This document shows positions 1 to 63,560 of a stretch of DNA of 63,560 bases, piece by piece. How positions within the stretch are numbered: the stretch's first letter is position 1; every line of letters begins with the position of its first letter. The stretch is from a virus, in IMG/VR virus record IMGVR_UViG_3300030382_003361, positions 1-63,560 of that record; one strand, written 5' to 3'. The notes beneath the pieces were generated by a model, which made no database searches, had not been told where the DNA came from, and worked only from the letters and a program-made list of their open reading frames with translations. A program made the translations under genes and the position numbers.

Positions 1-7
1 ATCCTTA
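1..7. repeat. 7-bp terminal direct repeat (left copy)
   Basis: The first seven bases, ATCCTTA, are identical to the last seven at 63554-63560. Merging them closes the map into a circle and fuses two edge ORFs in frame. This is most likely an assembly overlap of a circular or circularly permuted genome. Confidence 0.65.
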
Positions 8-207
8 TCCATTACCAAGCCGCCATAAACATAAGACACTAAAGTGTTGATAGGTAGGGCATTAATGTTTTTCTCAATAAAGTCAGCAATCTTAATTCCA
101 GTGGGGATTTCAATTTGATATAAAGTGGAAACAAAATCTTTGCCCACTTCGTAATCTCTATTTTTAATATTAATATCAGCTACTGTATACCTCCGTTTTA
201 ACTCCAT
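1..207 (-). CDS. Unknown early protein, N-terminal part (runs off the left edge)
   Basis: The ATG at 207 opens a frame of 69 codons that is still open at base 1. The protein begins MELKRRYTVADINIKNRDYE and looks like a small mixed alpha/beta protein. I recognise no family. The start overlaps the end of the VRR-NUC gene by 32 bases, as is common in this tightly packed operon. Overlapping the 7-base repeat shared by the two window ends joins this frame without a break to the ORF at 63410-63553, giving a 116-residue protein. Without that overlap it would meet TAA immediately across the junction. Confidence 0.7.
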   Translation of the reverse strand, partial: MELKRRYTVADINIKNRDYEVGKDFVSTLYQIEIPTGIKIADFIEKNINALPINTLVSYVYGGLVMDKD

Positions 208-415
208 GATTATTTAATTCTTTTAATCTATACTCTTGAATTTTAGACAACTTTCCCCCTGTTTTTTTGACTTCCGAAAAAAGAACCGGGCAATTGGGAG
301 GGATAGCTATTAAATCTGGTATCCCATTTTTATTAGTCTTCATTAACTTAATAACATAATACCCTTCAGCTTCTAATTCTTTTATTCTTTTGCGCTGAAC
401 TTGCTGTTCGGTCAT
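176..415 (-). CDS. VRR-NUC domain nuclease
   Basis: This 79-residue protein is a minimal VRR-NUC nuclease of the PD-(D/E)XK fold. The motif GIPDLIAI (31-38) supplies the catalytic Asp34. SEVKKTGGKLSKIQ (47-60) supplies Glu48, Lys50 and the downstream Gln60. Phage VRR-NUC proteins of this size act as dimers and are known or proposed to cut branched DNA such as Holliday junctions. It lies one base downstream of the helicase gene and closes the primase-helicase-nuclease operon, so a role in resolving replication or packaging intermediates is likely. That role is inferred from the family and the neighbours. The fold assignment is confident. Confidence 0.85.
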   Translation of the reverse strand: MTEQQVQRKRIKELEAEGYYVIKLMKTNKNGIPDLIAIPPNCPVLFSEVKKTGGKLSKIQEYRLKELNNHGVKTEVYSS

Positions 416-416
416 T

Positions 417-1649
417 CTACAAAGTTAATAAATCTCGCTTAAAGTGATTAAGGGTGTAGTCTTTCTTTTTTACAACAGCTTTGTAAATATCATCTTCTAT
501 TCCGTTTTCACTGAATATCCAGTAAATTTTATTATACAATCTGTCTTTAGTTGTCATACGATCACGGCTTTGCCAGTAGGAGGTGGCGCTAAAATCTATA
601 TTGTAATACACTAAGGCTTGTGCTTTGCGTAAACTAATCCCCTCTCTCCCGCTTACAATTTGCAGAGCGATATTTTTATGAGTAGTATTAAAGCATTCTA
701 AATCTACACATATATCATCGCCAAATACTTTTTTTAACGCATTTAATTCTTCTTTGAATTTGTAAAATATCCCTATTTTTTTATTGCGAAAATGTTTTTT
801 AATAAACTTAGCCTTGGAATAATCAACCACCATAGATTGGCCACTTTCAAATTTTATTGTCCCTGAATAGAGTTGGTGAAGTTTAGTCATGAGTTTAACC
901 GCTGTGTCCGCCAGAATAACTTCTGCCTCTCCTTCTACTACTAAGTCTCGTTTTAATTTACGGATTAAACCCATAGTAGTATCATCTATAGTCACGCGTA
1001 AAACCTCCTCAGAAGTCTTTGTAATGAATCCTGCGCGCTTTTGAGTGTAATTAAGGGTGTAACCCTTCATAGCATCTAAAATGCTTCTTAAGCCCTTAGA
1101 ATAATCATTTACATACATACTCCCTATTTTCCTTTGGTTTACTTTTACATAAGTTTTAGCGAAAGCATAAAAGTTTTTGCAGTTGCTAAAAGGGTTGTTG
1201 GTTATCCCGTATACTTGATGATACATCTGGCTGTAAGATTCGGGAGTGGGAGTACCGCTCATTAAAATAACATAAGGACTGGATCGCCGGATAATTTCTT
1301 TCACTTGTTTAGACCGTTTATTAGGCTTAGGGAAAGCGCCCAATGAATGAGCTTCGTCACACACAATTAAATCCCAGCCCGTTTGTTTGATTTTATGTAA
1401 GGACTCATAATTAATAACTGTTAGCTCAAAAGCGGGGCTAAGCATAGTATAATCATACTCAATACTTGAAATAGCTTTTTTCTTCGTAATAAATAATACG
1501 CTATTCACTTCTAATTTTTGTGCAATACCAAAGCTGGTTAGGGTTTTTCCGGTTCTCACTTCCATAGCTAAATATAAAAACGAGGAGGATCGTAGAATGG
1601 TAGTCCCTTTACCTATTAATTCTACCTGGTAATCTCTAAACTCCATCAT
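417..1649 (-). CDS. SF2 DNA helicase (DEAH box, SNF2-like)
   Basis: This 410-residue superfamily 2 helicase-like ATPase has a P-loop VRTGKTLTS (31-39), DEAH at 98-101 and motif III SGTPTPES (131-138). A C-terminal helicase lobe carries GREGISL and a motif-VI-like stretch ending WQSRDRM. The N-terminal DYQVELI resembles the Q-motif region of phage SNF2/UvsW-like helicases. It probably remodels or unwinds DNA during replication or recombination. The start overlaps the primase stop by four bases (ATGA), which suggests translational coupling. The specific substrate cannot be read from the sequence. Confidence 0.88.
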   Translation of the reverse strand: MMEFRDYQVELIGKGTTILRSSSFLYLAMEVRTGKTLTSFGIAQKLEVNSVLFITKKKAISSIEYDYTMLSPAFELTVINYESLHKIKQTGWDLIVCDEAHSLGAFPKPNKRSKQVKEIIRRSSPYVILMSGTPTPESYSQMYHQVYGITNNPFSNCKNFYAFAKTYVKVNQRKIGSMYVNDYSKGLRSILDAMKGYTLNYTQKRAGFITKTSEEVLRVTIDDTTMGLIRKLKRDLVVEGEAEVILADTAVKLMTKLHQLYSGTIKFESGQSMVVDYSKAKFIKKHFRNKKIGIFYKFKEELNALKKVFGDDICVDLECFNTTHKNIALQIVSGREGISLRKAQALVYYNIDFSATSYWQSRDRMTTKDRLYNKIYWIFSENGIEDDIYKAVVKKKDYTLNHFKRDLLTL

Positions 1650-4057
1650 AAATCTAATGCGCTCTCGGTTTCATAAAAGTGAGGGGTAACAAATTCAATC
1701 CACCTACCTACATTATCGCGTCCTTCAGAGGGAGGGCAGTTAAACTGAAAAAGAGAGTAGGCTACCAGCCATTTATTAAATCTGTTTCTACTAATGGTCA
1801 TTTTAGCCTTTGGAGCAAAATCAGGGTTTTCATCTATAAAGTCTAAATATAAATCATTTTTATAGATGCGCTGTTTGGTTATTAGTTTAGTGTTTTTCTG
1901 ACCCCCAATTACTCCGCACCACTCCACAAACTCATGGCAGGTTTCAGCAGAAAGTTTTCGGGTTTTAAGGTTAACAAACTCACTTTTTAATAAGCCGTTC
2001 TCTAAATATAATTGTAGGCATTTTACCATATAGTTATCAAATTGACACCATTGGTTATCATCCCATTCTCCAAACATTAATTTGCCAAATTCTACTAATG
2101 GAGTAAAGTCTTTGGTATAAAACTGACTTAATTCTAATTCCCACTTTCGTCTTTCAAAAGACGATCCCTTCCCTTTTATAGCATAATTGGTAGTAATAGC
2201 GACCTTAGGAGATTTATGAAAAGGAATTTTAATAGCATCTTTATTTTTCTTTTCTAAGGTTAACCCTTCTGTTACTACGCTAAATAATCTTTCGAAATCA
2301 AAATTTCTCTTTACATCATCAAAACATAAAATTTGAGTATCGGCTGAGACTAACTGATAAGCAAAAGATTTTTCAAAGTTAAATTGCTTTCCATCTATTA
2401 CTACTAATTTTTTCATGTGAGACAATCCAGTCATAAACAACCCTTTGCCAGTTCCTCCCTCGGGATTATCGGAAATTAATTCATCATTTAAGATGGTCGC
2501 AGGACAATAAGAAAGGTTTTTCCACCCATGAAGGAGAAATCCTATTGTAGACCTCATGGAGCGAATACGCTGTTCAGTAGCGCCTGCAATATTGGAAATA
2601 AATACTTCGTAATCACACTCCGCAATATCACACATATCAAATACCCTATCTATAACATGATCTTTCCATACATATCCTCCTAAATCTAAGTAGTCTATAG
2701 GAAGAACCTCATCTTTTGTTACCTTAACGGCACAATTTTTGTAGTATAAATAGGCAGTGTCTTTTGTGTCTTCTATAAAATAAACATCAATAGAAGAAAG
2801 GAGGGTTAAAAATTCTTCTCTAAAATATCTCGTTCGTTCTGCAAAAAAATTATAGACACTGGTATCTTCAACATCCAGTAAATAATCTAATACAAAATCT
2901 TTTATTTCTTTTTCGGAAGTATGGTCAATTAAATTGTTAGTGACTTTTACGAATACATAATTCTTACTCCCTTCAGGGTTAAACTTATAAAACCCATTAT
3001 CTTCTAAAAACATTTTAAAAGTGATGTGAATTATTCTAATAACCCCCTTTTCGTTCTTACTCCAAAATTTTTGATCAGCTTGTTCCTCTTCTAACCTTTT
3101 GACTACATGTTCTATTACACTAACCTCTACACTTTTGTCTCCGCTAAGTTCTGCTTGTATTTCTTTTTTAGAAACCCCTCTTCTTAATTGTTGCTTAACG
3201 GTATTTACTTTGTCTTCGTCTTCATAGTATTTTGTACCAAAATTTTGTTGTTGTTCGTAAGCAGAATTAATAGTGCGCTCTATTTCGTTTTTAGAAAAAT
3301 CTGAAGAATCAAAACTACTCATTACATATTCGGCTAAAGTTTTAGAAATTCCAAAATCATTAAAAGCTGCCGCTAAAATATATACATTGTTATTTCTTTC
3401 TCCACTCTTGAGGCCATATTTTCTTTCCCACCATTTCATTAGAATATCCACTATTTTATTTTCATTTGTAATAGGAATTGTTTGAATATCTTTATGCTTA
3501 ACTACTTCTTGGTATTGGTGTTCGGTAATTTGATTCCACACACTGGACTGTTCGTTAATAAAAATTAACGGATCGTAGGACTCATAACATACGCGAGATA
3601 AATTTTTACAAGTGGTATCAAAATAAGGAGAATTAAAATGCTTTTCTAAGGAATTAAAAAAGCTTCGATGATTATCTTCTTCATCCGGAATCTTAACTAA
3701 TACTTTTAATCCTAATCCGCTTGGGGATATAAAAACAGAGTAAGTATATCTGTCTTTGGTCAGTCTTTCTTTTTCTTCTAATAAGAGTTTATCACTTTCA
3801 TACCCATCAAAATCTAAACAAATCAATCCACTATGGGTTTCTAAAGAACTATCATTTCTTTTTGTAAATTTACCACTGAAACAAATTGCCGGTAATGTCT
3901 GCTTTAATAAATTTCTTAGTGTCTTATCTTTTTCTTCTCGTATTTTTTTTACTACTTCTTTTGATGACCCCTCTTGTATTCGTTTTAATACTATACTTAC
4001 ATCTCTGTAAAAAGGCTGGGCGGTGTCCTTTATGTCCTTAAAAATTGTGATTTCCAT
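1646..4057 (-). CDS. Primase-helicase, VirE/BT4734-like N-terminal domain plus P-loop ATPase
   Basis: This 803-residue fused replication protein carries LDFDG (81-85) in its N-terminal part, followed by SPSGLGLKVLVKI (111-123) and NLSRVCYESYDP (152-163). Together these fit the BT4734/VirE-N primase-polymerase-like domain common in Bacteroidetes mobile DNA. The C-terminal part has Walker A GGTGKGL (534-540) and Walker B QILCFDD (575-581), as in D5/VirE-type superfamily 3 helicases. It would prime and unwind phage DNA for host polymerases. It is the first gene of a three-gene operon and lies directly behind the CGACAC repeat array. A catalytic primase activity is inferred from the acidic motif. 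Confidence 0.82.
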   Translation of the reverse strand: MEITIFKDIKDTAQPFYRDVSIVLKRIQEGSSKEVVKKIREEKDKTLRNLLKQTLPAICFSGKFTKRNDSSLETHSGLICLDFDGYESDKLLLEEKERLTKDRYTYSVFISPSGLGLKVLVKIPDEEDNHRSFFNSLEKHFNSPYFDTTCKNLSRVCYESYDPLIFINEQSSVWNQITEHQYQEVVKHKDIQTIPITNENKIVDILMKWWERKYGLKSGERNNNVYILAAAFNDFGISKTLAEYVMSSFDSSDFSKNEIERTINSAYEQQQNFGTKYYEDEDKVNTVKQQLRRGVSKKEIQAELSGDKSVEVSVIEHVVKRLEEEQADQKFWSKNEKGVIRIIHITFKMFLEDNGFYKFNPEGSKNYVFVKVTNNLIDHTSEKEIKDFVLDYLLDVEDTSVYNFFAERTRYFREEFLTLLSSIDVYFIEDTKDTAYLYYKNCAVKVTKDEVLPIDYLDLGGYVWKDHVIDRVFDMCDIAECDYEVFISNIAGATEQRIRSMRSTIGFLLHGWKNLSYCPATILNDELISDNPEGGTGKGLFMTGLSHMKKLVVIDGKQFNFEKSFAYQLVSADTQILCFDDVKRNFDFERLFSVVTEGLTLEKKNKDAIKIPFHKSPKVAITTNYAIKGKGSSFERRKWELELSQFYTKDFTPLVEFGKLMFGEWDDNQWCQFDNYMVKCLQLYLENGLLKSEFVNLKTRKLSAETCHEFVEWCGVIGGQKNTKLITKQRIYKNDLYLDFIDENPDFAPKAKMTISRNRFNKWLVAYSLFQFNCPPSEGRDNVGRWIEFVTPHFYETESALDL

Positions 4058-4244
4058 TTATTAGTGTCGGTTCTGTGTCGATTTAGTGTCGACTTATTTT
4101 TTCTAACTTATTGATTATTAATTATTTAGTTTTTTTAGTGTCGAAATGTTGAAAATAAATAAAAAAATATAAAAAAGTAGTAACTAAATATATATTTTTT
4201 TCGTAAAACAAAAGAAGTGAAGGATAAACCGACACCACGACACT
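4058..4244 (-). promoter_or_regulatory. Operator/iteron array A upstream of the primase operon
   Basis: This AT-rich intergenic stretch holds six copies of a GTGTCG unit. On the plus strand these are GTGTCGG 4064-4070, GTGTCGA 4075-4081, 4086-4092 and 4138-4144, and inverted CGACAC at 4230-4235 and 4238-4243. The first three are spaced exactly 11 bp apart, and the last two 8 bp apart. A 19-bp element at 4104-4122, TAACTTATTGATTATTAAT, recurs as its exact complement at 16391-16409 upstream of groEL. No TAnnTTTG box was found here, so the start site is unknown. Operators or replication iterons are both possible. Confidence 0.7.
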
Positions 4245-4272
4245 AAAAAGAAAAGGGGAAAACCCCCTTTCT
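4245..4272 (-). terminator. Rho-independent terminator after the SSB-like gene
   Basis: Read leftward, AAAGGGG and CCCCTTT form a 7-bp stem with a short GTTTT loop, followed by a T-rich run. It sits between the stop at 4299 and repeat array A, so it separates the recombination operon from the primase operon. Confidence 0.75.
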
Positions 4273-4298
4273 TTTAGAGCGAACTACCACAACATGTA

Positions 4299-4589
4299 TT
4301 AAAATGGTAAGTCCCCTTGCTCTGCCTCTGCAGGTGTATCAGAGACAGCTTCTTCTTTTTTGTGATTTGGATCAGGCTTAAAAGTATCTACCGCTACATA
4401 ATGAGTTTTCCCATACTGATCGGTTTCCCTTTTTTGTTGAACCACTAACTTAATGTATTTTTTACCGTCATACTCAAACATGTGCTCTTGGGGTAAATCA
4501 GTTAAACATACACTACATGCAATTAAGTTTCCTTCAAATTTAGAAACTCCACTGCCTACATAAATTTTTTCTTCATTTGTCTTTTCCAT
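4299..4589 (-). CDS. SSB-like protein with acidic GDLPF tail
   Basis: The 96-residue protein has a beta-rich core (about 9-70) and a low-complexity acidic tail ending EQGDLPF. That ending mimics the DDIPF tail that single-stranded DNA binding proteins use to recruit partners. It lies in a recombination/replication operon behind the exonuclease and annealing protein genes, where an SSB is expected. I cannot confirm an OB fold by eye, so the call rests on tail, size and context. Its end is followed by a terminator. The start overlaps the preceding small ORF by 17 bases. Confidence 0.5.
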   Translation of the reverse strand: MEKTNEEKIYVGSGVSKFEGNLIACSVCLTDLPQEHMFEYDGKKYIKLVVQQKRETDQYGKTHYVAVDTFKPDPNHKKEEAVSDTPAEAEQGDLPF

Positions 4590-4788
4590 AATTATTATTT
4601 AATAAAATTTGTTCCAACAATTTTTTAGTTGCGAGGTAGCATTGGGCTGCCTCTTTTTGAGACTTATGATCGGTTGGAACTTGCAACCATATTGCTCGTT
4701 TTTTCCTCCGCTTAATCCATTTAAGCGTGTAATCAAAGAATTTCACGGTGGATATAATTTTCAATATCTTCTGTCGGGTTATCTCCAT
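4573..4788 (-). CDS. Small basic protein of unknown function
   Basis: This 71-residue ORF has a very basic centre (KWIKRRKKRAIW, 23-34) and a helical C-terminal half. No family is recognised. The ATG at 4788 overlaps the exonuclease gene by 56 bases. A GTG at 4743 would reduce the overlap to 11 bases and is an equally plausible start. It sits between the exonuclease and the SSB-like gene, so a nucleic-acid-related role is possible but unproven. Confidence 0.55.
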   Translation of the reverse strand: MEITRQKILKIISTVKFFDYTLKWIKRRKKRAIWLQVPTDHKSQKEAAQCYLATKKLLEQILLNNNYGKDK

Positions 4789-5470
4789 AAAACTTATTAT
4801 ATACTTCTATAGCTTTCTCTACTTTATCTTTTCCATACTCTAAAAAAGTAGGGGAAGGATAAAAGATTCCTAATTCGAAAGTGAGTTTGTCTACTACATA
4901 AAAGACTAACGGTTTATCAAAAAACTGTTGATATAAATAAGCTTGACTATCATAATTGTATTTTCTTGCGCTATACTTAAAGTCTTTTATATTAGAGGTA
5001 GTTTTAAGATCTATTAACTTATCTGAACAAACTATATCTGCCTTCCCTTTCCATAACATCCCCATAACTTCATGTATTACAGGTACTTCAAACGCATTAT
5101 CGTCAGAATAAATAGCTTCATAAAACTCTAAATTATTCTTCATGCAGTGGATTGCTTTATTTATTTCCTCTCTTTCTTTTAGCAACATCATGATAGGGTT
5201 GTTATGTTTTACCACCTCTTCTTTGTAAAGTTTAGTATTTCTACTGGAGGCCTCTATACTCCAGTACTCTTTATTATCTAATTTGTCAGGCTCTAACATA
5301 GCCGCGTGAAAGTATCTCCCTAATAACATTGCTTTTGTCATTTCTTTTTCTTGCCGAAAGCTTTTAGGATCATTTAATAAAGTAATAATGTCCGAGTTAG
5401 ATAAGTATTGCTTTCCAAAATCTCCGTAGTAATGCTTATCTGATTTAAGTTTAGTTAATTCTTTTTCCAT
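4733..5470 (-). CDS. PD-(D/E)XK exonuclease (RecE/YqaJ-like)
   Basis: The 245-residue protein shows the layout of phage recombination exonucleases. GRYFHAAMLEP (51-61) supplies the histidine motif, GKADIV (142-147) Asp145, LIDLKT (152-157) the D-x-K pair, and SQAYLYQQ (175-182) the Gln-Tyr motif. It should degrade one strand of double-stranded ends to expose single strands. The start overlaps the annealing protein stop by one base (TAATG). This makes a Red-alpha/beta-like pair that probably acts in recombination-dependent replication or concatemer formation. Confidence 0.82.
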   Translation of the reverse strand: MEKELTKLKSDKHYYGDFGKQYLSNSDIITLLNDPKSFRQEKEMTKAMLLGRYFHAAMLEPDKLDNKEYWSIEASSRNTKLYKEEVVKHNNPIMMLLKEREEINKAIHCMKNNLEFYEAIYSDDNAFEVPVIHEVMGMLWKGKADIVCSDKLIDLKTTSNIKDFKYSARKYNYDSQAYLYQQFFDKPLVFYVVDKLTFELGIFYPSPTFLEYGKDKVEKAIEVYNKFYGDNPTEDIENYIHREIL

Positions 5471-6078
5471 TATTTTAGATTTTTAGAAAGTTCCTTTTTC
5501 ACATTAGCTTTAATTTTATACTTAACCTCTAAATTCTTTACCAATTTAGGAAGTCCTAAATCTTTATTGTCTGCAACATACTTTAATACCTTACCCCAAT
5601 TCTCATCCCCTATATTTAATTCAAAAGTTGTCATGCTTTTGGAATGAGGGGGTTTAGGGGTAGAAACAGGAGGGGTAATAGTTGAGGTTATATCTTCTCC
5701 TATCCATAAGGATAAACCTAATCCGTGCATAGCGCACGCTTTTGCAGTTGATCGCTGAATAGCAGTATTAACATCCATTGACGTTATCTTCTCTAATAAT
5801 ATAGAGTTGTTTCTATAGTCCATAACTGGTAGATAGTCAATGTGTTCTAAACCATCTAATGTTATTCCTACTTTTACATAAGCCGTTTTACCATCACTAA
5901 AAAAATTTAGTCCAGTATGTTCGGATTCATAAATTGTTCGTTGAGCTGTTGGGTGGTGTAATTTTACGAGCGCCCAAGCATTCGCCCACGACAGATAACT
6001 ATATTGTCCTTTTTTCTCAATCTTATCTTTAACCGAGATAGCAGATAGTTCCTTAAAAATGTTCTTTTTCTTTTCCAT
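5470..6078 (-). CDS. Single-strand annealing protein, DUF1071 (Sak3-like) family
   Basis: This 202-residue protein has the DUF1071 signatures YLSWANAW (28-35), YLPVMDYRN (82-90) and MDVNTAIQRSTAKACAMHGL (101-120). Members of this family act as, or are predicted to be, phage single-strand annealing proteins. They pair complementary strands exposed by the partner exonuclease, whose gene follows with a one-base overlap. The C-terminal tail after residue 130 is Pro/Ser-rich and then basic, typical of a flexible linker. The start overlaps the preceding gene by 26 bases. Confidence 0.8.
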   Translation of the reverse strand: MEKKKNIFKELSAISVKDKIEKKGQYSYLSWANAWALVKLHHPTAQRTIYESEHTGLNFFSDGKTAYVKVGITLDGLEHIDYLPVMDYRNNSILLEKITSMDVNTAIQRSTAKACAMHGLGLSLWIGEDITSTITPPVSTPKPPHSKSMTTFELNIGDENWGKVLKYVADNKDLGLPKLVKNLEVKYKIKANVKKELSKNLK

Positions 6079-6475
6079 TTGATTTGATTTTAGTTAGTTT
6101 ATTATTATATCCTGCATACTTTTTCACAATATTTTCCCTTTGCACTTTTAACTTTTGTATATGCTTGTCGTTTTTACGAGTATTAATTTCCTCTCTCATT
6201 CGTTCTTCTATCATCCCTAATTTTCTTTTACAATTTCCCATAGACAATCTTATTCCTCCTTCTCTCCATCCGTACTTAAAAAAAAATTTGTATTCTTTTG
6301 AGGTTAGTTCTCTAAAATAATCCCCTCCTCTCCCACAATTTAATAATTCTATTTGGGTAGAAAATTTTTGCAGTTTTACTCCGTAGTTTATCACGCTTAC
6401 TCCCGTCGGAAGCGCAGTGTGTATTGCGTCAGCGTCTTCACTTGCTTCGGTGTATATCTCTTCTAAACTATACAC
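6053..6475 (-). CDS. Unknown protein with basic C-terminal coiled coil
   Basis: This 140-residue protein has an acidic N-terminus (EEIYTEASEDADAI) and a Lys/Arg/Glu-rich helical C-terminal half that probably forms a coiled coil. No family is recognised. It lies between the DnaA-like gene (8-base overlap) and the annealing protein gene (26-base overlap), so it is co-translated with recombination functions. A structural or accessory role in DNA replication is only a guess. Confidence 0.7.
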   Translation of the reverse strand: MYSLEEIYTEASEDADAIHTALPTGVSVINYGVKLQKFSTQIELLNCGRGGDYFRELTSKEYKFFFKYGWREGGIRLSMGNCKRKLGMIEERMREEINTRKNDKHIQKLKVQRENIVKKYAGYNNKLTKIKSNGKEKEHF

Positions 6476-6767
6476 TCTTTAATTCTTCCATTAAATCCTT
6501 AAAGTCCCGATCATTATCTATCATTTTTTTAGCATTCTTGTAGCCATAAATAATAGTAGAGTGGTAAATCTCATGTCCCTGTTCAGCCATAAAGCGTTGA
6601 ATGTATGAAATTCTAATAGGACGTTCCATACATAAATAGTAGAGCATTTGTCGTGCATCTACACATTCTCGTTTCCTTGTTTTGTCAAACATTTCATCTA
6701 AAGTAATATGAAATTGTTTGGCGATTGCTTTTGCGTATACATCAAAAGCCTTCTTTTTCATTTCCAT
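6468..6767 (-). CDS. DnaA domain IV-like DNA-binding protein
   Basis: The 99 residues match the C-terminal DNA-binding domain of DnaA without the AAA+ part. A basic helix contains KRECVDARQMLYYL (32-45), and the helix-turn-helix ends HSTIIYGYKNAKKMI (69-83), analogous to the DHSTV signature of DnaA box recognition. It could mark a phage origin or compete with host DnaA. It is the first gene of the recombination operon, with its own Bacteroidetes-type promoter just upstream. The family call is fairly sure, and the biological role is inferred. Confidence 0.75.
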   Translation of the reverse strand: MEMKKKAFDVYAKAIAKQFHITLDEMFDKTRKRECVDARQMLYYLCMERPIRISYIQRFMAEQGHEIYHSTIIYGYKNAKKMIDNDRDFKDLMEELKSV

Positions 6768-6790
6768 TTTTTTGTTTTTTAAGTTAGGCG

Positions 6791-6821
6791 CAAATATAAT
6801 TATTTAATATAACTTTTGCAA
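6791..6821 (-). promoter_or_regulatory. Bacteroidetes-type promoter for the recombination operon
   Basis: Read leftward, TATATTTG (6798-6791) matches the -7 consensus TAnnTTTG. TTG at 6821-6819 lies 20 bp upstream, the spacing of the -33 element. The start site would fall just ahead of the DnaA-like gene. Confidence 0.7.
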
Positions 6822-6888
6822 GTTTTGTGTATTGTTTTTTTATTTTCCCTATAAATTTTTATTCACAAGATGTGCACTAATGGAGTAA

Positions 6889-7152
6889 TCAACCCTCTTT
6901 TTTACACTGCACTCTGTATAATATAAGATAACCTATTAAATCAAGCATTGTATCCTCTGTTTTATCATTGAGCCCTACTGATTTTATCCTACTTAATTTA
7001 TCGTCTATACGAGCAAGTATTCCCTCTTTTGGCGATAATTTTGAAAAGATTTGTGGGGGATCGTTAGCCGTATCTCCGTATGCTTTATTTTTTTCTAACA
7101 ATAAGGCGACTACTTCTCTGCCTACTTCTTTAATTAACTCATCTGTTTTCAT
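6889..7152 (-). CDS. MazG-like / Nmad1 (DUF1599) family protein
   Basis: This 87-residue all-alpha protein contains EKNKAYGDTA (20-29), ILARIDDKLSRIKSVG (45-60) and EDTMLDLIGYLILYR (66-80). This is the arrangement of the DUF1599/Nmad1 group related to MazG nucleotide pyrophosphatases. The Glu/Asp-rich helices would bind Mg and a nucleotide. Likely roles are control of the nucleotide pool or of modified nucleotides, inferred from the family. The start overlaps the preceding small gene by four bases (ATGA). Confidence 0.72.
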   Translation of the reverse strand: MKTDELIKEVGREVVALLLEKNKAYGDTANDPPQIFSKLSPKEGILARIDDKLSRIKSVGLNDKTEDTMLDLIGYLILYRVQCKKEG

Positions 7153-7307
7153 TTTAATTTACTGGTTAAGGTTTTGCGTTGAGATAATAGTTGTTTAGTT
7201 TCTTCCTCATTCTCTCTTATTTTCTTTTTCTTTAACCTACCATCTATCTTGTTAATCTCATGAAAGATAGCCATCCTACTATTTGTTTTTCCCTTTCTTT
7301 TACTCAT
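7149..7307 (-). CDS. Small Lys-rich helical protein
   Basis: This 52-residue frame runs from the ATG at 7307 to a TGA that overlaps the ATG of the MazG-like gene. It reads MSKRKGKTNSRMAIFHEINK and continues as a Lys/Glu-rich helix. The start is preceded by the usual A/T-rich TAATTATG leader, and the four-base ATGA overlap supports translation. No family is recognised. Confidence 0.65.
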   Translation of the reverse strand: MSKRKGKTNSRMAIFHEINKIDGRLKKKKIRENEEETKQLLSQRKTLTSKLK

Positions 7308-7309
7308 AA

Positions 7310-7606
7310 TTATTTATTTTTTTCGTTCATATACTCTTTTAATCTATCGCACATTTTATTTTTCCATATCAGTTTTTCTACAATCTCCGTGTCCTCCTCT
7401 ACTTTTCCACTATACTTAAAATAGTTGTCAAGTTCTATTGTGTTCTCTCGGTAAAGTCTTTCTAAAAAATTTTGTTGTCTCACTTCTTGTATAAACTGAT
7501 CGGTTAATTCTTTTTTATCGCTTAATTGTTGTAGCCATTGTATGTATTCTTTGTTTGGCTCTTTTTTCCTTTTCTCTTTTAAGATTAAATCATCTATGTC
7601 TTTCAT
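7310..7606 (-). CDS. Unknown helical protein
   Basis: This 98-residue, highly charged, almost wholly helical protein contains EKRKKEPNKEYIQWLQQL (11-28). It has no cysteines apart from one near the C-terminus and no membrane segment. No family is recognised. It lies in the run of small early genes and is followed two bases later by the next start, so it is co-transcribed. Confidence 0.65.
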   Translation of the reverse strand: MKDIDDLILKEKRKKEPNKEYIQWLQQLSDKKELTDQFIQEVRQQNFLERLYRENTIELDNYFKYSGKVEEDTEIVEKLIWKNKMCDRLKEYMNEKNK

Positions 7607-7623
7607 ATTTTTTTAGGTTTTAG

Positions 7624-7860
7624 TTAATCAATAAGTTCTACATTTTGTGGATCAATATAGTTAGGATGTCCTTTTTCATCTTCTAAATGAAAATACCATA
7701 TCGGTATATCCCCAGTTCCCTCTAACATTTCTTGTAGGGTAATTGTTATTTCCCCATCACAAGAGAGTTCCTCTGCTACTCTTTTTCCCCAATAAAGATA
7801 ATCATCTTTGTCGGAAAACATATAATCAACAAAGGTTGCTTTGTTTAGTTTGTATTTCAT
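7624..7860 (-). CDS. Unknown small acidic protein
   Basis: This 78-residue acidic protein has aromatic clusters (DYLYWGKRV, IWYFHLEDE). No family is recognised. The start is preceded by a copy of the recurrent leader TTATTTAGTTTTAG (plus-strand reading, 7862-7875), which also contains the stop of the upstream gene. Early-region small proteins of this kind often interfere with host functions, but nothing here shows which. Confidence 0.65.
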   Translation of the reverse strand: MKYKLNKATFVDYMFSDKDDYLYWGKRVAEELSCDGEITITLQEMLEGTGDIPIWYFHLEDEKGHPNYIDPQNVELID

Positions 7861-7861
7861 T

Positions 7862-7875
7862 TTATTTAGTTTTAG
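7862..7875 (-). promoter_or_regulatory. Recurrent translation leader (type copy)
   Basis: On the plus strand this is TTATTTAGTTTTAG, that is CTAAAACTAAATAA reading toward the gene, a few bases ahead of the ATG. Near-identical copies precede many early genes, for example those starting at 8035, 12089, 12423, 13348 and 13572. Looser versions precede most others. The TAA of the upstream gene is often inside it. It probably serves as an A-rich ribosome-loading site in a host group that does not use Shine-Dalgarno pairing. Confidence 0.6.
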
Positions 7876-8035
7876 TAAAATTATTTTTATTTATTATTGT
7901 TGATATTCTTCCACTTGTTTTCCACAACCTCAATTCTTTTTCTCCAAACATATTCACTACTTTATAGTAGTATTTAGGAGTTTCTAAAACTTTTGCGTTT
8001 GAACAAGTGGCGTTAAACTCTCTTTTGTTTTCCAT
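7862..8035 (-). CDS. Small basic protein
   Basis: A 57-residue frame from the ATG at 8035 to the TAA at 7862-7864 fills what would otherwise be an empty gap. The protein starts MENKREFNATCSNAKVLETP, has an aromatic KYYYKVV strand and a basic C-terminus. The recurrent leader lies ahead of its ATG, and its stop lies inside the next leader, the normal arrangement here. No family is recognised. Confidence 0.6.
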   Translation of the reverse strand: MENKREFNATCSNAKVLETPKYYYKVVNMFGEKELRLWKTSGRISTIINKNNFTKTK

Positions 8036-8047
8036 AGTTATTTAGTT

Positions 8048-8254
8048 TTAGTTATACAATTCAATTTCAGTAAAGATAAAGTCCATATTTTCCTCCATAC
8101 TCTCCTCTAACAAACTCTCCTCACTGGTATCTCTATCCTCGTTTTGTTCTTTAATGTATTTTTTCCATCCTTTTTCGGTAAACACTCCTTCTGACTTCCT
8201 ACCATCATACATACATTCGTATTCTACCAAGTAATAAGTTTCTTTCTTTTTCAT
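8048..8254 (-). CDS. Unknown small acidic protein
   Basis: This 68-residue protein opens with a basic/aromatic beta hairpin (KKKETYYLVEYECMYDGRKS) and ends in a strongly acidic tail rich in Glu and Asp. No family is recognised. The charge layout is that of a small DNA-mimic or protein-binding peptide, but this is speculation. Confidence 0.6.
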   Translation of the reverse strand: MKKKETYYLVEYECMYDGRKSEGVFTEKGWKKYIKEQNEDRDTSEESLLEESMEENMDFIFTEIELYN

Positions 8255-8271
8255 TTTATTTGGTTTTTAGT

Positions 8272-8934
8272 TTATATGCTTGTTATTACTTCCTCACATA
8301 ATTGTTGAGGTATCTTACTTCGTTCATAATTTCCTTTTAATCCCTGTGTACCTGTTTGACTTCCTCGTGGAGCAGAAATATGGCACGAATCCCCATTTTT
8401 ACACATAGGTTTTGGTTTCCACCTGTAATTGTTAGTCCATATATCAGTTGGTTTCATTCTTTCATCTCCATATTGACAATAAGTTAAACTATGTCTAATA
8501 CAATCCATATCATCCCATTGTGGGGCTTTTCTCATCTTCCCTCTTGGGTTTTCTACCCACCATATAAGGTTAGGGTTAAGTTTAAGATACTCTTTAATTA
8601 TTTCCATTGTCTTACGCATAATCTCTATACCTAATTTGGCTGAATCAGTTTTAGGAGTAAAAATTTCTCCCTTTACCCAATTCCTGCCTATACAAGCAAC
8701 ACTAAATGCAGTACAGGGAGGAGAAGCCCATATAACATCAGGAATGTAAAATTCATCTAATTCTCCCACTTGCATTTCATTTAATCGGTAGTCCCAATCT
8801 AAAATATCTCCCACCCAATTTGTTTGTGGAAAATCTTGAATATCAACTGAAAAGACTTCCATTCCTTTGCTTTCAGCAACTTTTCCAATGGATCTTGAGC
8901 CACTAAATAATTCTAATACTTTATATTTTTTCAT
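8272..8934 (-). CDS. C5-cytosine DNA methyltransferase (short form)
   Basis: The 220-residue protein carries the core motifs of C5-cytosine methyltransferases. These are LELFSGS (7-13) for AdoMet binding, SPPCTAFS (71-78) with the catalytic Cys74, WVENPRGK (126-133) as motif VI, and a C-terminal helix SKIPQQLCEEV resembling motif X. It is shorter than the usual 300 or more residues, so the target-recognition region is small. No partner endonuclease is seen nearby. It probably methylates phage DNA against host restriction. The enzyme class is confident, but the target sequence cannot be read. Confidence 0.82.
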   Translation of the reverse strand: MKKYKVLELFSGSRSIGKVAESKGMEVFSVDIQDFPQTNWVGDILDWDYRLNEMQVGELDEFYIPDVIWASPPCTAFSVACIGRNWVKGEIFTPKTDSAKLGIEIMRKTMEIIKEYLKLNPNLIWWVENPRGKMRKAPQWDDMDCIRHSLTYCQYGDERMKPTDIWTNNYRWKPKPMCKNGDSCHISAPRGSQTGTQGLKGNYERSKIPQQLCEEVITSI

Positions 8935-8942
8935 TAGTTTAT

Positions 8943-9710
8943 TTAATTTTTAGTTAATTCAACATCTACAGAGTCAAAAGAATCAATATATTCTTTGGCT
9001 TCTTCTAATGTTTTGCCAATATATTCATATCCATAATCTAAATAATACCCTACCCCACTTTCATAATTAGGGTGTTCTTCCTTTAATTTAACAAGATACT
9101 CTCCTTTATATTCTATATCTTCACTCCATATAGGGACATCATACTCACACTCATCTATAACTTTTCCATCCTCTACATCTAATTCTCCTCCCCATCCCTG
9201 TTCCTCCTCGTAATGATAATGAAAAGATGGGAAATCCCTCATAAACATTTCTAATATATTATCTGCTATAGGACTCCACGCAGTTTCAAACCTTAAAGAT
9301 TTAAAATTTCTTCCCCCTTTGTCTAAAACAAAGGGGAATGTTTCATCATTAATTTCCAAACTACAATCTCCCCATTTTGTTCCCCAATTCGTGCAACTCC
9401 AATCATACCAGTTATTTGATCCAAATTTTTTAATAAGGTTGTCGGACATCTTTTGGGTTATACCTTTGTCTAACCATAAGTGTTCTCCTTCTTTATGTTC
9501 TTTTAATTTCTTTTTATTCTCTTTCTCTTGTTTTTCAAACTCTTTTTTAGATATGATTGTTGGTGGACATTGTGTATTATCCATCTCATTTGGGCGTGGA
9601 ATGTAATAATCACAAATTGATTTTGATTTTTCTATTTCCTTTAATATCTTTTCTTGTTTTTTTGTAAGTGGAGTAGATATTGAAATCCCACTATAAACCC
9701 AGTTTGGCAT
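8943..9710 (-). CDS. Api92-like / DUF1281 ferredoxin-fold protein
   Basis: This 255-residue protein begins MPNWVYSGISIS and contains NWGTKWGDCS and FETAWSPIADNILEMF. These are the signatures of the Api92/YubB group (DUF1281, ferredoxin-like fold) found in many phages and plasmids. Its function is not known. The middle (about 55-75) is a long charged helix. It is the largest protein of the small-gene region, and its tail is rich in Asp/Glu and Tyr. The family call is good, and no activity can be stated. Confidence 0.75.
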   Translation of the reverse strand: MPNWVYSGISISTPLTKKQEKILKEIEKSKSICDYYIPRPNEMDNTQCPPTIISKKEFEKQEKENKKKLKEHKEGEHLWLDKGITQKMSDNLIKKFGSNNWYDWSCTNWGTKWGDCSLEINDETFPFVLDKGGRNFKSLRFETAWSPIADNILEMFMRDFPSFHYHYEEEQGWGGELDVEDGKVIDECEYDVPIWSEDIEYKGEYLVKLKEEHPNYESGVGYYLDYGYEYIGKTLEEAKEYIDSFDSVDVELTKN

Positions 9711-9823
9711 AATTTTGTTGTTTTAATTAGTTATTATTTGTTGTTTTAATTGTTAAAAATTAGTGTGTTATTTCTCGGACAATTCCATAAACATAGTTTT
9801 TTTATACTTGTCTCACTAATTTA

Positions 9824-10042
9824 TTACTCATCTCTCATATCTTCCAAATAGTTTTCTCTTTGTGTGGCTTCATATTCATAATCCTCTACTGCTTCACAAT
9901 ACTCATTGCACTCACTACATAATAGTTTGTTCTCATTAAACATTTCACTAAACATTTCTTCATAATCTGAACCACAGCAATCGCTTACCATACTACACCC
10001 CTCATCATCAGGGGACATTAATTTCCAGTTATCGTAATTCAT
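9824..10042 (-). CDS. Small acidic Cys-rich (zinc-ribbon-like) protein
   Basis: The 72 residues include SDCCGSDYEEMF (20-31) and LLCSECNEYCEA (40-51), two Cys clusters that could bind one zinc ion. The rest is very acidic. The start overlaps the upstream stop by four bases (ATGA). No family is recognised. Small zinc-binding acidic proteins are typical of phage early regions. Confidence 0.65.
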   Translation of the reverse strand: MNYDNWKLMSPDDEGCSMVSDCCGSDYEEMFSEMFNENKLLCSECNEYCEAVEDYEYEATQRENYLEDMRDE

Positions 10043-10458
10043 AATTCTTCTATATGTGTTAGTAATTCATTTGGCGTACCCTCAAATATCTTTTTATTTT
10101 CATAGTCCATTACTTTTACTTTAATCTGCTCCTTTTCGTTCCCCTCTATTAAGTAAGTGTAATCCTCCCAAACATCTTTGGTATCAGGCGAATACAAATA
10201 TATATTCCCTACCCCATCTTTGAAATGACTTACCAGTTGAGCCGACAAACATCCCATTCCGTTTGCTATTCTTTCTTTTCTATCTACTCCATACCCATTC
10301 ACTATTGTAAAACGAGATAAAAAATTTGCTAACTCCTCTCCGTGTCCTTTTAGGTAGCCATCATATTGGCGATACATACACATTATTTTATCTTTTTTTG
10401 TCTTACCCTTTTTGTCTTTGTAGGTTTCTATAACCTTTGTTAAACTTCTTGTTCCCAT
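10039..10458 (-). CDS. Conserved phage protein of unknown function (MGTRSLT type)
   Basis: This 139-residue protein begins MGTRSLTKVIE and contains MYRQYDGYLKGHGEELANFL (28-47) and NGMGCLSAQLVSHFKDGVG (66-84). I recognise this pattern from many phage and plasmid genomes, always annotated as hypothetical. The strong conservation suggests an enzyme or a specific binding fold. No catalytic motif is evident. Confidence 0.72.
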   Translation of the reverse strand: MGTRSLTKVIETYKDKKGKTKKDKIMCMYRQYDGYLKGHGEELANFLSRFTIVNGYGVDRKERIANGMGCLSAQLVSHFKDGVGNIYLYSPDTKDVWEDYTYLIEGNEKEQIKVKVMDYENKKIFEGTPNELLTHIEEL

Positions 10459-10477
10459 AGTTTCTATTTTTTAGTTA

Positions 10478-10828
10478 TTAAATTTTATGTTCTCCAAACT
10501 TATCATCTTGTGCTTCCATATCTGCTAAAAATTCTGCCTTTGTAGATGTTTTTACATCATCATAACACTCCTCAAAATCAAATTCAAGTTTATGTTCTCC
10601 ATTTACCAAAGTATAAGGTATATCGTATGTATCAACAATCATTCTTTGTAATCCCCCCAAATGATATTCAAATCTTCTCAATAATTCATCATCTTCAAAG
10701 AATAATTTTCCATTTTCAGAAACAAATCCTTTTTTAATATACTTATCAAAAATCCTACACACATCATCATCAATTTCCTCAATTATTTCCTCTATACCTA
10801 CTTCTTTATATTTTTCGTTTAATTTCAT
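10478..10828 (-). CDS. Unknown acidic protein
   Basis: This 116-residue, strongly acidic protein contains LLRRFEYHLGGLQRMIVDTY (49-68). No family is recognised. A/T-rich leader sequence precedes the start. The composition fits a small cytoplasmic alpha/beta protein. Confidence 0.6.
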   Translation of the reverse strand: MKLNEKYKEVGIEEIIEEIDDDVCRIFDKYIKKGFVSENGKLFFEDDELLRRFEYHLGGLQRMIVDTYDIPYTLVNGEHKLEFDFEECYDDVKTSTKAEFLADMEAQDDKFGEHKI

Positions 10829-10848
10829 TTTAGTTAATTTTAGTTAAT

Positions 10849-10956
10849 TTATTTTCCTATTCTGATTGCTATAAAAGGTAGTAGAATTATTATTTCCCAT
10901 TTTTGTAGTATTATTCCTACTCCTATTAAAGTTTTATCAATTTCCCAACTGATCAT
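10849..10956 (-). CDS. Small single-pass membrane peptide
   Basis: A 35-residue frame starts at the ATG at 10956, which overlaps the TGA of the preceding ORF. It reads MISWEIDKTLIGVGIILQKW and ends in a hydrophobic stretch and GK, enough for one membrane helix. Coupling by overlap supports it. The function is unknown. Confidence 0.5.
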   Translation of the reverse strand: MISWEIDKTLIGVGIILQKWEIIILLPFIAIRIGK

Positions 10957-11078
10957 TTTATCATTTTTATTAAAAGGTTAGTATATGTTCTGTTGTCTTT
11001 CCAGTTTTCTTTACTTTTATATTGGCTTAATATCTTATTAAGCAATTTTTGTTCTTCTTTATTGAGTAAGTTTTTCAT
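10953..11078 (-). CDS. Small charged helical protein
   Basis: A 41-residue frame from the ATG at 11078 begins MKNLLNKEEQKLLNKILSQY and ends in TGA overlapping the next ATG. It is basic and helical. Together with the 35-residue membrane peptide it fills the gap between 10849 and 11078. No family is recognised. Confidence 0.5.
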   Translation of the reverse strand: MKNLLNKEEQKLLNKILSQYKSKENWKDNRTYTNLLIKMIK

Positions 11079-11159
11079 TTATACAATTTTTGTAATAGTT
11101 AATAATGTGCAATAATAGTGTATAATTTTATTACAACCTAATTTTTTTTTACTTTTTTT

Positions 11160-11396
11160 TCAAAAACTTTTTATGTGCGATAGCAAATGATATAATGCTA
11201 TTGCGATTCCAGTTAGAAAAGTAGTAGCAAATATCCCAAAAATCACACCCTCTCTTAATAATTGAGGTAGTTTTTTCTTAAATTTTACCCAATTTTCTTG
11301 ATCTTCATCAGTCCAATCTAACTCATTTACAATTTTATCTGACTTTTCTTTGTCTGACAATTTACTCCATTTGTTTAATTTTTCTACTCTTTTCAT
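11160..11396 (-). CDS. Single-pass membrane protein
   Basis: The 78-residue protein has a charged cytoplasmic-type N-terminal half (KLNKWSKLSDKEKSDK) and one hydrophobic helix at about 50-70 (GVIFGIFATTFLTGIAIAL). No family is recognised. As an early membrane protein it may act on the host envelope, for example in exclusion, but there is no direct sign of this. Confidence 0.65.
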   Translation of the reverse strand: MKRVEKLNKWSKLSDKEKSDKIVNELDWTDEDQENWVKFKKKLPQLLREGVIFGIFATTFLTGIAIALYHLLSHIKSF

Positions 11397-11397
11397 T

Positions 11398-11622
11398 TTA
11401 TTTAGGTTTAGTTATTAAATAGTTTTCTAATATCCCCCTACTCATAGTATCAAATCCCTTAAATGCCACTTTTCCATTATCATAATCCTCATAGTATTCA
11501 TCTAAATCATAAGGGAAATCTTCTTTTTCTGAACATCCACAACAAAATCCTAATTCATTTCCACTTATTCCTGCTACAAAATCTTGTTCGCACATTATAC
11601 ATATATCTTTTAATTCTTTCAT
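11398..11622 (-). CDS. Small Cys-rich zinc-finger-like protein
   Basis: The 74-residue protein has CIMC (8-11) and CCGC (27-30), a C-x2-C / C-x2-C layout suited to one zinc ion. An acidic Tyr-rich stretch (DEYYEDYDNGK) follows. It resembles other small phage zinc-ribbon proteins. The function is unknown. Confidence 0.65.
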   Translation of the reverse strand: MKELKDICIMCEQDFVAGISGNELGFCCGCSEKEDFPYDLDEYYEDYDNGKVAFKGFDTMSRGILENYLITKPK

Positions 11623-11624
11623 AG

Positions 11625-12089
11625 TTATTTAATTTTAATGTTATAGTGTTCTCCCATTGGGCTATCGTGGTGGCTTATTCTTACTTCATACTCATTCTCT
11701 TTTATCTTTTCTATGTAGTATGTTAAGTCGCATTCAGGGGTTATCTCTCTAAATATATCTTCTCCTTTTGTTAATTCAAACTCTTTATATCCAGCTCGAT
11801 TTCTCCATCCCATATTTCTCCCCTCAACATATATTGTCTTGCCTATATATTGTCTAAATTCTTCTTCTAAATCATCTCTAAAATACTCAAAATGATAATC
11901 CCCTATATAGTAGTCGTTTTCAAAATACTCTTCTATCTCCTTATCTGTTACGCTTTCAGACTCTCTTTCTTCATCACATAGTTTGCTTACTAAAAATTCT
12001 TGTTTATCTCTTTTGAAAAAATCTATTTCGTTTTGCATAAAAGCAGAAACATCATAAAAAGTTTCCCATACATAAGTTTTTGTTTTCAT
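11625..12089 (-). CDS. Conserved phage protein of unknown function
   Basis: This 154-residue acidic protein has YVEGRNMGWRNRAGYKEFEL (87-106) near the centre and ISHHDSPMGEHYNIKIK at the C-terminus. I recognise the GRNMGWRNR and HHDSPMGE motifs from hypothetical proteins of other phages. The His and Asp residues could bind a metal, but no known enzyme signature fits. The recurrent leader precedes the ATG. Confidence 0.65.
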   Translation of the reverse strand: MKTKTYVWETFYDVSAFMQNEIDFFKRDKQEFLVSKLCDEERESESVTDKEIEEYFENDYYIGDYHFEYFRDDLEEEFRQYIGKTIYVEGRNMGWRNRAGYKEFELTKGEDIFREITPECDLTYYIEKIKENEYEVRISHHDSPMGEHYNIKIK

Positions 12090-12090
12090 T

Positions 12091-12423
12091 TTATTTAGTT
12101 TTAAGGATTCTTTCTAATTGCTCCACTACAATATCTAACATTTCGCCATCACTTAAATAATGCCCATTGGTTTCATCTTGCGAATGAATTGGATCTTTAA
12201 TCATTTTGGTTAAATTTTTAATTTCTGTTTCCATAGGTTTATTTAGTTTTAGTTTTGGTAAAACATTAGAAAGAATCAAATTATTATATTTTATCATATC
12301 TGTATTGAAATTGTCTAAATTACTTATCCCCCACTTCATTGCTTGGGTATAATTAGAAAAGTATTTTCTATCTGTCGTAAAATTCTTGTCTTTGTTAAGG
12401 TAGTCGATATAATGCTTTTTCAT
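12091..12423 (-). CDS. Unknown protein, possible fusion of two small ORFs
   Basis: The 110-residue frame carries a perfect copy of the recurrent translation leader inside it (TTATTTAGTTTTAG on the plus strand, 12239-12252). The leader lies directly ahead of the internal Met64 at 12234 and is read through as KLKLNKP. Elsewhere this leader sits between genes. The C-terminal 47 residues may therefore also be made on their own, or two neighbouring genes may have fused by losing a stop. Neither half is recognised. Confidence 0.6.
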   Translation of the reverse strand: MKKHYIDYLNKDKNFTTDRKYFSNYTQAMKWGISNLDNFNTDMIKYNNLILSNVLPKLKLNKPMETEIKNLTKMIKDPIHSQDETNGHYLSDGEMLDIVVEQLERILKTK

Positions 12424-12424
12424 T

Positions 12425-12622
12425 TTATTTAGTTTTATTGAGGTTTATTACTCTGTTTCTTTCTATCCACAAACTATCTGTTTTATAGTCGTACTCATTC
12501 CATAGTTTGCTCATCTCTTTATCTATCTTAATTAACTCCTGTTGTTGTTCTGTTGTTAATTTACTCATTCCACAAGAGGAAAAAATGAGTAGGGCTACGA
12601 TTAAAATTGTTTGTGTTTTCAT
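12425..12622 (-). CDS. Small predicted lipoprotein
   Basis: The 65-residue protein begins with a type II signal peptide, MKTQTILIVALLIFSSCGMS, with a lipobox ending in FSSC (Cys17). The mature part is charged and helical. It would be anchored in the host envelope. Phage lipoproteins often block superinfection or receptors, and that role is inferred only from location and type. Confidence 0.68.
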   Translation of the reverse strand: MKTQTILIVALLIFSSCGMSKLTTEQQQELIKIDKEMSKLWNEYDYKTDSLWIERNRVINLNKTK

Positions 12623-12648
12623 TAGTTATTTGTTTTTAGTTATTTAAT

Positions 12649-12951
12649 TTATCTGTATTTTATGTTTGCAATTACACTTGTTCCACTATTTATCATATCA
12701 AATACCTCGTTCCAGTTCATCTTATCCATTTCCCACTCTATATCATCTTTTCTCCATTCTATTTGAAAGTTAGAGTAAGCAAAAGGAGAAGTGTTTATTC
12801 GATAATCTCCATTCCCATCTTTTTTAACTATCCATCTGTATTTATTATCACACATTACAGATACTAAATCTATTTTAATTTCTCTTGGTTTCCCCTCGAT
12901 TTTTAATATCGGTGGGTTGTCTTTTAATTCTCTATACATTTGTTTTCTCAT
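12649..12951 (-). CDS. Unknown protein
   Basis: The 100-residue protein is a mixed alpha/beta sequence with a Trp-rich middle (EWRKDDIEWEMDKMNWNEVF). No family is recognised. The A/T-rich leader TTTATTTTTAT lies ahead of the start. No membrane segment or metal site is visible. Confidence 0.6.
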   Translation of the reverse strand: MRKQMYRELKDNPPILKIEGKPREIKIDLVSVMCDNKYRWIVKKDGNGDYRINTSPFAYSNFQIEWRKDDIEWEMDKMNWNEVFDMINSGTSVIANIKYR

Positions 12952-12988
12952 TTTTATTTATTTTTAAGGTTATTAAATTTGTATTTTA

Positions 12989-13348
12989 TTACTCATCAAA
13001 AAATTCTTCTATTACGCTTTGTTGTCCGTAAAATTCCTCTCTGGCGTTTTGAGTTGCTAATAAAGACGCTAATAGTTCGCTATTTATATGTTTTGGCTCA
13101 TATCCATACTCTTGGGCTATCTCCATACTTTCGCACAAACTACAATCGTTTTCTTTAAGATATTCTATTGCTCTTGCATAATATATGATTTCAATATCAA
13201 AGGCGTTATGATCACTTAATTCCCCTTCTAACTCATCATAGGAATTTATATCTTCTAATTCACAAGAGTATAAGGAGTCGATAATATCAAATTCTAATTC
13301 TTTTGATAGTTGCTCAAAAAACTTTTCTTTTTGCTTAATTGTTTTCAT
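12989..13348 (-). CDS. Unknown acidic protein
   Basis: This 119-residue acidic, helical protein includes YYARAIEYLKENDCSLCESM (56-75). That segment resembles conserved hypothetical proteins of phages and plasmids, though I cannot name the family. A well-formed copy of the recurrent leader precedes the start. Acidic small proteins with this profile include anti-restriction proteins, but no such signature is established here. Confidence 0.6.
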   Translation of the reverse strand: MKTIKQKEKFFEQLSKELEFDIIDSLYSCELEDINSYDELEGELSDHNAFDIEIIYYARAIEYLKENDCSLCESMEIAQEYGYEPKHINSELLASLLATQNAREEFYGQQSVIEEFFDE

Positions 13349-13350
13349 AA

Positions 13351-13572
13351 TTATTTAGTTTTAGTTTCTTCTGTTTTTTCTATGTAGGTTATCATATCCA
13401 CTTCATTATTTTCGCTAAACGAATATTCTAAATTGTAATACTCAACTCCATCATCTCCACAATCATTACAAGTGTATTTATACCACACACACTCTCCATC
13501 TATATCCATACTACCATATTCTAAATTCTCTCCCTTACACTTTACACATTTTCCCTCTCCTATATTTTCCAT
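13351..13572 (-). CDS. Small zinc-ribbon protein
   Basis: The 73-residue protein has CVKC (9-12) and CNDC (35-38), a classic two-knuckle zinc ribbon, followed by an acidic tail. The recurrent leader precedes its ATG. No specific family or partner is recognised. Confidence 0.65.
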   Translation of the reverse strand: MENIGEGKCVKCKGENLEYGSMDIDGECVWYKYTCNDCGDDGVEYYNLEYSFSENNEVDMITYIEKTEETKTK

Positions 13573-13606
13573 AGTTATTTAGTTTTAATTAATCCTATAT
13601 TGTTTT

Positions 13607-14086
13607 TTACTTAAAAACTACACCAATAGATTGCAAATAGTCTTTATTCAAAATTTCTTCGCCTTTTTTAGTTTCTTCATCTACTACCTTCTGAATTGCC
13701 TGTAAGCCATCTTTATATTTTTTTAATAAAGTAGGAATAGAAACCTTATATCCACTAATATCATACCCCCAATCTCTTTTCAATACCACTCCTTTTTTAC
13801 TATCCTTTTCTAATTGTTTTTGATTAATTAATTTATTTACAATACTATCAATACAATAAAAATCTTTCTCTTTTATTTTATCGTATTCCTTTTCTAATTG
13901 TTTCATTAATTCTACATCAAAAGCAGTATATTCATATTCTCCACCATAAGCTCCATCATAAACACTACTAACTAATTTTCCTTTGTAATATAACTCACAA
14001 TTAAATCCTTGCCCATCGTGTCCTTTGTGAAACTTTAATTTTTTAATACTACATTCGTTTGTTAAACTTTGCATTGTTGTTTTCAT
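13607..14086 (-). CDS. Unknown protein
   Basis: The 159-residue protein begins with a beta-rich region (KFHKGHDGQGFNCELYYKGK, 18-37) and SSVYDGAYGGEYEY, then a long charged helical region. The first part resembles conserved phage hypothetical proteins. No active-site pattern is visible. Confidence 0.62.
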   Translation of the reverse strand: MKTTMQSLTNECSIKKLKFHKGHDGQGFNCELYYKGKLVSSVYDGAYGGEYEYTAFDVELMKQLEKEYDKIKEKDFYCIDSIVNKLINQKQLEKDSKKGVVLKRDWGYDISGYKVSIPTLLKKYKDGLQAIQKVVDEETKKGEEILNKDYLQSIGVVFK

Positions 14087-14105
14087 TGTTTTTGTTTTTA
14101 GTTAA

Positions 14106-14396
14106 TTATTCGAGCGTCAAAACTCTTATTGCTTCAGCATTTATTTCGTCAATTTCTTGGCTGACTTCTCTTAAATCTTTTAATGATAAGTTTGGAATGT
14201 TTTGGATTTCATCTTTATTCCACATTTCTTTTATCATATAATTGGTTTGAATTTTGTAAATCAATTGTGATTTTTCATCATATTCTTTTAAGCTGCCTTT
14301 GTCATTAGAGTCCATAAATTCTTTTCCAAACATCAACTCGAAATAATCTTTTTTAGTCATTGCTTGTTTTGTAATTGGGTGTCTGTAAGTTTTCAT
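14106..14396 (-). CDS. Unknown small helical protein
   Basis: This 96-residue protein begins MKTYRHPITKQAMTKKDYFE and is otherwise helical and mixed in charge. The start overlaps the stop of the next gene upstream by four bases (ATGA). No family is recognised. Confidence 0.6.
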   Translation of the reverse strand: MKTYRHPITKQAMTKKDYFELMFGKEFMDSNDKGSLKEYDEKSQLIYKIQTNYMIKEMWNKDEIQNIPNLSLKDLREVSQEIDEINAEAIRVLTLE

Positions 14397-14578
14397 TTTG
14401 TTTTAGTTTTAGTTTTAATCATAAATAATTTATGGTTTAACAGGATATTTTCTGCTATTTGTTCATTTAATTCTTGTTCTATTGCTTCTTTTAGTTTGAT
14501 AGTTTCTTTTAAAGCGTTTTGTAACTGAACTCTTGTTGCTGTTTTAATCATTTGTTTTTGACTTTCTAATAATTTCAT
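14393..14578 (-). CDS. Small coiled-coil protein
   Basis: The 61 residues form a single long helix with heptad-like leucines (LQNALKETIKLKEAIEQELN). The C-terminal end (KTKTKTK) is translated through a leader-like A/T-rich stretch, and its stop overlaps the next start. No family is recognised. Confidence 0.58.
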   Translation of the reverse strand: MKLLESQKQMIKTATRVQLQNALKETIKLKEAIEQELNEQIAENILLNHKLFMIKTKTKTK

Positions 14579-14598
14579 TGTTTTAGTTTTTTAGTTAA

Positions 14599-14811
14599 TT
14601 ATTCGCATTCTAACGCTTCTTCGCTATCCTTTATAGCATAATTTATGCTGTCTTCCATTTCGATTATTTGTTTAGACAAGTTCAATATCTGCCTTAATCC
14701 GTCAATTTCGTATGTTTCCATTTCGTATGTTTCGCCACTTCTTATTGCGTCGTAACAATCTTCTAAATCTTTAGCAGTATTTTCAAATCTGCAGTAACTC
14801 ATATTTCCCAT
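14599..14811 (-). CDS. Conserved small phage protein (MGNMSYCRFENT type)
   Basis: I place the start at the ATG at 14811, which follows an A/T-rich leader, rather than at 14910. The resulting 70-residue protein begins MGNMSYCRFENTAKDLEDCY. I recognise that opening from many phage hypothetical proteins. The 14910 start would run back through a structured element and give an unlikely N-terminus. The protein is acidic and helical, and its function is unknown. Confidence 0.7.
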   Translation of the reverse strand: MGNMSYCRFENTAKDLEDCYDAIRSGETYEMETYEIDGLRQILNLSKQIIEMEDSINYAIKDSEEALECE

Positions 14812-14850
14812 AATTTTAGTGTTTTTAGTTATTAAATTTATTTGTTTGTT

Positions 14851-14896
14851 CCTCTGTAAAGTTTTGCTCTTTCGTGCCGTTCCTAACGGACAGAGG
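14851..14896 (-). other. Structured 5-prime element ahead of a small gene
   Basis: CCTCTGT (14851-14857) pairs with ACAGAGG (14890-14896) as an outer 7-bp stem. Inside it CCGTT (14877-14881) pairs with AACGG (14885-14889) around a 3-base loop. On the leftward transcript this lies about 40 bases upstream of the ATG at 14811. It is more structured than anything else in this A/T-rich leader zone. Confidence 0.5.
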
Positions 14897-14913
14897 AGGG
14901 TGAAAAACAAGTA

Positions 14914-15048
14914 TTAACCGAAAATATATTTTATTATTCTTTGCATTAAAGTTGTTTTTTGTTGCGTGTAATTACTTTGATAAGGGGGTATTTTATGCCC
15001 TTTTGAATTTACGCAGTAGCTAATTTGGTTGTTTTGATAATGTTTCAT
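14914..15048 (-). CDS. Small unknown protein
   Basis: A 44-residue frame from the ATG at 15048 begins MKHYQNNQISYCVNSKGHKI and ends KYIFG. The usual A/T-rich leader lies ahead of it, and it fills the space between its neighbours. It is basic with no recognised family. Confidence 0.5.
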   Translation of the reverse strand: MKHYQNNQISYCVNSKGHKIPPYQSNYTQQKTTLMQRIIKYIFG

Positions 15049-15052
15049 AGTT

Positions 15053-15322
15053 TTATTTATTAAGGTTTTTAAGTATATATTCTTTGCTGTCTATCTTCTT
15101 TTGCGTTTCTGCCTTTGTTTCTCCTAAAAATTGGTTTCTGTATTTTCCTGTTGTAACTGAATAATCCCAATAATAACTATCTAAATAGGTTTTTCCTGTC
15201 TTGTAGTTTTTTATAGCGATTACACTTCTATAACTTTGAAATGTTTCTTTGTCCTTTTCGCTAATCAAAAATTGGTTTGCGATTGGGTTTCCGTTGTTGC
15301 TTCTAAAATTTGCTACTTTCAT
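15053..15322 (-). CDS. Conserved phage protein of unknown function, first gene of the early arm
   Basis: The 89-residue protein starts MKVANFRSNNGNPIANQFLI and contains LDSYYWDYSVTTGKYRNQFL (47-66). I recognise this pattern from hypothetical proteins of Bacteroidetes phages and plasmids. It is the first leftward gene and so probably the first expressed. No clear TAnnTTTG box was found upstream. The nearest, read leftward, is TTTATTTG around 15385. The function is unknown. Confidence 0.7.
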   Translation of the reverse strand: MKVANFRSNNGNPIANQFLISEKDKETFQSYRSVIAIKNYKTGKTYLDSYYWDYSVTTGKYRNQFLGETKAETQKKIDSKEYILKNLNK

Positions 15323-15504
15323 AATGTTTGTATTTGTGGTTAATAATTGTTTGCAATATGAGTATAAAATGTTTATTAAACAAATAAATACAGGTTTATT
15401 TTCAAATAAATTTCATATTTGTTGTAAGTTGCTCAATTTCAGGCGTTTAGATGGGTAAAAATATGGTGTTTTGTTTGTGGTTTGGGGTGTTCGTGGGGTT
15501 ATTA

Positions 15505-15522
15505 AGGGGGATTTCTCCCCCT
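15505..15522. other. Strong hairpin
   Basis: AGGGGGA and TCCCCCT form a perfect 7-bp stem around TTTC. A short T run follows on the plus strand (CTTTTTATTT after a 7-base gap), so it may terminate rightward transcription or be part of the origin structure. Confidence 0.5.
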
Positions 15523-15674
15523 ATTACCTTTTTATTTCGTCGAATTGGGGGAAGGTTTAACGCTTTTTTGCTGTTCATTTGGGGGAATGTTTGAACGATT
15601 GAACAAGACAACAAGCAAAGATCCTGAAAAGAGCAAGACAACACAAAGGATTTATTTTGTTGCGTGTGTGTGTG

Positions 15675-15726
15675 TTGGTTGGCTGGTTGTTGGCTGGTTG
15701 TTGGTTGGCTGGTTGTTGGCTGGTTG
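15675..15726. repeat. 26-bp perfect tandem repeat (two copies)
   Basis: Bases 15675-15700 are repeated exactly at 15701-15726, and a partial third copy follows. Each unit is built of TTGG and CTGG/GTTG steps and contains no A on the plus strand. Confidence 0.85.
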
Positions 15727-15782
15727 TTGGTTGGTTGGTTGTTCTGTTTGGTTGTGCGTGGGCGTGGGCGTGTAGCTTATGA

Positions 15783-15849
15783 GCCGAGCAAGTAAGCCGA
15801 GCCGAGCCGAGCAAAGCAAGACAAGACAAGCCGAGCCAGTAAGCCGAGC
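15783..15849. repeat. GCCGAGC iteron-like array
   Basis: GCCGAGC occurs at 15783, 15796, 15801, 15806, 15830 and 15843. The longer string AGTAAGCCGAGCC is present twice (15791-15803 and 15838-15850). No CRISPR-like spacing is seen. Confidence 0.75.
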
Positions 15850-16007
15850 CACCACCCCACCACCCCCACAGAGAAAAAGGTAAAACAATCCCCAAAAAAA
15901 TTTTGAAAACATCACCCCCCTTAACAAAAAAAAGTCGTTTCCCTTTGGAGTCCCCGTTCGTATAATGGGGGGGAACCCTCAACCTCAATATATCTAAAAA
16001 AAATTAT

Positions 16008-16015
16008 TATCTTTG
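16008..16015 (+). promoter_or_regulatory. TATCTTTG promoter box
   Basis: TATCTTTG matches the Bacteroidetes -7 consensus TAnnTTTG and lies 17 bases before the ATG at 16033. It opens the rightward arm. Confidence 0.7.
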
Positions 16016-16032
16016 TAAAAAATTAAAACGTC

Positions 16033-16245
16033 ATGGCAAAGAAAACAAGTACAACCTCAGATTATGTAAACGGTCTTTATGTAAAAGACGGTAGACTAAT
16101 AAACGATAGATTCCCCTCAGAAAGTGGAATAGCAAAAGCAGCGCGTATTAAGCGAGCTGTAAAAAACGATAGAAAAATCAACCAGATTGCTGAAGGTATT
16201 GAACTGGCTGAAGATAAAAAGAACTGGCGAGAGTTAGAGTTCTAA
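16033..16245 (+). CDS. Small unknown protein, first gene of the rightward arm
   Basis: This 70-residue basic protein begins MAKKTSTTSDYVNGLYVKDG. A positively charged helical middle follows (AKAARIKRAVKNDRK). It has its own TATCTTTG promoter and is followed by a strong terminator, so it is made as a single-gene transcript. That is unusual for an otherwise operon-rich phage and suggests an early or regulatory role. No family is recognised. Confidence 0.72.
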   Translation: MAKKTSTTSDYVNGLYVKDGRLINDRFPSESGIAKAARIKRAVKNDRKINQIAEGIELAEDKKNWRELEF

Positions 16246-16281
16246 AGATTTCCCATTTGTTCTGTTTTGATTAGTTGTTAA

Positions 16282-16317
16282 AAGGAGTCCTTAATATATA
16301 AAGGGCTCTTTTTTTTA
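16282..16317 (+). terminator. Rho-independent terminator
   Basis: GAGTCCTT and AAGGGCTC pair (one G-T) around AATATATA, followed by eight T. It isolates the small gene at 16033 from the groEL operon. Confidence 0.82.
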
Positions 16318-16345
16318 TTCTATATTTATATTTATACCTATTATT

Positions 16346-16524
16346 GACACTTTAGTGTCGATTTAGTGTCGATATTAAAAATACTAATATATTAATAATC
16401 AATAAGTTATAAAGATTAGTGTCGAAGTGTCGATTTGAAGTCCAAATTTTTATAAAAAATATTTTACGCTATATAGAATATATATAAAGAGTAAAATAGA
16501 AACACTTTCTTGACACCCTGACAC
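16346..16524 (+). promoter_or_regulatory. Operator/iteron array B upstream of groEL
   Basis: GTGTCGA occurs at 16355-16361, 16366-16372, 16419-16425 and 16427-16433. Inverted or degenerate GACAC units lie at 16346-16350, 16512-16516 and 16520-16524. The spacings are 11, 8 and 8 bp, as in array A. The first pair forms the inverted repeat GACAC-TTTA-GTGTC. The 19-bp core ATTAATAATCAATAAGTTA (16391-16409) is identical to array A read toward its own gene. The array lies between a terminator and the groEL promoter. Confidence 0.72.
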
Positions 16525-16545
16525 AAAAGCATATTAATTTTTTAG

Positions 16546-16553
16546 TATCTTTG
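16546..16553 (+). promoter_or_regulatory. TATCTTTG promoter of the chaperonin operon
   Basis: TATCTTTG lies 28 bases before the groEL ATG. The degenerate TGACAC pair of array B ends 21 bases upstream, close enough for a bound protein to touch RNA polymerase. Confidence 0.75.
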
Positions 16554-16581
16554 CCGATATTAATTTAATTAAATTCACGAT

Positions 16582-18249
16582 ATGAGCACACAGGGATACA
16601 TTCCAAAAGACCTTGCGTTTGATAATGAAGCAAGGGAAAAACTAATTAGCGGAATCGCCGCTATTTCTAAAGCCGTTAAGAGTACTCTCGGCCCTCGCGG
16701 GCAAACGGTATTGATAGAATCCGAAAACCATACGCACGGCCTAACTGTAACTAAAGACGGGGTAACCGTTGCTAAGTCTATATTTCTTTCTGACCCTATA
16801 GAGAATTTGGCGGTTAGTATGATGAAGCAGGCGGCTGACAAAACAGCTAATGTCGCAGGAGACGGAACAACTACAGCTATTGTCCTGACAGAAGCTTTAG
16901 TGCAGGCGGGACTTAAATGGATAAAGCCAGAACACAATACCACCGAGATTATTAAGGTGATTAAAAGTGAAACAGAGAACCTTATAAAGTATTTAGATGG
17001 ATTAGCAAAAGAAGTAGATGAAGACAAATTATTACATGTAGCTACTATTTCTGCCAACAATGATAACGAGTTAGGTAAGATTATCGCTGACGCTTACAAT
17101 AAAGTAGGAAAAGACGGAGTAGTAACAGTCGAGAAATCTAAAACTGAAAAGACTTATGCGGAGGTTACTAATGGTATAAAGGTAAACCGCGGATACTCAT
17201 CTCCTTTATTTATTACTGATCAGCGAAAAGATGAATGTGTTTTAGAAGATGTAAAAATATTAGTATGCGACCAAGAGATCAATAACATTTTACAAATTGA
17301 AAAAGTGCTGAAGCCTATTATTAATGGAGGAGACAAACTCCTTATTATAGGAGAGTGTTCGGGTAATGTGATAAACACCTTAGCGGCCAATGTCATGAGA
17401 AACGGATTAAAGCTTTGTAATATCCCTGTCCCATCTTTTGGCTATCGTACCCATGAGCTCATGCAAGATATTGCTCTGGCTGTAGGTGCTAAATACTTTT
17501 CAGAAAAGACAGGCGATGACTTGTCTTTAATTACCGAAGCCGATTTAGGACATGCTAATAAAATAAGAGTAAATAAAGACTCTACCGTTATCTTAAGAGA
17601 GGAAGAAATAAGTTCTGAGATCATTAAGCGCGTAGAAGAATTAAGAGAACAACAAGATCTTTTAACTGAACCAGGGGAAAAAGAGTTTGTAAATGAAAGA
17701 ATAGCCAGTTTAGCTGGAGGAATAGGATGTATATACGTAGGAGGCAATTCTGATATTGAGCAAAAAGAAAAATTTGACCGAGTCGATGACTCGGTATGCG
17801 CTGTGCGCAGTGCCCTACAAGAGGGCATTATTCCAGGAGGAGGATTAGCTTTATATGATATAGGAAAAAAATTAACTTGTGATTGTAATGACAAGAGCAG
17901 AAAAGAAGATGGAAAACCTATAAATCTCTTTGATATAGGCAGAGAGATATTAGGAGAGGCTATTCAATCTCCCTTAAAGCAAATCCTTATTAATGCAGGA
18001 AAAGACCCGGACGAGATTATGGATGTTATCTACAAAGATTTAAAAGTAGAAGAAATGAGAGACGAGGATCAAAACACTAAAGGTTATAATGTAGTGACCG
18101 AACAATTCGGTGATATGTATGAGGCGGGAATTATTGATCCATTAAAAGTAACCAAACAAGCGTTATCCAATGCTATTAGTGTAGCTACAACCATACTCAC
18201 AACAAACGCTATAGTTACGCATGCTCGGGCAGGGACTGATGGGGAGTAA
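16582..18249 (+). CDS. groL: GroEL-type chaperonin (Cpn60)
   Basis: This full-length 555-residue GroEL has STLGPRGQTVLIE (34-46), KDGVTVAK (58-65) with an ATPase Asp, GDGTTTAIVL (93-102), VDDSVCAVRSAL near 403 and IIPGGGLAL. The nucleotide site is therefore intact. The C-terminus lacks the Gly-Gly-Met repeats of bacterial GroEL and ends in a charged segment. It would form a folding ring for capsid or other phage proteins, with the GroES encoded two genes later. It has its own promoter and the array-B operator. Phage GroEL genes are known but uncommon, and a complete GroEL-GroES set even more so. Confidence 0.96.
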   Translation: MSTQGYIPKDLAFDNEAREKLISGIAAISKAVKSTLGPRGQTVLIESENHTHGLTVTKDGVTVAKSIFLSDPIENLAVSMMKQAADKTANVAGDGTTTAIVLTEALVQAGLKWIKPEHNTTEIIKVIKSETENLIKYLDGLAKEVDEDKLLHVATISANNDNELGKIIADAYNKVGKDGVVTVEKSKTEKTYAEVTNGIKVNRGYSSPLFITDQRKDECVLEDVKILVCDQEINNILQIEKVLKPIINGGDKLLIIGECSGNVINTLAANVMRNGLKLCNIPVPSFGYRTHELMQDIALAVGAKYFSEKTGDDLSLITEADLGHANKIRVNKDSTVILREEEISSEIIKRVEELREQQDLLTEPGEKEFVNERIASLAGGIGCIYVGGNSDIEQKEKFDRVDDSVCAVRSALQEGIIPGGGLALYDIGKKLTCDCNDKSRKEDGKPINLFDIGREILGEAIQSPLKQILINAGKDPDEIMDVIYKDLKVEEMRDEDQNTKGYNVVTEQFGDMYEAGIIDPLKVTKQALSNAISVATTILTTNAIVTHARAGTDGE

Positions 18250-18538
18250 GTATTATAAAGGGGAGTGGGTAGTTAGCTATCTTAATGTGACGGAGATAAA
18301 AGGGGATTTTGATGAGTTCTCTTTACAGAACTTAATTCGTCAAGATAGAGGGTATGATTGGGCAAGACTATTGTGTGATATAGACCAAGAAGGATTAAAA
18401 GAGTTAATTGAGGTAGAAAAAAGAGGAGTAGATTATAGAGTGATACAAGGAAATCATAGATTAAAAGTATTACAATACTTATATCCGTCTAATAATATAT
18501 TAAGATTTAAATTAAAAAGATATGAAACCAATAAATAA
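18239..18538 (+). CDS. ParB/Srx-like fold protein
   Basis: I use the ATG at 18239 (99 residues, beginning MGSKYYKGEWVVSYLNVTEI). It overlaps groEL by 11 bases, against 29 for the ATG at 18221. The C-terminal part contains DYRVIQGNHRLKVLQYLYP, the G-x-HR signature of the ParB/sulfiredoxin superfamily. That group includes DNA partition proteins, nucleases and small NTPases. It lies between GroEL and GroES in one operon, with overlaps on both sides. A direct chaperonin role is not known for this fold. Confidence 0.65.
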   Translation: MGSKYYKGEWVVSYLNVTEIKGDFDEFSLQNLIRQDRGYDWARLLCDIDQEGLKELIEVEKRGVDYRVIQGNHRLKVLQYLYPSNNILRFKLKRYETNK

Positions 18539-18779
18539 ATACATTATCATTAAAATGATTGAAGAGGAATTAAAAACAGAATCAGGCTTATTACTGTCTG
18601 CTCACGATGCTTCATCGTTTCGTTATAAAAAAGGAGAGGTTATAAAAGCCGGAACACATGTAGAGGTAATAAAAGAAGGGGATATTATCTTTTATGATAA
18701 GTCTGCCGGACACAGGATGTTAATAGAAGATAATCCTTATACTATTATCTCTGAGCGAGATGTCGTTGTTGTCTTATAA
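18522..18779 (+). CDS. groS: GroES-type co-chaperonin (Cpn10)
   Basis: The 85-residue protein has the GroES plan: KPINKYIIIKMIEEE, a mobile-loop segment TESGLLLSAHDASSFRYKKG, the GEVIKAG turn, IKEGDIIFYDK and a final ERDVVVVL strand. It is about ten residues shorter than bacterial GroES because the roof loop is short, as in phage co-chaperonins. The mobile loop keeps the hydrophobic LLL that docks on GroEL. The start overlaps the preceding gene by 17 bases. It should cap the phage GroEL, the host GroEL, or both. Confidence 0.92.
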   Translation: MKPINKYIIIKMIEEELKTESGLLLSAHDASSFRYKKGEVIKAGTHVEVIKEGDIIFYDKSAGHRMLIEDNPYTIISERDVVVVL

Positions 18780-19176
18780 ATTTATTCATCTCTATAATCA
18801 TATTCCTATATACTTTGTCCATATAAGAAGCGTCATGCCTAAATAAAGGGTTGATGTTTGGAGACTCTCCAATTTCTTCGCCTTCTAATTTTTTATAGAT
18901 AGTATCTACCAGCCGCTTACCTTTATAGGATAGTTCGTATAAAGTAGTGTGTTTCCCTACCCGTTTACGCCAGACGTGAATCCACCCCTTTTTTAAAAGG
19001 ATATTAAACCGGGCGGTATCCCAAGACATTACCTCTTCAAACTCTTTAAACCGTGTTTTATTAAAAATTTGTTCGCTGTAGAGAAAAAGTAGCATATCAA
19101 TATCCGGTGTGCCAATCTTATATTTTGCTTTTATCCAATACCGGATAACACGCCAGTATTTCATATAATTTTTCAT
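18745..19176 (-). CDS. Winged-helix (MarR-like) transcriptional regulator
   Basis: This 143-residue basic protein has a central winged-helix pattern. The helices DIDMLLFLYSEQIF and WDTARFNILLKKGW are followed by the wing VWRKRVGKHTTLYELSYKGK and the helix RLVDTIYKKL. This is the layout of MarR/PadR-type regulators. It is the only leftward gene within the rightward arm, and its 3-prime end overlaps that of groES by 35 bases. Its promoter box faces the late promoter at 19190. It is the best candidate for the regulator that times late transcription or binds the GTGTCGA arrays. Confidence 0.68.
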   Translation of the reverse strand: MKNYMKYWRVIRYWIKAKYKIGTPDIDMLLFLYSEQIFNKTRFKEFEEVMSWDTARFNILLKKGWIHVWRKRVGKHTTLYELSYKGKRLVDTIYKKLEGEEIGESPNINPLFRHDASYMDKVYRNMIIEMNKFIRQQRHLAQR

Positions 19177-19189
19177 TTAATTAAATTTG

Positions 19190-19211
19190 TATCTTTGCAA
19201 CTACAAAAGTA
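19190..19211. promoter_or_regulatory. Overlapping face-to-face promoters
   Basis: TATCTTTG (19190-19197, plus strand) drives the late operon. TACTTTTG (19211-19204, minus strand) drives the winged-helix gene. Each box lies where the other promoter would start transcription, so RNA polymerase can hardly use both at once. Confidence 0.6.
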
Positions 19212-19227
19212 CTAAAAACAAATTAGC

Positions 19228-19962
19228 ATGGCTAACGGCAAATACAGAGTAAAGAAAGTCGACCCTGGATTTCATCCTGTTAAAAAAGAAAAGGATGACT
19301 CTAAGAAAAAGAAAATTTCTAAAGAAAAAAAGGCTTCTCTAACAAATACTGAAATTGAGCGTAAGAAAAAACTAACTAAGCAACAGTTAGATCATAAAGA
19401 AAAATTAAAAAAAGAAAAGGAGAAGTTTGAAAAGAAGGGGAAAAAATCTGTAGAGAAGAAGAAGAAGAAGATCCAAAAAGCTAAAGATAAAGAAACTAAA
19501 AAGTGGGATAAAACTAAGAAAAGATATACTAAGAGAACAACCAGATACGATAAGAGAAGTAAAAAAATACAAGAGAGAATTAAAAAACTTCAAGCAGATG
19601 GGGTTACTCCAAAGGAAAAAATAAAGATCAACAAGCTCAAGGATAAGTTAGAAAAGAAAAGAAAAACGATAGAACGAAAAAGGTATGAGAGCCAAAAAGA
19701 CGCTACTCTTAAGAAAGAGAAAAAGGTAAAAAAAGTAAAAGAGAAGTATGACAAAAAAGGAAAAAAATCTTACGCTGCAGCGAAAAAGAAAGCACAGCGC
19801 CTAAGAGATAAAAATTATGCCGAGCGCGAAAAAATTAAGACTAAGATGCGAAAAAAGAAGGAGAGAGCTGAGAGAAAAGAAGGAAGAAAAAAGAGAAGAA
19901 TGGCTTCAACCGGATTTAGAAGATGGGATGGCACATGGACTAAGCCTGGAGACGTCGAATAG
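19228..19962 (+). CDS. Lysine-rich basic coiled-coil protein
   Basis: This 244-residue protein is roughly one third lysine and mainly a long charged helix. A duplicated segment is visible: KEKFEKKGKKS near 68 and KEKYDKKGKKS near 172. The C-terminal SSTGFRRWDG-like end (STGFRRWDGTWTKPGDVE) is quite different and may be a docking tag. The composition suggests a nucleic-acid-binding or DNA-condensing protein packed in the head, or a scaffold, as first product of the late operon. No family is recognised and the role is inferred from charge and place. Confidence 0.7.
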   Translation: MANGKYRVKKVDPGFHPVKKEKDDSKKKKISKEKKASLTNTEIERKKKLTKQQLDHKEKLKKEKEKFEKKGKKSVEKKKKKIQKAKDKETKKWDKTKKRYTKRTTRYDKRSKKIQERIKKLQADGVTPKEKIKINKLKDKLEKKRKTIERKRYESQKDATLKKEKKVKKVKEKYDKKGKKSYAAAKKKAQRLRDKNYAEREKIKTKMRKKKERAERKEGRKKRRMASTGFRRWDGTWTKPGDVE

Positions 19963-19971
19963 CCAATCATC

Positions 19972-20241
19972 ATGACTAAAGAGTTAAGCGAAAATACTAT
20001 CTTTAATGTGAGCGTCAAAACTCTTATTGCTATTGGAGCGGCTATTGGGACTGTTATTAGCATGTGGTTCATGCTCCAGGCAGATATAGCAGACGCTAAA
20101 GAATTACCAGAACCAGCTATAACCAGGATAGAGTTTGATATGAAAGATGAGCTTATTCGCCAAACTATTATGTCAACAAAAGACGATGTAGAGGAAATTA
20201 AAGAAGATATAAAAATGATTAAAGCAAAGCTTTATGAGTAA
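19972..20241 (+). CDS. Small membrane protein with C-terminal coiled coil
   Basis: The 89-residue protein has one hydrophobic helix (TLIAIGAAIGTVISMWFML, 17-35) followed by an acidic helical tail (KDDVEEIKEDIKMIKAKL). This is the size and plan of accessory lysis or holin-like proteins, but no signature confirms this. Its end overlaps the next start by eight bases. Confidence 0.6.
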   Translation: MTKELSENTIFNVSVKTLIAIGAAIGTVISMWFMLQADIADAKELPEPAITRIEFDMKDELIRQTIMSTKDDVEEIKEDIKMIKAKLYE

Positions 20242-20614
20242 ACTCAGCCCTGTATGGAGGATATTTATATCCTATCTTTTAATAATATTTTTTGTATTAT
20301 TAGCAGCAGGCGCTTTTAGTCAGACAAGATTGTGTGAAGAAAAAATTTGCGTGGTAGAGTTTAATGCTTATTGGAATAAAAACAATAGTGTGAACTGGTT
20401 AGATAGTTTAGAAAACTGTGGGGTAATAAGAATACTCATAACAGATAAAGAAATGTTGAAAGATATACAAAATAGATATAAAATACAGAATGTACCTACA
20501 ATAATTATTTTTAATGGCGAGGAGAGACAAAGATTCCAGGCTTGCCTGAGATTTAAGATGGGGGTGCAGAAAGAAGAGGTTCAAGCATTAGTGGATAAAA
20601 TATTATTGGAATAA
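20234..20614 (+). CDS. Membrane-anchored thioredoxin-fold protein lacking CxxC
   Basis: The 126-residue protein has an N-terminal membrane/signal segment (IFISYLLIIFFVLLAAGAFS, 10-29). A thioredoxin-like domain follows, with the strand ICVVEFNAYW (38-47), helices, and the cis-Pro strand YKIQNVPTIIIFNG (82-95). Where thioredoxin has its CxxC the sequence reads YWNKNN, so redox activity is unlikely. It would sit in the periplasm or at a membrane. The remaining cysteines are scattered. The role is unknown. Confidence 0.6.
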   Translation: MSKLSPVWRIFISYLLIIFFVLLAAGAFSQTRLCEEKICVVEFNAYWNKNNSVNWLDSLENCGVIRILITDKEMLKDIQNRYKIQNVPTIIIFNGEERQRFQACLRFKMGVQKEEVQALVDKILLE

Positions 20615-20619
20615 TATGT

Positions 20620-20627
20620 TATCTTTG
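20620..20627 (+). promoter_or_regulatory. TATCTTTG promoter box
   Basis: TATCTTTG ends 25 bases before the ATG of the outer-membrane-like gene at 20653. It begins a transcript that probably continues through the small basic proteins. Confidence 0.68.
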
Positions 20628-20652
20628 TAAATAATTTTAAAAACAAAAAACA

Positions 20653-21048
20653 ATGAGAAAGTACATACTAACAGTTGGGATCGCATTGATATCATTAGGC
20701 GCATCTGCGCAGTGGATGGTAACAACGACGGTTAACCAACCAGCAAACGGAGAGAGCTGGGCAACCGCTCACTTCACGGACAATATGGGAATTGGCTACA
20801 TGCACAAAAACATGGTAGCTGGAGTAGTAAAAAATGGAGAGGATTATGATATATTTGGGAGATATGGGATAAATGATAATGTATATGTTGCGGCTCAAAT
20901 GGCAACAGATTCTACACATAATTTGAATATAGGAATTGGATATTCATTAAATGTATGGAAAGGATTATCGATCGAGCCATATTACATCAAAGAGCTGGAT
21001 TCAGATGAAGAGGGTAGTTTTAAATTAGGATTAAGTTATAAACTTTAA
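20653..21048 (+). CDS. Small outer-membrane beta-barrel-like protein
   Basis: The 131-residue protein starts with a clear signal peptide, MRKYILTVGIALISLGASAQ, with cleavage after ASAQ. The mature part of about 110 residues is made of alternating strands (YDIFGRYGINDNVYVAAQM, LNIGIGYSLNVW, FKLGLSYKL), as in eight-strand outer-membrane barrels. A phage-encoded outer-membrane protein could change surface receptors or block other phages. It has its own promoter. The fold call is from pattern only. Confidence 0.65.
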   Translation: MRKYILTVGIALISLGASAQWMVTTTVNQPANGESWATAHFTDNMGIGYMHKNMVAGVVKNGEDYDIFGRYGINDNVYVAAQMATDSTHNLNIGIGYSLNVWKGLSIEPYYIKELDSDEEGSFKLGLSYKL

Positions 21049-21060
21049 AAAATAGAAAAC

Positions 21061-21285
21061 ATGGAAAATATTTTTAATATGGTAAGCGGATTTTTTAGTA
21101 AAATGACATCATTGTTCGTAGGATTATTATCTTTCGGAGTAATGGCAGAAATTTTATTTGGAAGTCCAGTGATGGGTATGTCTGTGATCGGTAACGTAAT
21201 GGACATTATAAATCTTTTAGGAAATAACGGAGTGGTTGGATTAATAGCGCTCGTTATACTTTACGAATTAATTAATAAAAAATAA
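21061..21285 (+). CDS. Small two-helix membrane protein
   Basis: The 74-residue protein has two hydrophobic segments, SLFVGLLSFGVMAEILFG (17-34) and VVGLIALVILYEL (58-70). They are separated by a glycine/asparagine-rich loop, and a KK tail follows. It could be a holin-like or virion membrane protein. No family is recognised. Confidence 0.62.
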   Translation: MENIFNMVSGFFSKMTSLFVGLLSFGVMAEILFGSPVMGMSVIGNVMDIINLLGNNGVVGLIALVILYELINKK

Positions 21286-21289
21286 AATT

Positions 21290-21556
21290 ATGGCCAAAGA
21301 ATTATCCGCCTTTGAAAAAGCTTTTGCGGCAGCACGCAAGAAAGGGAAATCTAAATTTATCTTTCACGGTAAAAGTTATACTACTGAACTTGCAGAGCCT
21401 AAGAAAAAGGCTACGATGACCAAAAATCTCCAGAAGAAGAATCAAGGGTTTAATATTAAAAAAGGTAAAATAAATGAGCCTGTATTGAAAAAGAAGGCGG
21501 GTACAGGGGGAGGGAACCCTTTTAAGACCCTCTCTAAGTTAGTAAAAAAGAAGTAA
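21290..21556 (+). CDS. Small basic phage protein (AFAAARKKGKSKF type)
   Basis: This 88-residue, very basic protein contains FEKAFAAARKKGKSKFIFHG (8-27) and then KSYTTEL. I recognise this motif from short proteins next to virion genes in many marine phages. The Lys/Gly-rich C-terminus is probably disordered. It is likely to be a minor virion or DNA-associated protein. The function is unknown. Confidence 0.68.
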   Translation: MAKELSAFEKAFAAARKKGKSKFIFHGKSYTTELAEPKKKATMTKNLQKKNQGFNIKKGKINEPVLKKKAGTGGGNPFKTLSKLVKKK

Positions 21557-21575
21557 TTAATAAAAACAAATAGTT

Positions 21576-21785
21576 ATGAAAAAGCAAGGTTACAACGCAA
21601 GATTAGACGAGTCATTAGGTAGTAAACACCGTGGTTCACATTCTCAGTCTTTAAAAGACCGTAGAGATGAATCTAAAGCTATGTCTAAAAAAGATTATGG
21701 TCACGCTTATGGCGGCGATCATAATATGTCGTATGAAAAAATTAATAACGTGAAGAAACATATTTCAGCACACATTAAAAAATAA
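21576..21785 (+). CDS. Small conserved phage protein (KKQGYNARLDESLG type)
   Basis: The 69-residue protein begins MKKQGYNARLDESLGSKHRG and continues SLKDRRDESKAM. This pattern recurs in Bacteroidetes phages and cyanophages beside virion genes. It is rich in Lys, His and Ser and probably flexible. No biochemical role is known to me. Confidence 0.68.
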   Translation: MKKQGYNARLDESLGSKHRGSHSQSLKDRRDESKAMSKKDYGHAYGGDHNMSYEKINNVKKHISAHIKK

Positions 21786-21786
21786 T

Positions 21787-21993
21787 ATGGCAAAAAAAGG
21801 AAGAACCAAAAAAGAAAAGTTCCCTGAGATTAAAAAATCGCATGAGGGCAAGTTTACTGCTTGGGCAAAAAATAATGGATTTAAGGATGCTTGCAGCGCG
21901 GCAAACGCCGTAATGAAGAGTACCGATGATTATTCTGCCTCAGTAGTAAAAATGGCTAATTATGCGAAAAATTTTGGGTGTAGCCGAAAATAA
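21787..21993 (+). CDS. Small basic protein
   Basis: This 68-residue protein has a basic N-terminus and a compact helical part (FTAWAKNNGFKDACSAANAV, 24-43) with two cysteines (Cys36, Cys65). Only one base separates it from the preceding stop. It resembles small virion-associated proteins of other phages, and no function is known. Confidence 0.62.
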   Translation: MAKKGRTKKEKFPEIKKSHEGKFTAWAKNNGFKDACSAANAVMKSTDDYSASVVKMANYAKNFGCSRK

Positions 21994-21996
21994 GGT

Positions 21997-22107
21997 TTGG
22001 GTAAATACTTTAAATCTAAATGGAATGAGTTGCTGCGAGCCTTATTAATAGGGTCTGGCGGATGCAATAAGAAAAATTGTAAATGCAATGAAAAGAACAA
22101 GAGTTGA
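21997..22107 (+). CDS. Small Cys-rich protein with TTG start
   Basis: A 36-residue frame opens at TTG 21997, four bases after the preceding stop, and overlaps the next gene by 20 bases. It reads MGKYFKSKWNELLRALLIGS followed by GGCNKKNCKCNE. The Gly-Gly-Cys-rich end resembles the GGGCGCNKRR end of the next gene, which suggests related metal-binding tails. No ATG is available, so expression is uncertain. Confidence 0.45.
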   Translation: MGKYFKSKWNELLRALLIGSGGCNKKNCKCNEKNKS

Positions 22108-22276
22108 CGATATCCCTATTAAAAAATCCAGAGGATTAGGGGATACGATAGAGAAATTTACTCAAGCAACAGGAATAAAAAAAGCAGTCGAAACCGTGGC
22201 GAAAGCCACGGGAGGCGGCTGCGGATGTAATAAACGTAGGGATTCGTTAAATAGAACGTTCCCTTATAATAAATAA
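22088..22276 (+). CDS. Small protein with CxC-NKRR-FPY tail
   Basis: This 62-residue protein is helical up to about residue 42 and ends ATGGGCGCNKRRDSLNRTFP. The GCGC-x-KRR and the final FPY are conserved in short virion-linked proteins of many phages, as I recall them. The paired cysteines may bind zinc. The role is unknown. Confidence 0.65.
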   Translation: MKRTRVDDIPIKKSRGLGDTIEKFTQATGIKKAVETVAKATGGGCGCNKRRDSLNRTFPYNK

Positions 22277-22282
22277 ATAATT

Positions 22283-22765
22283 ATGGCATATCAAAAACTC
22301 CAAGTCGGCAAAGGGTTAGCAGTAATACTTTCAGACACAGTAAAAATACCTGACCCCTCAACACAAGTGTTAAGCGGAACAGCAAATTTTAGTGTGGCCA
22401 GTACATTAACAGATGTAGGCACAACCTTTTTAACAGCAGGTATTCAAGAAAATGCTATTGTATATAATACAACAGCAGGTATAGCTTATTATGTAACAGC
22501 GATTACAGATGATCTAAACCTTGCTTTATCTCCAGCTACAACCGGAGGTGCATCTGATGATTATGTTATATATAATGCGCCCTCTAACGGAAATGTTTTA
22601 TATGTAGGCGGTGCAGGAATTGTTTCAGTAATAATGGCAGGCGATAAAGACTCTGGTGTTACTACTGATTTTGCAGGCGTTCCAGCAGGAGCGTTTTTAC
22701 CTATTCAAGCAGTACAAGTAGCTACAACTACTACTACAGCGACTGACATTGTAGCACTTTGGTAA
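22283..22765 (+). CDS. Virion beta-domain protein (ALW-terminated)
   Basis: The 160-residue protein begins MAYQKLQVGKGLAVILSD and ends TATDIVALW, a frame known from marine phage virion proteins. Residues 31-98 form an inserted beta-domain (SGTANFS...VTAITDDLNLALS...YVIYN). The same domain recurs in the capsid, connector, nozzle and adhesin proteins of this genome. It is likely a decoration or spike protein on the capsid or tail. Confidence 0.72.
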   Translation: MAYQKLQVGKGLAVILSDTVKIPDPSTQVLSGTANFSVASTLTDVGTTFLTAGIQENAIVYNTTAGIAYYVTAITDDLNLALSPATTGGASDDYVIYNAPSNGNVLYVGGAGIVSVIMAGDKDSGVTTDFAGVPAGAFLPIQAVQVATTTTTATDIVALW

Positions 22766-22766
22766 T

Positions 22767-23960
22767 ATGCCTACAGGAATTGGAATCGGAATAGGAGGAG
22801 ATGTATTTAACACATTCCCAGGTGGTGGTGGTGGTGTTTCCGGTAGTCTGTACTCTGTTCGATTCGATGGCGGGACTCAAGAATTAAATTATACCGGAGG
22901 GATTCCTGTAATGGGAACATCGGGCACTGGAGATTGGACTGTCTCCTTTTGGTTTAAAGCGGTGCAAATAGCAACCGGTACTAATCAGCGAATTTTGTTT
23001 TTTCAAGGAACAGGGATGAATATCACCTGGTATCTCACCTCGACAGGACTTTTACAAGCAGGAGGGGCGTGGAACGATAGTTCTGTCTATTCTTTTTCAG
23101 ACGGCACCTGGTATAACGTTACCTATGTGGCAGACCGAAGTAATTCCTTGGGAGCCCCTACCGCTCGCGGATACTATTGGGTTGATGGGGTAATGACTGA
23201 CTACAAAGATATATCAGCTTCTACCGGAGCATTTCCTACTACCGGTAGTCAAACTATTATAGGAAATAATCCGAGCGGAATACAAGCTTTTGATGGGTGG
23301 GTAGATGAAGTGTCTATCTGGAATGGAACTCTCAGTGACGCGCGGGTAATAGATATTTATAATGGAGGCTCTCCAGTTGACCTTTATGGGCAGTCTGGAT
23401 TGAATCATTATTGGAGAATGGGTGATCCTAATGGCCCGGCTTCTTACCCCACAATTGTAGATGCGGCTTATCCGGCCTTAGGTTCTGAGCTTCTCTTAAA
23501 TACAGATTTTAGTGCGGGCGCTACTTATTGGTCAGGCAATCCCGCGCTGCCCTCCAGTTGGACTATTACAACTCAAGCAAATTATGATGGAGTAACAGGC
23601 GGACAGGAATTAATACAGAGGTTCTCAGACCAGATACCGGCAGGAACACCTCTTACAGCAGGTACAACAGTAAAGGTTGAATTTGATATATCAGATGTTG
23701 AACCAGCTAAAACTGCTTATTTTAGATTAGATTACAATGGTACTCCAGACCAAATATTTGGATATACAAACTTTTCTGCAGGCAAATATACTTATTACCA
23801 TACACTAACAGCTACACTTGACAGATTATCTTTTGCTGCTATAATTACAGGTACAGGAGGTTATTTTTCAATAAACAATGTATCACTTAAAGAAGTATAC
23901 GGATTACCGTTAACGATGGTTAATCAATCAAGCGCTAACATAACCACTGATGTACCATGA
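22767..23960 (+). CDS. LamG/ConA-like lectin domain virion protein
   Basis: This 397-residue protein has a Gly-rich N-terminus and a concanavalin-A/LamG-like domain at about 25-215. In it WTVSFWFKAV, ILFFQGTGMNITWYL and FDGWVDEVSIWNGTLSDARV match the laminin-G-3 plan. A second, carbohydrate-binding-like beta domain follows from about 240. It probably binds host surface glycans. It precedes the lysis genes and ends with an ATGA overlap to the next ORF. Confidence 0.78.
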   Translation: MPTGIGIGIGGDVFNTFPGGGGGVSGSLYSVRFDGGTQELNYTGGIPVMGTSGTGDWTVSFWFKAVQIATGTNQRILFFQGTGMNITWYLTSTGLLQAGGAWNDSSVYSFSDGTWYNVTYVADRSNSLGAPTARGYYWVDGVMTDYKDISASTGAFPTTGSQTIIGNNPSGIQAFDGWVDEVSIWNGTLSDARVIDIYNGGSPVDLYGQSGLNHYWRMGDPNGPASYPTIVDAAYPALGSELLLNTDFSAGATYWSGNPALPSSWTITTQANYDGVTGGQELIQRFSDQIPAGTPLTAGTTVKVEFDISDVEPAKTAYFRLDYNGTPDQIFGYTNFSAGKYTYYHTLTATLDRLSFAAIITGTGGYFSINNVSLKEVYGLPLTMVNQSSANITTDVP

Positions 23961-24202
23961 TAACAAATGAATTAGCTACTCAATATGCGATAGCACCTAT
24001 GGATGATATAGACTTAATTGATCCTATAGAGGTATTAGGTTACAAAGACACCTGGAGAAGAAATTTAGAAGAATCAAAGCTTTTAATTGGCTTTGAAGGC
24101 CCTACGCCCGACACCTTATCCCTTTACACTATTTACTCCCATACTGACATGTTATCCCTCGTACGAGACCTCGAAGGAGGCTGGTATGAAGATAATGAAT
24201 AA
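23957..24202 (+). CDS. Unknown small acidic protein
   Basis: The 81-residue protein is acidic and partly helical (EVLGYKDTWRRNLEESKLLI). It overlaps the lectin-like gene by four bases, so its translation is coupled. It may be a chaperone or assembly partner of that fibre, as in other phages, but this is inferred from position alone. Confidence 0.6.
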   Translation: MITNELATQYAIAPMDDIDLIDPIEVLGYKDTWRRNLEESKLLIGFEGPTPDTLSLYTIYSHTDMLSLVRDLEGGWYEDNE

Positions 24203-24209
24203 AAAATCT

Positions 24210-24217
24210 TATATTTG
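24210..24217 (+). promoter_or_regulatory. TATATTTG promoter of the lysis genes
   Basis: TATATTTG matches TAnnTTTG. The predicted start falls at about the ATG at 24222, which opens a 29-codon ORF (24222-24311) overlapping the amidase start by 20 bases. It could be a leaderless upstream ORF coupled to the amidase. Confidence 0.55.
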
Positions 24218-24291
24218 CACTATGAATTGGTATCAAACAACAACGATGGTAACAGAAGTAATATACGTTCAATCTTCTACGTACCCTATAG

Positions 24292-24708
24292 ATGATGAGA
24301 GAAGTTCGTAAAATCATTATCCATTGCTCCGCGACTCGAGAAGGGCAACATATTTCTGCTGCCACTATAGATTCTTGGCATAAACAAAGAGGGTGGAAAG
24401 GAATAGGATACCATTTTGTTGTAGGCCTTGACGGGATTATGGAGTACGGACGATCCGTTGAAAAGGTAGGGGCTCACACTAAAGGATATAATAAGTCCAG
24501 TATTGGAGTATGTTATATAGGTGGGGTTGAAAAAGACGGAAAAACTCCTAAAGACACCAGAACGCCTGAGCAAAAAGACTCTCTTATTCATTTATTATCT
24601 ACATTAAAACGATTGCATCCTAATGCTATTATACATAGTCATAATAATTTTGCACATAAAGCCTGCCCTTCCTTTGACGCTACCGAAGAATATAAAGACT
24701 TAAAATAG
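24292..24708 (+). CDS. N-acetylmuramoyl-L-alanine amidase (endolysin, T7-lysozyme-like)
   Basis: This 138-residue Amidase_2/PGRP domain protein has IIIHCSATREGQ (8-19) with zinc ligand His11. HFVVGLDGIMEYGR (41-54) follows Tyr40, and AHKACPSFDA (121-130) supplies His122, Lys123 and Cys125. The K-x-C spacing matches the catalytic Lys and zinc Cys of T7 lysozyme. It cuts the amide bond between muramic acid and the peptide in the host wall. There is no signal peptide, so release relies on the holin encoded directly after it. Confidence 0.9.
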   Translation: MMREVRKIIIHCSATREGQHISAATIDSWHKQRGWKGIGYHFVVGLDGIMEYGRSVEKVGAHTKGYNKSSIGVCYIGGVEKDGKTPKDTRTPEQKDSLIHLLSTLKRLHPNAIIHSHNNFAHKACPSFDATEEYKDLK

Positions 24709-25110
24709 ATGAGTATTTTAACAGAGATATTTAGCAGTGGGGCCGAAGGATTAGTAAAAGGAGTAGGTGATGTTCTTGACGACCTAACTACAAGCAAAGA
24801 AGAAAAGTTAGCTGCCGAGCAAAAAATAAAAGAATTAATTTCCAACTATGAAGTGGAGATGGAAAAAACAGTAACCGACAGATGGAAATCTGATATGGGA
24901 TCTGATTCTTGGTTAGCTAAAAATGTTAGGCCTATGGTTCTTATATTTTTAGTGATATCTACAGTCGTTATGATTTTTATTGATGCCGGAGAAATAAAGT
25001 TTGTAGTAGAACAGAAATGGACTGATCTATTACAGATAGTGCTTATTACCGTAATAGGAGCTTATTTTGGAGGCCGCTCATTTGAGAAAATACAAAAACC
25101 TAAGAAATAA
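24709..25110 (+). CDS. Holin (GTA_holin_3TM-like)
   Basis: The 133-residue protein has a charged N-terminal helix, then DRWKSDMGSDSWLAKNVRPM (58-77) and two strong membrane helices at 75-92 and 106-122 ending in GGRSFEKIQKPKK. This is the pattern of the 3TM holin family used by gene transfer agents and many phages. The ATG follows the amidase stop without a gap, forming a lysis module. Confidence 0.8.
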   Translation: MSILTEIFSSGAEGLVKGVGDVLDDLTTSKEEKLAAEQKIKELISNYEVEMEKTVTDRWKSDMGSDSWLAKNVRPMVLIFLVISTVVMIFIDAGEIKFVVEQKWTDLLQIVLITVIGAYFGGRSFEKIQKPKK

Positions 25111-25116
25111 ATATTC

Positions 25117-25389
25117 ATGAAGAATTTAAAATACCCCCTCTTTATAATAGGGATTGGGTTTCTTGCTATTGGAATTTTTACTCTATTATGGGGCAAGGTG
25201 ACTACCGATTGGACAGGAACTACCCAAGGGGAATATGTATTTGATTCTATAAAAGCTCAAAGAGATCAGGACAGCATCGAAGCTTACTTAAAATGTTGGT
25301 ATGAACTATCTGATACTAATAGTAATGGAGAGATAGATGATACGGAGCATTTATGGGAAGGAGATAACGGAGAAACATTTTACGAGTAA
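25117..25389 (+). CDS. Single-pass membrane protein with EF-hand-like loop
   Basis: The 90-residue protein has an N-terminal membrane helix (YPLFIIGIGFLAIGIFTLLW, 6-25). The acidic soluble tail includes DTNSNGEIDDTE, a fair match to a calcium-binding EF-hand loop. It directly follows the holin and may be a spanin-like or lysis-control protein. No lipobox partner is seen nearby. Confidence 0.55.
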   Translation: MKNLKYPLFIIGIGFLAIGIFTLLWGKVTTDWTGTTQGEYVFDSIKAQRDQDSIEAYLKCWYELSDTNSNGEIDDTEHLWEGDNGETFYE

Positions 25390-25419
25390 AGGAAGTAAAA
25401 TACATTTCATAAGTTTTCT

Positions 25420-25427
25420 TATCTTTG
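25420..25427 (+). promoter_or_regulatory. TATCTTTG promoter of the fibre operon
   Basis: TATCTTTG ends 25 bases before the ATG at 25453 and lies in the only sizeable gap between lysis and fibre genes. Confidence 0.7.
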
Positions 25428-25452
25428 CAGTTATTAACTTAACTTAAATACA

Positions 25453-25710
25453 ATGACAAAAACAATTGAAAAAAAAGAACTGGAGTCTCTGCAAAATTTG
25501 AACGCAGAATTTAATAAGATTAAAACCCAATTAGGGGATTTATCTTTACAGAAGCATAACTTATGTTTGAAGGTAGAACAAATTAAAGGAGAGTTTCAAG
25601 TTTTAGAAAAAGACTTAATGGAGAAGTACGGAGTAGACTCTGTAATTAACCTGGAAACCGGAGAAGTAAAAGAAAAAGAAAAAGAACCCGTAGATGGCAA
25701 AGATAAATAA
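25453..25710 (+). CDS. Small coiled-coil protein
   Basis: The 85-residue protein is a helical coiled coil (LNAEFNKIKTQLGDLSLQKH) followed by a short Lys/Glu tail. Similar proteins occur next to virion genes in other phages. Its end overlaps the next start by 17 bases, so it is coupled to the fibre gene and may help its assembly. Confidence 0.62.
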   Translation: MTKTIEKKELESLQNLNAEFNKIKTQLGDLSLQKHNLCLKVEQIKGEFQVLEKDLMEKYGVDSVINLETGEVKEKEKEPVDGKDK

Positions 25711-26218
25711 CACCACCGTATATCCCAATGTACTACCGACAGCTAATGACTATGTGGTATTAACGGATGTTAATGATTCAGATCAAACTAAGACAGCGAC
25801 AGTTGCTGACTTTCAGTTATTTTTTGGAATTACAACATTAGAGGTAACTTTAACATCTACTCAGCTTTTAAACTCTTTTACCAACCCTGTTACTTTAGTT
25901 CCAGCTCAAGGAGCAGGGACATATATCATCCCTCAAGGACAAATGGTCTCTAAGGTTAATTATGGAACAGTAGCTTATGATTTTGGAGGTGATGTGTGGC
26001 TTGGACCTGCACTGGGAGGAGGGATATATTATTTTGCGTGGAATCAGAATTTCATGAATTGGGCATCATCTATAATCTTGGCAGGGCCGATAGGCATTTC
26101 CAGCCAGATGTTAATTGGCGCAGAAAATACAGATTTACTATTTTTTAGCGGAGCTAACCCTACTGTAGGAGATGGAACTTTGGACTTAAGCTTTCAATAT
26201 AAAGTAATAACAATATAA
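25694..26218 (+). CDS. Short fibre/virion protein with shared N-terminal anchor
   Basis: The first 35 or so residues of this 174-residue protein (MAKINNTTVYPNVLPTANDY...) closely match the start of the next gene (MAKIENTTVYPTVLPTADDL...). Residues from about 50 onward form a separate beta-rich domain containing LVPAQGAGTYIIPQGQMVSK. The shared N-terminus is probably the virion attachment part and the C-terminus a variable binding head. Two proteins would then compete for, or share, one attachment site. Confidence 0.68.
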   Translation: MAKINNTTVYPNVLPTANDYVVLTDVNDSDQTKTATVADFQLFFGITTLEVTLTSTQLLNSFTNPVTLVPAQGAGTYIIPQGQMVSKVNYGTVAYDFGGDVWLGPALGGGIYYFAWNQNFMNWASSIILAGPIGISSQMLIGAENTDLLFFSGANPTVGDGTLDLSFQYKVITI

Positions 26219-26221
26219 GAA

Positions 26222-28504
26222 ATGGCAAAAATTGAAAATACCACCGTCTATCCTACCGTCTTACCCACGGCTGACGATTTACTGATAGCCACTGATACAA
26301 GTGATGATAATAAGACGGTTACATTTTTAGTTAGTAGTCTTATCGCTCCTTCATCTACACTGCAAGGACTGCAATCTGTTTTAGATACTGGAAATATTGC
26401 TACTCAAACTATGGATTTGACTGGGGATATTAATTTATTAGGAGGTCCAGGTGTTGGATTCCTTGAAACTTGTCAAATTAAATTAGGAGGTAGTTATGGA
26501 GCGGCTGGACAGGTAGTAACTTCACAAGGAGCAGGTTCTTGTGCAATATGGTCTACCCCATCAGCAACATCATGTTGTAGTTTAGATGCCACATTAACAG
26601 TAGGGAATACTTCTTCCCAAGATATTGTACTCGTTAGTAGTCAATTCCAGACAGGAGGAGCGGGAGGAGGTGTGCAGATTACTGGGCCAGCCAGTCTGGT
26701 AAATACAGGGATAAGCATATTTAGCAATACAGTTAGCTTGGTAGGAACAGCTTTAAATTTTGATGCTACTGCGCAAATTAATGATGGTGCGGGTTCAACT
26801 GGTGGAATAGGAGATATCCTAACTGCTACCGCTACAGGAGTTGAGTGGTCAAGCACAATTCCATCGTCATTATGTTGTAATTTACAAGACACTTTAACTT
26901 CAGGTAATACAGCGACAGGGATTGGTATATCAATGACCGCCACATCCCCATTAACATTGGATGCTACGTCAAATATTACCTCATCAGGAACAAACACATG
27001 GAACGGAACAAATACATTTACTGCAGACATTGAAGTAGACGGCACTCTTGAAGACGGCTTAGGGTCGGCTGGCGTTGCGGGTATGGTACTTAGTTCTACA
27101 GGAACTGCAGTAGAGTGGGTTTCAGTAGCGTCTTTAGCGTGCTGTGATTTAGAAGATACTTTAACTGCAGGAAATACAGCAGTTAACAATATGGGATTAA
27201 CAGGAACTCTTACGGTAACCGGTTCGGTTGTGTTAGGATCATCTACTTTAAGCGCTTCAGGTTCAGTAGGAGCGGCGGGGCAAATACTATCTTCTACAGG
27301 TACGGCTACCCAATGGATAAATGCTTCTGCTTTATGCTGTAACTTACAAGACACTTTAGATGTTGGAAATAGCGCCAACCAAAATATAACTCTAACTACT
27401 GCTGGTAACACGATTACCGCACCGTTAGTTGATCCCGACCAAATTGTAGATACTGCAGGAGGAACAGGATTAGCGGGAGAGATTTTAAGCTCTACCGGAG
27501 CAGGTTTAGCATGGATTTCCAGTAGCGCTGCATATAACTGGACGGTAAAAGACGACGCCTCTTTATTAGACGTGGTAAATAGCGGAGATACTTTACTCAT
27601 ATCCGGAGGGACAGGTTTAACATCTGCTTTAACAAACGGAGGAACAAATGTTCCAAGGATGACATTAGATTTAGATGATACAGCGGTAACACCAGGATCT
27701 TATACTAATACTGATCTCACCGTAGACGCTCAAGGAAGAATTACAGCGGCAGCCAATGGAACAGGAGGAGGAGCTGTCACATCGGTGTCGGCTGGAGCTC
27801 CTGGAACAAGTACAGGAACGCCTTTAACTATCACTCCTACCACCGGGGTTGTAGTGGCTACATCCAATGCTTATGCAGGAACAACTAACGTAGGACATGT
27901 ACCACCAGGCGGAACAGCAGCAACATTTTTAAGAGGAGACGCGACATGGCAGTTGCCTCCCGCCGCCCCGAGTATTCTTAATGTAGAAAAACAATTCTAT
28001 TGTGCAGAATCTACAGATTTTAGCACCAGTGTTCACTGGACATGGCATGACCAAATAAATATCGACGCTCCCTCTACCAAAGTAGACCAGCCAGTTCCAG
28101 ATATAGCGTCTATATCAGCAAGAAATGCCTCTTTTGGAGCGGTATATATTAATCCTGATACCGCGGATTGTGAAGCAGCGAGTTGTGCGAAAGTTTTATG
28201 TTCTGTTAAATATGTACTCTCTACTACCGAGGCCGTTACAATAAATCTATACAAGATAGATTTTTGTCCAGGAGGCGTAGAACCTTGGCCTTATACAGCA
28301 GCTGTACTTGCAAACTCATGTAATTTTGCTGCAGGAGTCGACCACGAATTAGTATGTTGTAATGGAGTAAATTTTAATACACCGTCTGCTCAACTACTAA
28401 ATCCAGGAGAGGGGTATATCATGACTATGAGTGCTTTTGGAGCAGCCTCAACCATAGTGCATGGAAACTTCAGCCTCCAAATGATTACTCAAGATTGCAC
28501 TTAG
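26222..28504 (+). CDS. Tail fibre with tandem di-cysteine repeats
   Basis: This 760-residue protein has the same N-terminal anchor as its neighbour. At least four repeats follow, each opening with CC and a form of DTLTxGNT (CCSLDATLTVGNT, CCNLQDTLTSGNT, CCDLEDTLTAGNT, CCNLQDTLDVGNS) and ending near GQILSSTGTATQW. A cysteine-free first copy lies near residue 47. A Gly/Thr-rich fibre segment with TFLRGDATWQLP and a Cys-rich C-terminal head follow. It is likely a trimeric receptor-binding fibre. The paired cysteines are unusual and may bind metal or form disulfides. Confidence 0.75.
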   Translation: MAKIENTTVYPTVLPTADDLLIATDTSDDNKTVTFLVSSLIAPSSTLQGLQSVLDTGNIATQTMDLTGDINLLGGPGVGFLETCQIKLGGSYGAAGQVVTSQGAGSCAIWSTPSATSCCSLDATLTVGNTSSQDIVLVSSQFQTGGAGGGVQITGPASLVNTGISIFSNTVSLVGTALNFDATAQINDGAGSTGGIGDILTATATGVEWSSTIPSSLCCNLQDTLTSGNTATGIGISMTATSPLTLDATSNITSSGTNTWNGTNTFTADIEVDGTLEDGLGSAGVAGMVLSSTGTAVEWVSVASLACCDLEDTLTAGNTAVNNMGLTGTLTVTGSVVLGSSTLSASGSVGAAGQILSSTGTATQWINASALCCNLQDTLDVGNSANQNITLTTAGNTITAPLVDPDQIVDTAGGTGLAGEILSSTGAGLAWISSSAAYNWTVKDDASLLDVVNSGDTLLISGGTGLTSALTNGGTNVPRMTLDLDDTAVTPGSYTNTDLTVDAQGRITAAANGTGGGAVTSVSAGAPGTSTGTPLTITPTTGVVVATSNAYAGTTNVGHVPPGGTAATFLRGDATWQLPPAAPSILNVEKQFYCAESTDFSTSVHWTWHDQINIDAPSTKVDQPVPDIASISARNASFGAVYINPDTADCEAASCAKVLCSVKYVLSTTEAVTINLYKIDFCPGGVEPWPYTAAVLANSCNFAAGVDHELVCCNGVNFNTPSAQLLNPGEGYIMTMSAFGAASTIVHGNFSLQMITQDCT

Positions 28505-28528
28505 AATAATAAATAAAAATAAAATGAA

Positions 28529-28747
28529 ATGGACATTAGAAAAATATCAATTGGAGCAGATTATAAATCTGGAGCTATGCACTACATTGTAGGGCAAGAT
28601 GTTTTAGGAGGCGCATACCAAATTCATCTAATTCAAGCTCAAGATAATTCCTATAAAATTTGGGTAGAAAAAAATAAAGAAGTCTTTGTATGGAAAGAGT
28701 TCTTATGTACACTTCCTATCTCTGTAGAGTATAATATAAATTTTTAG
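28529..28747 (+). CDS. Conserved marine-phage protein (DIRKISIGADYK type)
   Basis: The 72-residue beta-rich protein begins MDIRKISIGADYKSGAMHYI and ends VEYNINF. I recognise this pattern from T4-like cyanophages, where it is annotated hypothetical. The stop overlaps the GTG start of the next gene by one base, so it belongs to the GroES-like/oxygenase/halogenase cassette. The function is unknown. Confidence 0.68.
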   Translation: MDIRKISIGADYKSGAMHYIVGQDVLGGAYQIHLIQAQDNSYKIWVEKNKEVFVWKEFLCTLPISVEYNINF

Positions 28748-29310
28748 TGAGGTCTCCTTTTAATTTTATCGTCACCCCGGTTAACGAGCGTAGATATGAT
28801 AATATAAAAAAAATTGAAGGAGTAGATTTTATTACCAGTGTTTCTGAAGAAGACCATACCGCTTCAAATAGATTCGCGCAGGTAAAAGAACTCCCTATTA
28901 ATTATACCGGTCCTATACAAAAAGGAGATATTTTAGTGGTACATCATAATGTATTTAAGTTTTACAATGACATGCAGGGGAGACAACAAAGTGGCAGAAG
29001 TTTCTTTAAAGATGATTTGTTTTTGGTAGACGAACATCAGTTTTTTCTGTACAAAAATCAAGACGCATGGAAGGCTCACGGCAAATATTGTTTTATTATC
29101 CCGGGAGACATTAAAGAATCTTATCTTAGCAAGCCAGGAACAGAAGAGCCGTTATTTGGGACAATTAAATATATTAACCAAGAATTAATAGACTTAGGAT
29201 TAAAAGAAGGAGATGAAGTCTCTTATCAGCCCGATAGTGAATATCCTTTTGTGATAGACGAAGAAAAGCTTTATCGCATGTATACAGATAATATAACTTT
29301 TCTCGTATGA
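28747..29310 (+). CDS. GroES-fold-like conserved phage protein
   Basis: This 187-residue protein has a GTG start. Its pattern (SPFNFIVTPVNERRYDN, GDILVVHHNVFKFYNDM, FFKDDLFLVDEHQFFLYK) is known from cyanophages. The C-terminal LKEGDEVSYQPDSEYPFVID followed by EEKLYRMYTDNITFLV resembles the final half of GroES. The early GDILVVHH resembles the GD-V strand. I therefore suspect one or two Cpn10-like folds, without certainty. It overlaps the oxygenase gene by four bases. Confidence 0.55.
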   Translation: MRSPFNFIVTPVNERRYDNIKKIEGVDFITSVSEEDHTASNRFAQVKELPINYTGPIQKGDILVVHHNVFKFYNDMQGRQQSGRSFFKDDLFLVDEHQFFLYKNQDAWKAHGKYCFIIPGDIKESYLSKPGTEEPLFGTIKYINQELIDLGLKEGDEVSYQPDSEYPFVIDEEKLYRMYTDNITFLV

Positions 29311-29888
29311 TATATATAATAGACAATTTTATAGATACAGAACTCTTTGGAATTGCAAAACAATATTTAGATAAAGGGAAATTTGTAAAACATACATCAG
29401 GAGGAAAAAATTTTTATATTCAAGAGTCTCCCGCGACTTTTAACAGTTATGTTTTAAGAAAATTAGAAGCTATAGAAGGGTCAGAGGTAGAAAATATACT
29501 AAGTTTCTTTCGGGTATCTACTGACCAATTAGATACCAGTTGGAGAATACATTCCGATCTAAACATAAAAGGAGATCGTCCGGACAGAGCAATTGTCCTA
29601 TATATGTCTCCCCGGGAGAAAGAAGAATTGCACGGAACAGCTTTATGGGAGCATCAGATATACGGGAGAGAACTTCCTCCCGCTATTACGGACGAGGATT
29701 ATGATAGTATGATAAAAATAGATGCGGAAAATATAGATATGTGGAGATTAAGTACGGTTATAGGATATCACCAAAATAGAGTAGTTTCTTACCCCGCCTC
29801 TTACTTTCATAGTAAATATCCTAATAAATCATGGGCCGGAGGAAGAGAAGTTTTTGTAATGTTTTATAAATATAAAAAAACTAAATGA
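29307..29888 (+). CDS. 2-oxoglutarate/Fe(II)-dependent oxygenase
   Basis: This 193-residue protein contains WRIHSDLNIKG with the His82-x-Asp84 pair, a second histidine in YFHSKYPNKSW (His168) and Arg180 in GGREVFVMFY. This is the HxD...H facial triad plus the 2-oxoglutarate arginine. It should hydroxylate or otherwise oxidise a substrate that cannot be read from the sequence. It overlaps both the GroES-like gene (4 bases) and the halogenase gene (4 bases). Related oxygenases of the DUF6445 type often sit beside tryptophan halogenases, which supports a joint reaction. Confidence 0.82.
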   Translation: MIYIIDNFIDTELFGIAKQYLDKGKFVKHTSGGKNFYIQESPATFNSYVLRKLEAIEGSEVENILSFFRVSTDQLDTSWRIHSDLNIKGDRPDRAIVLYMSPREKEELHGTALWEHQIYGRELPPAITDEDYDSMIKIDAENIDMWRLSTVIGYHQNRVVSYPASYFHSKYPNKSWAGGREVFVMFYKYKKTK

Positions 29889-30940
29889 AAAGAATTGCAA
29901 TAGTGGGAGCTGGTAATGCTGGGTGTATAACCGCATTAGAATTATTAAATAATCCTGAGTTGCATGAAATTACTATATATCATAGCCCCGAAGAACATCC
30001 AATAGAAAAAGTGGGGCAAGGAACTCTCCCTGGTTTTACACGTATGTTATACAATAAACTGGGTGTCGACTGGTATAATAATCTAATTGATGCCACGGTT
30101 AAGACAGGTATATTATATGAAGGATGGGGTAAAAAACAAGATAAAATATTTCACCAGTTTTGCTCTAACAGTTGTACAGCGTCCCATTTTGTTCCTCAGA
30201 AATTATCCAACTTAGTATTAAAATCTGGCTTATTTAACATTGAAGAAAAGATTATAGATAATCCTGAGCAAGAGATAGATTGTGATATAATATTTGATTG
30301 TAGGGGTAGGCATAACAGAGATAAAAATAATTACGATACATTGATTAGTCCTATTAACTGTGTTCTTCTTGGTAAAAGATTAAGACTAAAATCAGATTAT
30401 GACTTAATCTACACAAGAGCCGTTGCCACACCTAATGGGTGGACCTTTATTATACCTAATAAGGATACGATATCGTACGGTTATTTACATAATAATAAGG
30501 TGACATCTAAACCTGAGGCTTCTCAAGACTTTATAGAAAGATTTAATATAACTTGTATTGATGATTATATAACGTTTGATAATTATGCGGCGAAAAATAT
30601 GTTTGTAGGCGATAGAACTATACTACAGGGAAACGCTTATGGATTTATAGAACCATTAGAAGCAACAGCTATTAACTTTTATCATCAATTATGTGTCGAA
30701 GCTAAGAATACTATTTTCAATGGTGTCGATTCGTATGAAACTAACAATGAAGTAAAAGCAGGTATCCAAAGGGTTGAAACGTTTTTATTATGGCATTATC
30801 AATTTGGATCTAAGTATGATACTTCTTTCTGGGAGTATGCTAAAAATTTACCGTTTAATCCTAAATTTAACGCAAAAAGTCTAAACGAGGTCTGGGAAAA
30901 AACACAGAGAGGGTCACGTTATGTCGAAGAAGTAATATAA
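29885..30940 (+). CDS. Flavin-dependent halogenase (tryptophan halogenase family)
   Basis: The 351-residue protein has the FAD-binding GAGNAG (8-13). A conserved lysine lies in DATVKTGILYEGW (Lys73, in the place of the catalytic Lys79 of PrnA/RebH). GWTFIIP (185-191) stands where halogenases have WxWxIP, and GNAYGFIEPLEATAI (249-263) is a family hallmark. It is shorter than bacterial enzymes of about 530 residues. A cyanophage halogenase, VirX1, shows that viral members can be active. Changes in the WxWxIP motif mean halogenation is not certain. Its position in the virion operon suggests it modifies a phage or host protein or a small molecule. Confidence 0.82.
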   Translation: MKRIAIVGAGNAGCITALELLNNPELHEITIYHSPEEHPIEKVGQGTLPGFTRMLYNKLGVDWYNNLIDATVKTGILYEGWGKKQDKIFHQFCSNSCTASHFVPQKLSNLVLKSGLFNIEEKIIDNPEQEIDCDIIFDCRGRHNRDKNNYDTLISPINCVLLGKRLRLKSDYDLIYTRAVATPNGWTFIIPNKDTISYGYLHNNKVTSKPEASQDFIERFNITCIDDYITFDNYAAKNMFVGDRTILQGNAYGFIEPLEATAINFYHQLCVEAKNTIFNGVDSYETNNEVKAGIQRVETFLLWHYQFGSKYDTSFWEYAKNLPFNPKFNAKSLNEVWEKTQRGSRYVEEVI

Positions 30941-30965
30941 TTAATAATTAAAATAAAATTAAATC

Positions 30966-31166
30966 ATGGGGGTACAAAAAAATATTGGCAGACTAAAAGC
31001 ACAAAATCAAGTGCTTCTGGAGAATCTTAAAAAATTAATTATACAAGAAAACGACACTCGAGAATTGGCTATTGGTACATTAGAGATTTTAAAACTATTG
31101 CCAGGGTATGAAGAAGCGATTAAACAATTAAAAGAAAGAGTAAAAGATGGACATAAAGGAGATTAA
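30966..31166 (+). CDS. Small coiled-coil protein upstream of terminase
   Basis: The 66-residue, wholly helical protein reads MGVQKNIGRLKAQNQVLLEN and then LEILKLLPGYEEAIKQL. It overlaps the next ORF by 20 bases. Its position and helical composition fit an accessory packaging protein. No family is recognised. Confidence 0.6.
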   Translation: MGVQKNIGRLKAQNQVLLENLKKLIIQENDTRELAIGTLEILKLLPGYEEAIKQLKERVKDGHKGD

Positions 31167-31425
31167 ATTAAGCATTATCGAGGCGGGGGAAAAGGCCGTT
31201 AAACAATTAGTAAAGGTAGCTAAAGAAGAGATCATTAAATATGATAAAGATGATGAATTAGCGGCGGATCGGCTTAAGAATGCGGCGGCTACTAAAAAAC
31301 TCGCTATATTTGATGCGTTTGAAATTTTAAAAAGAATAGAAGAAGAGAAGGCTCTTATAGAAGGAGTCTCTTTAGAAGATACTAATAAAACCCCTAAAGG
31401 ATTTGCAGAATCAAGATCAAAATAG
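31147..31425 (+). CDS. Candidate small terminase subunit
   Basis: This 92-residue helical, charged protein contains DELAADRLKNAAATKKLAIF (36-55), and its end overlaps the large terminase by 23 bases. Small terminase subunits usually lie exactly here and are short helical DNA-binding oligomers. No helix-turn-helix signature is clear. The call is by position only. Confidence 0.45.
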   Translation: MDIKEIKLSIIEAGEKAVKQLVKVAKEEIIKYDKDDELAADRLKNAAATKKLAIFDAFEILKRIEEEKALIEGVSLEDTNKTPKGFAESRSK

Positions 31426-33649
31426 ATTACATCGCGTACTAACAGGAATAGTTCCTAAGCATGTTATTTCGAATAAAAATCGTGCTAAAAGTTGGAAAGC
31501 TGGTTATGATAGTAAATACGATATAATTATTATCTCTAAAAACGGAACATTAGGAGAAGTATATGAGATTAATGGGTTAAAAATTGGACTCCCTAAGATG
31601 CCTAAAAAAGTATCTTCTACTTCTAAAACAAAAAGTGAGCAATATTGGGAGCCTCATGTTTTACCCAAACATCTTAAACGTATACAGACTATTTTTCAAT
31701 GGCACGACACACCTGCTCCTTTTAAGTCTTTATGGATAGATTATATAGAAGAAGAGTTTGATAAACGGGAAGAAGGACATTGGTTTATGAATAATGGGGA
31801 TCCGACTTATATTACAGGAACTCATTATATGTATTTACAATGGACAAAAATTGATGTAGGAAATCCGGATTTTAGAGAAGCGAATCGAATTTTTTATCTA
31901 TTTTGGGAAGCTTGTAAGGTAGATAAAAGATGTTTTGGCATCTGTTATTTAAAAATAAGGCGTTCGGGGTTTTCGTTTATGAGTTCGTGCGAAGGAGTAA
32001 ATTGTGGTACAATTACAAAAGATGCCCGTATAGGTATTTTATCGAAAACAGGTTGGGATGCGAAAAAAATGTTTACCGATAAAGTTGTTCCTATCTCTAA
32101 CAATTATCCTTTCTTTTTTAAACCTATTCAAGATGGTATGGATAAACCAAAAACTGAATTAGCATATAGAGTGCCAGCCTCTAAGATTACTAAAAAAAAT
32201 ATGTATGAAATTGAGAGTGAGGAATTAGAAGGGTTAGATACCACTATAGATTGGAAGAACACTTCGGATAACAGTTATGATGGAGAAAAATTATATTTAT
32301 TATTACACGATGAAAGTGGTAAATGGGAAAAACCGGAAAATATTTTAAATAATTGGAGGGTTACTAAAACCTGTTTAAGATTAGGAAGTAAAGTGGTAGG
32401 GAAATGTATGATGGGATCGACGTCTAACGCTTTAGACAAAGGGGGAAGAAATTTTAAATCTTTATATGATGACTCAGACTTATCTAAGAGAAATTCTAAC
32501 GGTCAAACAAAAAGCGGGTTGTATTCTTTATTTATACCTATGGAATGGAATTTTGAAGGATACATAGATAAGTACGGGATGCCTGTATTACACAATCCTC
32601 CTGCTCCTATTATGGGGATAGATGGAGAGGAGATTACAATGGGTGCAATTAATTATTGGGAAAATGAAGTAGCTTCATTAGCTTCGGATGCAGACGCTTT
32701 AAATGAATTTTATCGTCAATTTCCTCGAAGTGAATCTCATGCTTTTCGCGACGAAAGTAAACAGTCTTTATTTAATCTCACTAAAATTTATCAGCAAATT
32801 GATTATAATGATTCTTTAATCATAGACCACCATTTAACCCGAGGTTCTTTTCACTGGAAAGATGGGGTACAGGATACTAAAGTAATCTGGTCTCCTAATA
32901 AGAGAGGGCGGTTTTTAGTAGGATGGACACCGGCGCCGCATTTACAAAATCGGGTAGATGAGTATAGAGGACAGAAAAAACCAGGGAATGAACATTTAGG
33001 ATGTTTTGGTTGTGATTCCTATGATATTTCCGGTGTGGTGGTGGGGCGTGGATCAAACGGGTCTCTACATGGGTTAACCAAATTTAGTATGGATGACGCT
33101 CCTTCTAATCAGTTTTTTTTAGAATATATAGCGCGGCCTCAAACTGCAGAGATATTCTTTGAGGAAGTTTTAATGGCTTGTATTTTTTATGGAATGCCTA
33201 TTTTATGCGAGAACAACAAACCCCGTTTACTTTATCATTTTAAGAATAGAGGGTATAGAGGGTTTTGTATGAATCGGCCTGATAAACGTTATAATAAATT
33301 ATCTAAAACAGAGAAAGAACTGGGCGGTATCCCTAACAGTTCGGAAGATGTTAAACAATCCCATGCTTCAGCGATTGAATCTTATATTGAAAAATATATT
33401 GGGTTAGATTTTGAGGGGGCTTATAGAGACCCTGACGAGATGGGGACAATGTATTTTCGGCGTACTTTAGAGGACTGGGCTAAATTTGATATTAATCATA
33501 GGACTAAATATGATGCAACTATAAGTTCAGGGTTAGCCATTATGGCTATTCAAAAACACTTATATACACCGTCTAAAGAAAAATCAAAAATAAGTGTTAA
33601 CTTTGCACGATATAATAACAAGAGTAGTATTAGTGAACTAATTAGATGA
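31403..33649 (+). CDS. terL: Terminase large subunit
   Basis: This 748-residue packaging motor has an ATPase part with a degenerate P-loop region KIRRSGFSFMSS (184-195) and Walker B LYLLLHDE (297-304). The C-terminal RNase H-like nuclease has GCDSYDISG, CENNKPRLLYHF and KYDATISSGLA, giving the Asp/Glu/Asp metal ligands. The absence of a classic GK(S/T) is also seen in terminases of crAss-like and related phages. It pumps DNA into proheads and cuts concatemers. It overlaps the portal gene by four bases. Confidence 0.9.
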   Translation: MQNQDQNRLHRVLTGIVPKHVISNKNRAKSWKAGYDSKYDIIIISKNGTLGEVYEINGLKIGLPKMPKKVSSTSKTKSEQYWEPHVLPKHLKRIQTIFQWHDTPAPFKSLWIDYIEEEFDKREEGHWFMNNGDPTYITGTHYMYLQWTKIDVGNPDFREANRIFYLFWEACKVDKRCFGICYLKIRRSGFSFMSSCEGVNCGTITKDARIGILSKTGWDAKKMFTDKVVPISNNYPFFFKPIQDGMDKPKTELAYRVPASKITKKNMYEIESEELEGLDTTIDWKNTSDNSYDGEKLYLLLHDESGKWEKPENILNNWRVTKTCLRLGSKVVGKCMMGSTSNALDKGGRNFKSLYDDSDLSKRNSNGQTKSGLYSLFIPMEWNFEGYIDKYGMPVLHNPPAPIMGIDGEEITMGAINYWENEVASLASDADALNEFYRQFPRSESHAFRDESKQSLFNLTKIYQQIDYNDSLIIDHHLTRGSFHWKDGVQDTKVIWSPNKRGRFLVGWTPAPHLQNRVDEYRGQKKPGNEHLGCFGCDSYDISGVVVGRGSNGSLHGLTKFSMDDAPSNQFFLEYIARPQTAEIFFEEVLMACIFYGMPILCENNKPRLLYHFKNRGYRGFCMNRPDKRYNKLSKTEKELGGIPNSSEDVKQSHASAIESYIEKYIGLDFEGAYRDPDEMGTMYFRRTLEDWAKFDINHRTKYDATISSGLAIMAIQKHLYTPSKEKSKISVNFARYNNKSSISELIR

Positions 33650-36081
33650 AAGCAGTTGAAATCAACATAAAGTCTGCTGCCTTTCCGGATCAATTTGTCT
33701 CCGACAAAAAGAAAGCAACAGAGGAGTTTGGACTGCAAGTAGGCCAAGCTATTCAGTACGAATGGTTTCGTAGAGATGGAATGCAATGTAGGTTCTACAA
33801 CCAATGGGCAGAATTTCATCGTTTGCGCCTGTATGCGCGTGGCGAACAATCCGTTCGTAAGTATAAAAATGAATTAGCAATAGACGGTGATTTATCTTAC
33901 CTTAATTTAGATTGGACGCCAGTTCCAATTATTCCTAAATTCGTAGATATTGTAGTTAATGGGATGTCCGATAGATTATTCCATGTGAAAGCGACGGCTG
34001 TAGACGTTATGTCTGCAGAAAAACGCAGTCAGTTTCAAGAAATGGTAGAGGTAAATGTGGTGGCGAAAGATTTATTCCTTCAAATAGAAAACGATTTCAA
34101 TATGAAGGTGGGTCAGATTAATCCTAAAGAGCTACCCGAAAGTGATGCCGAAATGGAGTTATACATGCAGCTTAACTATAAACCCGGTATTGAGATTGCT
34201 AATGAAGTGGCGATTCAAAGTATGTTAGAAGAAAATCATTACGAACAGGTTCGTAAAAGATGTGACTTAGATATTACAACCCTGGGAATTGGAATATGTA
34301 AACATACTTTTCAGAAAGGAGACGGAATACGGGTAGAGTATGTTGATCCAGCCAATGTGGTATATAGCTACACAGAAGATCCTCATTTTAAAGATACGTT
34401 TTATTGGGGAGAGATTAAAACTGTCCCGATTACGGAAGTTTTAAAAATTAATCCCGATTTAACCGAAAAAGACTTAGAGGAAATTTCCAAATATAGTCAA
34501 GCATGGTATAACTACTATAACGTAGCGGCCATGTATGAAAACAGTATGTTCGCTCGGGACACTTGCACTCTTTTATATTTTAATTACAAAACAACAAATA
34601 GCTTTGTTTATAAAAAGAAAAAAATGGCGGAAGGAACATTTAAGGTGGTAGAAAAAGATGACGAGTTTAATCCGCCGCAAGAAATGATGGATGAAGGAGA
34701 GTTTGAGAGAGTAGAAAAAAGAATAGATGTGTGGTATGAAGGAGTAATGGTGATGGGGACAAATCTCCTTATTGAATGGAAAATGATGGAAAATATGGTT
34801 CGTCCTAATTCCGCTAATCAATTTGCTATGCCTAATTACATCGCTGTTGCACCCAGAATGTATAAAGGAAGATTAGAATCTTTAGTTAGACGCATGATTC
34901 CTTTTGCCGACTTAATTCAGGTTACTCACCTGAAGTTACAACAAGTAGTTTCCAAAGTTGTTCCTGATGGAGTGTTTATTGATGCCGACGGATTAAGTGA
35001 AGTTGATTTAGGGACAGGGAATGCTTATGACCCTTCCGATGCTTTACGTTTATATTTCCAAACTGGTAGTGTAGTAGGAAGGAGTTATACCCAAGATGGA
35101 GAGTTTAATAATGCTAAAGTTCCAATTACTCAACTTACGTCAAGTAGTGGAGCACAAAAAATGCAAATGCTAATTGGTAACTATAATCATTATTTAGATA
35201 TGATAAGAACTGTAACCGGTCTTAATCAAGCCCGAGATGCTTCGACACCTGATCCAGATTCGTTAGTAGGCATTCAAAAATTAGCGGCTTTAAACTCTAA
35301 TACGGCTACGCGTCATATTTTAAAATCCAGTTTGTATTTAACTAAAACTTTAGCGGAAGCTTTATCTTTACGGACAGCCGATATTTTAGAATACTCAGAT
35401 TTTAAAGATGAGTTCGCTATGCAGATAGGGAAATATAATTTAGGAATTTTAGAAGAGATTAAAAATTTATATTTATATGATTTTGGTATTTTTATTGAAG
35501 TATCTCCCGACGAGGAAGAGAAGGCTTTATTAGAACAGAACATACAAATGGCTTTACAGAAAGGGGGAATTGATTTAGAAGACGCTATTGATATTAGAAC
35601 TCTTAATAATTTAAAAATGGCTAATCAATTATTAAAAGTTAAAAGGAAACAAAAACAACAGGAACAGCAACAGCAAAAAGCTCAAGAGATGCAAATGCAG
35701 CAACAAAACAACATGCAGTCTCAGCAAGCGGCGGCCCAAGCCTCTATGCAAAAAATGCAAGCCGAAACTCAATCTAAAATGCAAATTGCTCAGGCCGAAA
35801 TAGGTTTCCAGATTGAAAAACAAAAAAATGAAGCCGCTTTAAAACAACAATTAATGCAAGTAGAGTTTCAATTTAATATGCAATTAAAAGGAATAGAACA
35901 GTCACAAATAGATAAACGTGAAAACGAAAGAGAGAAAGGAAAGTCGGATAGAATAGCAGAAGCTAATACGCAACAATCTAAAATGATTGAACAAAGAAAA
36001 AGAAATTTACCAGCTCAGAACTTTGAGTCTAATGAAGATAGTTTAGATGGGTTTGATTTAGCAGAATTTGACCCGCGATAA
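33646..36081 (+). CDS. Portal protein
   Basis: The 811-residue protein has the portal plan of crAss-like podoviruses. PVPIIPKFVDIVVNGMSDRL opens the wing region, VYSYTEDPHFKDTFYWGE lies in the middle, and a stem region contains YLDMIRTVTGLNQARDAS. A long Gln-rich coiled coil (KRKQKQQEQQQQKAQEMQMQ and onward) follows, then an acidic tail. It forms the dodecameric DNA channel at one capsid vertex. Its place between terminase and scaffold genes supports the call. Confidence 0.88.
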   Translation: MKAVEINIKSAAFPDQFVSDKKKATEEFGLQVGQAIQYEWFRRDGMQCRFYNQWAEFHRLRLYARGEQSVRKYKNELAIDGDLSYLNLDWTPVPIIPKFVDIVVNGMSDRLFHVKATAVDVMSAEKRSQFQEMVEVNVVAKDLFLQIENDFNMKVGQINPKELPESDAEMELYMQLNYKPGIEIANEVAIQSMLEENHYEQVRKRCDLDITTLGIGICKHTFQKGDGIRVEYVDPANVVYSYTEDPHFKDTFYWGEIKTVPITEVLKINPDLTEKDLEEISKYSQAWYNYYNVAAMYENSMFARDTCTLLYFNYKTTNSFVYKKKKMAEGTFKVVEKDDEFNPPQEMMDEGEFERVEKRIDVWYEGVMVMGTNLLIEWKMMENMVRPNSANQFAMPNYIAVAPRMYKGRLESLVRRMIPFADLIQVTHLKLQQVVSKVVPDGVFIDADGLSEVDLGTGNAYDPSDALRLYFQTGSVVGRSYTQDGEFNNAKVPITQLTSSSGAQKMQMLIGNYNHYLDMIRTVTGLNQARDASTPDPDSLVGIQKLAALNSNTATRHILKSSLYLTKTLAEALSLRTADILEYSDFKDEFAMQIGKYNLGILEEIKNLYLYDFGIFIEVSPDEEEKALLEQNIQMALQKGGIDLEDAIDIRTLNNLKMANQLLKVKRKQKQQEQQQQKAQEMQMQQQNNMQSQQAAAQASMQKMQAETQSKMQIAQAEIGFQIEKQKNEAALKQQLMQVEFQFNMQLKGIEQSQIDKRENEREKGKSDRIAEANTQQSKMIEQRKRNLPAQNFESNEDSLDGFDLAEFDPR

Positions 36082-36111
36082 GTAGCTTAAAAGGAGTGTA
36101 TAATAATTGTT

Positions 36112-36119
36112 TAACTTTG
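36112..36119 (+). promoter_or_regulatory. TAACTTTG promoter of the capsid genes
   Basis: TAACTTTG fits TAnnTTTG and lies 17 bases before the ATG at 36137. It supports that ATG rather than the one at 36107, which would fall upstream of the box. Confidence 0.68.
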
Positions 36120-36136
36120 CAAAAAAATTAAATCTA

Positions 36137-37312
36137 ATGGAAAATAAAATTACAGTAAAAGACTTAGGACAAGTCGAAGAAAAGTCCAAAGCGCAAGTAG
36201 AGGAAGAGTTGTTAAAAAAACATGAAGAAGAAGAAGTACAAGCGCAAACCAGTGAAGCTGGAGTGGAAAGAGTTAACTTGGAGCAGTCTAATAGAAGCCC
36301 TGAGAGTTCCTCTTCCTCACCGGAACAAGAAAGTGTACCGGAGGAAAGTAAAACACAAGAAAAAACTCCCTCCTCAGAGTTAAATGAGGAAAACGTTCTT
36401 TCGTATATTAAACAAAGATATGATAAAGATATATCGTCAGTAGAAGAATTATGGGCTCAACAAGAGTCTAATGAAGACCTCCCTGAAGATGTGTCGGCAT
36501 ATTTTAAATATAAAAAAGAAACGGGACGCGGTATTGAAGATTATGTGCGATTACAAAAAAATTACACAGAAATGGACGACGACGCGGTGTTAACTGATTA
36601 CTATACGGCTACCGAAGATGGGTTAGACGCTATAGATATTCAAGATGTCATGGAGGATAAATTTGGAGTGGATGAAGACTTAGATGATCCAAAAGATATT
36701 AAGAAGAGAAGGTTAGCGAAAAAAAGAGAACTTTCAAAGGCGAAGAAGTTTTTTGAAAAGCAAAAGGAACAATATAAAATTCCGCTTGAGTCAAGAGGGG
36801 ATGGGTTGTCCAAAGAACAAGAAGATGCTTTTAAGTCGTATAAAAGTTATGTTGAGGAGTCTAAAACTACCGAAGACGCGAGAAAAAAAAGGTATGATTG
36901 GTTTCTTACTAAAACCAATGAGGTTTTTAACGATGAGTTCAAAGGTTTTGAGTTCAATATCGGAGAAAAAAGTTTTACCTTTAAACCTGGTGACGCTAAG
37001 GAGTTAAAAAGTCGCCAGTCTGATGTCAATACATTTGTAAATAAATATATGGACCAAGAGACTGGAATGATGAAGGATGCACAAGGATATCACCGAGCAA
37101 TAGCTATGGCGATGAACCCTGAGAAATTTGCAAAATTCTTCTACGACCAAGGGGTGGCAACGACAGTAGATGATGTGGCGAGAAAATCGAAAAACATCAC
37201 TATGGATCGTCAAACTCCACAAACTTTTAGTAAAGACGGGTTGAAGATTAGATCAGTCGGAGATTCAAGTAGTGGAAGAGGACTCAAAATTAGAAGTATT
37301 AAAAAAAGTTAA
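36137..37312 (+). CDS. Capsid scaffolding protein
   Basis: I use the ATG at 36137 (391 residues, MENKITVKDLGQVEEKSKAQ) because a promoter box overlaps the 36107 start. The N-terminal 100 residues are acidic and Ser/Glu-rich. The rest is a charged helical protein with a basic segment KKRRLAKKRELSKAKKFF and a basic C-terminus. Composition and position between portal and capsid genes are those of an internal scaffold. There is no protease motif. Confidence 0.75.
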   Translation: MENKITVKDLGQVEEKSKAQVEEELLKKHEEEEVQAQTSEAGVERVNLEQSNRSPESSSSSPEQESVPEESKTQEKTPSSELNEENVLSYIKQRYDKDISSVEELWAQQESNEDLPEDVSAYFKYKKETGRGIEDYVRLQKNYTEMDDDAVLTDYYTATEDGLDAIDIQDVMEDKFGVDEDLDDPKDIKKRRLAKKRELSKAKKFFEKQKEQYKIPLESRGDGLSKEQEDAFKSYKSYVEESKTTEDARKKRYDWFLTKTNEVFNDEFKGFEFNIGEKSFTFKPGDAKELKSRQSDVNTFVNKYMDQETGMMKDAQGYHRAIAMAMNPEKFAKFFYDQGVATTVDDVARKSKNITMDRQTPQTFSKDGLKIRSVGDSSSGRGLKIRSIKKS

Positions 37313-37333
37313 TAATTAAAAAAATTAGAAATT

Positions 37334-38746
37334 ATGCCAGTAAATGCAACCCCCGGGTATGATTTGCAACCCAGTGCGGAGCGAGTAGCTTTAGCAACAA
37401 ACTATATAACTAACTTTGATTTCTTGAATCAGTATCTTCCAGATACTTATGAAAAGGAATTTGAGCGTTATGGCAATCGAACAGTCGCTTCATTCTTACG
37501 AATGGTAGGCGCAGAAATGCCTTCTAACTCAGACATGATTACGTGGGCTGAGCAAGGAAGGTTACACACTAAGTATACAAACTGTACATCAGCAGGAGCA
37601 GCAGCAGCCAATACTGCAACATGGACAGTGAATGATGTTTTAGTTCCAGGTACAGGTACTATAGCAATTAGAGTAGGACAAACTGTATTATTATCAGATA
37701 ACACAGCAGGTTCTAATTTATCTAATAAAGCTATTGTAACTGCAGTAACACCAGCAGCAGGCACTTTTACAGTTGCTTATTATGAAGCAGCAGGACAAGG
37801 CGTAGCTTTAGGTGTAGTAAGTAGTGTTATGATTTATGGTTCTGAATTTGCGAAAGGACAAGCAGGAATGACTGACTCCTTAGAATCAGACGATGTATTC
37901 TTTCAAAATTCTCCAATTATCATAAAAGATACTTATGAAGTAAGTGGTTCTGATATGGCTCAAATTGGTTGGGTAGAAATCTCAACTGAAGATGGCGGAT
38001 CAGGATATCTTTGGTATCTCAAATCAGAGCATGAAACAAGACTTCGTTTTGAAGATTATCTTGAAACTGCAATGATTGAAGCAGTTCCTGCAGAAGCAGC
38101 CTCAGGTGCAATAGCAGCTGTAGCTCCTGTTGGAAACAAAGGTTCTGAAGGTGTCTTTTATGTAGTAGGTAACAGAGGAAATGTTTATGGTGGTGGTAAC
38201 CCAACTACCTTAGCAGATTTTGATGCTGTTATTCAGAGACTTGACAAGCAAGGCTCTATTGAAGAAAATGTAATCTTTTGTGACAGACAATTCTCATTTG
38301 ATATTGACGATATGTTAGCTGCCCAAAACTCTTATGGAGCGGGTGGTACTTCGTATGGTCTTTTCGATAATGATGAGGATATGGCTCTCAACTTAGGTTT
38401 CACTGGATTCCGTAGAGGTTATGACTTTTACAAGTCTGACTGGAAATACCTTAACGATGCTACTATGAGAGGTGGTTTAGTAGGTGGGGCAATCAACGGA
38501 CTTTTAGTTCCTGCGGGCTCAACTACGGTTTATGACCAAATCTTAGGTAAAAACGCTAAGAGACCTTTCCTTCATGTAAGATATAGAGCTTCTGAAACTG
38601 AAGACAGACGTTATAAAACTTGGATCACTGGTTCTGCTGGTGGCGCAAGAACATCTTCTTTAGATGCAATGACAGTGAATTTCTTATCTGAAAGAGCATG
38701 TTGTACATTAGGTGCAAACAACTTCTTCTTATTCCAAGACGCATAA
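37334..38746 (+). CDS. Major capsid protein
   Basis: The 470-residue protein contains YEKEFERYGNRTVASFLRMV (39-58), GAEMPSNSDMITWAEQGRLH and later DEDMALNLGFTGFRRGYDFY. These are HK97-fold capsid signatures of crAss-like and related marine phages. Residues about 90-170 are an Ala/Thr/Gly-rich insertion (GQTVLLSDN...IVTAVTPAAGTFTVAY) resembling the beta-domain found in other virion proteins here. It forms the capsid shell. A strong terminator follows, which may set its high dose. Confidence 0.88.
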   Translation: MPVNATPGYDLQPSAERVALATNYITNFDFLNQYLPDTYEKEFERYGNRTVASFLRMVGAEMPSNSDMITWAEQGRLHTKYTNCTSAGAAAANTATWTVNDVLVPGTGTIAIRVGQTVLLSDNTAGSNLSNKAIVTAVTPAAGTFTVAYYEAAGQGVALGVVSSVMIYGSEFAKGQAGMTDSLESDDVFFQNSPIIIKDTYEVSGSDMAQIGWVEISTEDGGSGYLWYLKSEHETRLRFEDYLETAMIEAVPAEAASGAIAAVAPVGNKGSEGVFYVVGNRGNVYGGGNPTTLADFDAVIQRLDKQGSIEENVIFCDRQFSFDIDDMLAAQNSYGAGGTSYGLFDNDEDMALNLGFTGFRRGYDFYKSDWKYLNDATMRGGLVGGAINGLLVPAGSTTVYDQILGKNAKRPFLHVRYRASETEDRRYKTWITGSAGGARTSSLDAMTVNFLSERACCTLGANNFFLFQDA

Positions 38747-38760
38747 GAAGATTAATCATA

Positions 38761-38792
38761 AGGGGAGGACTAACCTCCTCCCCTTTTTTTTT
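38761..38792 (+). terminator. Rho-independent terminator after the capsid gene
   Basis: GGGGAGG and CCTCCCC form a GC-rich stem around a short loop, followed by nine T. It may keep capsid mRNA abundant and separate from connector mRNA. Confidence 0.88.
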
Positions 38793-38815
38793 AACTTAAA
38801 TTAAATTATACTAAA

Positions 38816-39607
38816 ATGGAAAATACACAAACAAAAAAAGTTGCGATTAAAAAAAAGAAAGCGTTAATCGCAAAAACTTACCGCTTAACAAGAAATGCAG
38901 CTCCTATCTGTTACATGCTTTCTTCCCACAATACTAAACGATCTCCTTTACAATATTTTGATGACCAAACGGGTGTAAACCGATCTCTTCGTTATGCAAG
39001 AAATCAAAAAAGCCCATTTGAAGATGAGCAAGATGGAAATGCTATTTTAGAGCCTATTATTTTTGAGGATGGGCTTCTGCATGTTCCTAAAACAAATCAG
39101 GTGCTACAAGAATTTTTATATTATCATCCGTCTAACGGAATGGTATTTGAAGAGGTTGACAAAAGCAAAGAAGCAGCAGAGGAATTAGAGATGGAAGATG
39201 TGGTTTTAGACGCTCAGGTAATTGCCAGAGATTTAACAGTAGACAAATTATCTACACTCTGCCGCGTGTTAATGGGAGCAGCAACCGATAAACTTACTAC
39301 GACTGAACTAAAAAGAGATATATTGGTTTTTGCTCGTACTAATCCTATAGATTTTTTAGATGCTTTAGATGACCCAATGTTAGAGGTTCAAGACAATGTA
39401 GTTCAGTTTTTTAGTAACAGTATATTGTCTCTTAGAAATAAACAAAGAGATGTTTATTTTAATCTTCCTAAAAACAAAAAGAAAATGTTGACTGTTCCTT
39501 TTGGGGAAGACCCTGCTGATATTGTGGCTTCTTATATGCAAACCGATGAAGGTATAGAAACTTATAAAGTGCTACTTAAGGCCTTAAAAAAAGATAAAAA
39601 AGATTAA
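38816..39607 (+). CDS. Unknown virion-associated protein
   Basis: This 263-residue protein has a basic N-terminus (KKVAIKKKKALIAKTYRLTR) and an acidic helical remainder. The helices contain LTVDKLSTLCRVLMGAATDK and FARTNPIDFLDALDDPMLEV. It lies between capsid and connector genes and probably belongs to the virion or its assembly. Similar proteins occur in related phages at this position, but I know no function. Confidence 0.65.
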   Translation: MENTQTKKVAIKKKKALIAKTYRLTRNAAPICYMLSSHNTKRSPLQYFDDQTGVNRSLRYARNQKSPFEDEQDGNAILEPIIFEDGLLHVPKTNQVLQEFLYYHPSNGMVFEEVDKSKEAAEELEMEDVVLDAQVIARDLTVDKLSTLCRVLMGAATDKLTTTELKRDILVFARTNPIDFLDALDDPMLEVQDNVVQFFSNSILSLRNKQRDVYFNLPKNKKKMLTVPFGEDPADIVASYMQTDEGIETYKVLLKALKKDKKD

Positions 39608-39608
39608 C

Positions 39609-39616
39609 TATCTTTG
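39609..39616 (+). promoter_or_regulatory. TATCTTTG promoter box
   Basis: TATCTTTG begins two bases after the preceding stop and 46 bases before the ATG at 39655. It drives the first two of three related small virion genes. Confidence 0.7.
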
Positions 39617-39654
39617 CGTAGTTATTTTTTATTAACCCATTAAAATTTTTTATT

Positions 39655-39930
39655 ATGGACAAATTTATAAGTGTGCCTGTAACGGGCGAAACAAATTTCT
39701 TGGTTAGCGTCTCTGATGTAATCGCTATTACAAGAACAAGTACCACTGAAAACAAAATTACATACAACAGTGGAAATACAGCAACTATTACATCAGGAAC
39801 GGAAGTAGCTGTAAATGATTTTAGAGATGCTTTACAAAACGCTATGGTATTAGCTCTGGAGACCTCATGGACTAACGTTGTATTCACGTTTGTTCCTCCA
39901 ACAGCCGTATCTGGAATAGTAATAGCCTAA
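39655..39930 (+). CDS. Small virion protein, paralogue 1 (KFISVPVTGE type)
   Basis: This 91-residue beta protein starts MDKFISVPVTGETNFLVSVS. The same opening recurs in the next two genes (MGKYISVPVKMY and MNKYLSVFLVDF), so all three share one basic unit. The C-terminal SWTNVVFTFVPPTAVSG is matched by SQWQNVCVQMPIVSSSG in the second. Related proteins could form a ring or decorate capsid or tail. Only four bases separate it from the next gene. Confidence 0.65.
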   Translation: MDKFISVPVTGETNFLVSVSDVIAITRTSTTENKITYNSGNTATITSGTEVAVNDFRDALQNAMVLALETSWTNVVFTFVPPTAVSGIVIA

Positions 39931-39934
39931 GGTT

Positions 39935-40732
39935 ATGGGAAAGTATATTAGTGTTCCTGTAAAAATGTACGCTGGCTCAACTGCAACGAATACGGCAGCG
40001 GTAGACAGCGGCACAACCAGTGCGGCAACAAGCGATAAATTAACGGAAGCCGGACAAAACTTTGTGACTACAGTCACTGTAGGAGATTATGCGGTAATTA
40101 CTACCGGTATTGCTGGATTTCCAGTCCGATCTTATTCGGTTATTACAGCTGTCGACTCTGACACTGTATTAAGTTTAGGAGTAGGAAATGGAACAACAGC
40201 AGGAGTAGGAGGTTTAGCAGCAAGCGGAACAGCCTATTCTATTATCAAATCCGCAGATATTAATTATTGTGTACTTTCAGGAGGAACTTTCAATTCGAAT
40301 GTTAAACCTGGAGACATGGTTTGTAACGAAGCTACTAACCTTAACTATCGAGTTACTAATGTTTCTGTAGACGGAACAACTCTAACTTTAGATACTAAAG
40401 GAGCTGTAATCGTTGGTGATGATTTCTTTCTCTTATCCGAAAGAAGCGAGTCTGGTAACCAAAAAGTGATGTTAGATAAAGTTATGGAACTAAGAGGTAA
40501 TGCTTCTGATGGTGAGGTAACTTTTCACTATAAAAAAGGCGCTGCAGGTAATGACAAATTAGTTATTGCTATGGGAGATGCTGTTAGTGATGATGCTTAC
40601 TTTGGAGATTTCTATAAGGTCTGTCAAACAGCTTGGGAATCTCAATGGCAAAATGTTTGCGTACAAATGCCTATCGTTTCTTCCAGCGGAACACAAACGG
40701 TACAGTGGGCAGCAAGTTTTACTTGGTCGTAA
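39935..40732 (+). CDS. Virion protein, paralogue 2 with two inserted beta-domains
   Basis: The ends of this 265-residue protein match the small paralogue at 39655. The middle holds two consecutive inserted beta-domains at about 25-106 (VGDYAVITTG...VITAVDSDTVLSL...YSIIKS) and 113-168 (PGDMVCNEATNLNYRVTNVS...GDDFFLLS). Both have the form GD-x-V, then a VT/IT-x-V strand, then a DGTTLTL-like strand. It is a larger decorated version of the same ring or decoration protein. Confidence 0.65.
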   Translation: MGKYISVPVKMYAGSTATNTAAVDSGTTSAATSDKLTEAGQNFVTTVTVGDYAVITTGIAGFPVRSYSVITAVDSDTVLSLGVGNGTTAGVGGLAASGTAYSIIKSADINYCVLSGGTFNSNVKPGDMVCNEATNLNYRVTNVSVDGTTLTLDTKGAVIVGDDFFLLSERSESGNQKVMLDKVMELRGNASDGEVTFHYKKGAAGNDKLVIAMGDAVSDDAYFGDFYKVCQTAWESQWQNVCVQMPIVSSSGTQTVQWAASFTWS

Positions 40733-40759
40733 ACCTATACCTGTTATATTAATAAAGAA

Positions 40760-40786
40760 GAGGGTAATTTTACCCTCTTTTTTTTT
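40760..40786 (+). terminator. Rho-independent terminator
   Basis: GAGGGTAA and TTACCCTC form a perfect stem with a minimal loop, followed by nine T. The next promoter begins only four bases later. Confidence 0.87.
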
Positions 40787-40789
40787 CCT

Positions 40790-40797
40790 TATCTTTG
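40790..40797 (+). promoter_or_regulatory. TATCTTTG promoter giving a leaderless transcript
   Basis: TATCTTTG ends four bases before the ATG at 40802. With the usual 4-6 base gap to the start site, the mRNA would begin at or within two bases of the ATG. Confidence 0.65.
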
Positions 40798-40801
40798 TAG
40801 T

Positions 40802-41110
40802 ATGAATAAATATCTAAGCGTTTTTCTCGTCGATTTTGGAACAAGAAGCATGTATAGTGTAGATGACATAATCGGGGTAACGATGCCTGCTAATAACGAA
40901 GTAGCCTTATGGTATCAGGGAGGCATGACACTAACCTTTACTCTAAGTGGTACTTTTGCCGGCGACAATAATGCGCCTGTAGATTACATATCAGACGTAA
41001 TCGCAACCGCGGTAGCGGGCGAGAATACATTAGAAGAAGAGTTAGTAGGAATAACGGATTTAAGTGGAAATGCTACTCAAATTCTTTCCGTAGCAATAGC
41101 AACCGCCTAA
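40802..41110 (+). CDS. Small virion protein, paralogue 3
   Basis: The 102-residue beta protein begins MNKYLSVFLVDFGTRSMYSV and is related to the genes at 39655 and 39935. It contains VDDIIGVTMPANNEVALWYQ, which matches VSDVIAITRTSTTENKITYN in paralogue 1. It has its own promoter and is probably translated from a leaderless mRNA. Its dose can thus differ from that of the paralogues before the terminator. Confidence 0.65.
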   Translation: MNKYLSVFLVDFGTRSMYSVDDIIGVTMPANNEVALWYQGGMTLTFTLSGTFAGDNNAPVDYISDVIATAVAGENTLEEELVGITDLSGNATQILSVAIATA

Positions 41111-41142
41111 GGTTGTAAAAAAAACCCTCCTTCTTTTTTTGT

Positions 41143-41150
41143 TATCTTTG
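41143..41150 (+). promoter_or_regulatory. TATCTTTG promoter of the connector and tail genes
   Basis: TATCTTTG lies 18 bases before the ATG at 41169. A weak GGTT/AACC hairpin with seven T precedes it (41111-41140) and may end the upstream transcript. Confidence 0.7.
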
Positions 41151-41168
41151 TAAAAACATTTTCGAGTT

Positions 41169-42119
41169 ATGCCAGCATCAATAAATGAAGTGCGAAATAC
41201 AGTATTAGCAATAGCTAATAAGAATAACTATGGGTATATTTCTCCTCAAGATTTTAACCTGTACGCTCAACAAGCGCAGTTAGATATATTTGAAGATTAT
41301 TTCTATTCTTATAATAATTGGGTTAATAAACAAAACCAGCGTCTGTCCGGCACAGGATATGCGGATATTATTAAAGGGTTAGAAGAAGTTATTGATTCGT
41401 TTTCAGTACAATTGGTGTTAACGCAAAATAACGCTAATGTCTATGATTTACCTTTAGATTATTATTTAGTCAATAAATTATTTTACTATCCCGATATTTT
41501 ATTTACCGGGACAGCTACAGCCACTTCTGCTAATCAATTAGTAGATGCGGCAGCGGTAGGATGGACAACTATTCCTGCGGGATCTCCCACTCCTCGTATT
41601 GGAAGCATTGTCTTTAATACCACCACTTTAAATAATGCTTTTATAACGGGAGTAGTTAACACTACCACTGTTAATTTAAGCGCTAACATTATGACGATTG
41701 GAGATACTTATAATATTTATTCTCATACAAATATCAAGGAGGTAGAAAGAGTTAGTCAAAATAAAATATTTTATTTAACTAACTCTCAATTAACGGCGCC
41801 GACACAATCCTATCCGGCGTACGTGTTGGACGGTAATTCAGTTACTATCTATCCTTCTACTATTTTAAATGCCGGAGATATTCATATTCAATATGCTCGC
41901 TATCCTTTAGCTCCAGCATGGACGTGGAATACGTTAGTAGGGGGAGAACCGATATTTGATGCTACTCAACCTGGATTTCAAGAGTTTGAATTACCTGAGG
42001 CAGACGAGCCGGCATTAATTGCTAAAATCTGTCAATATGTAGGCATAGAAATTAGAGAGCCAGATGTGTATAAATTCGGACAACAAGACGAAGTTACTGA
42101 TAACCAAGAAACCAATTAA
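41169..42119 (+). CDS. Head-tail connector/adaptor protein with inserted beta-domain
   Basis: In this 316-residue protein the N-terminal helical part (INEVRNTVLAIANKNNYGYI and FNLYAQQAQLDIFEDYFYSY) resembles podoviral ring/adaptor proteins. Residues about 113-186 are the recurring inserted beta-domain (SIVFNTTTLNNAFITGVVNT...GDTYNIYSHT). The sequence then returns to the host fold with VERVSQNKIFYLTNS. It probably binds below the portal. Its position at the head of the tail genes supports this. Confidence 0.65.
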   Translation: MPASINEVRNTVLAIANKNNYGYISPQDFNLYAQQAQLDIFEDYFYSYNNWVNKQNQRLSGTGYADIIKGLEEVIDSFSVQLVLTQNNANVYDLPLDYYLVNKLFYYPDILFTGTATATSANQLVDAAAVGWTTIPAGSPTPRIGSIVFNTTTLNNAFITGVVNTTTVNLSANIMTIGDTYNIYSHTNIKEVERVSQNKIFYLTNSQLTAPTQSYPAYVLDGNSVTIYPSTILNAGDIHIQYARYPLAPAWTWNTLVGGEPIFDATQPGFQEFELPEADEPALIAKICQYVGIEIREPDVYKFGQQDEVTDNQETN

Positions 42120-42121
42120 TT

Positions 42122-43045
42122 ATGACTTATATTACCGATTACCAATATTATGAAAATAGTCAGACTGTCCCTCTCGACGCGAATTGGGGCTCCTATCAAT
42201 ATGTTACTTTAGATGATATAGTGAATAATTTTATGTTAATGTACCAAGGGAATACCGAATTGATCGGTCATGTAAATAGATATCAAGTTTTATTTCACGC
42301 AAAAAGAGGGATTCAAGAACTGAATTACGATGCGATGAAAGAAATTAAAATTTTAGAATTACAAATTTGCGATGATTTACGATTTATTCTTCCTCAAGAT
42401 TATGTAAATTGGATAAGAGTCTCTCTCCATAAAGACGGCGTTTTAATGCCTATGGTGGAAAATATCCAGACTAACTGGAGCGGAGCTTATCTCCAAGACC
42501 ATGATTGTCGAATTTTATTTGACATAGACGGTAATGTGTTAAAACCATCTGATTCTTATTTAGATATTGAAAGACTTGAAAATACTAAAAAAAGTATATA
42601 TCTGAATCAGAATAGCCCTTATAATAATTCATGGGGATGGAATGTAGATGGTTGTTGGTATTTTGATTACGGAATTGGACAGCGTTTTGGATTAAACACC
42701 GAAACAGCTAACATTAACCCTACTTTTAGTATAAACAAAAAAGGAGGGGTAATTAATTTTAGTTCTGGATTAGGAGGAAAATTAGTGGTATTAGAATATG
42801 TTTCTGATGGGATGGAAAACGGAAACGACGGAAGTGTAAGTGTCAATAAATTATTCGAAGAATTTATATATGCCTATATTAAATTTTCTATTTTGAATGG
42901 CAGATTTGGGGTACAAGAATATGTAATTAATCGCTCACGAAAAGACAAGTCATCTTTGCTTCGGAATGCGAAATTAAGATTAAGTAATATACACCCTGGT
43001 CGATTATTAATGAACTTAAGAGGCCAGAATAAATGGATAAAATAA
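42122..43045 (+). CDS. Tail tubular/ring protein
   Basis: This 307-residue protein contains FHAKRGIQELNYDAMKEIKI (59-78) and CDDLRFILPQDYVNWIRVSL (88-107). That helix-to-strand layout is seen in crAss-like tail ring proteins analogous to T7 gp11. The C-terminal part includes EEFIYAYIKFSILNGRFGVQ. It lies one base before the nozzle gene, as ring and nozzle genes usually do. The family assignment is by pattern and synteny. Confidence 0.68.
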   Translation: MTYITDYQYYENSQTVPLDANWGSYQYVTLDDIVNNFMLMYQGNTELIGHVNRYQVLFHAKRGIQELNYDAMKEIKILELQICDDLRFILPQDYVNWIRVSLHKDGVLMPMVENIQTNWSGAYLQDHDCRILFDIDGNVLKPSDSYLDIERLENTKKSIYLNQNSPYNNSWGWNVDGCWYFDYGIGQRFGLNTETANINPTFSINKKGGVINFSSGLGGKLVVLEYVSDGMENGNDGSVSVNKLFEEFIYAYIKFSILNGRFGVQEYVINRSRKDKSSLLRNAKLRLSNIHPGRLLMNLRGQNKWIK

Positions 43046-43046
43046 T

Positions 43047-46000
43047 ATGGATGTTAGTGTAGACTTTAGGTTAGGTAAAATGAACAAGAGCGTGGACGAG
43101 AGATTAGTCCCGCAGGGTCAATATATAGACGCGTTAAATGTTCGTTTAGGCTCTACTGAACTGACTGAAGTAGGGGCAGTAGAAAACTCTATGGGTAATA
43201 CCCAGCTGTCCTTTTTAGAATACAATAATCTACCTTTAGGAGACGCGCGCTGTATAGGAGCCTATGAAGACGGAATGGAGGAAACCATCTATTGGTTTGT
43301 GCATGACGATAACAATCCTTCTTCTCCCACCGGTAAAGTTGATTTAATAGTATCTTTTGAAGCTAATATAAATGTCCTCACTTATCATGTAGTTAGTACA
43401 GAGGTTTTAAATTTTGATTGGGATTATTTGATGACTGCCGTGGATAAGATTGAGAATCTGTTATTTTTTAGCGATGACTTAAACCCTCCTCGGGTAATTA
43501 ATGTTACCAGGAATTATAACGATGAATCTCATCCCACTTTTCCTTTACAAGAACAAGATGTAGGAGTAATTGTAAAAGTCCCAGGATTTGAAGATTCGAC
43601 CGCTACCTATGACCCATTACCAGCTCCTTTTATGACAATGTTAGATTTGCCTGGGCAAGAGAATTATATGAAAGATAGATTTCTCTCTTTTGCCTACCGA
43701 TACCGGTATGAAGACGGTCAATATAGCGCTACTTCTGTCTTTACTAATCCTGCTTTTCAGCCAGGTTCTTTTCGGTTCGATATAAGTAATTTTAATAATG
43801 CTTCTATGCAAAATAGGTATAATGGAGCAGATATCACTTTCTGCACTGGTTCACAGCGGGTAGTAGAAGTAGATTTACTTTACAAACAAACAACTTCCAA
43901 TGTTATTTATGTAATAGAAAGGTTTAATAAGCAAGATCTTGGATGGGCAAACAATAACTACGAAACTGTTCAATTCACAAATAGTAAAATATATACGACG
44001 TTAGGCTCAGATGAGCTGCTAAGATTATATGATAATGTGCCTCGTATCGCTAAAGCCTCTACTATCCAAGGGAATAGGCTGATGTATGGTAATTATGTGG
44101 ATGGATATGATGTGACTCTTACAGAAGGAGGGCAAAATATAGCTATGAATTATAATACTCAGTGGGTGTACAAGCAAATCGCTGGAGAGTCTTTAGCTCT
44201 TCCAGTTACCACTACAGGAACACCTTATACTATCGACCCTACTAATACAGTAAATGTCCCAGATTGTGTGATTCAATTTGATTTATCAGGGGCTAATCCT
44301 ACTTCAGGACCTTTAGCTGCAGGAACTACTTTTAATTTTACTACGACGATAATGCACCATTCTACAACGGTGAACGGAGGGAATAGTGTAAATGCTTCGT
44401 GGCAAAATTCTTCTCCGTTTTCAGTAAATTGGAGCTTTACCTGTACCACTCAATATGCAGATGTAGACGCTATGTGTGCGTCGATAGATTTTCAAGACAA
44501 AATTGGTTCACTGCCGGGGCTGTTTCAAGAAGTATTTCCTATTAACTATTCCGCTTTTGGAGGAACAGTGACTGATAAATTTAATTCGAGAATCCAAGCT
44601 CCCTCAGGAACACAATGCGAGTTTGTTAATAGTTCGATTACAGGGGTATGTCCTAATCCGATTGTTCCATGGCCTTATACTCCCACTTTATTATATTCTG
44701 GGACTGTAACAAATATAGTAGCTAATACCTTAGAAGATAATACGCAGACTTTTACCCCTCCTACCGATCCGGCTATTGGTAGTGTTGTGACCAATACAGA
44801 TACAGGAGTGACAGCAACAGTGGTAAGCGTAGATAGTGCTACCGTTCTAACTTTATCTGCAGATATTTTTACCGCCGCTATCGTTCCTCCCGCTCCGGGG
44901 GAAGCCTATAAGATTGAAACTCCAGCAGCAGCCGCACCTTGTGTTCAACAAGGATTTACTTATTCAACTATACCGGGTGGATTTCAACTACAAGTAATAG
45001 CCTGTGAGTATTATTTTGATGACGGTTTAGCGAATCCTGATAGTATTAGTATTATGTATGAGTACTTTTATTTTGAAGCTTTCTCCAGTCAAGCAGGGTA
45101 TTTTAGCACCCCTAATACATTAAGCCTGCACAGTAATAGAGATTTTGAAACAGGGGTAGTGTATATGGACGATTATGGGAGAGCTTCTACGGTATTAGTA
45201 AGTAATGATAATACCATGTTTGTTCCTCCATTAGCTTCCGTTTATAAAAACAGAATTAAAGTAACTTTATTTAACCTTCCGCCTTATTGGGCGACGAAAT
45301 ATAAATTTGTAGTAAAACCAAGTCAAGGAGGGTATTTTACGGTATATACTTTCCTTATGTACGTGCAAGAAGATGGAAGTATGGGAGATGAGCCTTCAAC
45401 CGTATGGTTTAGATTAGAAGGAGATAATACTAATATATTAAAAGTAGGAGACGAATTAATTGTTAAAATGGACACGGGTGGCCCGATGAATACAGAAATA
45501 ACAACCACTGTATTAGAGATAAAAGCTTTTTCAAAAGGAGAAATTTCGGGAGGAAGTTTGCCGGGCCTTTATATGGCGTTAAAACCCCAAGGATTTACTA
45601 CTGAACTTGGGCCAGATGCGGTAATAAATAACGGATCAAAAAGTAGAGATTCTAATGATACTGGAGATTGTGATGATGGTAGAATTACTGATTATAGTTT
45701 AAACCTTATTTCTGACCCTTCTACTGCTTATTCTCTTCCTGCCGGCTCAACTATTAGAATTAAAATAGATAATTGGAGGGGAGGAGGAGGAGGAAGTTGT
45801 GATAGTAAAAGTGTTTCGTATGATGAGAATTTTACTTCTACGGCAGATTATCCGGATTTTTATACTTGGGCAATAGGAGATAGTTTAGCAAGCAAAATGA
45901 CTACGGCTAACGCATCAGTACACGAAATGGGTATTTCTTTTAACCCTATCAGCACAACCAGTAGTACTACTCCTGGAGGAGTGTCCTGTTTTAACACCAC

Positions 46001-48158
46001 CTGCTGGGTAAGAAAAAGTGGAAATGCTCAATACTTTTGTAATGATGGGGCTATTCCTCGATGTTGGGAGTGGACAGAATATTATAACGGACATATAAAA
46101 ACAACAATAGAAGTAACAAGAGGGGGTGCTTTAATGGTTTTTGAAACTATCCCCGAAGAAGTAGACCCTAATTTATTTTATGACGCTTCGGATATTTACT
46201 CCATTGGCCCTGATCCAGCAACAGGAACAGGTCGTTTTCATTTAGCCCAACGAACTTTTACCCCTCCTACCGGGCCTTATCTTTTAAACAGTCTTAATTG
46301 GAACGACAAAGACGGGGTTTTTACTATTGGCCAACAAGACCAAACAGGAGCATTACCTTTAGAGTCAGTTATAGATTTTGCTAATTGTTATACGTTTGGA
46401 AATGGAGTGGAAAGTATGCGAATTTTAGATCGAGCCGGACAGAAGTATTTTAATTTAGGAGAAAGAGTATTAGCTGTGTCGAATCAAGATTTTAAAGAGT
46501 CGGACAGATTTGCCGGCATGACGTATAGCGGAGTATATAGTGGACCGGCTAATTCTAATAATCTCAATGAGTTTAATTTAGGGTTGGTTAACTATAAAGA
46601 TTGCGAACCATCTTTTGGCCCTATTCAAATTTTACACTCAAGAGAAACCGATATTTTATGCCTACAAGAAGACAGAATTTCGTATGTATTAGCAAGTAAA
46701 AATGTTATTTCTGATTCAACAGGAGGAGGAGCAATTGCTTCTGTTCCAGAGGTTTTAGGAACACAAATTGCCCGTATTGAAGAATTTGGGATAAGTTTTA
46801 ATCCTGAAAGTTTTGCTACCTGGGGGCCTGATATGTTTTTTACTGATGTAAAAAGAGCTTCAGTATTAAATTTACGAGGGTCTTCCCGAACATCCGACCA
46901 ATTACAAGTAATCTCTCAATATGGTATGCGTTCGTGGTTTAGAGATGAATTTGTTGGAGCGATACATACTCAAAAGTTAGGAGGGTATGATCCGTATATG
47001 AATGAATATGTATTGTCAGACAATAGCCGATCTATTCCGTTTCCTATTCCCGAAGTTCCATGCGGCCAAACGTTAACTCAGACCGCCGCGGTTAATCCTT
47101 TAACTTTTATTGTAAATTTAACCCCTGTACCGGGAGTAATTACAGTTAACTATACTATTACAGCAGGAACAATAAATATTAACGGAGTGTGGAATAGCGT
47201 TCCTTTTACCTCAGGAAATGTTAGTACAAGTGGGTCGTTTACTTTTAATAAACTTTATAGCACTCCAGAAGAAGCGGATGTAAATATAGATATTATAAGC
47301 GGTCCGGCTACCTACACGGTAGAATTTGAATGTCCTCCAGAAATACCGCTCACGGTTGTGCAGTTTGTTATTTGTACCCCTAATTATAGTGGACAAACCA
47401 TGCACTATGAGTATGATTGGACTGACATGCCTCCAGGGCCATACATTAGCCCTTTGTCTTCTAACGCCGCTACCTTACAAATTATTCAGCCTTCGGCTTA
47501 TATGTCTAATACAGGAACTCGAGGGGTAGGAATGTTCCCTTATGATGGAGGAAATACAGATATTACATTACAAAGCCATAAGTTAGGTCCGGATACATTT
47601 AATTTTGATCCAGCTATTCATAAATTAAGATGGTTATCTTCTAATACAGTATACCCTAATAATCCCACAGGAGCGACTAATGTTTTAGCAGCTACTACCT
47701 CTGTTGTTCCTATTACTAACCCAAGTGCAGGGTTGTATGAGGCAACCATTATTAATGCTTCTCTTCCGATAGGAAATCAGTATTTATATTTGGTGTGGGA
47801 TTTAAGACGAGTAACGTCGACTACTTTATGTTATTGTGCCGGAACAGCAGCAGAAGCGTGTTGTGAATGTATATGGCCGTGTGAACCAAATTGTTGGTTT
47901 GGACCTCAAACCCCAAGCCAATCTATGGCTTGTACCACAGACACTAATAGTGGAGGAGCGGCCCAATATAGTTTTAATGGAACTGGATTAATTCCCGTAC
48001 AAGCCGATGTGGTATACGATAATCTAAATTGTGATCCGACCGCATATTTAGCGGCTGGGTTTTATATAGTTGACCCTGCTCAACCATCAGGCGCAAGTCC
48101 TAAAAATTGGATAGAGATAGGGTCGTTTGGAACAGTAATAAATACAGGAACATGTTAA
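43047..48158 (+). CDS. Tail nozzle/stabilisation protein with adhesin-like C-terminus
   Basis: The start of this 1703-residue protein (KMNKSVDERLVPQGQYIDAL) is characteristic of the podoviral stabilisation/nozzle family, T7 gp12-like and P22 gp10-like, in crAss-like phages. Later it holds ILHSRETDILCLQEDRISYV and FGISFNPESFATWGPDMFFT, typical of the same family. Residues about 551-628 are the recurring inserted beta-domain. The last 250 or so residues are Cys-rich (CYCAGTAAEACCECIWPCEP) and end in an adhesin-like unit shared with the next gene. It forms the tail tip and may contact the receptor. Confidence 0.82.
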   Translation: MDVSVDFRLGKMNKSVDERLVPQGQYIDALNVRLGSTELTEVGAVENSMGNTQLSFLEYNNLPLGDARCIGAYEDGMEETIYWFVHDDNNPSSPTGKVDLIVSFEANINVLTYHVVSTEVLNFDWDYLMTAVDKIENLLFFSDDLNPPRVINVTRNYNDESHPTFPLQEQDVGVIVKVPGFEDSTATYDPLPAPFMTMLDLPGQENYMKDRFLSFAYRYRYEDGQYSATSVFTNPAFQPGSFRFDISNFNNASMQNRYNGADITFCTGSQRVVEVDLLYKQTTSNVIYVIERFNKQDLGWANNNYETVQFTNSKIYTTLGSDELLRLYDNVPRIAKASTIQGNRLMYGNYVDGYDVTLTEGGQNIAMNYNTQWVYKQIAGESLALPVTTTGTPYTIDPTNTVNVPDCVIQFDLSGANPTSGPLAAGTTFNFTTTIMHHSTTVNGGNSVNASWQNSSPFSVNWSFTCTTQYADVDAMCASIDFQDKIGSLPGLFQEVFPINYSAFGGTVTDKFNSRIQAPSGTQCEFVNSSITGVCPNPIVPWPYTPTLLYSGTVTNIVANTLEDNTQTFTPPTDPAIGSVVTNTDTGVTATVVSVDSATVLTLSADIFTAAIVPPAPGEAYKIETPAAAAPCVQQGFTYSTIPGGFQLQVIACEYYFDDGLANPDSISIMYEYFYFEAFSSQAGYFSTPNTLSLHSNRDFETGVVYMDDYGRASTVLVSNDNTMFVPPLASVYKNRIKVTLFNLPPYWATKYKFVVKPSQGGYFTVYTFLMYVQEDGSMGDEPSTVWFRLEGDNTNILKVGDELIVKMDTGGPMNTEITTTVLEIKAFSKGEISGGSLPGLYMALKPQGFTTELGPDAVINNGSKSRDSNDTGDCDDGRITDYSLNLISDPSTAYSLPAGSTIRIKIDNWRGGGGGSCDSKSVSYDENFTSTADYPDFYTWAIGDSLASKMTTANASVHEMGISFNPISTTSSTTPGGVSCFNTTCWVRKSGNAQYFCNDGAIPRCWEWTEYYNGHIKTTIEVTRGGALMVFETIPEEVDPNLFYDASDIYSIGPDPATGTGRFHLAQRTFTPPTGPYLLNSLNWNDKDGVFTIGQQDQTGALPLESVIDFANCYTFGNGVESMRILDRAGQKYFNLGERVLAVSNQDFKESDRFAGMTYSGVYSGPANSNNLNEFNLGLVNYKDCEPSFGPIQILHSRETDILCLQEDRISYVLASKNVISDSTGGGAIASVPEVLGTQIARIEEFGISFNPESFATWGPDMFFTDVKRASVLNLRGSSRTSDQLQVISQYGMRSWFRDEFVGAIHTQKLGGYDPYMNEYVLSDNSRSIPFPIPEVPCGQTLTQTAAVNPLTFIVNLTPVPGVITVNYTITAGTININGVWNSVPFTSGNVSTSGSFTFNKLYSTPEEADVNIDIISGPATYTVEFECPPEIPLTVVQFVICTPNYSGQTMHYEYDWTDMPPGPYISPLSSNAATLQIIQPSAYMSNTGTRGVGMFPYDGGNTDITLQSHKLGPDTFNFDPAIHKLRWLSSNTVYPNNPTGATNVLAATTSVVPITNPSAGLYEATIINASLPIGNQYLYLVWDLRRVTSTTLCYCAGTAAEACCECIWPCEPNCWFGPQTPSQSMACTTDTNSGGAAQYSFNGTGLIPVQADVVYDNLNCDPTAYLAAGFYIVDPAQPSGASPKNWIEIGSFGTVINTGTC

Positions 48159-48176
48159 ATTTAAAATTATAGAATT

Positions 48177-50345
48177 ATGCCTTGTGGAACTTTAGGAACC
48201 TACTTTTTTGACGGAACAAGCTTTAGCGGAGCTACAGCCGTCTATACTACCAGCGCTTTAACTACTCCCGCACCTGATGGGTATTACTCTCAGGGAGGAT
48301 TATACCGTCAACAATTCGGGGGATTATTAGGTCCGGTTGTCCCGTGCCCTGCATGTACTATTGACTGTGGAGACCCTATTTTAGGACAAGGAAATCACGG
48401 AAAATATATACTTAATTTACAGTTAGGGTCTACTCCAGGGGCGGCAATTATTACTTTTAACGTAGGAGCTCCAGGCGTAGAATTAGCTGTGCCTGATGGA
48501 TGTACGTGGTTTTATGAAGACGCTGCAGGAACTCCAATCGCAGCTTCAGAATACTCTTCTTTAGTGGGAGGTTATCAAGAAGGTTTAATTGGATGTCAAT
48601 CAGGCTATCCCGCCAGCTGGTATTATTGTAACGGAGGAAATACTATTCAAACCAACATAGGATTCCCTTATGCAAATAGCGGAACAGAGTATACTTACAC
48701 TTCAGGCGCTTGGGCTGTAACGGGAGTCGCTACCATTGGGCCTTATGATGGTATAGTCGCTCCGGCTACACCCGGACAATCTACTTTGTTAGATTGGAAT
48801 TGTACTAATAATTGCGTAGCAGACGTAGCTAACTGTTGTGGTGCTGGAAATTGTGTAGGGTGTGGAATTGCTATTCCAGAATGTACTCCAGGAACTCCTA
48901 TAGCTCCTAATTTGCCTACCGGAACAAACTGGCCACAATGTGGAAATGAGTCGCGAAATGCGGTAATGGTCGTACCTTCTCCCCCTGGAGTCACCAATAC
49001 AGTACTAACAATAGAAGTGGAGGCTCCTTGTGCGGGCACGTGGTGGGCTATTGATGTTCAGTGCCCCGAAGAGCTTACTGCTATACCTTCATCTACGATC
49101 GTTACATCAGGGCCTGTTTGCGATGCCGTTATTACGACGGAGTATTATCATGTCCCTGTGGATGCTTGGGGCAATACTAATCCTAATTCAGGATATGATG
49201 CAGCGCAAGATTTTAATCCGGGAAATGGGGTTGTGGCAGCGGGACAAGCTAAAGGAACATTAGGATGGCATGATTGGATATTTGTAGATAAATATGGAGT
49301 AACTCCTCTTCCGGCTGGAAACTATAAAATGGAGTCTCCAGCAGGATCAGGTACTTATTGGGATGTAAAAGTAGGTATAAATTCTTATGATAGCTGTGAT
49401 CCCTCTTGTAACCCTCCTTTTGCACAATTTCCTCATGCAACCTACCCGCCTACAGGGCCGGTTCAAGACGGAATAGTAGACTCTATGTGCGAATGCCTTC
49501 CACCAGCACCATGCGCCACTCCAATTCCAGGAGCTGGCGGCACGGGAGAGTATTTCTTAAATATCGATTTAGGGGCAACACAAGGGGCTGCTATTGTTAA
49601 ATTTGATCCAATGGCTGTTCCGGACAGATGTGAATGGACGTATGACGGGACGACAGCATCTTATTATTCTCAAAATAATGTACTTAACCCGTCTACCGGT
49701 GATGGATATTTAGAAGGGCTTATTGGCACAATTGGATCGGGAGGGGGATGTACTCCTGCTCAAACTAACGCGGGAACTACTCCTTCTACCTCTTCTGCAG
49801 GAACTATATGGAATTGGAACGGAACTACTTTTATTAACACTCTTACGCCGACCACTATAGGTCCTTATGGAGCGATAATGACAGGGGTTAACGCAACTTC
49901 TTTAACAGCCGCAGCGCCAGCAGGAACAGGAGCTTTCGGACCTCCAATGAGGCAATGGCCTTGTATGGTTATTCCGAAACCTAATGCTTCTCCACAAATA
50001 GCCAATATAATAATAGATGGGCCTTGTGGAGGAACAGCATGGAATGTTCAGGTAATTTGCCCTGGGCCGCTTCCAAGTGTTCCTGTAAATATTGTAAGCA
50101 CGAGTTGCGCAGGGCCTTTCGATGGGGAGATGTTTTTTGCAGATGTAAACTCGGCAACACCTCATTCTTCGACACTAATTGGCTCTAATGATTGGGTGTT
50201 TGAAGATGAAAATGCTGAGACTCCTTATCCTGCAGGGACTTATACTATAGATAATGGAGGTGGAGTGATAGCGTGTGTTGTAATAGCAAATTATGCAGGA
50301 GGAAGCATAGTGCATCAGTATTCATTATGCGCGGGAAGTTGTTAA
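48177..50345 (+). CDS. Cys-rich adhesin-like virion protein with internal duplication
   Basis: The 722-residue protein contains two long repeats. GKYILNLQLGSTPGAAIITF near 75 matches GEYFLNIDLGATQGAAIVKF near 460, and WAIDVQCPEELTAIPSSTIV matches WNVQVICPGPLPSVPVNIVS. Each repeat carries several Cys and a beta-rich domain. It follows the nozzle gene and shares its C-terminal unit (NDWVFEDENAETPYPAGTY compared with KNWIEIG). It is likely part of the receptor-binding apparatus. The many cysteines suggest disulfides or metal sites. Confidence 0.7.
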   Translation: MPCGTLGTYFFDGTSFSGATAVYTTSALTTPAPDGYYSQGGLYRQQFGGLLGPVVPCPACTIDCGDPILGQGNHGKYILNLQLGSTPGAAIITFNVGAPGVELAVPDGCTWFYEDAAGTPIAASEYSSLVGGYQEGLIGCQSGYPASWYYCNGGNTIQTNIGFPYANSGTEYTYTSGAWAVTGVATIGPYDGIVAPATPGQSTLLDWNCTNNCVADVANCCGAGNCVGCGIAIPECTPGTPIAPNLPTGTNWPQCGNESRNAVMVVPSPPGVTNTVLTIEVEAPCAGTWWAIDVQCPEELTAIPSSTIVTSGPVCDAVITTEYYHVPVDAWGNTNPNSGYDAAQDFNPGNGVVAAGQAKGTLGWHDWIFVDKYGVTPLPAGNYKMESPAGSGTYWDVKVGINSYDSCDPSCNPPFAQFPHATYPPTGPVQDGIVDSMCECLPPAPCATPIPGAGGTGEYFLNIDLGATQGAAIVKFDPMAVPDRCEWTYDGTTASYYSQNNVLNPSTGDGYLEGLIGTIGSGGGCTPAQTNAGTTPSTSSAGTIWNWNGTTFINTLTPTTIGPYGAIMTGVNATSLTAAAPAGTGAFGPPMRQWPCMVIPKPNASPQIANIIIDGPCGGTAWNVQVICPGPLPSVPVNIVSTSCAGPFDGEMFFADVNSATPHSSTLIGSNDWVFEDENAETPYPAGTYTIDNGGGVIACVVIANYAGGSIVHQYSLCAGSC

Positions 50346-50363
50346 GAAAAAAAATATAAAATT

Positions 50364-51164
50364 ATGCCTTATAGCGAATGTAAAACATTATCATATAGCG
50401 AAGAAGCCAAGGGTTGGCCTTCTTTTTATTCTTTTTGTGCGGACTGGATGCTCGGTATGAATAGTTATTTTTATACTTGGAGTGGAGGAAATTTATGGAG
50501 ACATAATACTAATCCTCTTCGAAACTCTTATTATGGAACGCTTTATCCATCCACTATTACAGGAGTATTTAACGTAGAACCTCAAACTATTAAGCTTTTT
50601 AAAACCATGAGTTTTGAAAGTGATGATAATTGGGCGTGCACCAATTTAACTACTGACTTAGCCAATGGCTCTATGCTTAACACTTGGTTTGTAGAAAAAG
50701 AAGGGGAGTGGTTTACTTTCTTAAGAGAAAACGCGGGCACATTAGATTGGAGAGATAGATCGGCTAATGGAATTGGAGCGGCTAATACCGTGAGTGGGCC
50801 AGTTAACGCTACAGTAATAGATTTTACGGTAGACGTAGGCACTCTTATAAAAGGGCGAACTCCACCAGATATAGGAGATGCGGTATATTTTGGAAATATC
50901 CCTACTTTTGCTGGTTTTGCAACAGCGGTAGTTCCTTTTCAAACAACGGATCCTTTAGGAGTAGTAACTTTAGCTTCTATTACTGTAGACTGTACCACAG
51001 GGGTAGTTCCTGCTCCAACGGACTTTATTTTATTTATTAAAGATGCTGTAGCAGAATCCCACGGAGCCCGCGGATATTTTATGGAATTTACCTTGGAAAA
51101 TAATAATACCAACCCTGTTGAACTGTTTGCGGTAGGGAGTAGTGTAATGAAAAGTTATCCATAG
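50364..51164 (+). CDS. Tail-tip virion protein with inserted beta-domain
   Basis: This 266-residue protein opens with SYSEEAKGWPSFYSFCADWM (10-29) and FYTWSGGNLWRHNTNPLRNS (36-55). The pattern is seen in virion proteins encoded just after the nozzle in related phages. Residues about 144-226 form the recurring beta-domain (IGDAVYFGNIPTFAGFATAV...FILFIKDA). The final part returns to the flanking fold. It is likely to cap or decorate the tail tip. Confidence 0.65.
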   Translation: MPYSECKTLSYSEEAKGWPSFYSFCADWMLGMNSYFYTWSGGNLWRHNTNPLRNSYYGTLYPSTITGVFNVEPQTIKLFKTMSFESDDNWACTNLTTDLANGSMLNTWFVEKEGEWFTFLRENAGTLDWRDRSANGIGAANTVSGPVNATVIDFTVDVGTLIKGRTPPDIGDAVYFGNIPTFAGFATAVVPFQTTDPLGVVTLASITVDCTTGVVPAPTDFILFIKDAVAESHGARGYFMEFTLENNNTNPVELFAVGSSVMKSYP

Positions 51165-51171
51165 ATTTTAC

Positions 51172-51179
51172 TATCTTTG
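51172..51179 (+). promoter_or_regulatory. TATCTTTG promoter giving a leaderless transcript
   Basis: TATCTTTG ends five bases before the ATG at 51185, so the predicted start is at or next to the start codon. It opens the GNAT and internal-protein operon. Confidence 0.65.
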
Positions 51180-51184
51180 CATAA

Positions 51185-51595
51185 ATGAAATTAAATGTAC
51201 TTCCTTTAACCGAAACTGATTACGAAGAGATTCTATGTCAGTGGTGGAAAGACTGGAGATGGACACCTCCTTCAAGAGATTTTTTGCCGGATAATGGTAC
51301 AGGAGGATTTATGGTGTATGATGATACAACGCCAATTTGTGCAGGGTTTATGTATTTAACAAACTCGAAGGCGGTATGGTGTGATTGGATTATATCGAAT
51401 TTTAGATATAAAGACAAGCAAAAACGAAGAGACGCTTTATTATTATTAGTACGTACTATAAGTAATTTAGCAGAAGATTTGGATAAAAAATTTATTTACG
51501 CATTGATAAAAAATAAACCTTTGGTTGACGTGTACAAAAAAGTGGGTTTTGTAGAAGCAAGCACTTACACTCATGAAATGATAAAAACGATTTAA
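51185..51595 (+). CDS. GNAT-family acetyltransferase
   Basis: The 136-residue protein has the acetyltransferase plan: ETDYEEILCQWWKDW, strand ICAGFMYLTNSKAVWCDWII (50-69), a helix with RRDALLLLVRTISNLAEDL, and a C-terminal KKVGFVEASTYTHEM strand. Similar GNAT proteins are common beside tail genes in marine phages. It may acetylate a host or virion protein. The usual Q/R-x-x-G-x-G/A loop is replaced by YKDKQKRRDA, so activity is unproven. Confidence 0.68.
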   Translation: MKLNVLPLTETDYEEILCQWWKDWRWTPPSRDFLPDNGTGGFMVYDDTTPICAGFMYLTNSKAVWCDWIISNFRYKDKQKRRDALLLLVRTISNLAEDLDKKFIYALIKNKPLVDVYKKVGFVEASTYTHEMIKTI

Positions 51596-51597
51596 TT

Positions 51598-52368
51598 ATG
51601 GCAGTAGTAACCGCAGCGGTAGTAGGTATAGGGACAGGAATATATTCCGCCTATAGTTCTTTCGATAATGCCGCTAAACAAAAACAAGCAGCAGAAGACG
51701 CAGATAGAGAGGCAAAAAAATTAATGAACGACGCTAAGAAAAAAGCTGAAAAAGATCATTATGAAGGTTTAGCCGTTCCATTAGATGCTTATGATGCCGA
51801 ATTTGAAAACATTTTAGCTGGTCAACAACAATCAGTAGAAGCCTTGCAAGAAGGTGATGCGAGAGCGTTAGCATCTGGAGTAGGTAGAGTGGGGGCCGCA
51901 CAACAAGAAGCTACCGAAGAGCAGCGGATAGCTATGGGACAAGATATATATAATTTAGATGTCCAGAAAGCAGAGTCAAAAGACGCTATCAATCAGCAGT
52001 TAATTGAAATGGATGCGGCTGGTGCAAGAGAGCAAAACCTCCGAGCGAGAGAATCCGAACAAGCAAGACAGCAATCTATTCAACAAGGGGTTCAGGCTGT
52101 AGGGCAAACCTTACAATCTGCAGCGAGCCTTGTCCCATTATATAGTCAAAATCGAGCTACCAGAAGAGGAGCAAAAATGGGAGAACAGTTTTCCGACCAG
52201 GGCGTAGGTGAAGGTAAATTTAGAACTAAAGAAGAGTTCCAGTCTGCTTTAGGAGAAAAATATGCGAGTGGAGATATTACTAAACAAATGTATAGAGGAT
52301 TTAAGAAAAACCCATCTTCGTTTAGTTATGAGGCAATTTTTGGCAAAGATTTTGATCCCTATAAATAA
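51598..52368 (+). CDS. Internal virion protein with coiled coil (ejection protein)
   Basis: This 256-residue protein has a short hydrophobic N-terminus (VVTAAVVGIGTGIYSAYSSF), then long Gln/Glu/Ala-rich helices and a basic C-terminus. Helical proteins with such an N-terminal hydrophobic segment are typical of podoviral ejection proteins packed in the head. It leads a three-gene run of growing size, like T7 gp14-15-16. It is assigned by composition and synteny. Confidence 0.62.
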   Translation: MAVVTAAVVGIGTGIYSAYSSFDNAAKQKQAAEDADREAKKLMNDAKKKAEKDHYEGLAVPLDAYDAEFENILAGQQQSVEALQEGDARALASGVGRVGAAQQEATEEQRIAMGQDIYNLDVQKAESKDAINQQLIEMDAAGAREQNLRARESEQARQQSIQQGVQAVGQTLQSAASLVPLYSQNRATRRGAKMGEQFSDQGVGEGKFRTKEEFQSALGEKYASGDITKQMYRGFKKNPSSFSYEAIFGKDFDPYK

Positions 52369-52374
52369 ATATAT

Positions 52375-54570
52375 ATGGCAAAAGGAATTGTAAATTACAC
52401 CCCCCGAGGACCTGCATCAACTAAAAAAGATATTGACTTTGATGTTTACGCAGAAAGAGATGTTACTAAAAGTCAAGTAAATTGGGCGGATGTAGCTAAA
52501 AATATTACAGGAGAACTCGAAACTATTCGAGACGATAGGCAGGGTAGGAAAGCTGAAATCCAAAAAGCTACCGATGAGTCGATGACCCAGTTGGATGATA
52601 TGGGCAAGTATGATAATCAAACACTCATGGATTTGGTTGTAGATGGTTCAAATTTTGCCGCTAATAGTATGAACACCCAGAAAAAACTTATGGAAAAAGG
52701 GTTGATAAAACCCCATGACTATACTAAATTTACTCAAAATGTAAGCTCTGGATTTAAAACGTTCAAGGCTACAGCCGAGGGTTGGGATAAGGATTTTGCA
52801 GAATATACTAAAAGAACAGAAGATGGAACAAATAGTAGTTTAGAAGTGTATTTAGCTAAACAAGTAGAATCCTTTGGTAACATTAATGATATGCAATTAT
52901 ACACCAATCCACAAACAGGAAATATGGCGTTAGCCTCTACTTATGTGGATGATAATGGAATAACGCGTATAAATGAAGACCCTAATAGTCATATTAGTAT
53001 GCAAAGGCTGAATGCACTAAGTAAACAAAGAATAGATAAAGTAAATGTAGGGGAAGTGTCTAAAGTGTATAGCGCTGAATTAGGAACATGGATAACAGCA
53101 GCTTACGATGCGAGTGATAAATCCGTGACCTCGATTGAAGATATAAGAAGGGGTAAAGATTTTCAGGATCTATTAGAAGTAAAGGCTAACCAAGCTATAG
53201 CAAACCCTACCCATGCTGGTAGTATCTTAGCGGATAATAATTTAATGACATCAGATGGAGAAAAATATAGAGGGGGATCTCAGGAGGAGTTTGACCAATG
53301 GGCAAAAGACCATCCTGGAACAGAGAAGATTCAAGTACCGCCTTTGGCTGATGAAACCGAAGGAAATGCTTTTAGGCAATGGGTTAATGATACTTACCCT
53401 GAGAAAGCTACAGAATTTGACTTAGATGCCACAGGAGCTCATGATAATGAATTTATCAAAAAGGCTTATGAGTCATTAGGAGAAGAATACGCCCGAGATG
53501 TATTAGGTATTGAACCTACCGTAGGGGGAGTAGAGAATCCTATTATTGTTATGGAGTATGACCAAAAAACCCAAAGAAAAATTCCAAAGTTAACTGAGAA
53601 CCAAGAAAAAGTAGCCAAAGATTTTGTGAAGTCGGCTATTGAAGGACACTTGCCGCATATAGAAAAAGTACAGCAAGGGAAATTCCCTCCTGCTAAAAGA
53701 GCGCCAACTGCGATTAGTTATGGACAAGAAAAAGAAGAAAAGGTACATACCAGCTTAGTAACCGAATATGACCTTATATTAAGTTCAGATAATCCAGATG
53801 AAATAAACAGATATTTAGATCGTAGAATTAGCGAAAAAAATAAAGCTATCAATACTTATAATGCAGACAATGAAGATGACCAACAGGCTACTATTGAAAA
53901 TAGAGAGGTAACGACAAATGATGCAGGTAATCAGGTAATCCGATTCACTCTCTCCGATGGCACAACAGTAGATGTGGATAGAAGCTTAAGTTATACCGAC
54001 CAAATGGTTCAATTAGACGAAGCATTAAACCCAGAAGGAACTCTTAATTTATCCGAAATTGAAGACGCTGCAAAAAAGATGGAGATTGACATGAATAAGG
54101 AGGGTAGTAAGTATGAAACCGATGGAAAAGTGAAGGTATCAAAATCTCAATTCAAGCAGCCTGATTATAGCCAGCCAAAAATGGTAGGAGGAAAAGTTCA
54201 AACTGCTGACGCATATATACAGAGCGAACTGGGAGCAACCCTTGAGGTAGGAAGTGATAGTGATAATCAAATAAAACAAGTCTTCTCTGAAGCAACAACT
54301 GGATATCTGCCTTCTGACTTTAAAAAATTAATGGCTGAAAACGGAACATCTCTTAAAGTTAAATATGAAGGACGTGGGGCACGAACAGATGTAATGACCA
54401 TGAGTTTAAATGGTATAACGATAACACTTAAGCCACGAAAGACTAATAAATCCGCCACACTATGGCAGACTATCATGGATGATTTAATAAAACCTGCTAT
54501 TGAGAAATCCAACAAAGAACGAGGGGGAGGAACAACGAAAAAGAACGAAGGACGCGGAAATTCAAGATAA
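52375..54570 (+). CDS. Internal virion protein
   Basis: The 731-residue protein is charged and mostly helical at the N-terminus (DVAKNITGELETIRDDRQGR), with a mixed alpha/beta C-terminal half and a basic, disordered end (KERGGGTTKKNEGRGNSR). It overlaps the giant protein gene by one base. Position and size match the middle ejection protein of podoviruses. No enzyme motif was found. Confidence 0.62.
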   Translation: MAKGIVNYTPRGPASTKKDIDFDVYAERDVTKSQVNWADVAKNITGELETIRDDRQGRKAEIQKATDESMTQLDDMGKYDNQTLMDLVVDGSNFAANSMNTQKKLMEKGLIKPHDYTKFTQNVSSGFKTFKATAEGWDKDFAEYTKRTEDGTNSSLEVYLAKQVESFGNINDMQLYTNPQTGNMALASTYVDDNGITRINEDPNSHISMQRLNALSKQRIDKVNVGEVSKVYSAELGTWITAAYDASDKSVTSIEDIRRGKDFQDLLEVKANQAIANPTHAGSILADNNLMTSDGEKYRGGSQEEFDQWAKDHPGTEKIQVPPLADETEGNAFRQWVNDTYPEKATEFDLDATGAHDNEFIKKAYESLGEEYARDVLGIEPTVGGVENPIIVMEYDQKTQRKIPKLTENQEKVAKDFVKSAIEGHLPHIEKVQQGKFPPAKRAPTAISYGQEKEEKVHTSLVTEYDLILSSDNPDEINRYLDRRISEKNKAINTYNADNEDDQQATIENREVTTNDAGNQVIRFTLSDGTTVDVDRSLSYTDQMVQLDEALNPEGTLNLSEIEDAAKKMEIDMNKEGSKYETDGKVKVSKSQFKQPDYSQPKMVGGKVQTADAYIQSELGATLEVGSDSDNQIKQVFSEATTGYLPSDFKKLMAENGTSLKVKYEGRGARTDVMTMSLNGITITLKPRKTNKSATLWQTIMDDLIKPAIEKSNKERGGGTTKKNEGRGNSR

Positions 54571-57500
54571 TGTTTGAAGATAAAACCATAGAAGAAGTAG
54601 AGCAGTTATTAGCCGACTATATAGCCACTGTAGATAATCCTGAATATGGAGGCGATATGGAGGTGATAAACTCTAAATTTCCAGAATTTCAAAATGTAGA
54701 CCCTCAGTTGTTAGAAGATTATATTGCTACTTATAATAATCCTGAATATGGGGGAAATATAGAGATTATTAATTCTAAATTTCCAGAATTTTTTGAAGGG
54801 TTAAAAAAAAAAGACGCTGGCGTGGTTACTTCGGAAACGGAAGGTATGGAATCCGTTACACCTCAAGAAGGGGAAGAAGTTATCTCATCGGATGCTTCGC
54901 AAGTAACTACAACTGAATCTCCTGAAGGAGAAGTAACCGAAGATGTTACTCTCGAATCACAAACCGTTATTCCTGAAGATGAAGATGAGGAGGAGATTGA
55001 AGGAATGGAAACCTATGTCAGTCCTTATGCGACAGGTGAGGGAGAAAAAAATACCTGGATAGAAGACTTCGCAGGTAAAAATGAGTTAACAGATTTTTTT
55101 GGAGATATATATAGAAGCTGGGATGCAGGCCAAGCTCAAGGAGGTAGTATAGATGAAAGTTTAGAGTTATGGGCAAAAGGAGATAACGCTACAGACGAAG
55201 ATATTGAAGCTTTTTTAGCAGCGCAAGAGCGTATGCAGTCCAAAGGAGAGTCCGATGAAATGCGTGACTTTAATAAAATATATCAAGCAGAAGATGGAGG
55301 TTGGTGGGGATTTATTAAAGGGGTAGCCGCTAACCCTACCGTTATTCCTCAACTTTTTACATCTTCAGTAAGCGCTATGGTTAATCCAGCTGTCTTAGCA
55401 GCAGGGGCAGGAGGAGCAGCAGTAGGAGCAGGGATTGGATCAACAGGGTTTAGCGCAGGACCCTTAGGAGTATTTACTACTGCAGGAGGAGCTATTGCGG
55501 GAGGAATGGGCGCTATGGGTGCAACTTTAGAAACAGGATTAACATTTTCTGAACTACTTTTAGAAGAGTTAGGAGATAAACCTATGACTAAAGAGAATGT
55601 AAGAAAAGTTTTACAAGACCCGGAGGCTATGGCCAGTATCAGAAGAAAAGCTTTAGGAAGAGGATTAACTATTGGGGCGGTAGATGCAATCTCAGCAGGA
55701 GTTGCGAGTAAAGTCACTGCGGGAACTATTAAGGCGGTTAGAAAAGGGAAGAAAGTAAAAAAATTAGCAACGATGGCAGGAACGGCTGCTGGAGGAACAG
55801 TAGAGGCGGTAGGGGGATCTACAGGAGAAGTGGCTGGTAGGTTAGTTGCAGGACAAGAAATGGATGTGGCTGAAATTGGTTTTGAAGGAATAGCTGGAAC
55901 AGCAACCGCACCACTTACCATAGGGTATGGTATATATAAAGCTAACCGTGGACCTGTATCAAAAGCGCAAATAGAAGATATACTGGACAATGGATCAGAC
56001 GAAGATATTGCTGGGGTAAACTTAGAAATAATCAATGACCCTGAATTAAAACAAAGAGCTGCAGATGCTAAGGAAAATATAAAAACAGAAACACGATTAC
56101 GAGGGGAATTTGAGGAGGCGGGAATTACCGATGAAAATGATATAAATGAATTACTGGATTTAGAAAAACAAAAAGAAAAATTAGAAGGAGCTACCTCTGA
56201 GACAGCAAAAAATCGAGTAAAACAGATTGTTGATCAAATAGAGGCAGTTATACAAAAAGGAGCTTTCAGAAAGAAAGCAGTGGAAGAGACTACGGAGCAA
56301 ACTACTGAAGAAACGATTGAAACCCAGAGAGAAGAAGAATTAGAAGAGCATATAGATAAATTTTTTACTGAAGATAAAGAGACTGGTAATAGAGTAGGGC
56401 CAAATCCTGATACTCAACCTGAATTATACAATGAAGAAATTAAGAAGAGGGATGATATTAATAAGAAATATGATGAATTATTAACCGAAAAAAAGAAACA
56501 AGATGCCATTCAAAAGCAAAGCACAGAAACGCTGGATGTTCAAGAACAAACCCCAGATGGCCAAAGAGTGGGCGAACGAGACGCCCCAGTGGCTGAGGTT
56601 ACCCGAGAGAGTGAAACGGAAATTGAAACCGATACTCAACCGCCAACGCAAGAGGAAGTAGCTGTTCAAGAGGAAGCTAAAGATTTACAAACATTATTAG
56701 AAGAACAAGAAACAGTTCCTACTCCAGAAGCTGAAGTCACAACCCAAGAAACAGCAGTAGAAGTAGACACCGAGGCAGGAACAGTAGGCGTAACACGAAG
56801 CGATGGAACAAAAGTGGTATTAAAAGGATCAAGTGTCGCTCCTAATGTACAGATTACTGAACAAACTACTGAACAGACAAAAACAGGAAAGATTGGAAAT
56901 ATTTTAGTAGCCAAAGCGAAGAATGCAGGGAAGGCAATAGCTAAATTATTACCTGGCGCAAATATTGTTATTCATGCCACAGAAAAAGCCTATAACCAAG
57001 CGGTTGCTGAGAACGCAAAAGGATCAAGGGGTGCTTATTCAGGAAACACTAATACTATCCATATTAACGCTAATAAGGCTAATGCTAAAACCCTAACACA
57101 TGAAGTTTTTCACGCTATCCTTAAAAATAAACTAAAGTCAGAGGTAAATATACAGGCGGTAACTAAACGAATGGTGAATGCTGTTTCAAAAAGCCTAAAG
57201 AATAGACCTAAATTAAAAGCAATGTTGGATAAATACGCTTCTAATTTTGCAGAAAATCTTCAGAGCGAAGAAAAATTAGCGGAATTAGTAGGAGCTTTAG
57301 CTGACGATTTTACTAAATTAGATGCTCCTACCAGAAGTCTCGTAAAGCGATGGTTAGATAAAATAGCACAAACTTTTGGCATTACTACTGAAACTCAATC
57401 TGTTCAAGATACTATTGACCTTTTAAATACTATTGCGGAAAAAGTATCTACAGGACAAGAGGTTACAAAAAAAGATGTGAAGAGTGTTAAAAAAAGAAAA

Positions 57501-60500
57501 CCGAAAAAGAAATCTAAAACCAAAAAATCTCCAGATGATGAAATGAGAGAGGCTTACGAACAACGAGAGAAGCAATTAGAGAAAGAGATGCAAGGAGAAA
57601 CAGGACTAAAGGGTCCTGTGAGTTACATCGAACAACAAATCCACGATTATTTTGGGGGGATAACCAGAGAAGACTTTGACCAATTTGGTGATCGTAATTT
57701 AAGAAGTAGAGCTTTAAACTTTTTATTAAGAAAAGAAGCCTCTCCTATTGACGCTCAAGCTATGGAGATAAGTGAGATGGCGGGTGTAGAGATTACCCCT
57801 CAAGACATTGTAGATTACATGGTGGACCGAGTAAATAGCCCAGGAAAATATGCTCAAGCAAAAACACAAGCTCTTACAGGGCTGGCTAAATTAGCAGCGG
57901 ATTATAATATGAATCCTCGAGGGTTTATGCCTGCTAATATCCATAATTTATACGCTCTTAAAAAGGCAGCCCAAGAATTTGGAGCAGAAGTGAAGGCGGG
58001 TATAATAAGAGAAGGATATAGAAAAGGCGAAGTGGCAGGGTATTATTTTACTAAAGGCGGGAGATTTCTTAATCCTATAGCTCAAGATAAAACCCAAGCA
58101 ATTAAAGGAGAGAATGCAAAAAAAGTAACTGATCAAAAAGATAATGTAGCAAACATTATACAGACAGCCCGTGAAAATAATTTTAGTGATGCGGCTATTA
58201 AGAAGTATTTAAGCGATGTAAAAGGGCTTACTGAAGCTGAGGTTACTACCGCCTTAGAAGTTCAAACTAAACTGTTAGAAAAAATTCCAACCACTTTTAC
58301 AGCTGTAGAGGGAGGGTTGGCTCAGGGATTAAAACTATTTAATGAAGTTAAATCTGAGTTAAAAAAGTTTGCTGCTGATAAGAAAAATAGCTTAGGAGAT
58401 GTTAGAGCTAAGGCTATGGAATTAATGCAAAACCATGAGATATTCCAAAAGCAACCTGATCAAATTCAACAAGAATTAATAAGCTCCTTTGATAGAACTT
58501 TAGGAACTCAAGCTAACCCTAATGTACAAAAGCAAATCAGCGAAATAAGAAATGATATTAAACAACGAAAAGCAGGAGCAAAAAATCTTAAAGCTGCCCA
58601 AACTAAAGTGAAGAATTTTATTCGTAGAACCCTTCCTGCATCTAAAACCTACACCCAAGCTCAAATTAACAAGTTAGTAAGTTTAGTAAGTAATAGTACA
58701 GAAACCAACTTCCAACAACAAAGCGAAAAAGTATTACAGATTGTAGATCAAGAGCGTGCTAAGATGAAGAAAGGAGCTCTTAAAAAGATTCTTGATTTAG
58801 TAAAAGCGAAAGCTAAAAAACGAAGATTAGGAAGTAAAAAAGTTAGAAGTAAAGGTCTGGACGCAGAAGGTCAAGGGTTTTTTGCAGCTGTAAAACCTAT
58901 ATTAGAAGCGGCTATAAAACAAGACGCAGATACGCTGGCGGCAATTAAAAACAGATTAGATGAAAACGAATCGGTTATTGATGAGGCGTTACAGAAAGAG
59001 TTAAGAGGAGAAAAGCTGACGGCTAATGAACAGAAGCTGTTAGACGAGGCATTTGCGTATGATACTTTTGCAGAAGTAAGTGCCATGCAAGTAGAAGATG
59101 TTGAAGTGTTACTTCAGGGATTAAAGGATGTGAGAACAGAATCTATTAAGAGGTTATCCAGCAGACGATTGGCCAGAGCTAAAGCTAACGAAAGAATGAC
59201 ATCTCAAGCTGATAAACAAATCCAAGAGGACTATGGAATATTATATAATGAAGACGGAACTCTTAAGTCAGAAAATCAACTGCGGAATGAGAAGAATGAA
59301 ATATGGAACAATTTCAAAAAATTAAAGATATGGTCGGGAATAAAACAATGGGCGGCTCGAACAGACTTCACTTCCACCACAGGAATCTTTGATTGGTTTA
59401 GAAACCGTTTATTTCATTTAGGCACTCTTACTAATATATTAGACAGAACCCATAAAAAAAACACCTTCTTTAGAGATAGCATCTACCGTCCTTTAAATCG
59501 GATGAATGAAAAAGCCGTAGGAGGACATCAATCGGAACGAACGAAGTTAGACGCTCTGGCTAATACTATTGAGGGTGTAACCCGGGGGGTAAGACAAATT
59601 GTAGGAAATTTAGCTACAGGAGTTCATCATCTTACAGGAATGCCTAAAGCCCTTTCAGGGCCTTATAATGCTGATCAATTATTAAGAATATACGCTTTAA
59701 GTAAAAACGATATACAGAGAGCGAAGTTAGAAAAAATGGGAATTGGCCCTACCCAGCTCGCGCAAATTGAAGGGATTGTTGGGCCAGAGGCCGTGCAATT
59801 CGCAGATAAAGTAGTAGATTATTTAAGTAATACCTACTTTGACAGTGTTAATTCCGTATACTCACAAACCAATGATGTAAATTTAGGATATGTACCCAAC
59901 TACTTCCCCACAAAAACCGCCCAGACTAATGTGGATGGAAAACTATTAGAAGATGGAAATTTTAACGGTATATTTAATGAAGAAACCGCGCCTGCTCTTA
60001 AAGAAAGAATAGATAGGACAGGAGAGATTGATTTAAAAGGAAACTTTATCGAGGTATTAGATAACCATTTTCAGTCGATGGAGAAATATAAGGCCTTTGC
60101 AGAGGGAGTAAAAAAACTAAACTCTTTATTTAAAATAAAATCTGTTAACACTTTAGTAGAACAAACAGGATTAAAGTCTGCTATCAAAACAGCTATAAAT
60201 TTTGTTGTTAATCCTAATTCTGGCCCTCAGATTCCACCAACTCTAATCAATAGAGCTATGAGTAAATTTACATCCTATGCTTTAGCTTTTAAATTGATTC
60301 AAATCCCTAAACAAGCGTCTTCTTTTATTACAGCTTTTGAGAACTATAGTTTTAGAGGAGAAGGAAAACCATATATCCCAGGTATGGATACTCTTGGGTT
60401 TATGATGGACACCGCTTATTTAATCGCCACCCTCCCTATGCAAATTAAAAAAGCTTACGGGATATCTGCGGAATTTAGAAATAGAATAAAACAAGGATTA

Positions 60501-61610
60501 GAAGGGGATATTTACGGATTAGCATCTGGAGCAAAAACATTTAAACCTGTGCGAAAAGGGTCAGGTTTCTGGGCTAAAGCCGTCCAAGCACTAAGAACTG
60601 GCGCTGCGGCCCCAACTATATTAGGTGATATATTAGGGGTAATGGGGTATATGATTAATTACAATCGAAACATTGCTAACGGCATGAGTAAAGCAGAAGC
60701 ATTAGAAGCCTTCAACGATTACAATGCGACTCAGCAAACCAGAAGAGGAACAGAAAAAATTCCTTTACAAATGGATCAACATGCTATAAGCCGTTCTTTT
60801 ACTATGTTTGGAAGCACTCTTTTTCTACAACTTAATAAAGTTTCCTCTACTTTTACTAATGTGATGAGGGCACTAAAAGACGGGAAACCCCCCAGGACAC
60901 AAGATCTTAGAGGGTTTATACTAAATTATTCAGCAGCCAATATGATGTTTATGGGAATTGCTAATATCGCTAAGTTTATTGAGGGAGAGGATGAGGATAG
61001 AGAAGACGCATTAGACGCCGTGCGAGACGCAGGATTAGGACTTAATATTATTTATCAAATTCCGTTATTAGGGGCGGCAGTAGAGACTATGGTTAACAAA
61101 GCGACGGACTCGAGAAAACCTGTGAGTGATGTAGTAAATCCTTATATCAATGTGTTTAGAAAAATTAGTAAGGGAATTGACGACAAGAGCGTGTTTAGAG
61201 TCATCCAGCCGTTTATTGAGTTAGTGTTGGGAGCCCAAATGGATCCTTTTATTGCGCTCTATAACGGCCTAAGTGGTGATGATATTATATCCGATAAAGA
61301 GGGTTTTGATGAGAGTAATGTGTATGATATATTAGGAATCAGTAAGTCATACCGACCAAAAGAACATATACAAAAACCTCCTACTGCGCAAGAAATGAAA
61401 ATATACAAGAAAGAAAACCCTGAGCTTTATTTACAATTACTTGAGCTTTACCCTCCTGAGGATAAAAAAACAGAGAGCATGAAGCAGCGAGAGAAAAATC
61501 TCAAGAAAGAAAACCCTGAACTTTATTTACAATTAAAAGAGCAAGGAACCCTTAAAGAACACTTAAGAAAAAAACGCAAGAAAGACGAAAAAGAATGGGA
61601 AATATTTTAA
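54570..61610 (+). CDS. Giant internal/ejection protein with zincin-like motif
   Basis: This 2346-residue protein carries two N-terminal copies of a unit (DYIATVDNPEYGGDMEVINS at about 17, DYIATYNNPEYGGNIEIINS at about 50). An acidic linker and a Gly/Ala-rich hydrophobic stretch at about 255-430 follow, the latter able to insert in membranes. At 842-850 lies LTHEVFHAI, whose His844-Glu845-x-x-His848 matches zinc metallopeptidases. The rest is helical, with GYVPNYFPTKTA and a final repeat KENPELYLQL at the C-terminus. It probably enters the host with the DNA and builds the ejection channel. Confidence 0.72.
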   Translation: MFEDKTIEEVEQLLADYIATVDNPEYGGDMEVINSKFPEFQNVDPQLLEDYIATYNNPEYGGNIEIINSKFPEFFEGLKKKDAGVVTSETEGMESVTPQEGEEVISSDASQVTTTESPEGEVTEDVTLESQTVIPEDEDEEEIEGMETYVSPYATGEGEKNTWIEDFAGKNELTDFFGDIYRSWDAGQAQGGSIDESLELWAKGDNATDEDIEAFLAAQERMQSKGESDEMRDFNKIYQAEDGGWWGFIKGVAANPTVIPQLFTSSVSAMVNPAVLAAGAGGAAVGAGIGSTGFSAGPLGVFTTAGGAIAGGMGAMGATLETGLTFSELLLEELGDKPMTKENVRKVLQDPEAMASIRRKALGRGLTIGAVDAISAGVASKVTAGTIKAVRKGKKVKKLATMAGTAAGGTVEAVGGSTGEVAGRLVAGQEMDVAEIGFEGIAGTATAPLTIGYGIYKANRGPVSKAQIEDILDNGSDEDIAGVNLEIINDPELKQRAADAKENIKTETRLRGEFEEAGITDENDINELLDLEKQKEKLEGATSETAKNRVKQIVDQIEAVIQKGAFRKKAVEETTEQTTEETIETQREEELEEHIDKFFTEDKETGNRVGPNPDTQPELYNEEIKKRDDINKKYDELLTEKKKQDAIQKQSTETLDVQEQTPDGQRVGERDAPVAEVTRESETEIETDTQPPTQEEVAVQEEAKDLQTLLEEQETVPTPEAEVTTQETAVEVDTEAGTVGVTRSDGTKVVLKGSSVAPNVQITEQTTEQTKTGKIGNILVAKAKNAGKAIAKLLPGANIVIHATEKAYNQAVAENAKGSRGAYSGNTNTIHINANKANAKTLTHEVFHAILKNKLKSEVNIQAVTKRMVNAVSKSLKNRPKLKAMLDKYASNFAENLQSEEKLAELVGALADDFTKLDAPTRSLVKRWLDKIAQTFGITTETQSVQDTIDLLNTIAEKVSTGQEVTKKDVKSVKKRKPKKKSKTKKSPDDEMREAYEQREKQLEKEMQGETGLKGPVSYIEQQIHDYFGGITREDFDQFGDRNLRSRALNFLLRKEASPIDAQAMEISEMAGVEITPQDIVDYMVDRVNSPGKYAQAKTQALTGLAKLAADYNMNPRGFMPANIHNLYALKKAAQEFGAEVKAGIIREGYRKGEVAGYYFTKGGRFLNPIAQDKTQAIKGENAKKVTDQKDNVANIIQTARENNFSDAAIKKYLSDVKGLTEAEVTTALEVQTKLLEKIPTTFTAVEGGLAQGLKLFNEVKSELKKFAADKKNSLGDVRAKAMELMQNHEIFQKQPDQIQQELISSFDRTLGTQANPNVQKQISEIRNDIKQRKAGAKNLKAAQTKVKNFIRRTLPASKTYTQAQINKLVSLVSNSTETNFQQQSEKVLQIVDQERAKMKKGALKKILDLVKAKAKKRRLGSKKVRSKGLDAEGQGFFAAVKPILEAAIKQDADTLAAIKNRLDENESVIDEALQKELRGEKLTANEQKLLDEAFAYDTFAEVSAMQVEDVEVLLQGLKDVRTESIKRLSSRRLARAKANERMTSQADKQIQEDYGILYNEDGTLKSENQLRNEKNEIWNNFKKLKIWSGIKQWAARTDFTSTTGIFDWFRNRLFHLGTLTNILDRTHKKNTFFRDSIYRPLNRMNEKAVGGHQSERTKLDALANTIEGVTRGVRQIVGNLATGVHHLTGMPKALSGPYNADQLLRIYALSKNDIQRAKLEKMGIGPTQLAQIEGIVGPEAVQFADKVVDYLSNTYFDSVNSVYSQTNDVNLGYVPNYFPTKTAQTNVDGKLLEDGNFNGIFNEETAPALKERIDRTGEIDLKGNFIEVLDNHFQSMEKYKAFAEGVKKLNSLFKIKSVNTLVEQTGLKSAIKTAINFVVNPNSGPQIPPTLINRAMSKFTSYALAFKLIQIPKQASSFITAFENYSFRGEGKPYIPGMDTLGFMMDTAYLIATLPMQIKKAYGISAEFRNRIKQGLEGDIYGLASGAKTFKPVRKGSGFWAKAVQALRTGAAAPTILGDILGVMGYMINYNRNIANGMSKAEALEAFNDYNATQQTRRGTEKIPLQMDQHAISRSFTMFGSTLFLQLNKVSSTFTNVMRALKDGKPPRTQDLRGFILNYSAANMMFMGIANIAKFIEGEDEDREDALDAVRDAGLGLNIIYQIPLLGAAVETMVNKATDSRKPVSDVVNPYINVFRKISKGIDDKSVFRVIQPFIELVLGAQMDPFIALYNGLSGDDIISDKEGFDESNVYDILGISKSYRPKEHIQKPPTAQEMKIYKKENPELYLQLLELYPPEDKKTESMKQREKNLKKENPELYLQLKEQGTLKEHLRKKRKKDEKEWEIF

Positions 61611-61611
61611 G

Positions 61612-61854
61612 ATGAACCACTTTGATGAAGCTTCTTGCATGAACTACAGCTACCAACTTCTTACTGGTAGAAAAACTATGGAAGACTTACTTGATGAGAC
61701 AGACAATCTTATGATTATTTTTAATCCTGAACGCCCTCATGTGGTGATGATAGAAGATGTTTACGATGTGCTTATTGAGTATTTTATAACAACTGAAGAG
61801 TATGAAAAATGCGCCGAACTAAAGGTGATTAAAGAACAGTCTCTTCTTCCGTAG
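61612..61854 (+). CDS. Small acidic protein, last gene of the late arm
   Basis: The 80-residue acidic protein (MNHFDEASCMNYSYQLLTGR, then VVMIEDVYDVLIEYFITTEE) starts one base after the giant protein stop. It resembles small late proteins of related phages. Its 3-prime end overlaps that of the converging early arm by 26 bases. The function is unknown. Confidence 0.62.
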   Translation: MNHFDEASCMNYSYQLLTGRKTMEDLLDETDNLMIIFNPERPHVVMIEDVYDVLIEYFITTEEYEKCAELKVIKEQSLLP

Positions 61855-62062
61855 TGTTAGAATTAATTTCTTTTTCTATCTCTGCTAATAACTGGGTAGC
61901 CGTATAAATAGGCAATTTATGACTATAATTTTTATATATCTGAGTAAAATTGTTAGCTTTCTTATCCCAGGTCCAAAATGTATTGACCTTTCTTTTAGCA
62001 TTGTGTCGTAATACCCACTTTATTGTTTTATAGTTCATCTTCGGTTTTGATTTGGTCTTCAT
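61829..62062 (-). CDS. Small basic protein, last gene of the early arm
   Basis: The 77-residue protein begins MKTKSKPKMNYKTIKWVLRH and has a basic N-terminal half and an acidic C-terminal tail. It overlaps the upstream gene by 35 bases and the converging late gene by 26. No family is recognised. Confidence 0.6.
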   Translation of the reverse strand: MKTKSKPKMNYKTIKWVLRHNAKRKVNTFWTWDKKANNFTQIYKNYSHKLPIYTATQLLAEIEKEINSNTTEEETVL

Positions 62063-62411
62063 GGTTTCTATTTCGGTTATACTGATCTACTAAGAAATTT
62101 TTATCGTAGTTTTTGCGCTCCGCTTCTAATTTGTAGTATAAAAAAGATTGAAAGCCGCTTACATGAGAGTCTGTAGGGAAAAAATACTTCCAACCCTTGG
62201 ATTTTCCTTTAACAATGTAATAACAAAACGCCACCCCTATTTTACCCGTGGATTTTCTAAAGTTGATTACGGCCGTATGGTCTGAGGTGGGTATTATTTC
62301 ATCTACCGAAAAAGATTCATTATTCCCATTACCTACTCTATCTGTATACGAGAAACGTGTAGCAATTGTTTCACTAAACACTCTTAATTCTTTAGCTATT
62401 ATTTTTTGCAT
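62028..62411 (-). CDS. Conserved phage protein of unknown function
   Basis: The 127-residue protein contains FSETIATRFSYTDRVGNGNN (12-31) and a strand-rich part GKIGVAFCYYIVKGKSKGWK (56-75) and FFPTDSHVSGF. I have seen similar hypothetical proteins in other phages but know no function. The C-terminal part is charged and helical. Confidence 0.62.
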   Translation of the reverse strand: MQKIIAKELRVFSETIATRFSYTDRVGNGNNESFSVDEIIPTSDHTAVINFRKSTGKIGVAFCYYIVKGKSKGWKYFFPTDSHVSGFQSFLYYKLEAERKNYDKNFLVDQYNRNRNHEDQIKTEDEL

Positions 62412-62433
62412 GGCCAGATCACTACTATTTTTT

Positions 62434-63153
62434 TCATAACTTCATTAAACAATTAATAGCTGTATGTCCTCCTAAAATTACCGCGCATCCTATTGCTTGT
62501 TTCTTAAAATGGCGGGCGTAGGCCGCCCCATAGGTGGTGCAGTCGATTCCACATCCTACCTGCATTCCAAAGACCCTAAAATTCCTACCCACCAACCACT
62601 CACAGTACGCCTGGGTATGGATATGGCCCTGAACGGTTGACATCATATCGTTTTTTGCTTTAGTCCTCGCAGTGCCTCCTTCTCCATGCACATATTGCAC
62701 ATTATCATATACCACTCTTTCTGTCCAGTTCCAGCTCGTTCCTAATACTTCATTGTAAGATTTTATCCATTGGCTGGGGATATCCGAAGTTTGAGCCTTC
62801 CTCATAATCATACGGTCATGATTTCCGATTACCACATCGGCGACCGGGAATGCTTTACACCACTTTTTAATACCTTCTGCCGCTTTTTCTAATTCATCAG
62901 CCCCACCCAAACCATCTGCCGAAGTTTCATGGTATGAACTGTAATGATTATCCAGTAAATCCCCAATAAATATGACTTGATTACAATTATATTTGGCATA
63001 GGTTTGAATAGCGAACTGATGATATCCTTTTAACTCGAAAGGGCAATGTAAATCTCCCACCACTAAAATCCTTCTCTCGTCTGCGGTAATATGCTCATAG
63101 GCAACGCGTCTATTACCGCTTAAACGAGGCCGTGTCTCTGTGTTAGATTTCAT
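62434..63153 (-). CDS. Calcineurin-like metallophosphoesterase
   Basis: The 239-residue protein has the metallophosphoesterase motif set. GDLH (33-36), GDLLDN (64-69), GNHD (110-113), VHGEGG and GHIH together bind two metal ions. It hydrolyses phosphomono- or diesters. Phage members act on DNA ends, nucleotides or cyclic signals, and the substrate cannot be told here. The start overlaps the -1 frame of the upstream small ORF by eleven bases, so translation may be coupled to frameshifting. Confidence 0.85.
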   Translation of the reverse strand: MKSNTETRPRLSGNRRVAYEHITADERRILVVGDLHCPFELKGYHQFAIQTYAKYNCNQVIFIGDLLDNHYSSYHETSADGLGGADELEKAAEGIKKWCKAFPVADVVIGNHDRMIMRKAQTSDIPSQWIKSYNEVLGTSWNWTERVVYDNVQYVHGEGGTARTKAKNDMMSTVQGHIHTQAYCEWLVGRNFRVFGMQVGCGIDCTTYGAAYARHFKKQAIGCAVILGGHTAINCLMKL

Positions 63154-63327
63154 CTGAAAGTGATTGAATTAAATCGGCTAATACTTTTATTAGCTCTTGT
63201 GCTTTTTTCTTAGCATGTCTCTTTCCATTAAAGCCTCGTAGAGTTCGTCTCCAAAGTCATGAACGCTCCGACATACAAAATTAATATGAGCAATAGAGCG
63301 GGTATCTTCTTTTTTTATGGGTGACAT
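63143..63327 (-). CDS. Small early protein, likely expressed by -1 frameshift
   Basis: The ATG at 63327 opens a 45-codon frame ending in TAA at 63190-63192. After 42 codons it crosses A AAA AAG, and a -1 slip there continues in an open frame to TAA at 63143-63145. The result is a 61-residue protein whose end, AQELIKVLADLIQSLSDEI, is an amphipathic helix. An in-frame ATG at 63360 would add 11 residues. The helix end overlaps the start of the phosphoesterase gene. If no frameshift occurs, the product is 45 residues ending LRKKHKS. Confidence 0.58.
63177..63208 (-). promoter_or_regulatory. Candidate -1 frameshift signal
   Basis: Read leftward, the heptamer A AAA AAG (63208-63202) is in the right frame. 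A 7-base spacer (63201-63195) follows, then a perfect 7-bp hairpin, GCTAATA and TATTAGC around AAAG (63194-63177). This is the standard order of slippery site, spacer and stem. Confidence 0.6.
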
Positions 63328-63409
63328 TTTACGCACATAGTATACAGACAAAATTAACATTTTGCTCGCTAATACAACACTCCTTACGCAAAAGTTATGA
63401 GCACGGATA

Positions 63410-63560
63410 TTAACAGTCAGTAGAATGGGTAAAAACTAAATCTAAATTCATTAAATCTAAATACTCATCCATAGGAACTAACTGAAGATCCGACAGGATA
63501 GGGTCGTATTCGTCTGGCTGTATTACTTCTATTGCGAAAGTGACAGGGTGATTATCCTTA
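63410..63560 (-). CDS. Unknown early protein, C-terminal part (runs off the right edge)
   Basis: A frame open at the right edge runs to TAA at 63410-63412. It encodes NHPVTFAIEVIQPDEYDPIL and ends LDLVFTHSTDC. The sequence is protein-like, with alternating strands and an acidic helix. No ATG lies near the edge. Overlapping the terminal 7 bases with the window start places it in frame behind the 69 residues encoded at 1-207, giving 116 residues in total. Confidence 0.62.
   Translation of the reverse strand, partial: KDNHPVTFAIEVIQPDEYDPILSDLQLVPMDEYLDLMNLDLVFTHSTDC
63554..63560. repeat. 7-bp terminal direct repeat (right copy)
   Basis: ATCCTTA, identical to bases 1-7. See the left copy. Confidence 0.65.

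Follow-up and report, generated by a model that had tools for sequence, protein, structure and literature searches.

Gene content of the late region

The window, meaning the whole stretch of DNA that was analysed, is the 63,560-base IMG/VR virus record IMGVR_UViG_3300030382_003361 (labelled G000), from a marine phage. The preliminary description had placed three genes in its virion operon, encoding a likely chaperonin-fold protein, an oxygenase and a halogenase, and had described them as joined by 4-base overlaps. The open reading frames bear this out (Table 1): the sequence ATGA forms the junctions at 29307-29310 and 29885-29888, the terminase large subunit (TerL) and portal genes follow directly downstream, and virion proteins lie beyond. 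The junction at 28747 reads TAGTG, a 1-base overlap with the 72-aa ORF in front. This ORF and the 92-aa ORF preceding TerL are conserved (57-86% and 57-85% identity, respectively) in relatives both with and without the halogenase.

TerL shares 71% identity with that of the environmental podovirus MW202828 and about 46% with TerL of Flavobacterium Elemovirus phages; Cellulophaga, Tenacibaculum and Maribacter phages were matched as well. Given this relatedness, the window phage likely has a host in Flavobacteriia. The fibre-like protein upstream of the 72-aa ORF differs greatly between relatives, both in length and in sequence, and had no family match in Pfam and PHROG profile searches. Further upstream, 22767-23960 encodes a protein with a Laminin_G_3 / concanavalin A-like lectin domain (1.2e-12), possibly a receptor-binding gene.

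Table 1. Features of the late region of the window
Feature	Coordinates	Strand	Evidence or remark
760-aa fibre-like protein	26222..28504	+	four W...CC.L..TL..GN repeats
72-aa conserved ORF, core late gene	28529..28747	+	1-base overlap with next gene
GroES-like core late gene, probably tandem Cpn10 fold	28747..29310	+	phrog_13932, Foldseek
Predicted 2OG-Fe(II) oxygenase, DUF6445-like	29307..29888	+	HxD...H...R: H82, D84, H168, R180
Compact flavin-dependent halogenase, 351 aa	29885..30940	+	PF04820, phrog_2928; GxGxxG, K73, E259, GWTFIIP
66-aa variable ORF between halogenase and packaging genes	30966..31166	+	carried by only some relatives
92-aa conserved ORF preceding TerL, small-terminase position	31147..31425	+	function by position only
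Terminase large subunit (TerL)	31403..33649	+	phrog_6681 8.3e-178
Portal protein	33646..36081	+	phrog_6547 3.4e-150; P22_portal 2.8e-6

The GroES-like gene and its neighbours

The 187-aa product of the GroES-like gene matches phrog_13932, "co-chaperonin GroES" (4.9e-17), and scores below the Pfam Cpn10 cut-off (13.6 against 21.1 bits; E 0.073). Its AlphaFold model is of moderate confidence (pLDDT 72), and the best Foldseek matches of this model were chains of the Chlamydomonas ClpP complex 7ekq (E 3.4e-4), which we take to be the chloroplast co-chaperonins of that complex, and many Cpn10s. These structural matches, together with the length of the protein, point to what is probably a tandem Cpn10 fold. 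The phage additionally encodes a GroEL (16582-18249; PF00118, 3.4e-62) and an ordinary Cpn10 (18522-18779; PF00166, 1.3e-12), that is, a full chaperonin pair plus the probable tandem co-chaperonin.

The order GroES-like, oxygenase, halogenase is kept in the halogenase-bearing sisters (L003-L006, L061 and L064), as would be expected if the GroES-like protein served a three-part system by folding or presenting both enzymes or their substrate. Against such a system, MW202828 and the Elemovirus phages carry the GroES-like gene beside TerL without both enzymes, the halogenases of other phages are not next to a GroES-like gene, and the window phage encodes a GroEL and a Cpn10 of its own at other loci; we consider this arrangement highly improbable. 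Many sister contigs (L029-L046) combine the GroES-like and oxygenase genes and lack a halogenase, and in Elemovirus some 28 kb separate the oxygenase homologue, which sits in the early region beside replication-side genes, from the GroES-like gene. Because relatives have the GroES-like gene next to TerL when the enzyme genes are not beside it, it is a core late gene that merely adjoins the insertion site and stands outside the enzyme pair. The coupled three-gene cassette proposed in the preliminary description is thus contradicted by the independent occurrence of its genes in relatives. What survives of the undescribed three-part modification system is its core of oxygenase and halogenase, which are neighbours in many unrelated phages; the GroES-like member falls away.

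To follow the halogenase within the phage group, we compared the late modules of five halogenase-bearing genomes or pieces with those of five long halogenase-free records. Late gene order was the same in both sets, and, small variable ORFs apart, the halogenase was the only clear late-module gene present in all bearers and in none of the five non-bearers. In G020, G021 and G023-G025, the five long records from sisters, PF04820 had no match anywhere. The bearers are scattered on the late-protein tree, so there has been more than one gain or loss of the halogenase at this single site directly behind the oxygenase.

The predicted 2OG-Fe(II) oxygenase

The HxD...H triad was found intact (H82-x-D84 and H168), as had been noted before, and is conserved in the family, as is R180, the 2OG-binding arginine. 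The Pfam DUF6445 match of the window protein is sub-threshold (19.2 against 24 bits). Profile-profile comparison nevertheless connects its family to a group of 172-aa phage oxygenases that precede halogenases (96.8% probability, E 3e-10), and one member of this group scores above the DUF6445 cut-off. These 172-aa DUF6445-type proteins are connected in turn to the PF13640 and PF13759 types (84% and 87% probability, respectively). Direct profile-profile comparison of the window family with the latter two types yielded no link (4.5% and 0.3%), so that the connection needs the DUF6445 bridge. The assignment as a 2OG-Fe(II) oxygenase is therefore a prediction built on a chain of profile comparisons plus the intact catalytic residues.

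A compact subfamily of flavin-dependent halogenases

The halogenase matches PF04820 well above the cut-off (8.4e-36; 124.2 against 21 bits) and phrog_2928 (1.7e-63), and both profile and fold comparison matched it to PrnA, RebH, MibH and VirX1. Confidence in its structural model is moderate overall (pLDDT 64) and low near Lys73. The GxGxxG glycines (G8, G10 and G13), K73 and E259 are all present and kept across the subfamily of compact phage halogenases to which the protein belongs; K73 and E259 correspond to the catalytic residues K79 and E346 of PrnA. In the alignment of this subfamily the catalytic lysine is invariant, and the catalytic glutamate is found in every row except that of a Campylobacter phage (L058), which has glutamine. 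A decayed halogenase copy was ruled out, as the length and the catalytic residues are conserved in dozens of phages. The altered WxWxIP motif pointed out in the preliminary description was confirmed as GWTFIIP, yet it is no peculiarity of this protein: GWTF[VI]IP is the rule across the compact subfamily, with few exceptions, and the second tryptophan is replaced by phenylalanine throughout, so the window protein is treated here as a variant among the flavin-dependent halogenases (PF04820, variant A) and not as one of their standard members.

The compact proteins, mostly 345-402 aa long, are reduced in two places. The segment between the two parts of the "box" domain measures 34-37 aa, against 86-89 aa in full-length relatives, and the C-terminal part mostly 17-77 aa, against 92-97 aa; in the window protein, 26 aa remain C-terminal to position 325. 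The profile match to PrnA stops at about residue 420, and the region that holds the tryptophan amine and carboxylate in PrnA (about 435-460) has no counterpart. In PrnA, the carboxylate and amine of free tryptophan are held by Y443, Y444, E450 and F454, and the indole by H101, F103 and W455 (PMC5659210). Along with this free-tryptophan-binding segment, the compact subfamily has lost most of the "pyramid" that covers the substrate. BrvH, in which an equivalent loop is missing, leaves its site open and does not accept tryptophan, and its openness has been likened to that of the peptide halogenase MibH (PMC5945002). Taking the missing free-tryptophan-binding C terminus together with the BrvH parallel, we infer that the compact enzymes would act on a substrate bulkier than free tryptophan.

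The subfamily-wide phenylalanine and the loss of most of the substrate domain could also be read as signs of a protein that no longer halogenates and serves as a flavin monooxygenase or as a binding protein with another function. We regard this as improbable, given that Lys73, Glu259 and GxGxxG are kept in nearly all phage-type representatives and that the full-length families sharing the box domain are halogenases. A profile search of the record returned no flavin reductase of the PF01613 type, which leaves the host to supply the cofactor.

Recurrent adjacency of oxygenase and halogenase genes

Related viral loci number at least 474. Comparison of 55 halogenase clusters (90% identity) included 49 phage-type representatives, three of which come from contigs in bacterial or archaeal bins. 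A 2OG oxygenase gene was the immediate neighbour of the halogenase in 23 of the 49 and lay within two genes in 26, and the start and stop codons of the two genes often overlap. As PF13640, PF13759 and DUF6445 were each confirmed above the Pfam cut-off among the neighbours, the pairing takes in different oxygenase families. On a quick halogenase tree, the 2OG-neighbour label changes at least seven (starred branches) to nine times, a count that lumps gains with losses. Under random placement, 3.4 of 23 records would be expected to have a PF13640 gene within 1 kb of the halogenase; 11 did (p 7e-5). When similar arrangements were removed, PF13640 genes alone gave 5 of 16 records against 1.95 expected, which is marginal (p 0.03); across the tests on this reduced set p ranged from 0.03 to 0.15.

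The pair is not obligatory: roughly one compact halogenase in two stands without a 2OG neighbour, and in the family to which the window's oxygenase belongs most members, including those of many sister phages, occur without a halogenase. The same figures suit a reading in which unrelated accessory genes share an insertion hot spot by the packaging genes: the neighbourhood would be an accumulation of cargo with no joint pathway, and the enzymes would have separate targets, that of the halogenase being indole or another small molecule of the host. Close relatives that carry the oxygenase alone, the abundance of 2OG genes in marine phages in general (PMC3037559) and the modest outcome of the reduced adjacency test all fit this reading, which we hold to be possible without expecting it to prove correct. 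It accounts less well for an adjacency that recurs with different 2OG families and with overlapping start and stop codons, and the halogenase, whose substrate side is open and reduced, would suit a bulky substrate more than indole.

Halogenases occupy late settings in several phage types: the compact form next to TerL and tail sheath genes (L010), tail fibre genes (L072; S-ShM2) or the major head protein gene (Sf-CH5), and the longer one of HTVC008M next to TerS and TerL. In L008-L013 and L028 the compact halogenase begins within the end of TerL (4-base overlap), with the tail sheath gene downstream. In L019 (4780-8248), 2OG genes flank the halogenase on both sides, four in total, behind a gene for a glycine-rich possible adhesin.

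Proposed function

Taken together, the data lend moderate support to a two-part accessory module. As for its activity, we give just short of an even chance to a late module of 2OG oxygenase and compact halogenase acting on a bulky, probably protein, substrate. In this scheme the enzyme pair (29307-30940) would be co-expressed late in infection. The oxygenase would hydroxylate exposed residues of the substrate. The halogenase would draw FADH2, O2 and halide from the host, generate an electrophilic halogenating species at Lys73/Glu259 and place the halogen on an exposed aromatic residue. The two enzymes may share one joint substrate, with a virion fibre or head protein, or a host protein encountered at a late stage of infection, as candidates. 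A virion protein comes first because the pair is positioned among virion genes, and the repeat protein upstream, a candidate by position only, would be a reasonable first test. Modification of a late-made protein by the predicted enzymes is plausible. Among the shared late proteins, none of 46 conserved Trp columns tracked the presence of the halogenase; 2 of 173 Tyr columns did, which is not convincing.

Tryptophan halogenases are commonly found in natural product pathways (PMC8407142), and a small-molecule weapon had been raised in the preliminary description. We think it most unlikely that the two enzymes make such a weapon or a signal, because no biosynthetic core gene was recognised in the operon, and the setting is one of virion genes.

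A broader version of the protein-modification proposal, which we offer tentatively and judge rather unlikely, is that several marine phage families share a mobile late-gene module, a pyramid-less mini-halogenase with at least one 2OG hydroxylase, which yields an enzymatically halogenated and hydroxylated virion protein. If true, enzymatically halogenated virus particles would exist.

Relation to known systems

Viral halogenase activity, cited in the preliminary description for a cyanophage enzyme, is on record for VirX1 of cyanophage Syn10 (PDB 6qgm; PMC8407142), likewise a phage flavin halogenase, with an open, accessible active site and a sequence and fold match to the window protein. VirX1 is, however, about 180 aa longer (531 aa), whereas the window protein is without most of the pyramid and carries GWTFIIP. 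MibH (PDB 5uao), a lanthipeptide Trp 5-halogenase that also belongs to PF04820, provides a precedent for a peptide substrate; it differs in being full length and part of a natural product pathway, and no such precursor peptide was seen in the window.

The short prnA genes of cyanophages S-ShM2, S-RIM14 and Sf-CH5, among the gene sizes of 1104-1167 nt tabulated for short cyanophage prnA (PMC3037559), belong to the same compact subfamily (36-38% identity), but they sit beside transaldolase or major head protein genes and lack a 2OG gene next to them. In Pelagibacter phage HTVC008M (NC_020484), oxygenase, halogenase and TerL genes overlap and follow the same order as in the window; here the halogenase is longer (about 465 aa), the oxygenase is of the PF13759 type and the phage belongs to a different family.

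Phage 2OG oxygenases are abundant (PMC3037559; PMC12774648). Explanations put forward in the literature for phage genes of these kinds include antibiotic protection (PMC2984593), altered host metabolites (PMC10452541) and modulation of 2OG levels (PMC3037559). A literature search whose scope took in few subscription papers and preprints turned up neither the compact subfamily nor the pairing of 2OG oxygenase and halogenase, no paper that names DUF6445 along with a halogenase, and, for Pelagibacter phages with a Trp halogenase, only an unrelated metatranscriptome paper. Viral halogenases such as VirX1 and phage 2OG oxygenases are thus already known, and the search weakly suggests that the compact subfamily and the pairing are perhaps new. 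For VirX1-type viral halogenases, the compact subfamily, its late setting and the 2OG pairing make the question of the natural substrate testable, and a halogenase of minimal size whose site is open would help in labelling peptides and proteins.

A cellular counterpart of the phage pair was observed in Alteromonas sediminis (L143, 5974-10532), where a DUF6445 gene and two Trp halogenase genes likewise lie near each other; this cluster differs in its full-length halogenases, the presence of SapC and its location on a chromosomal contig.
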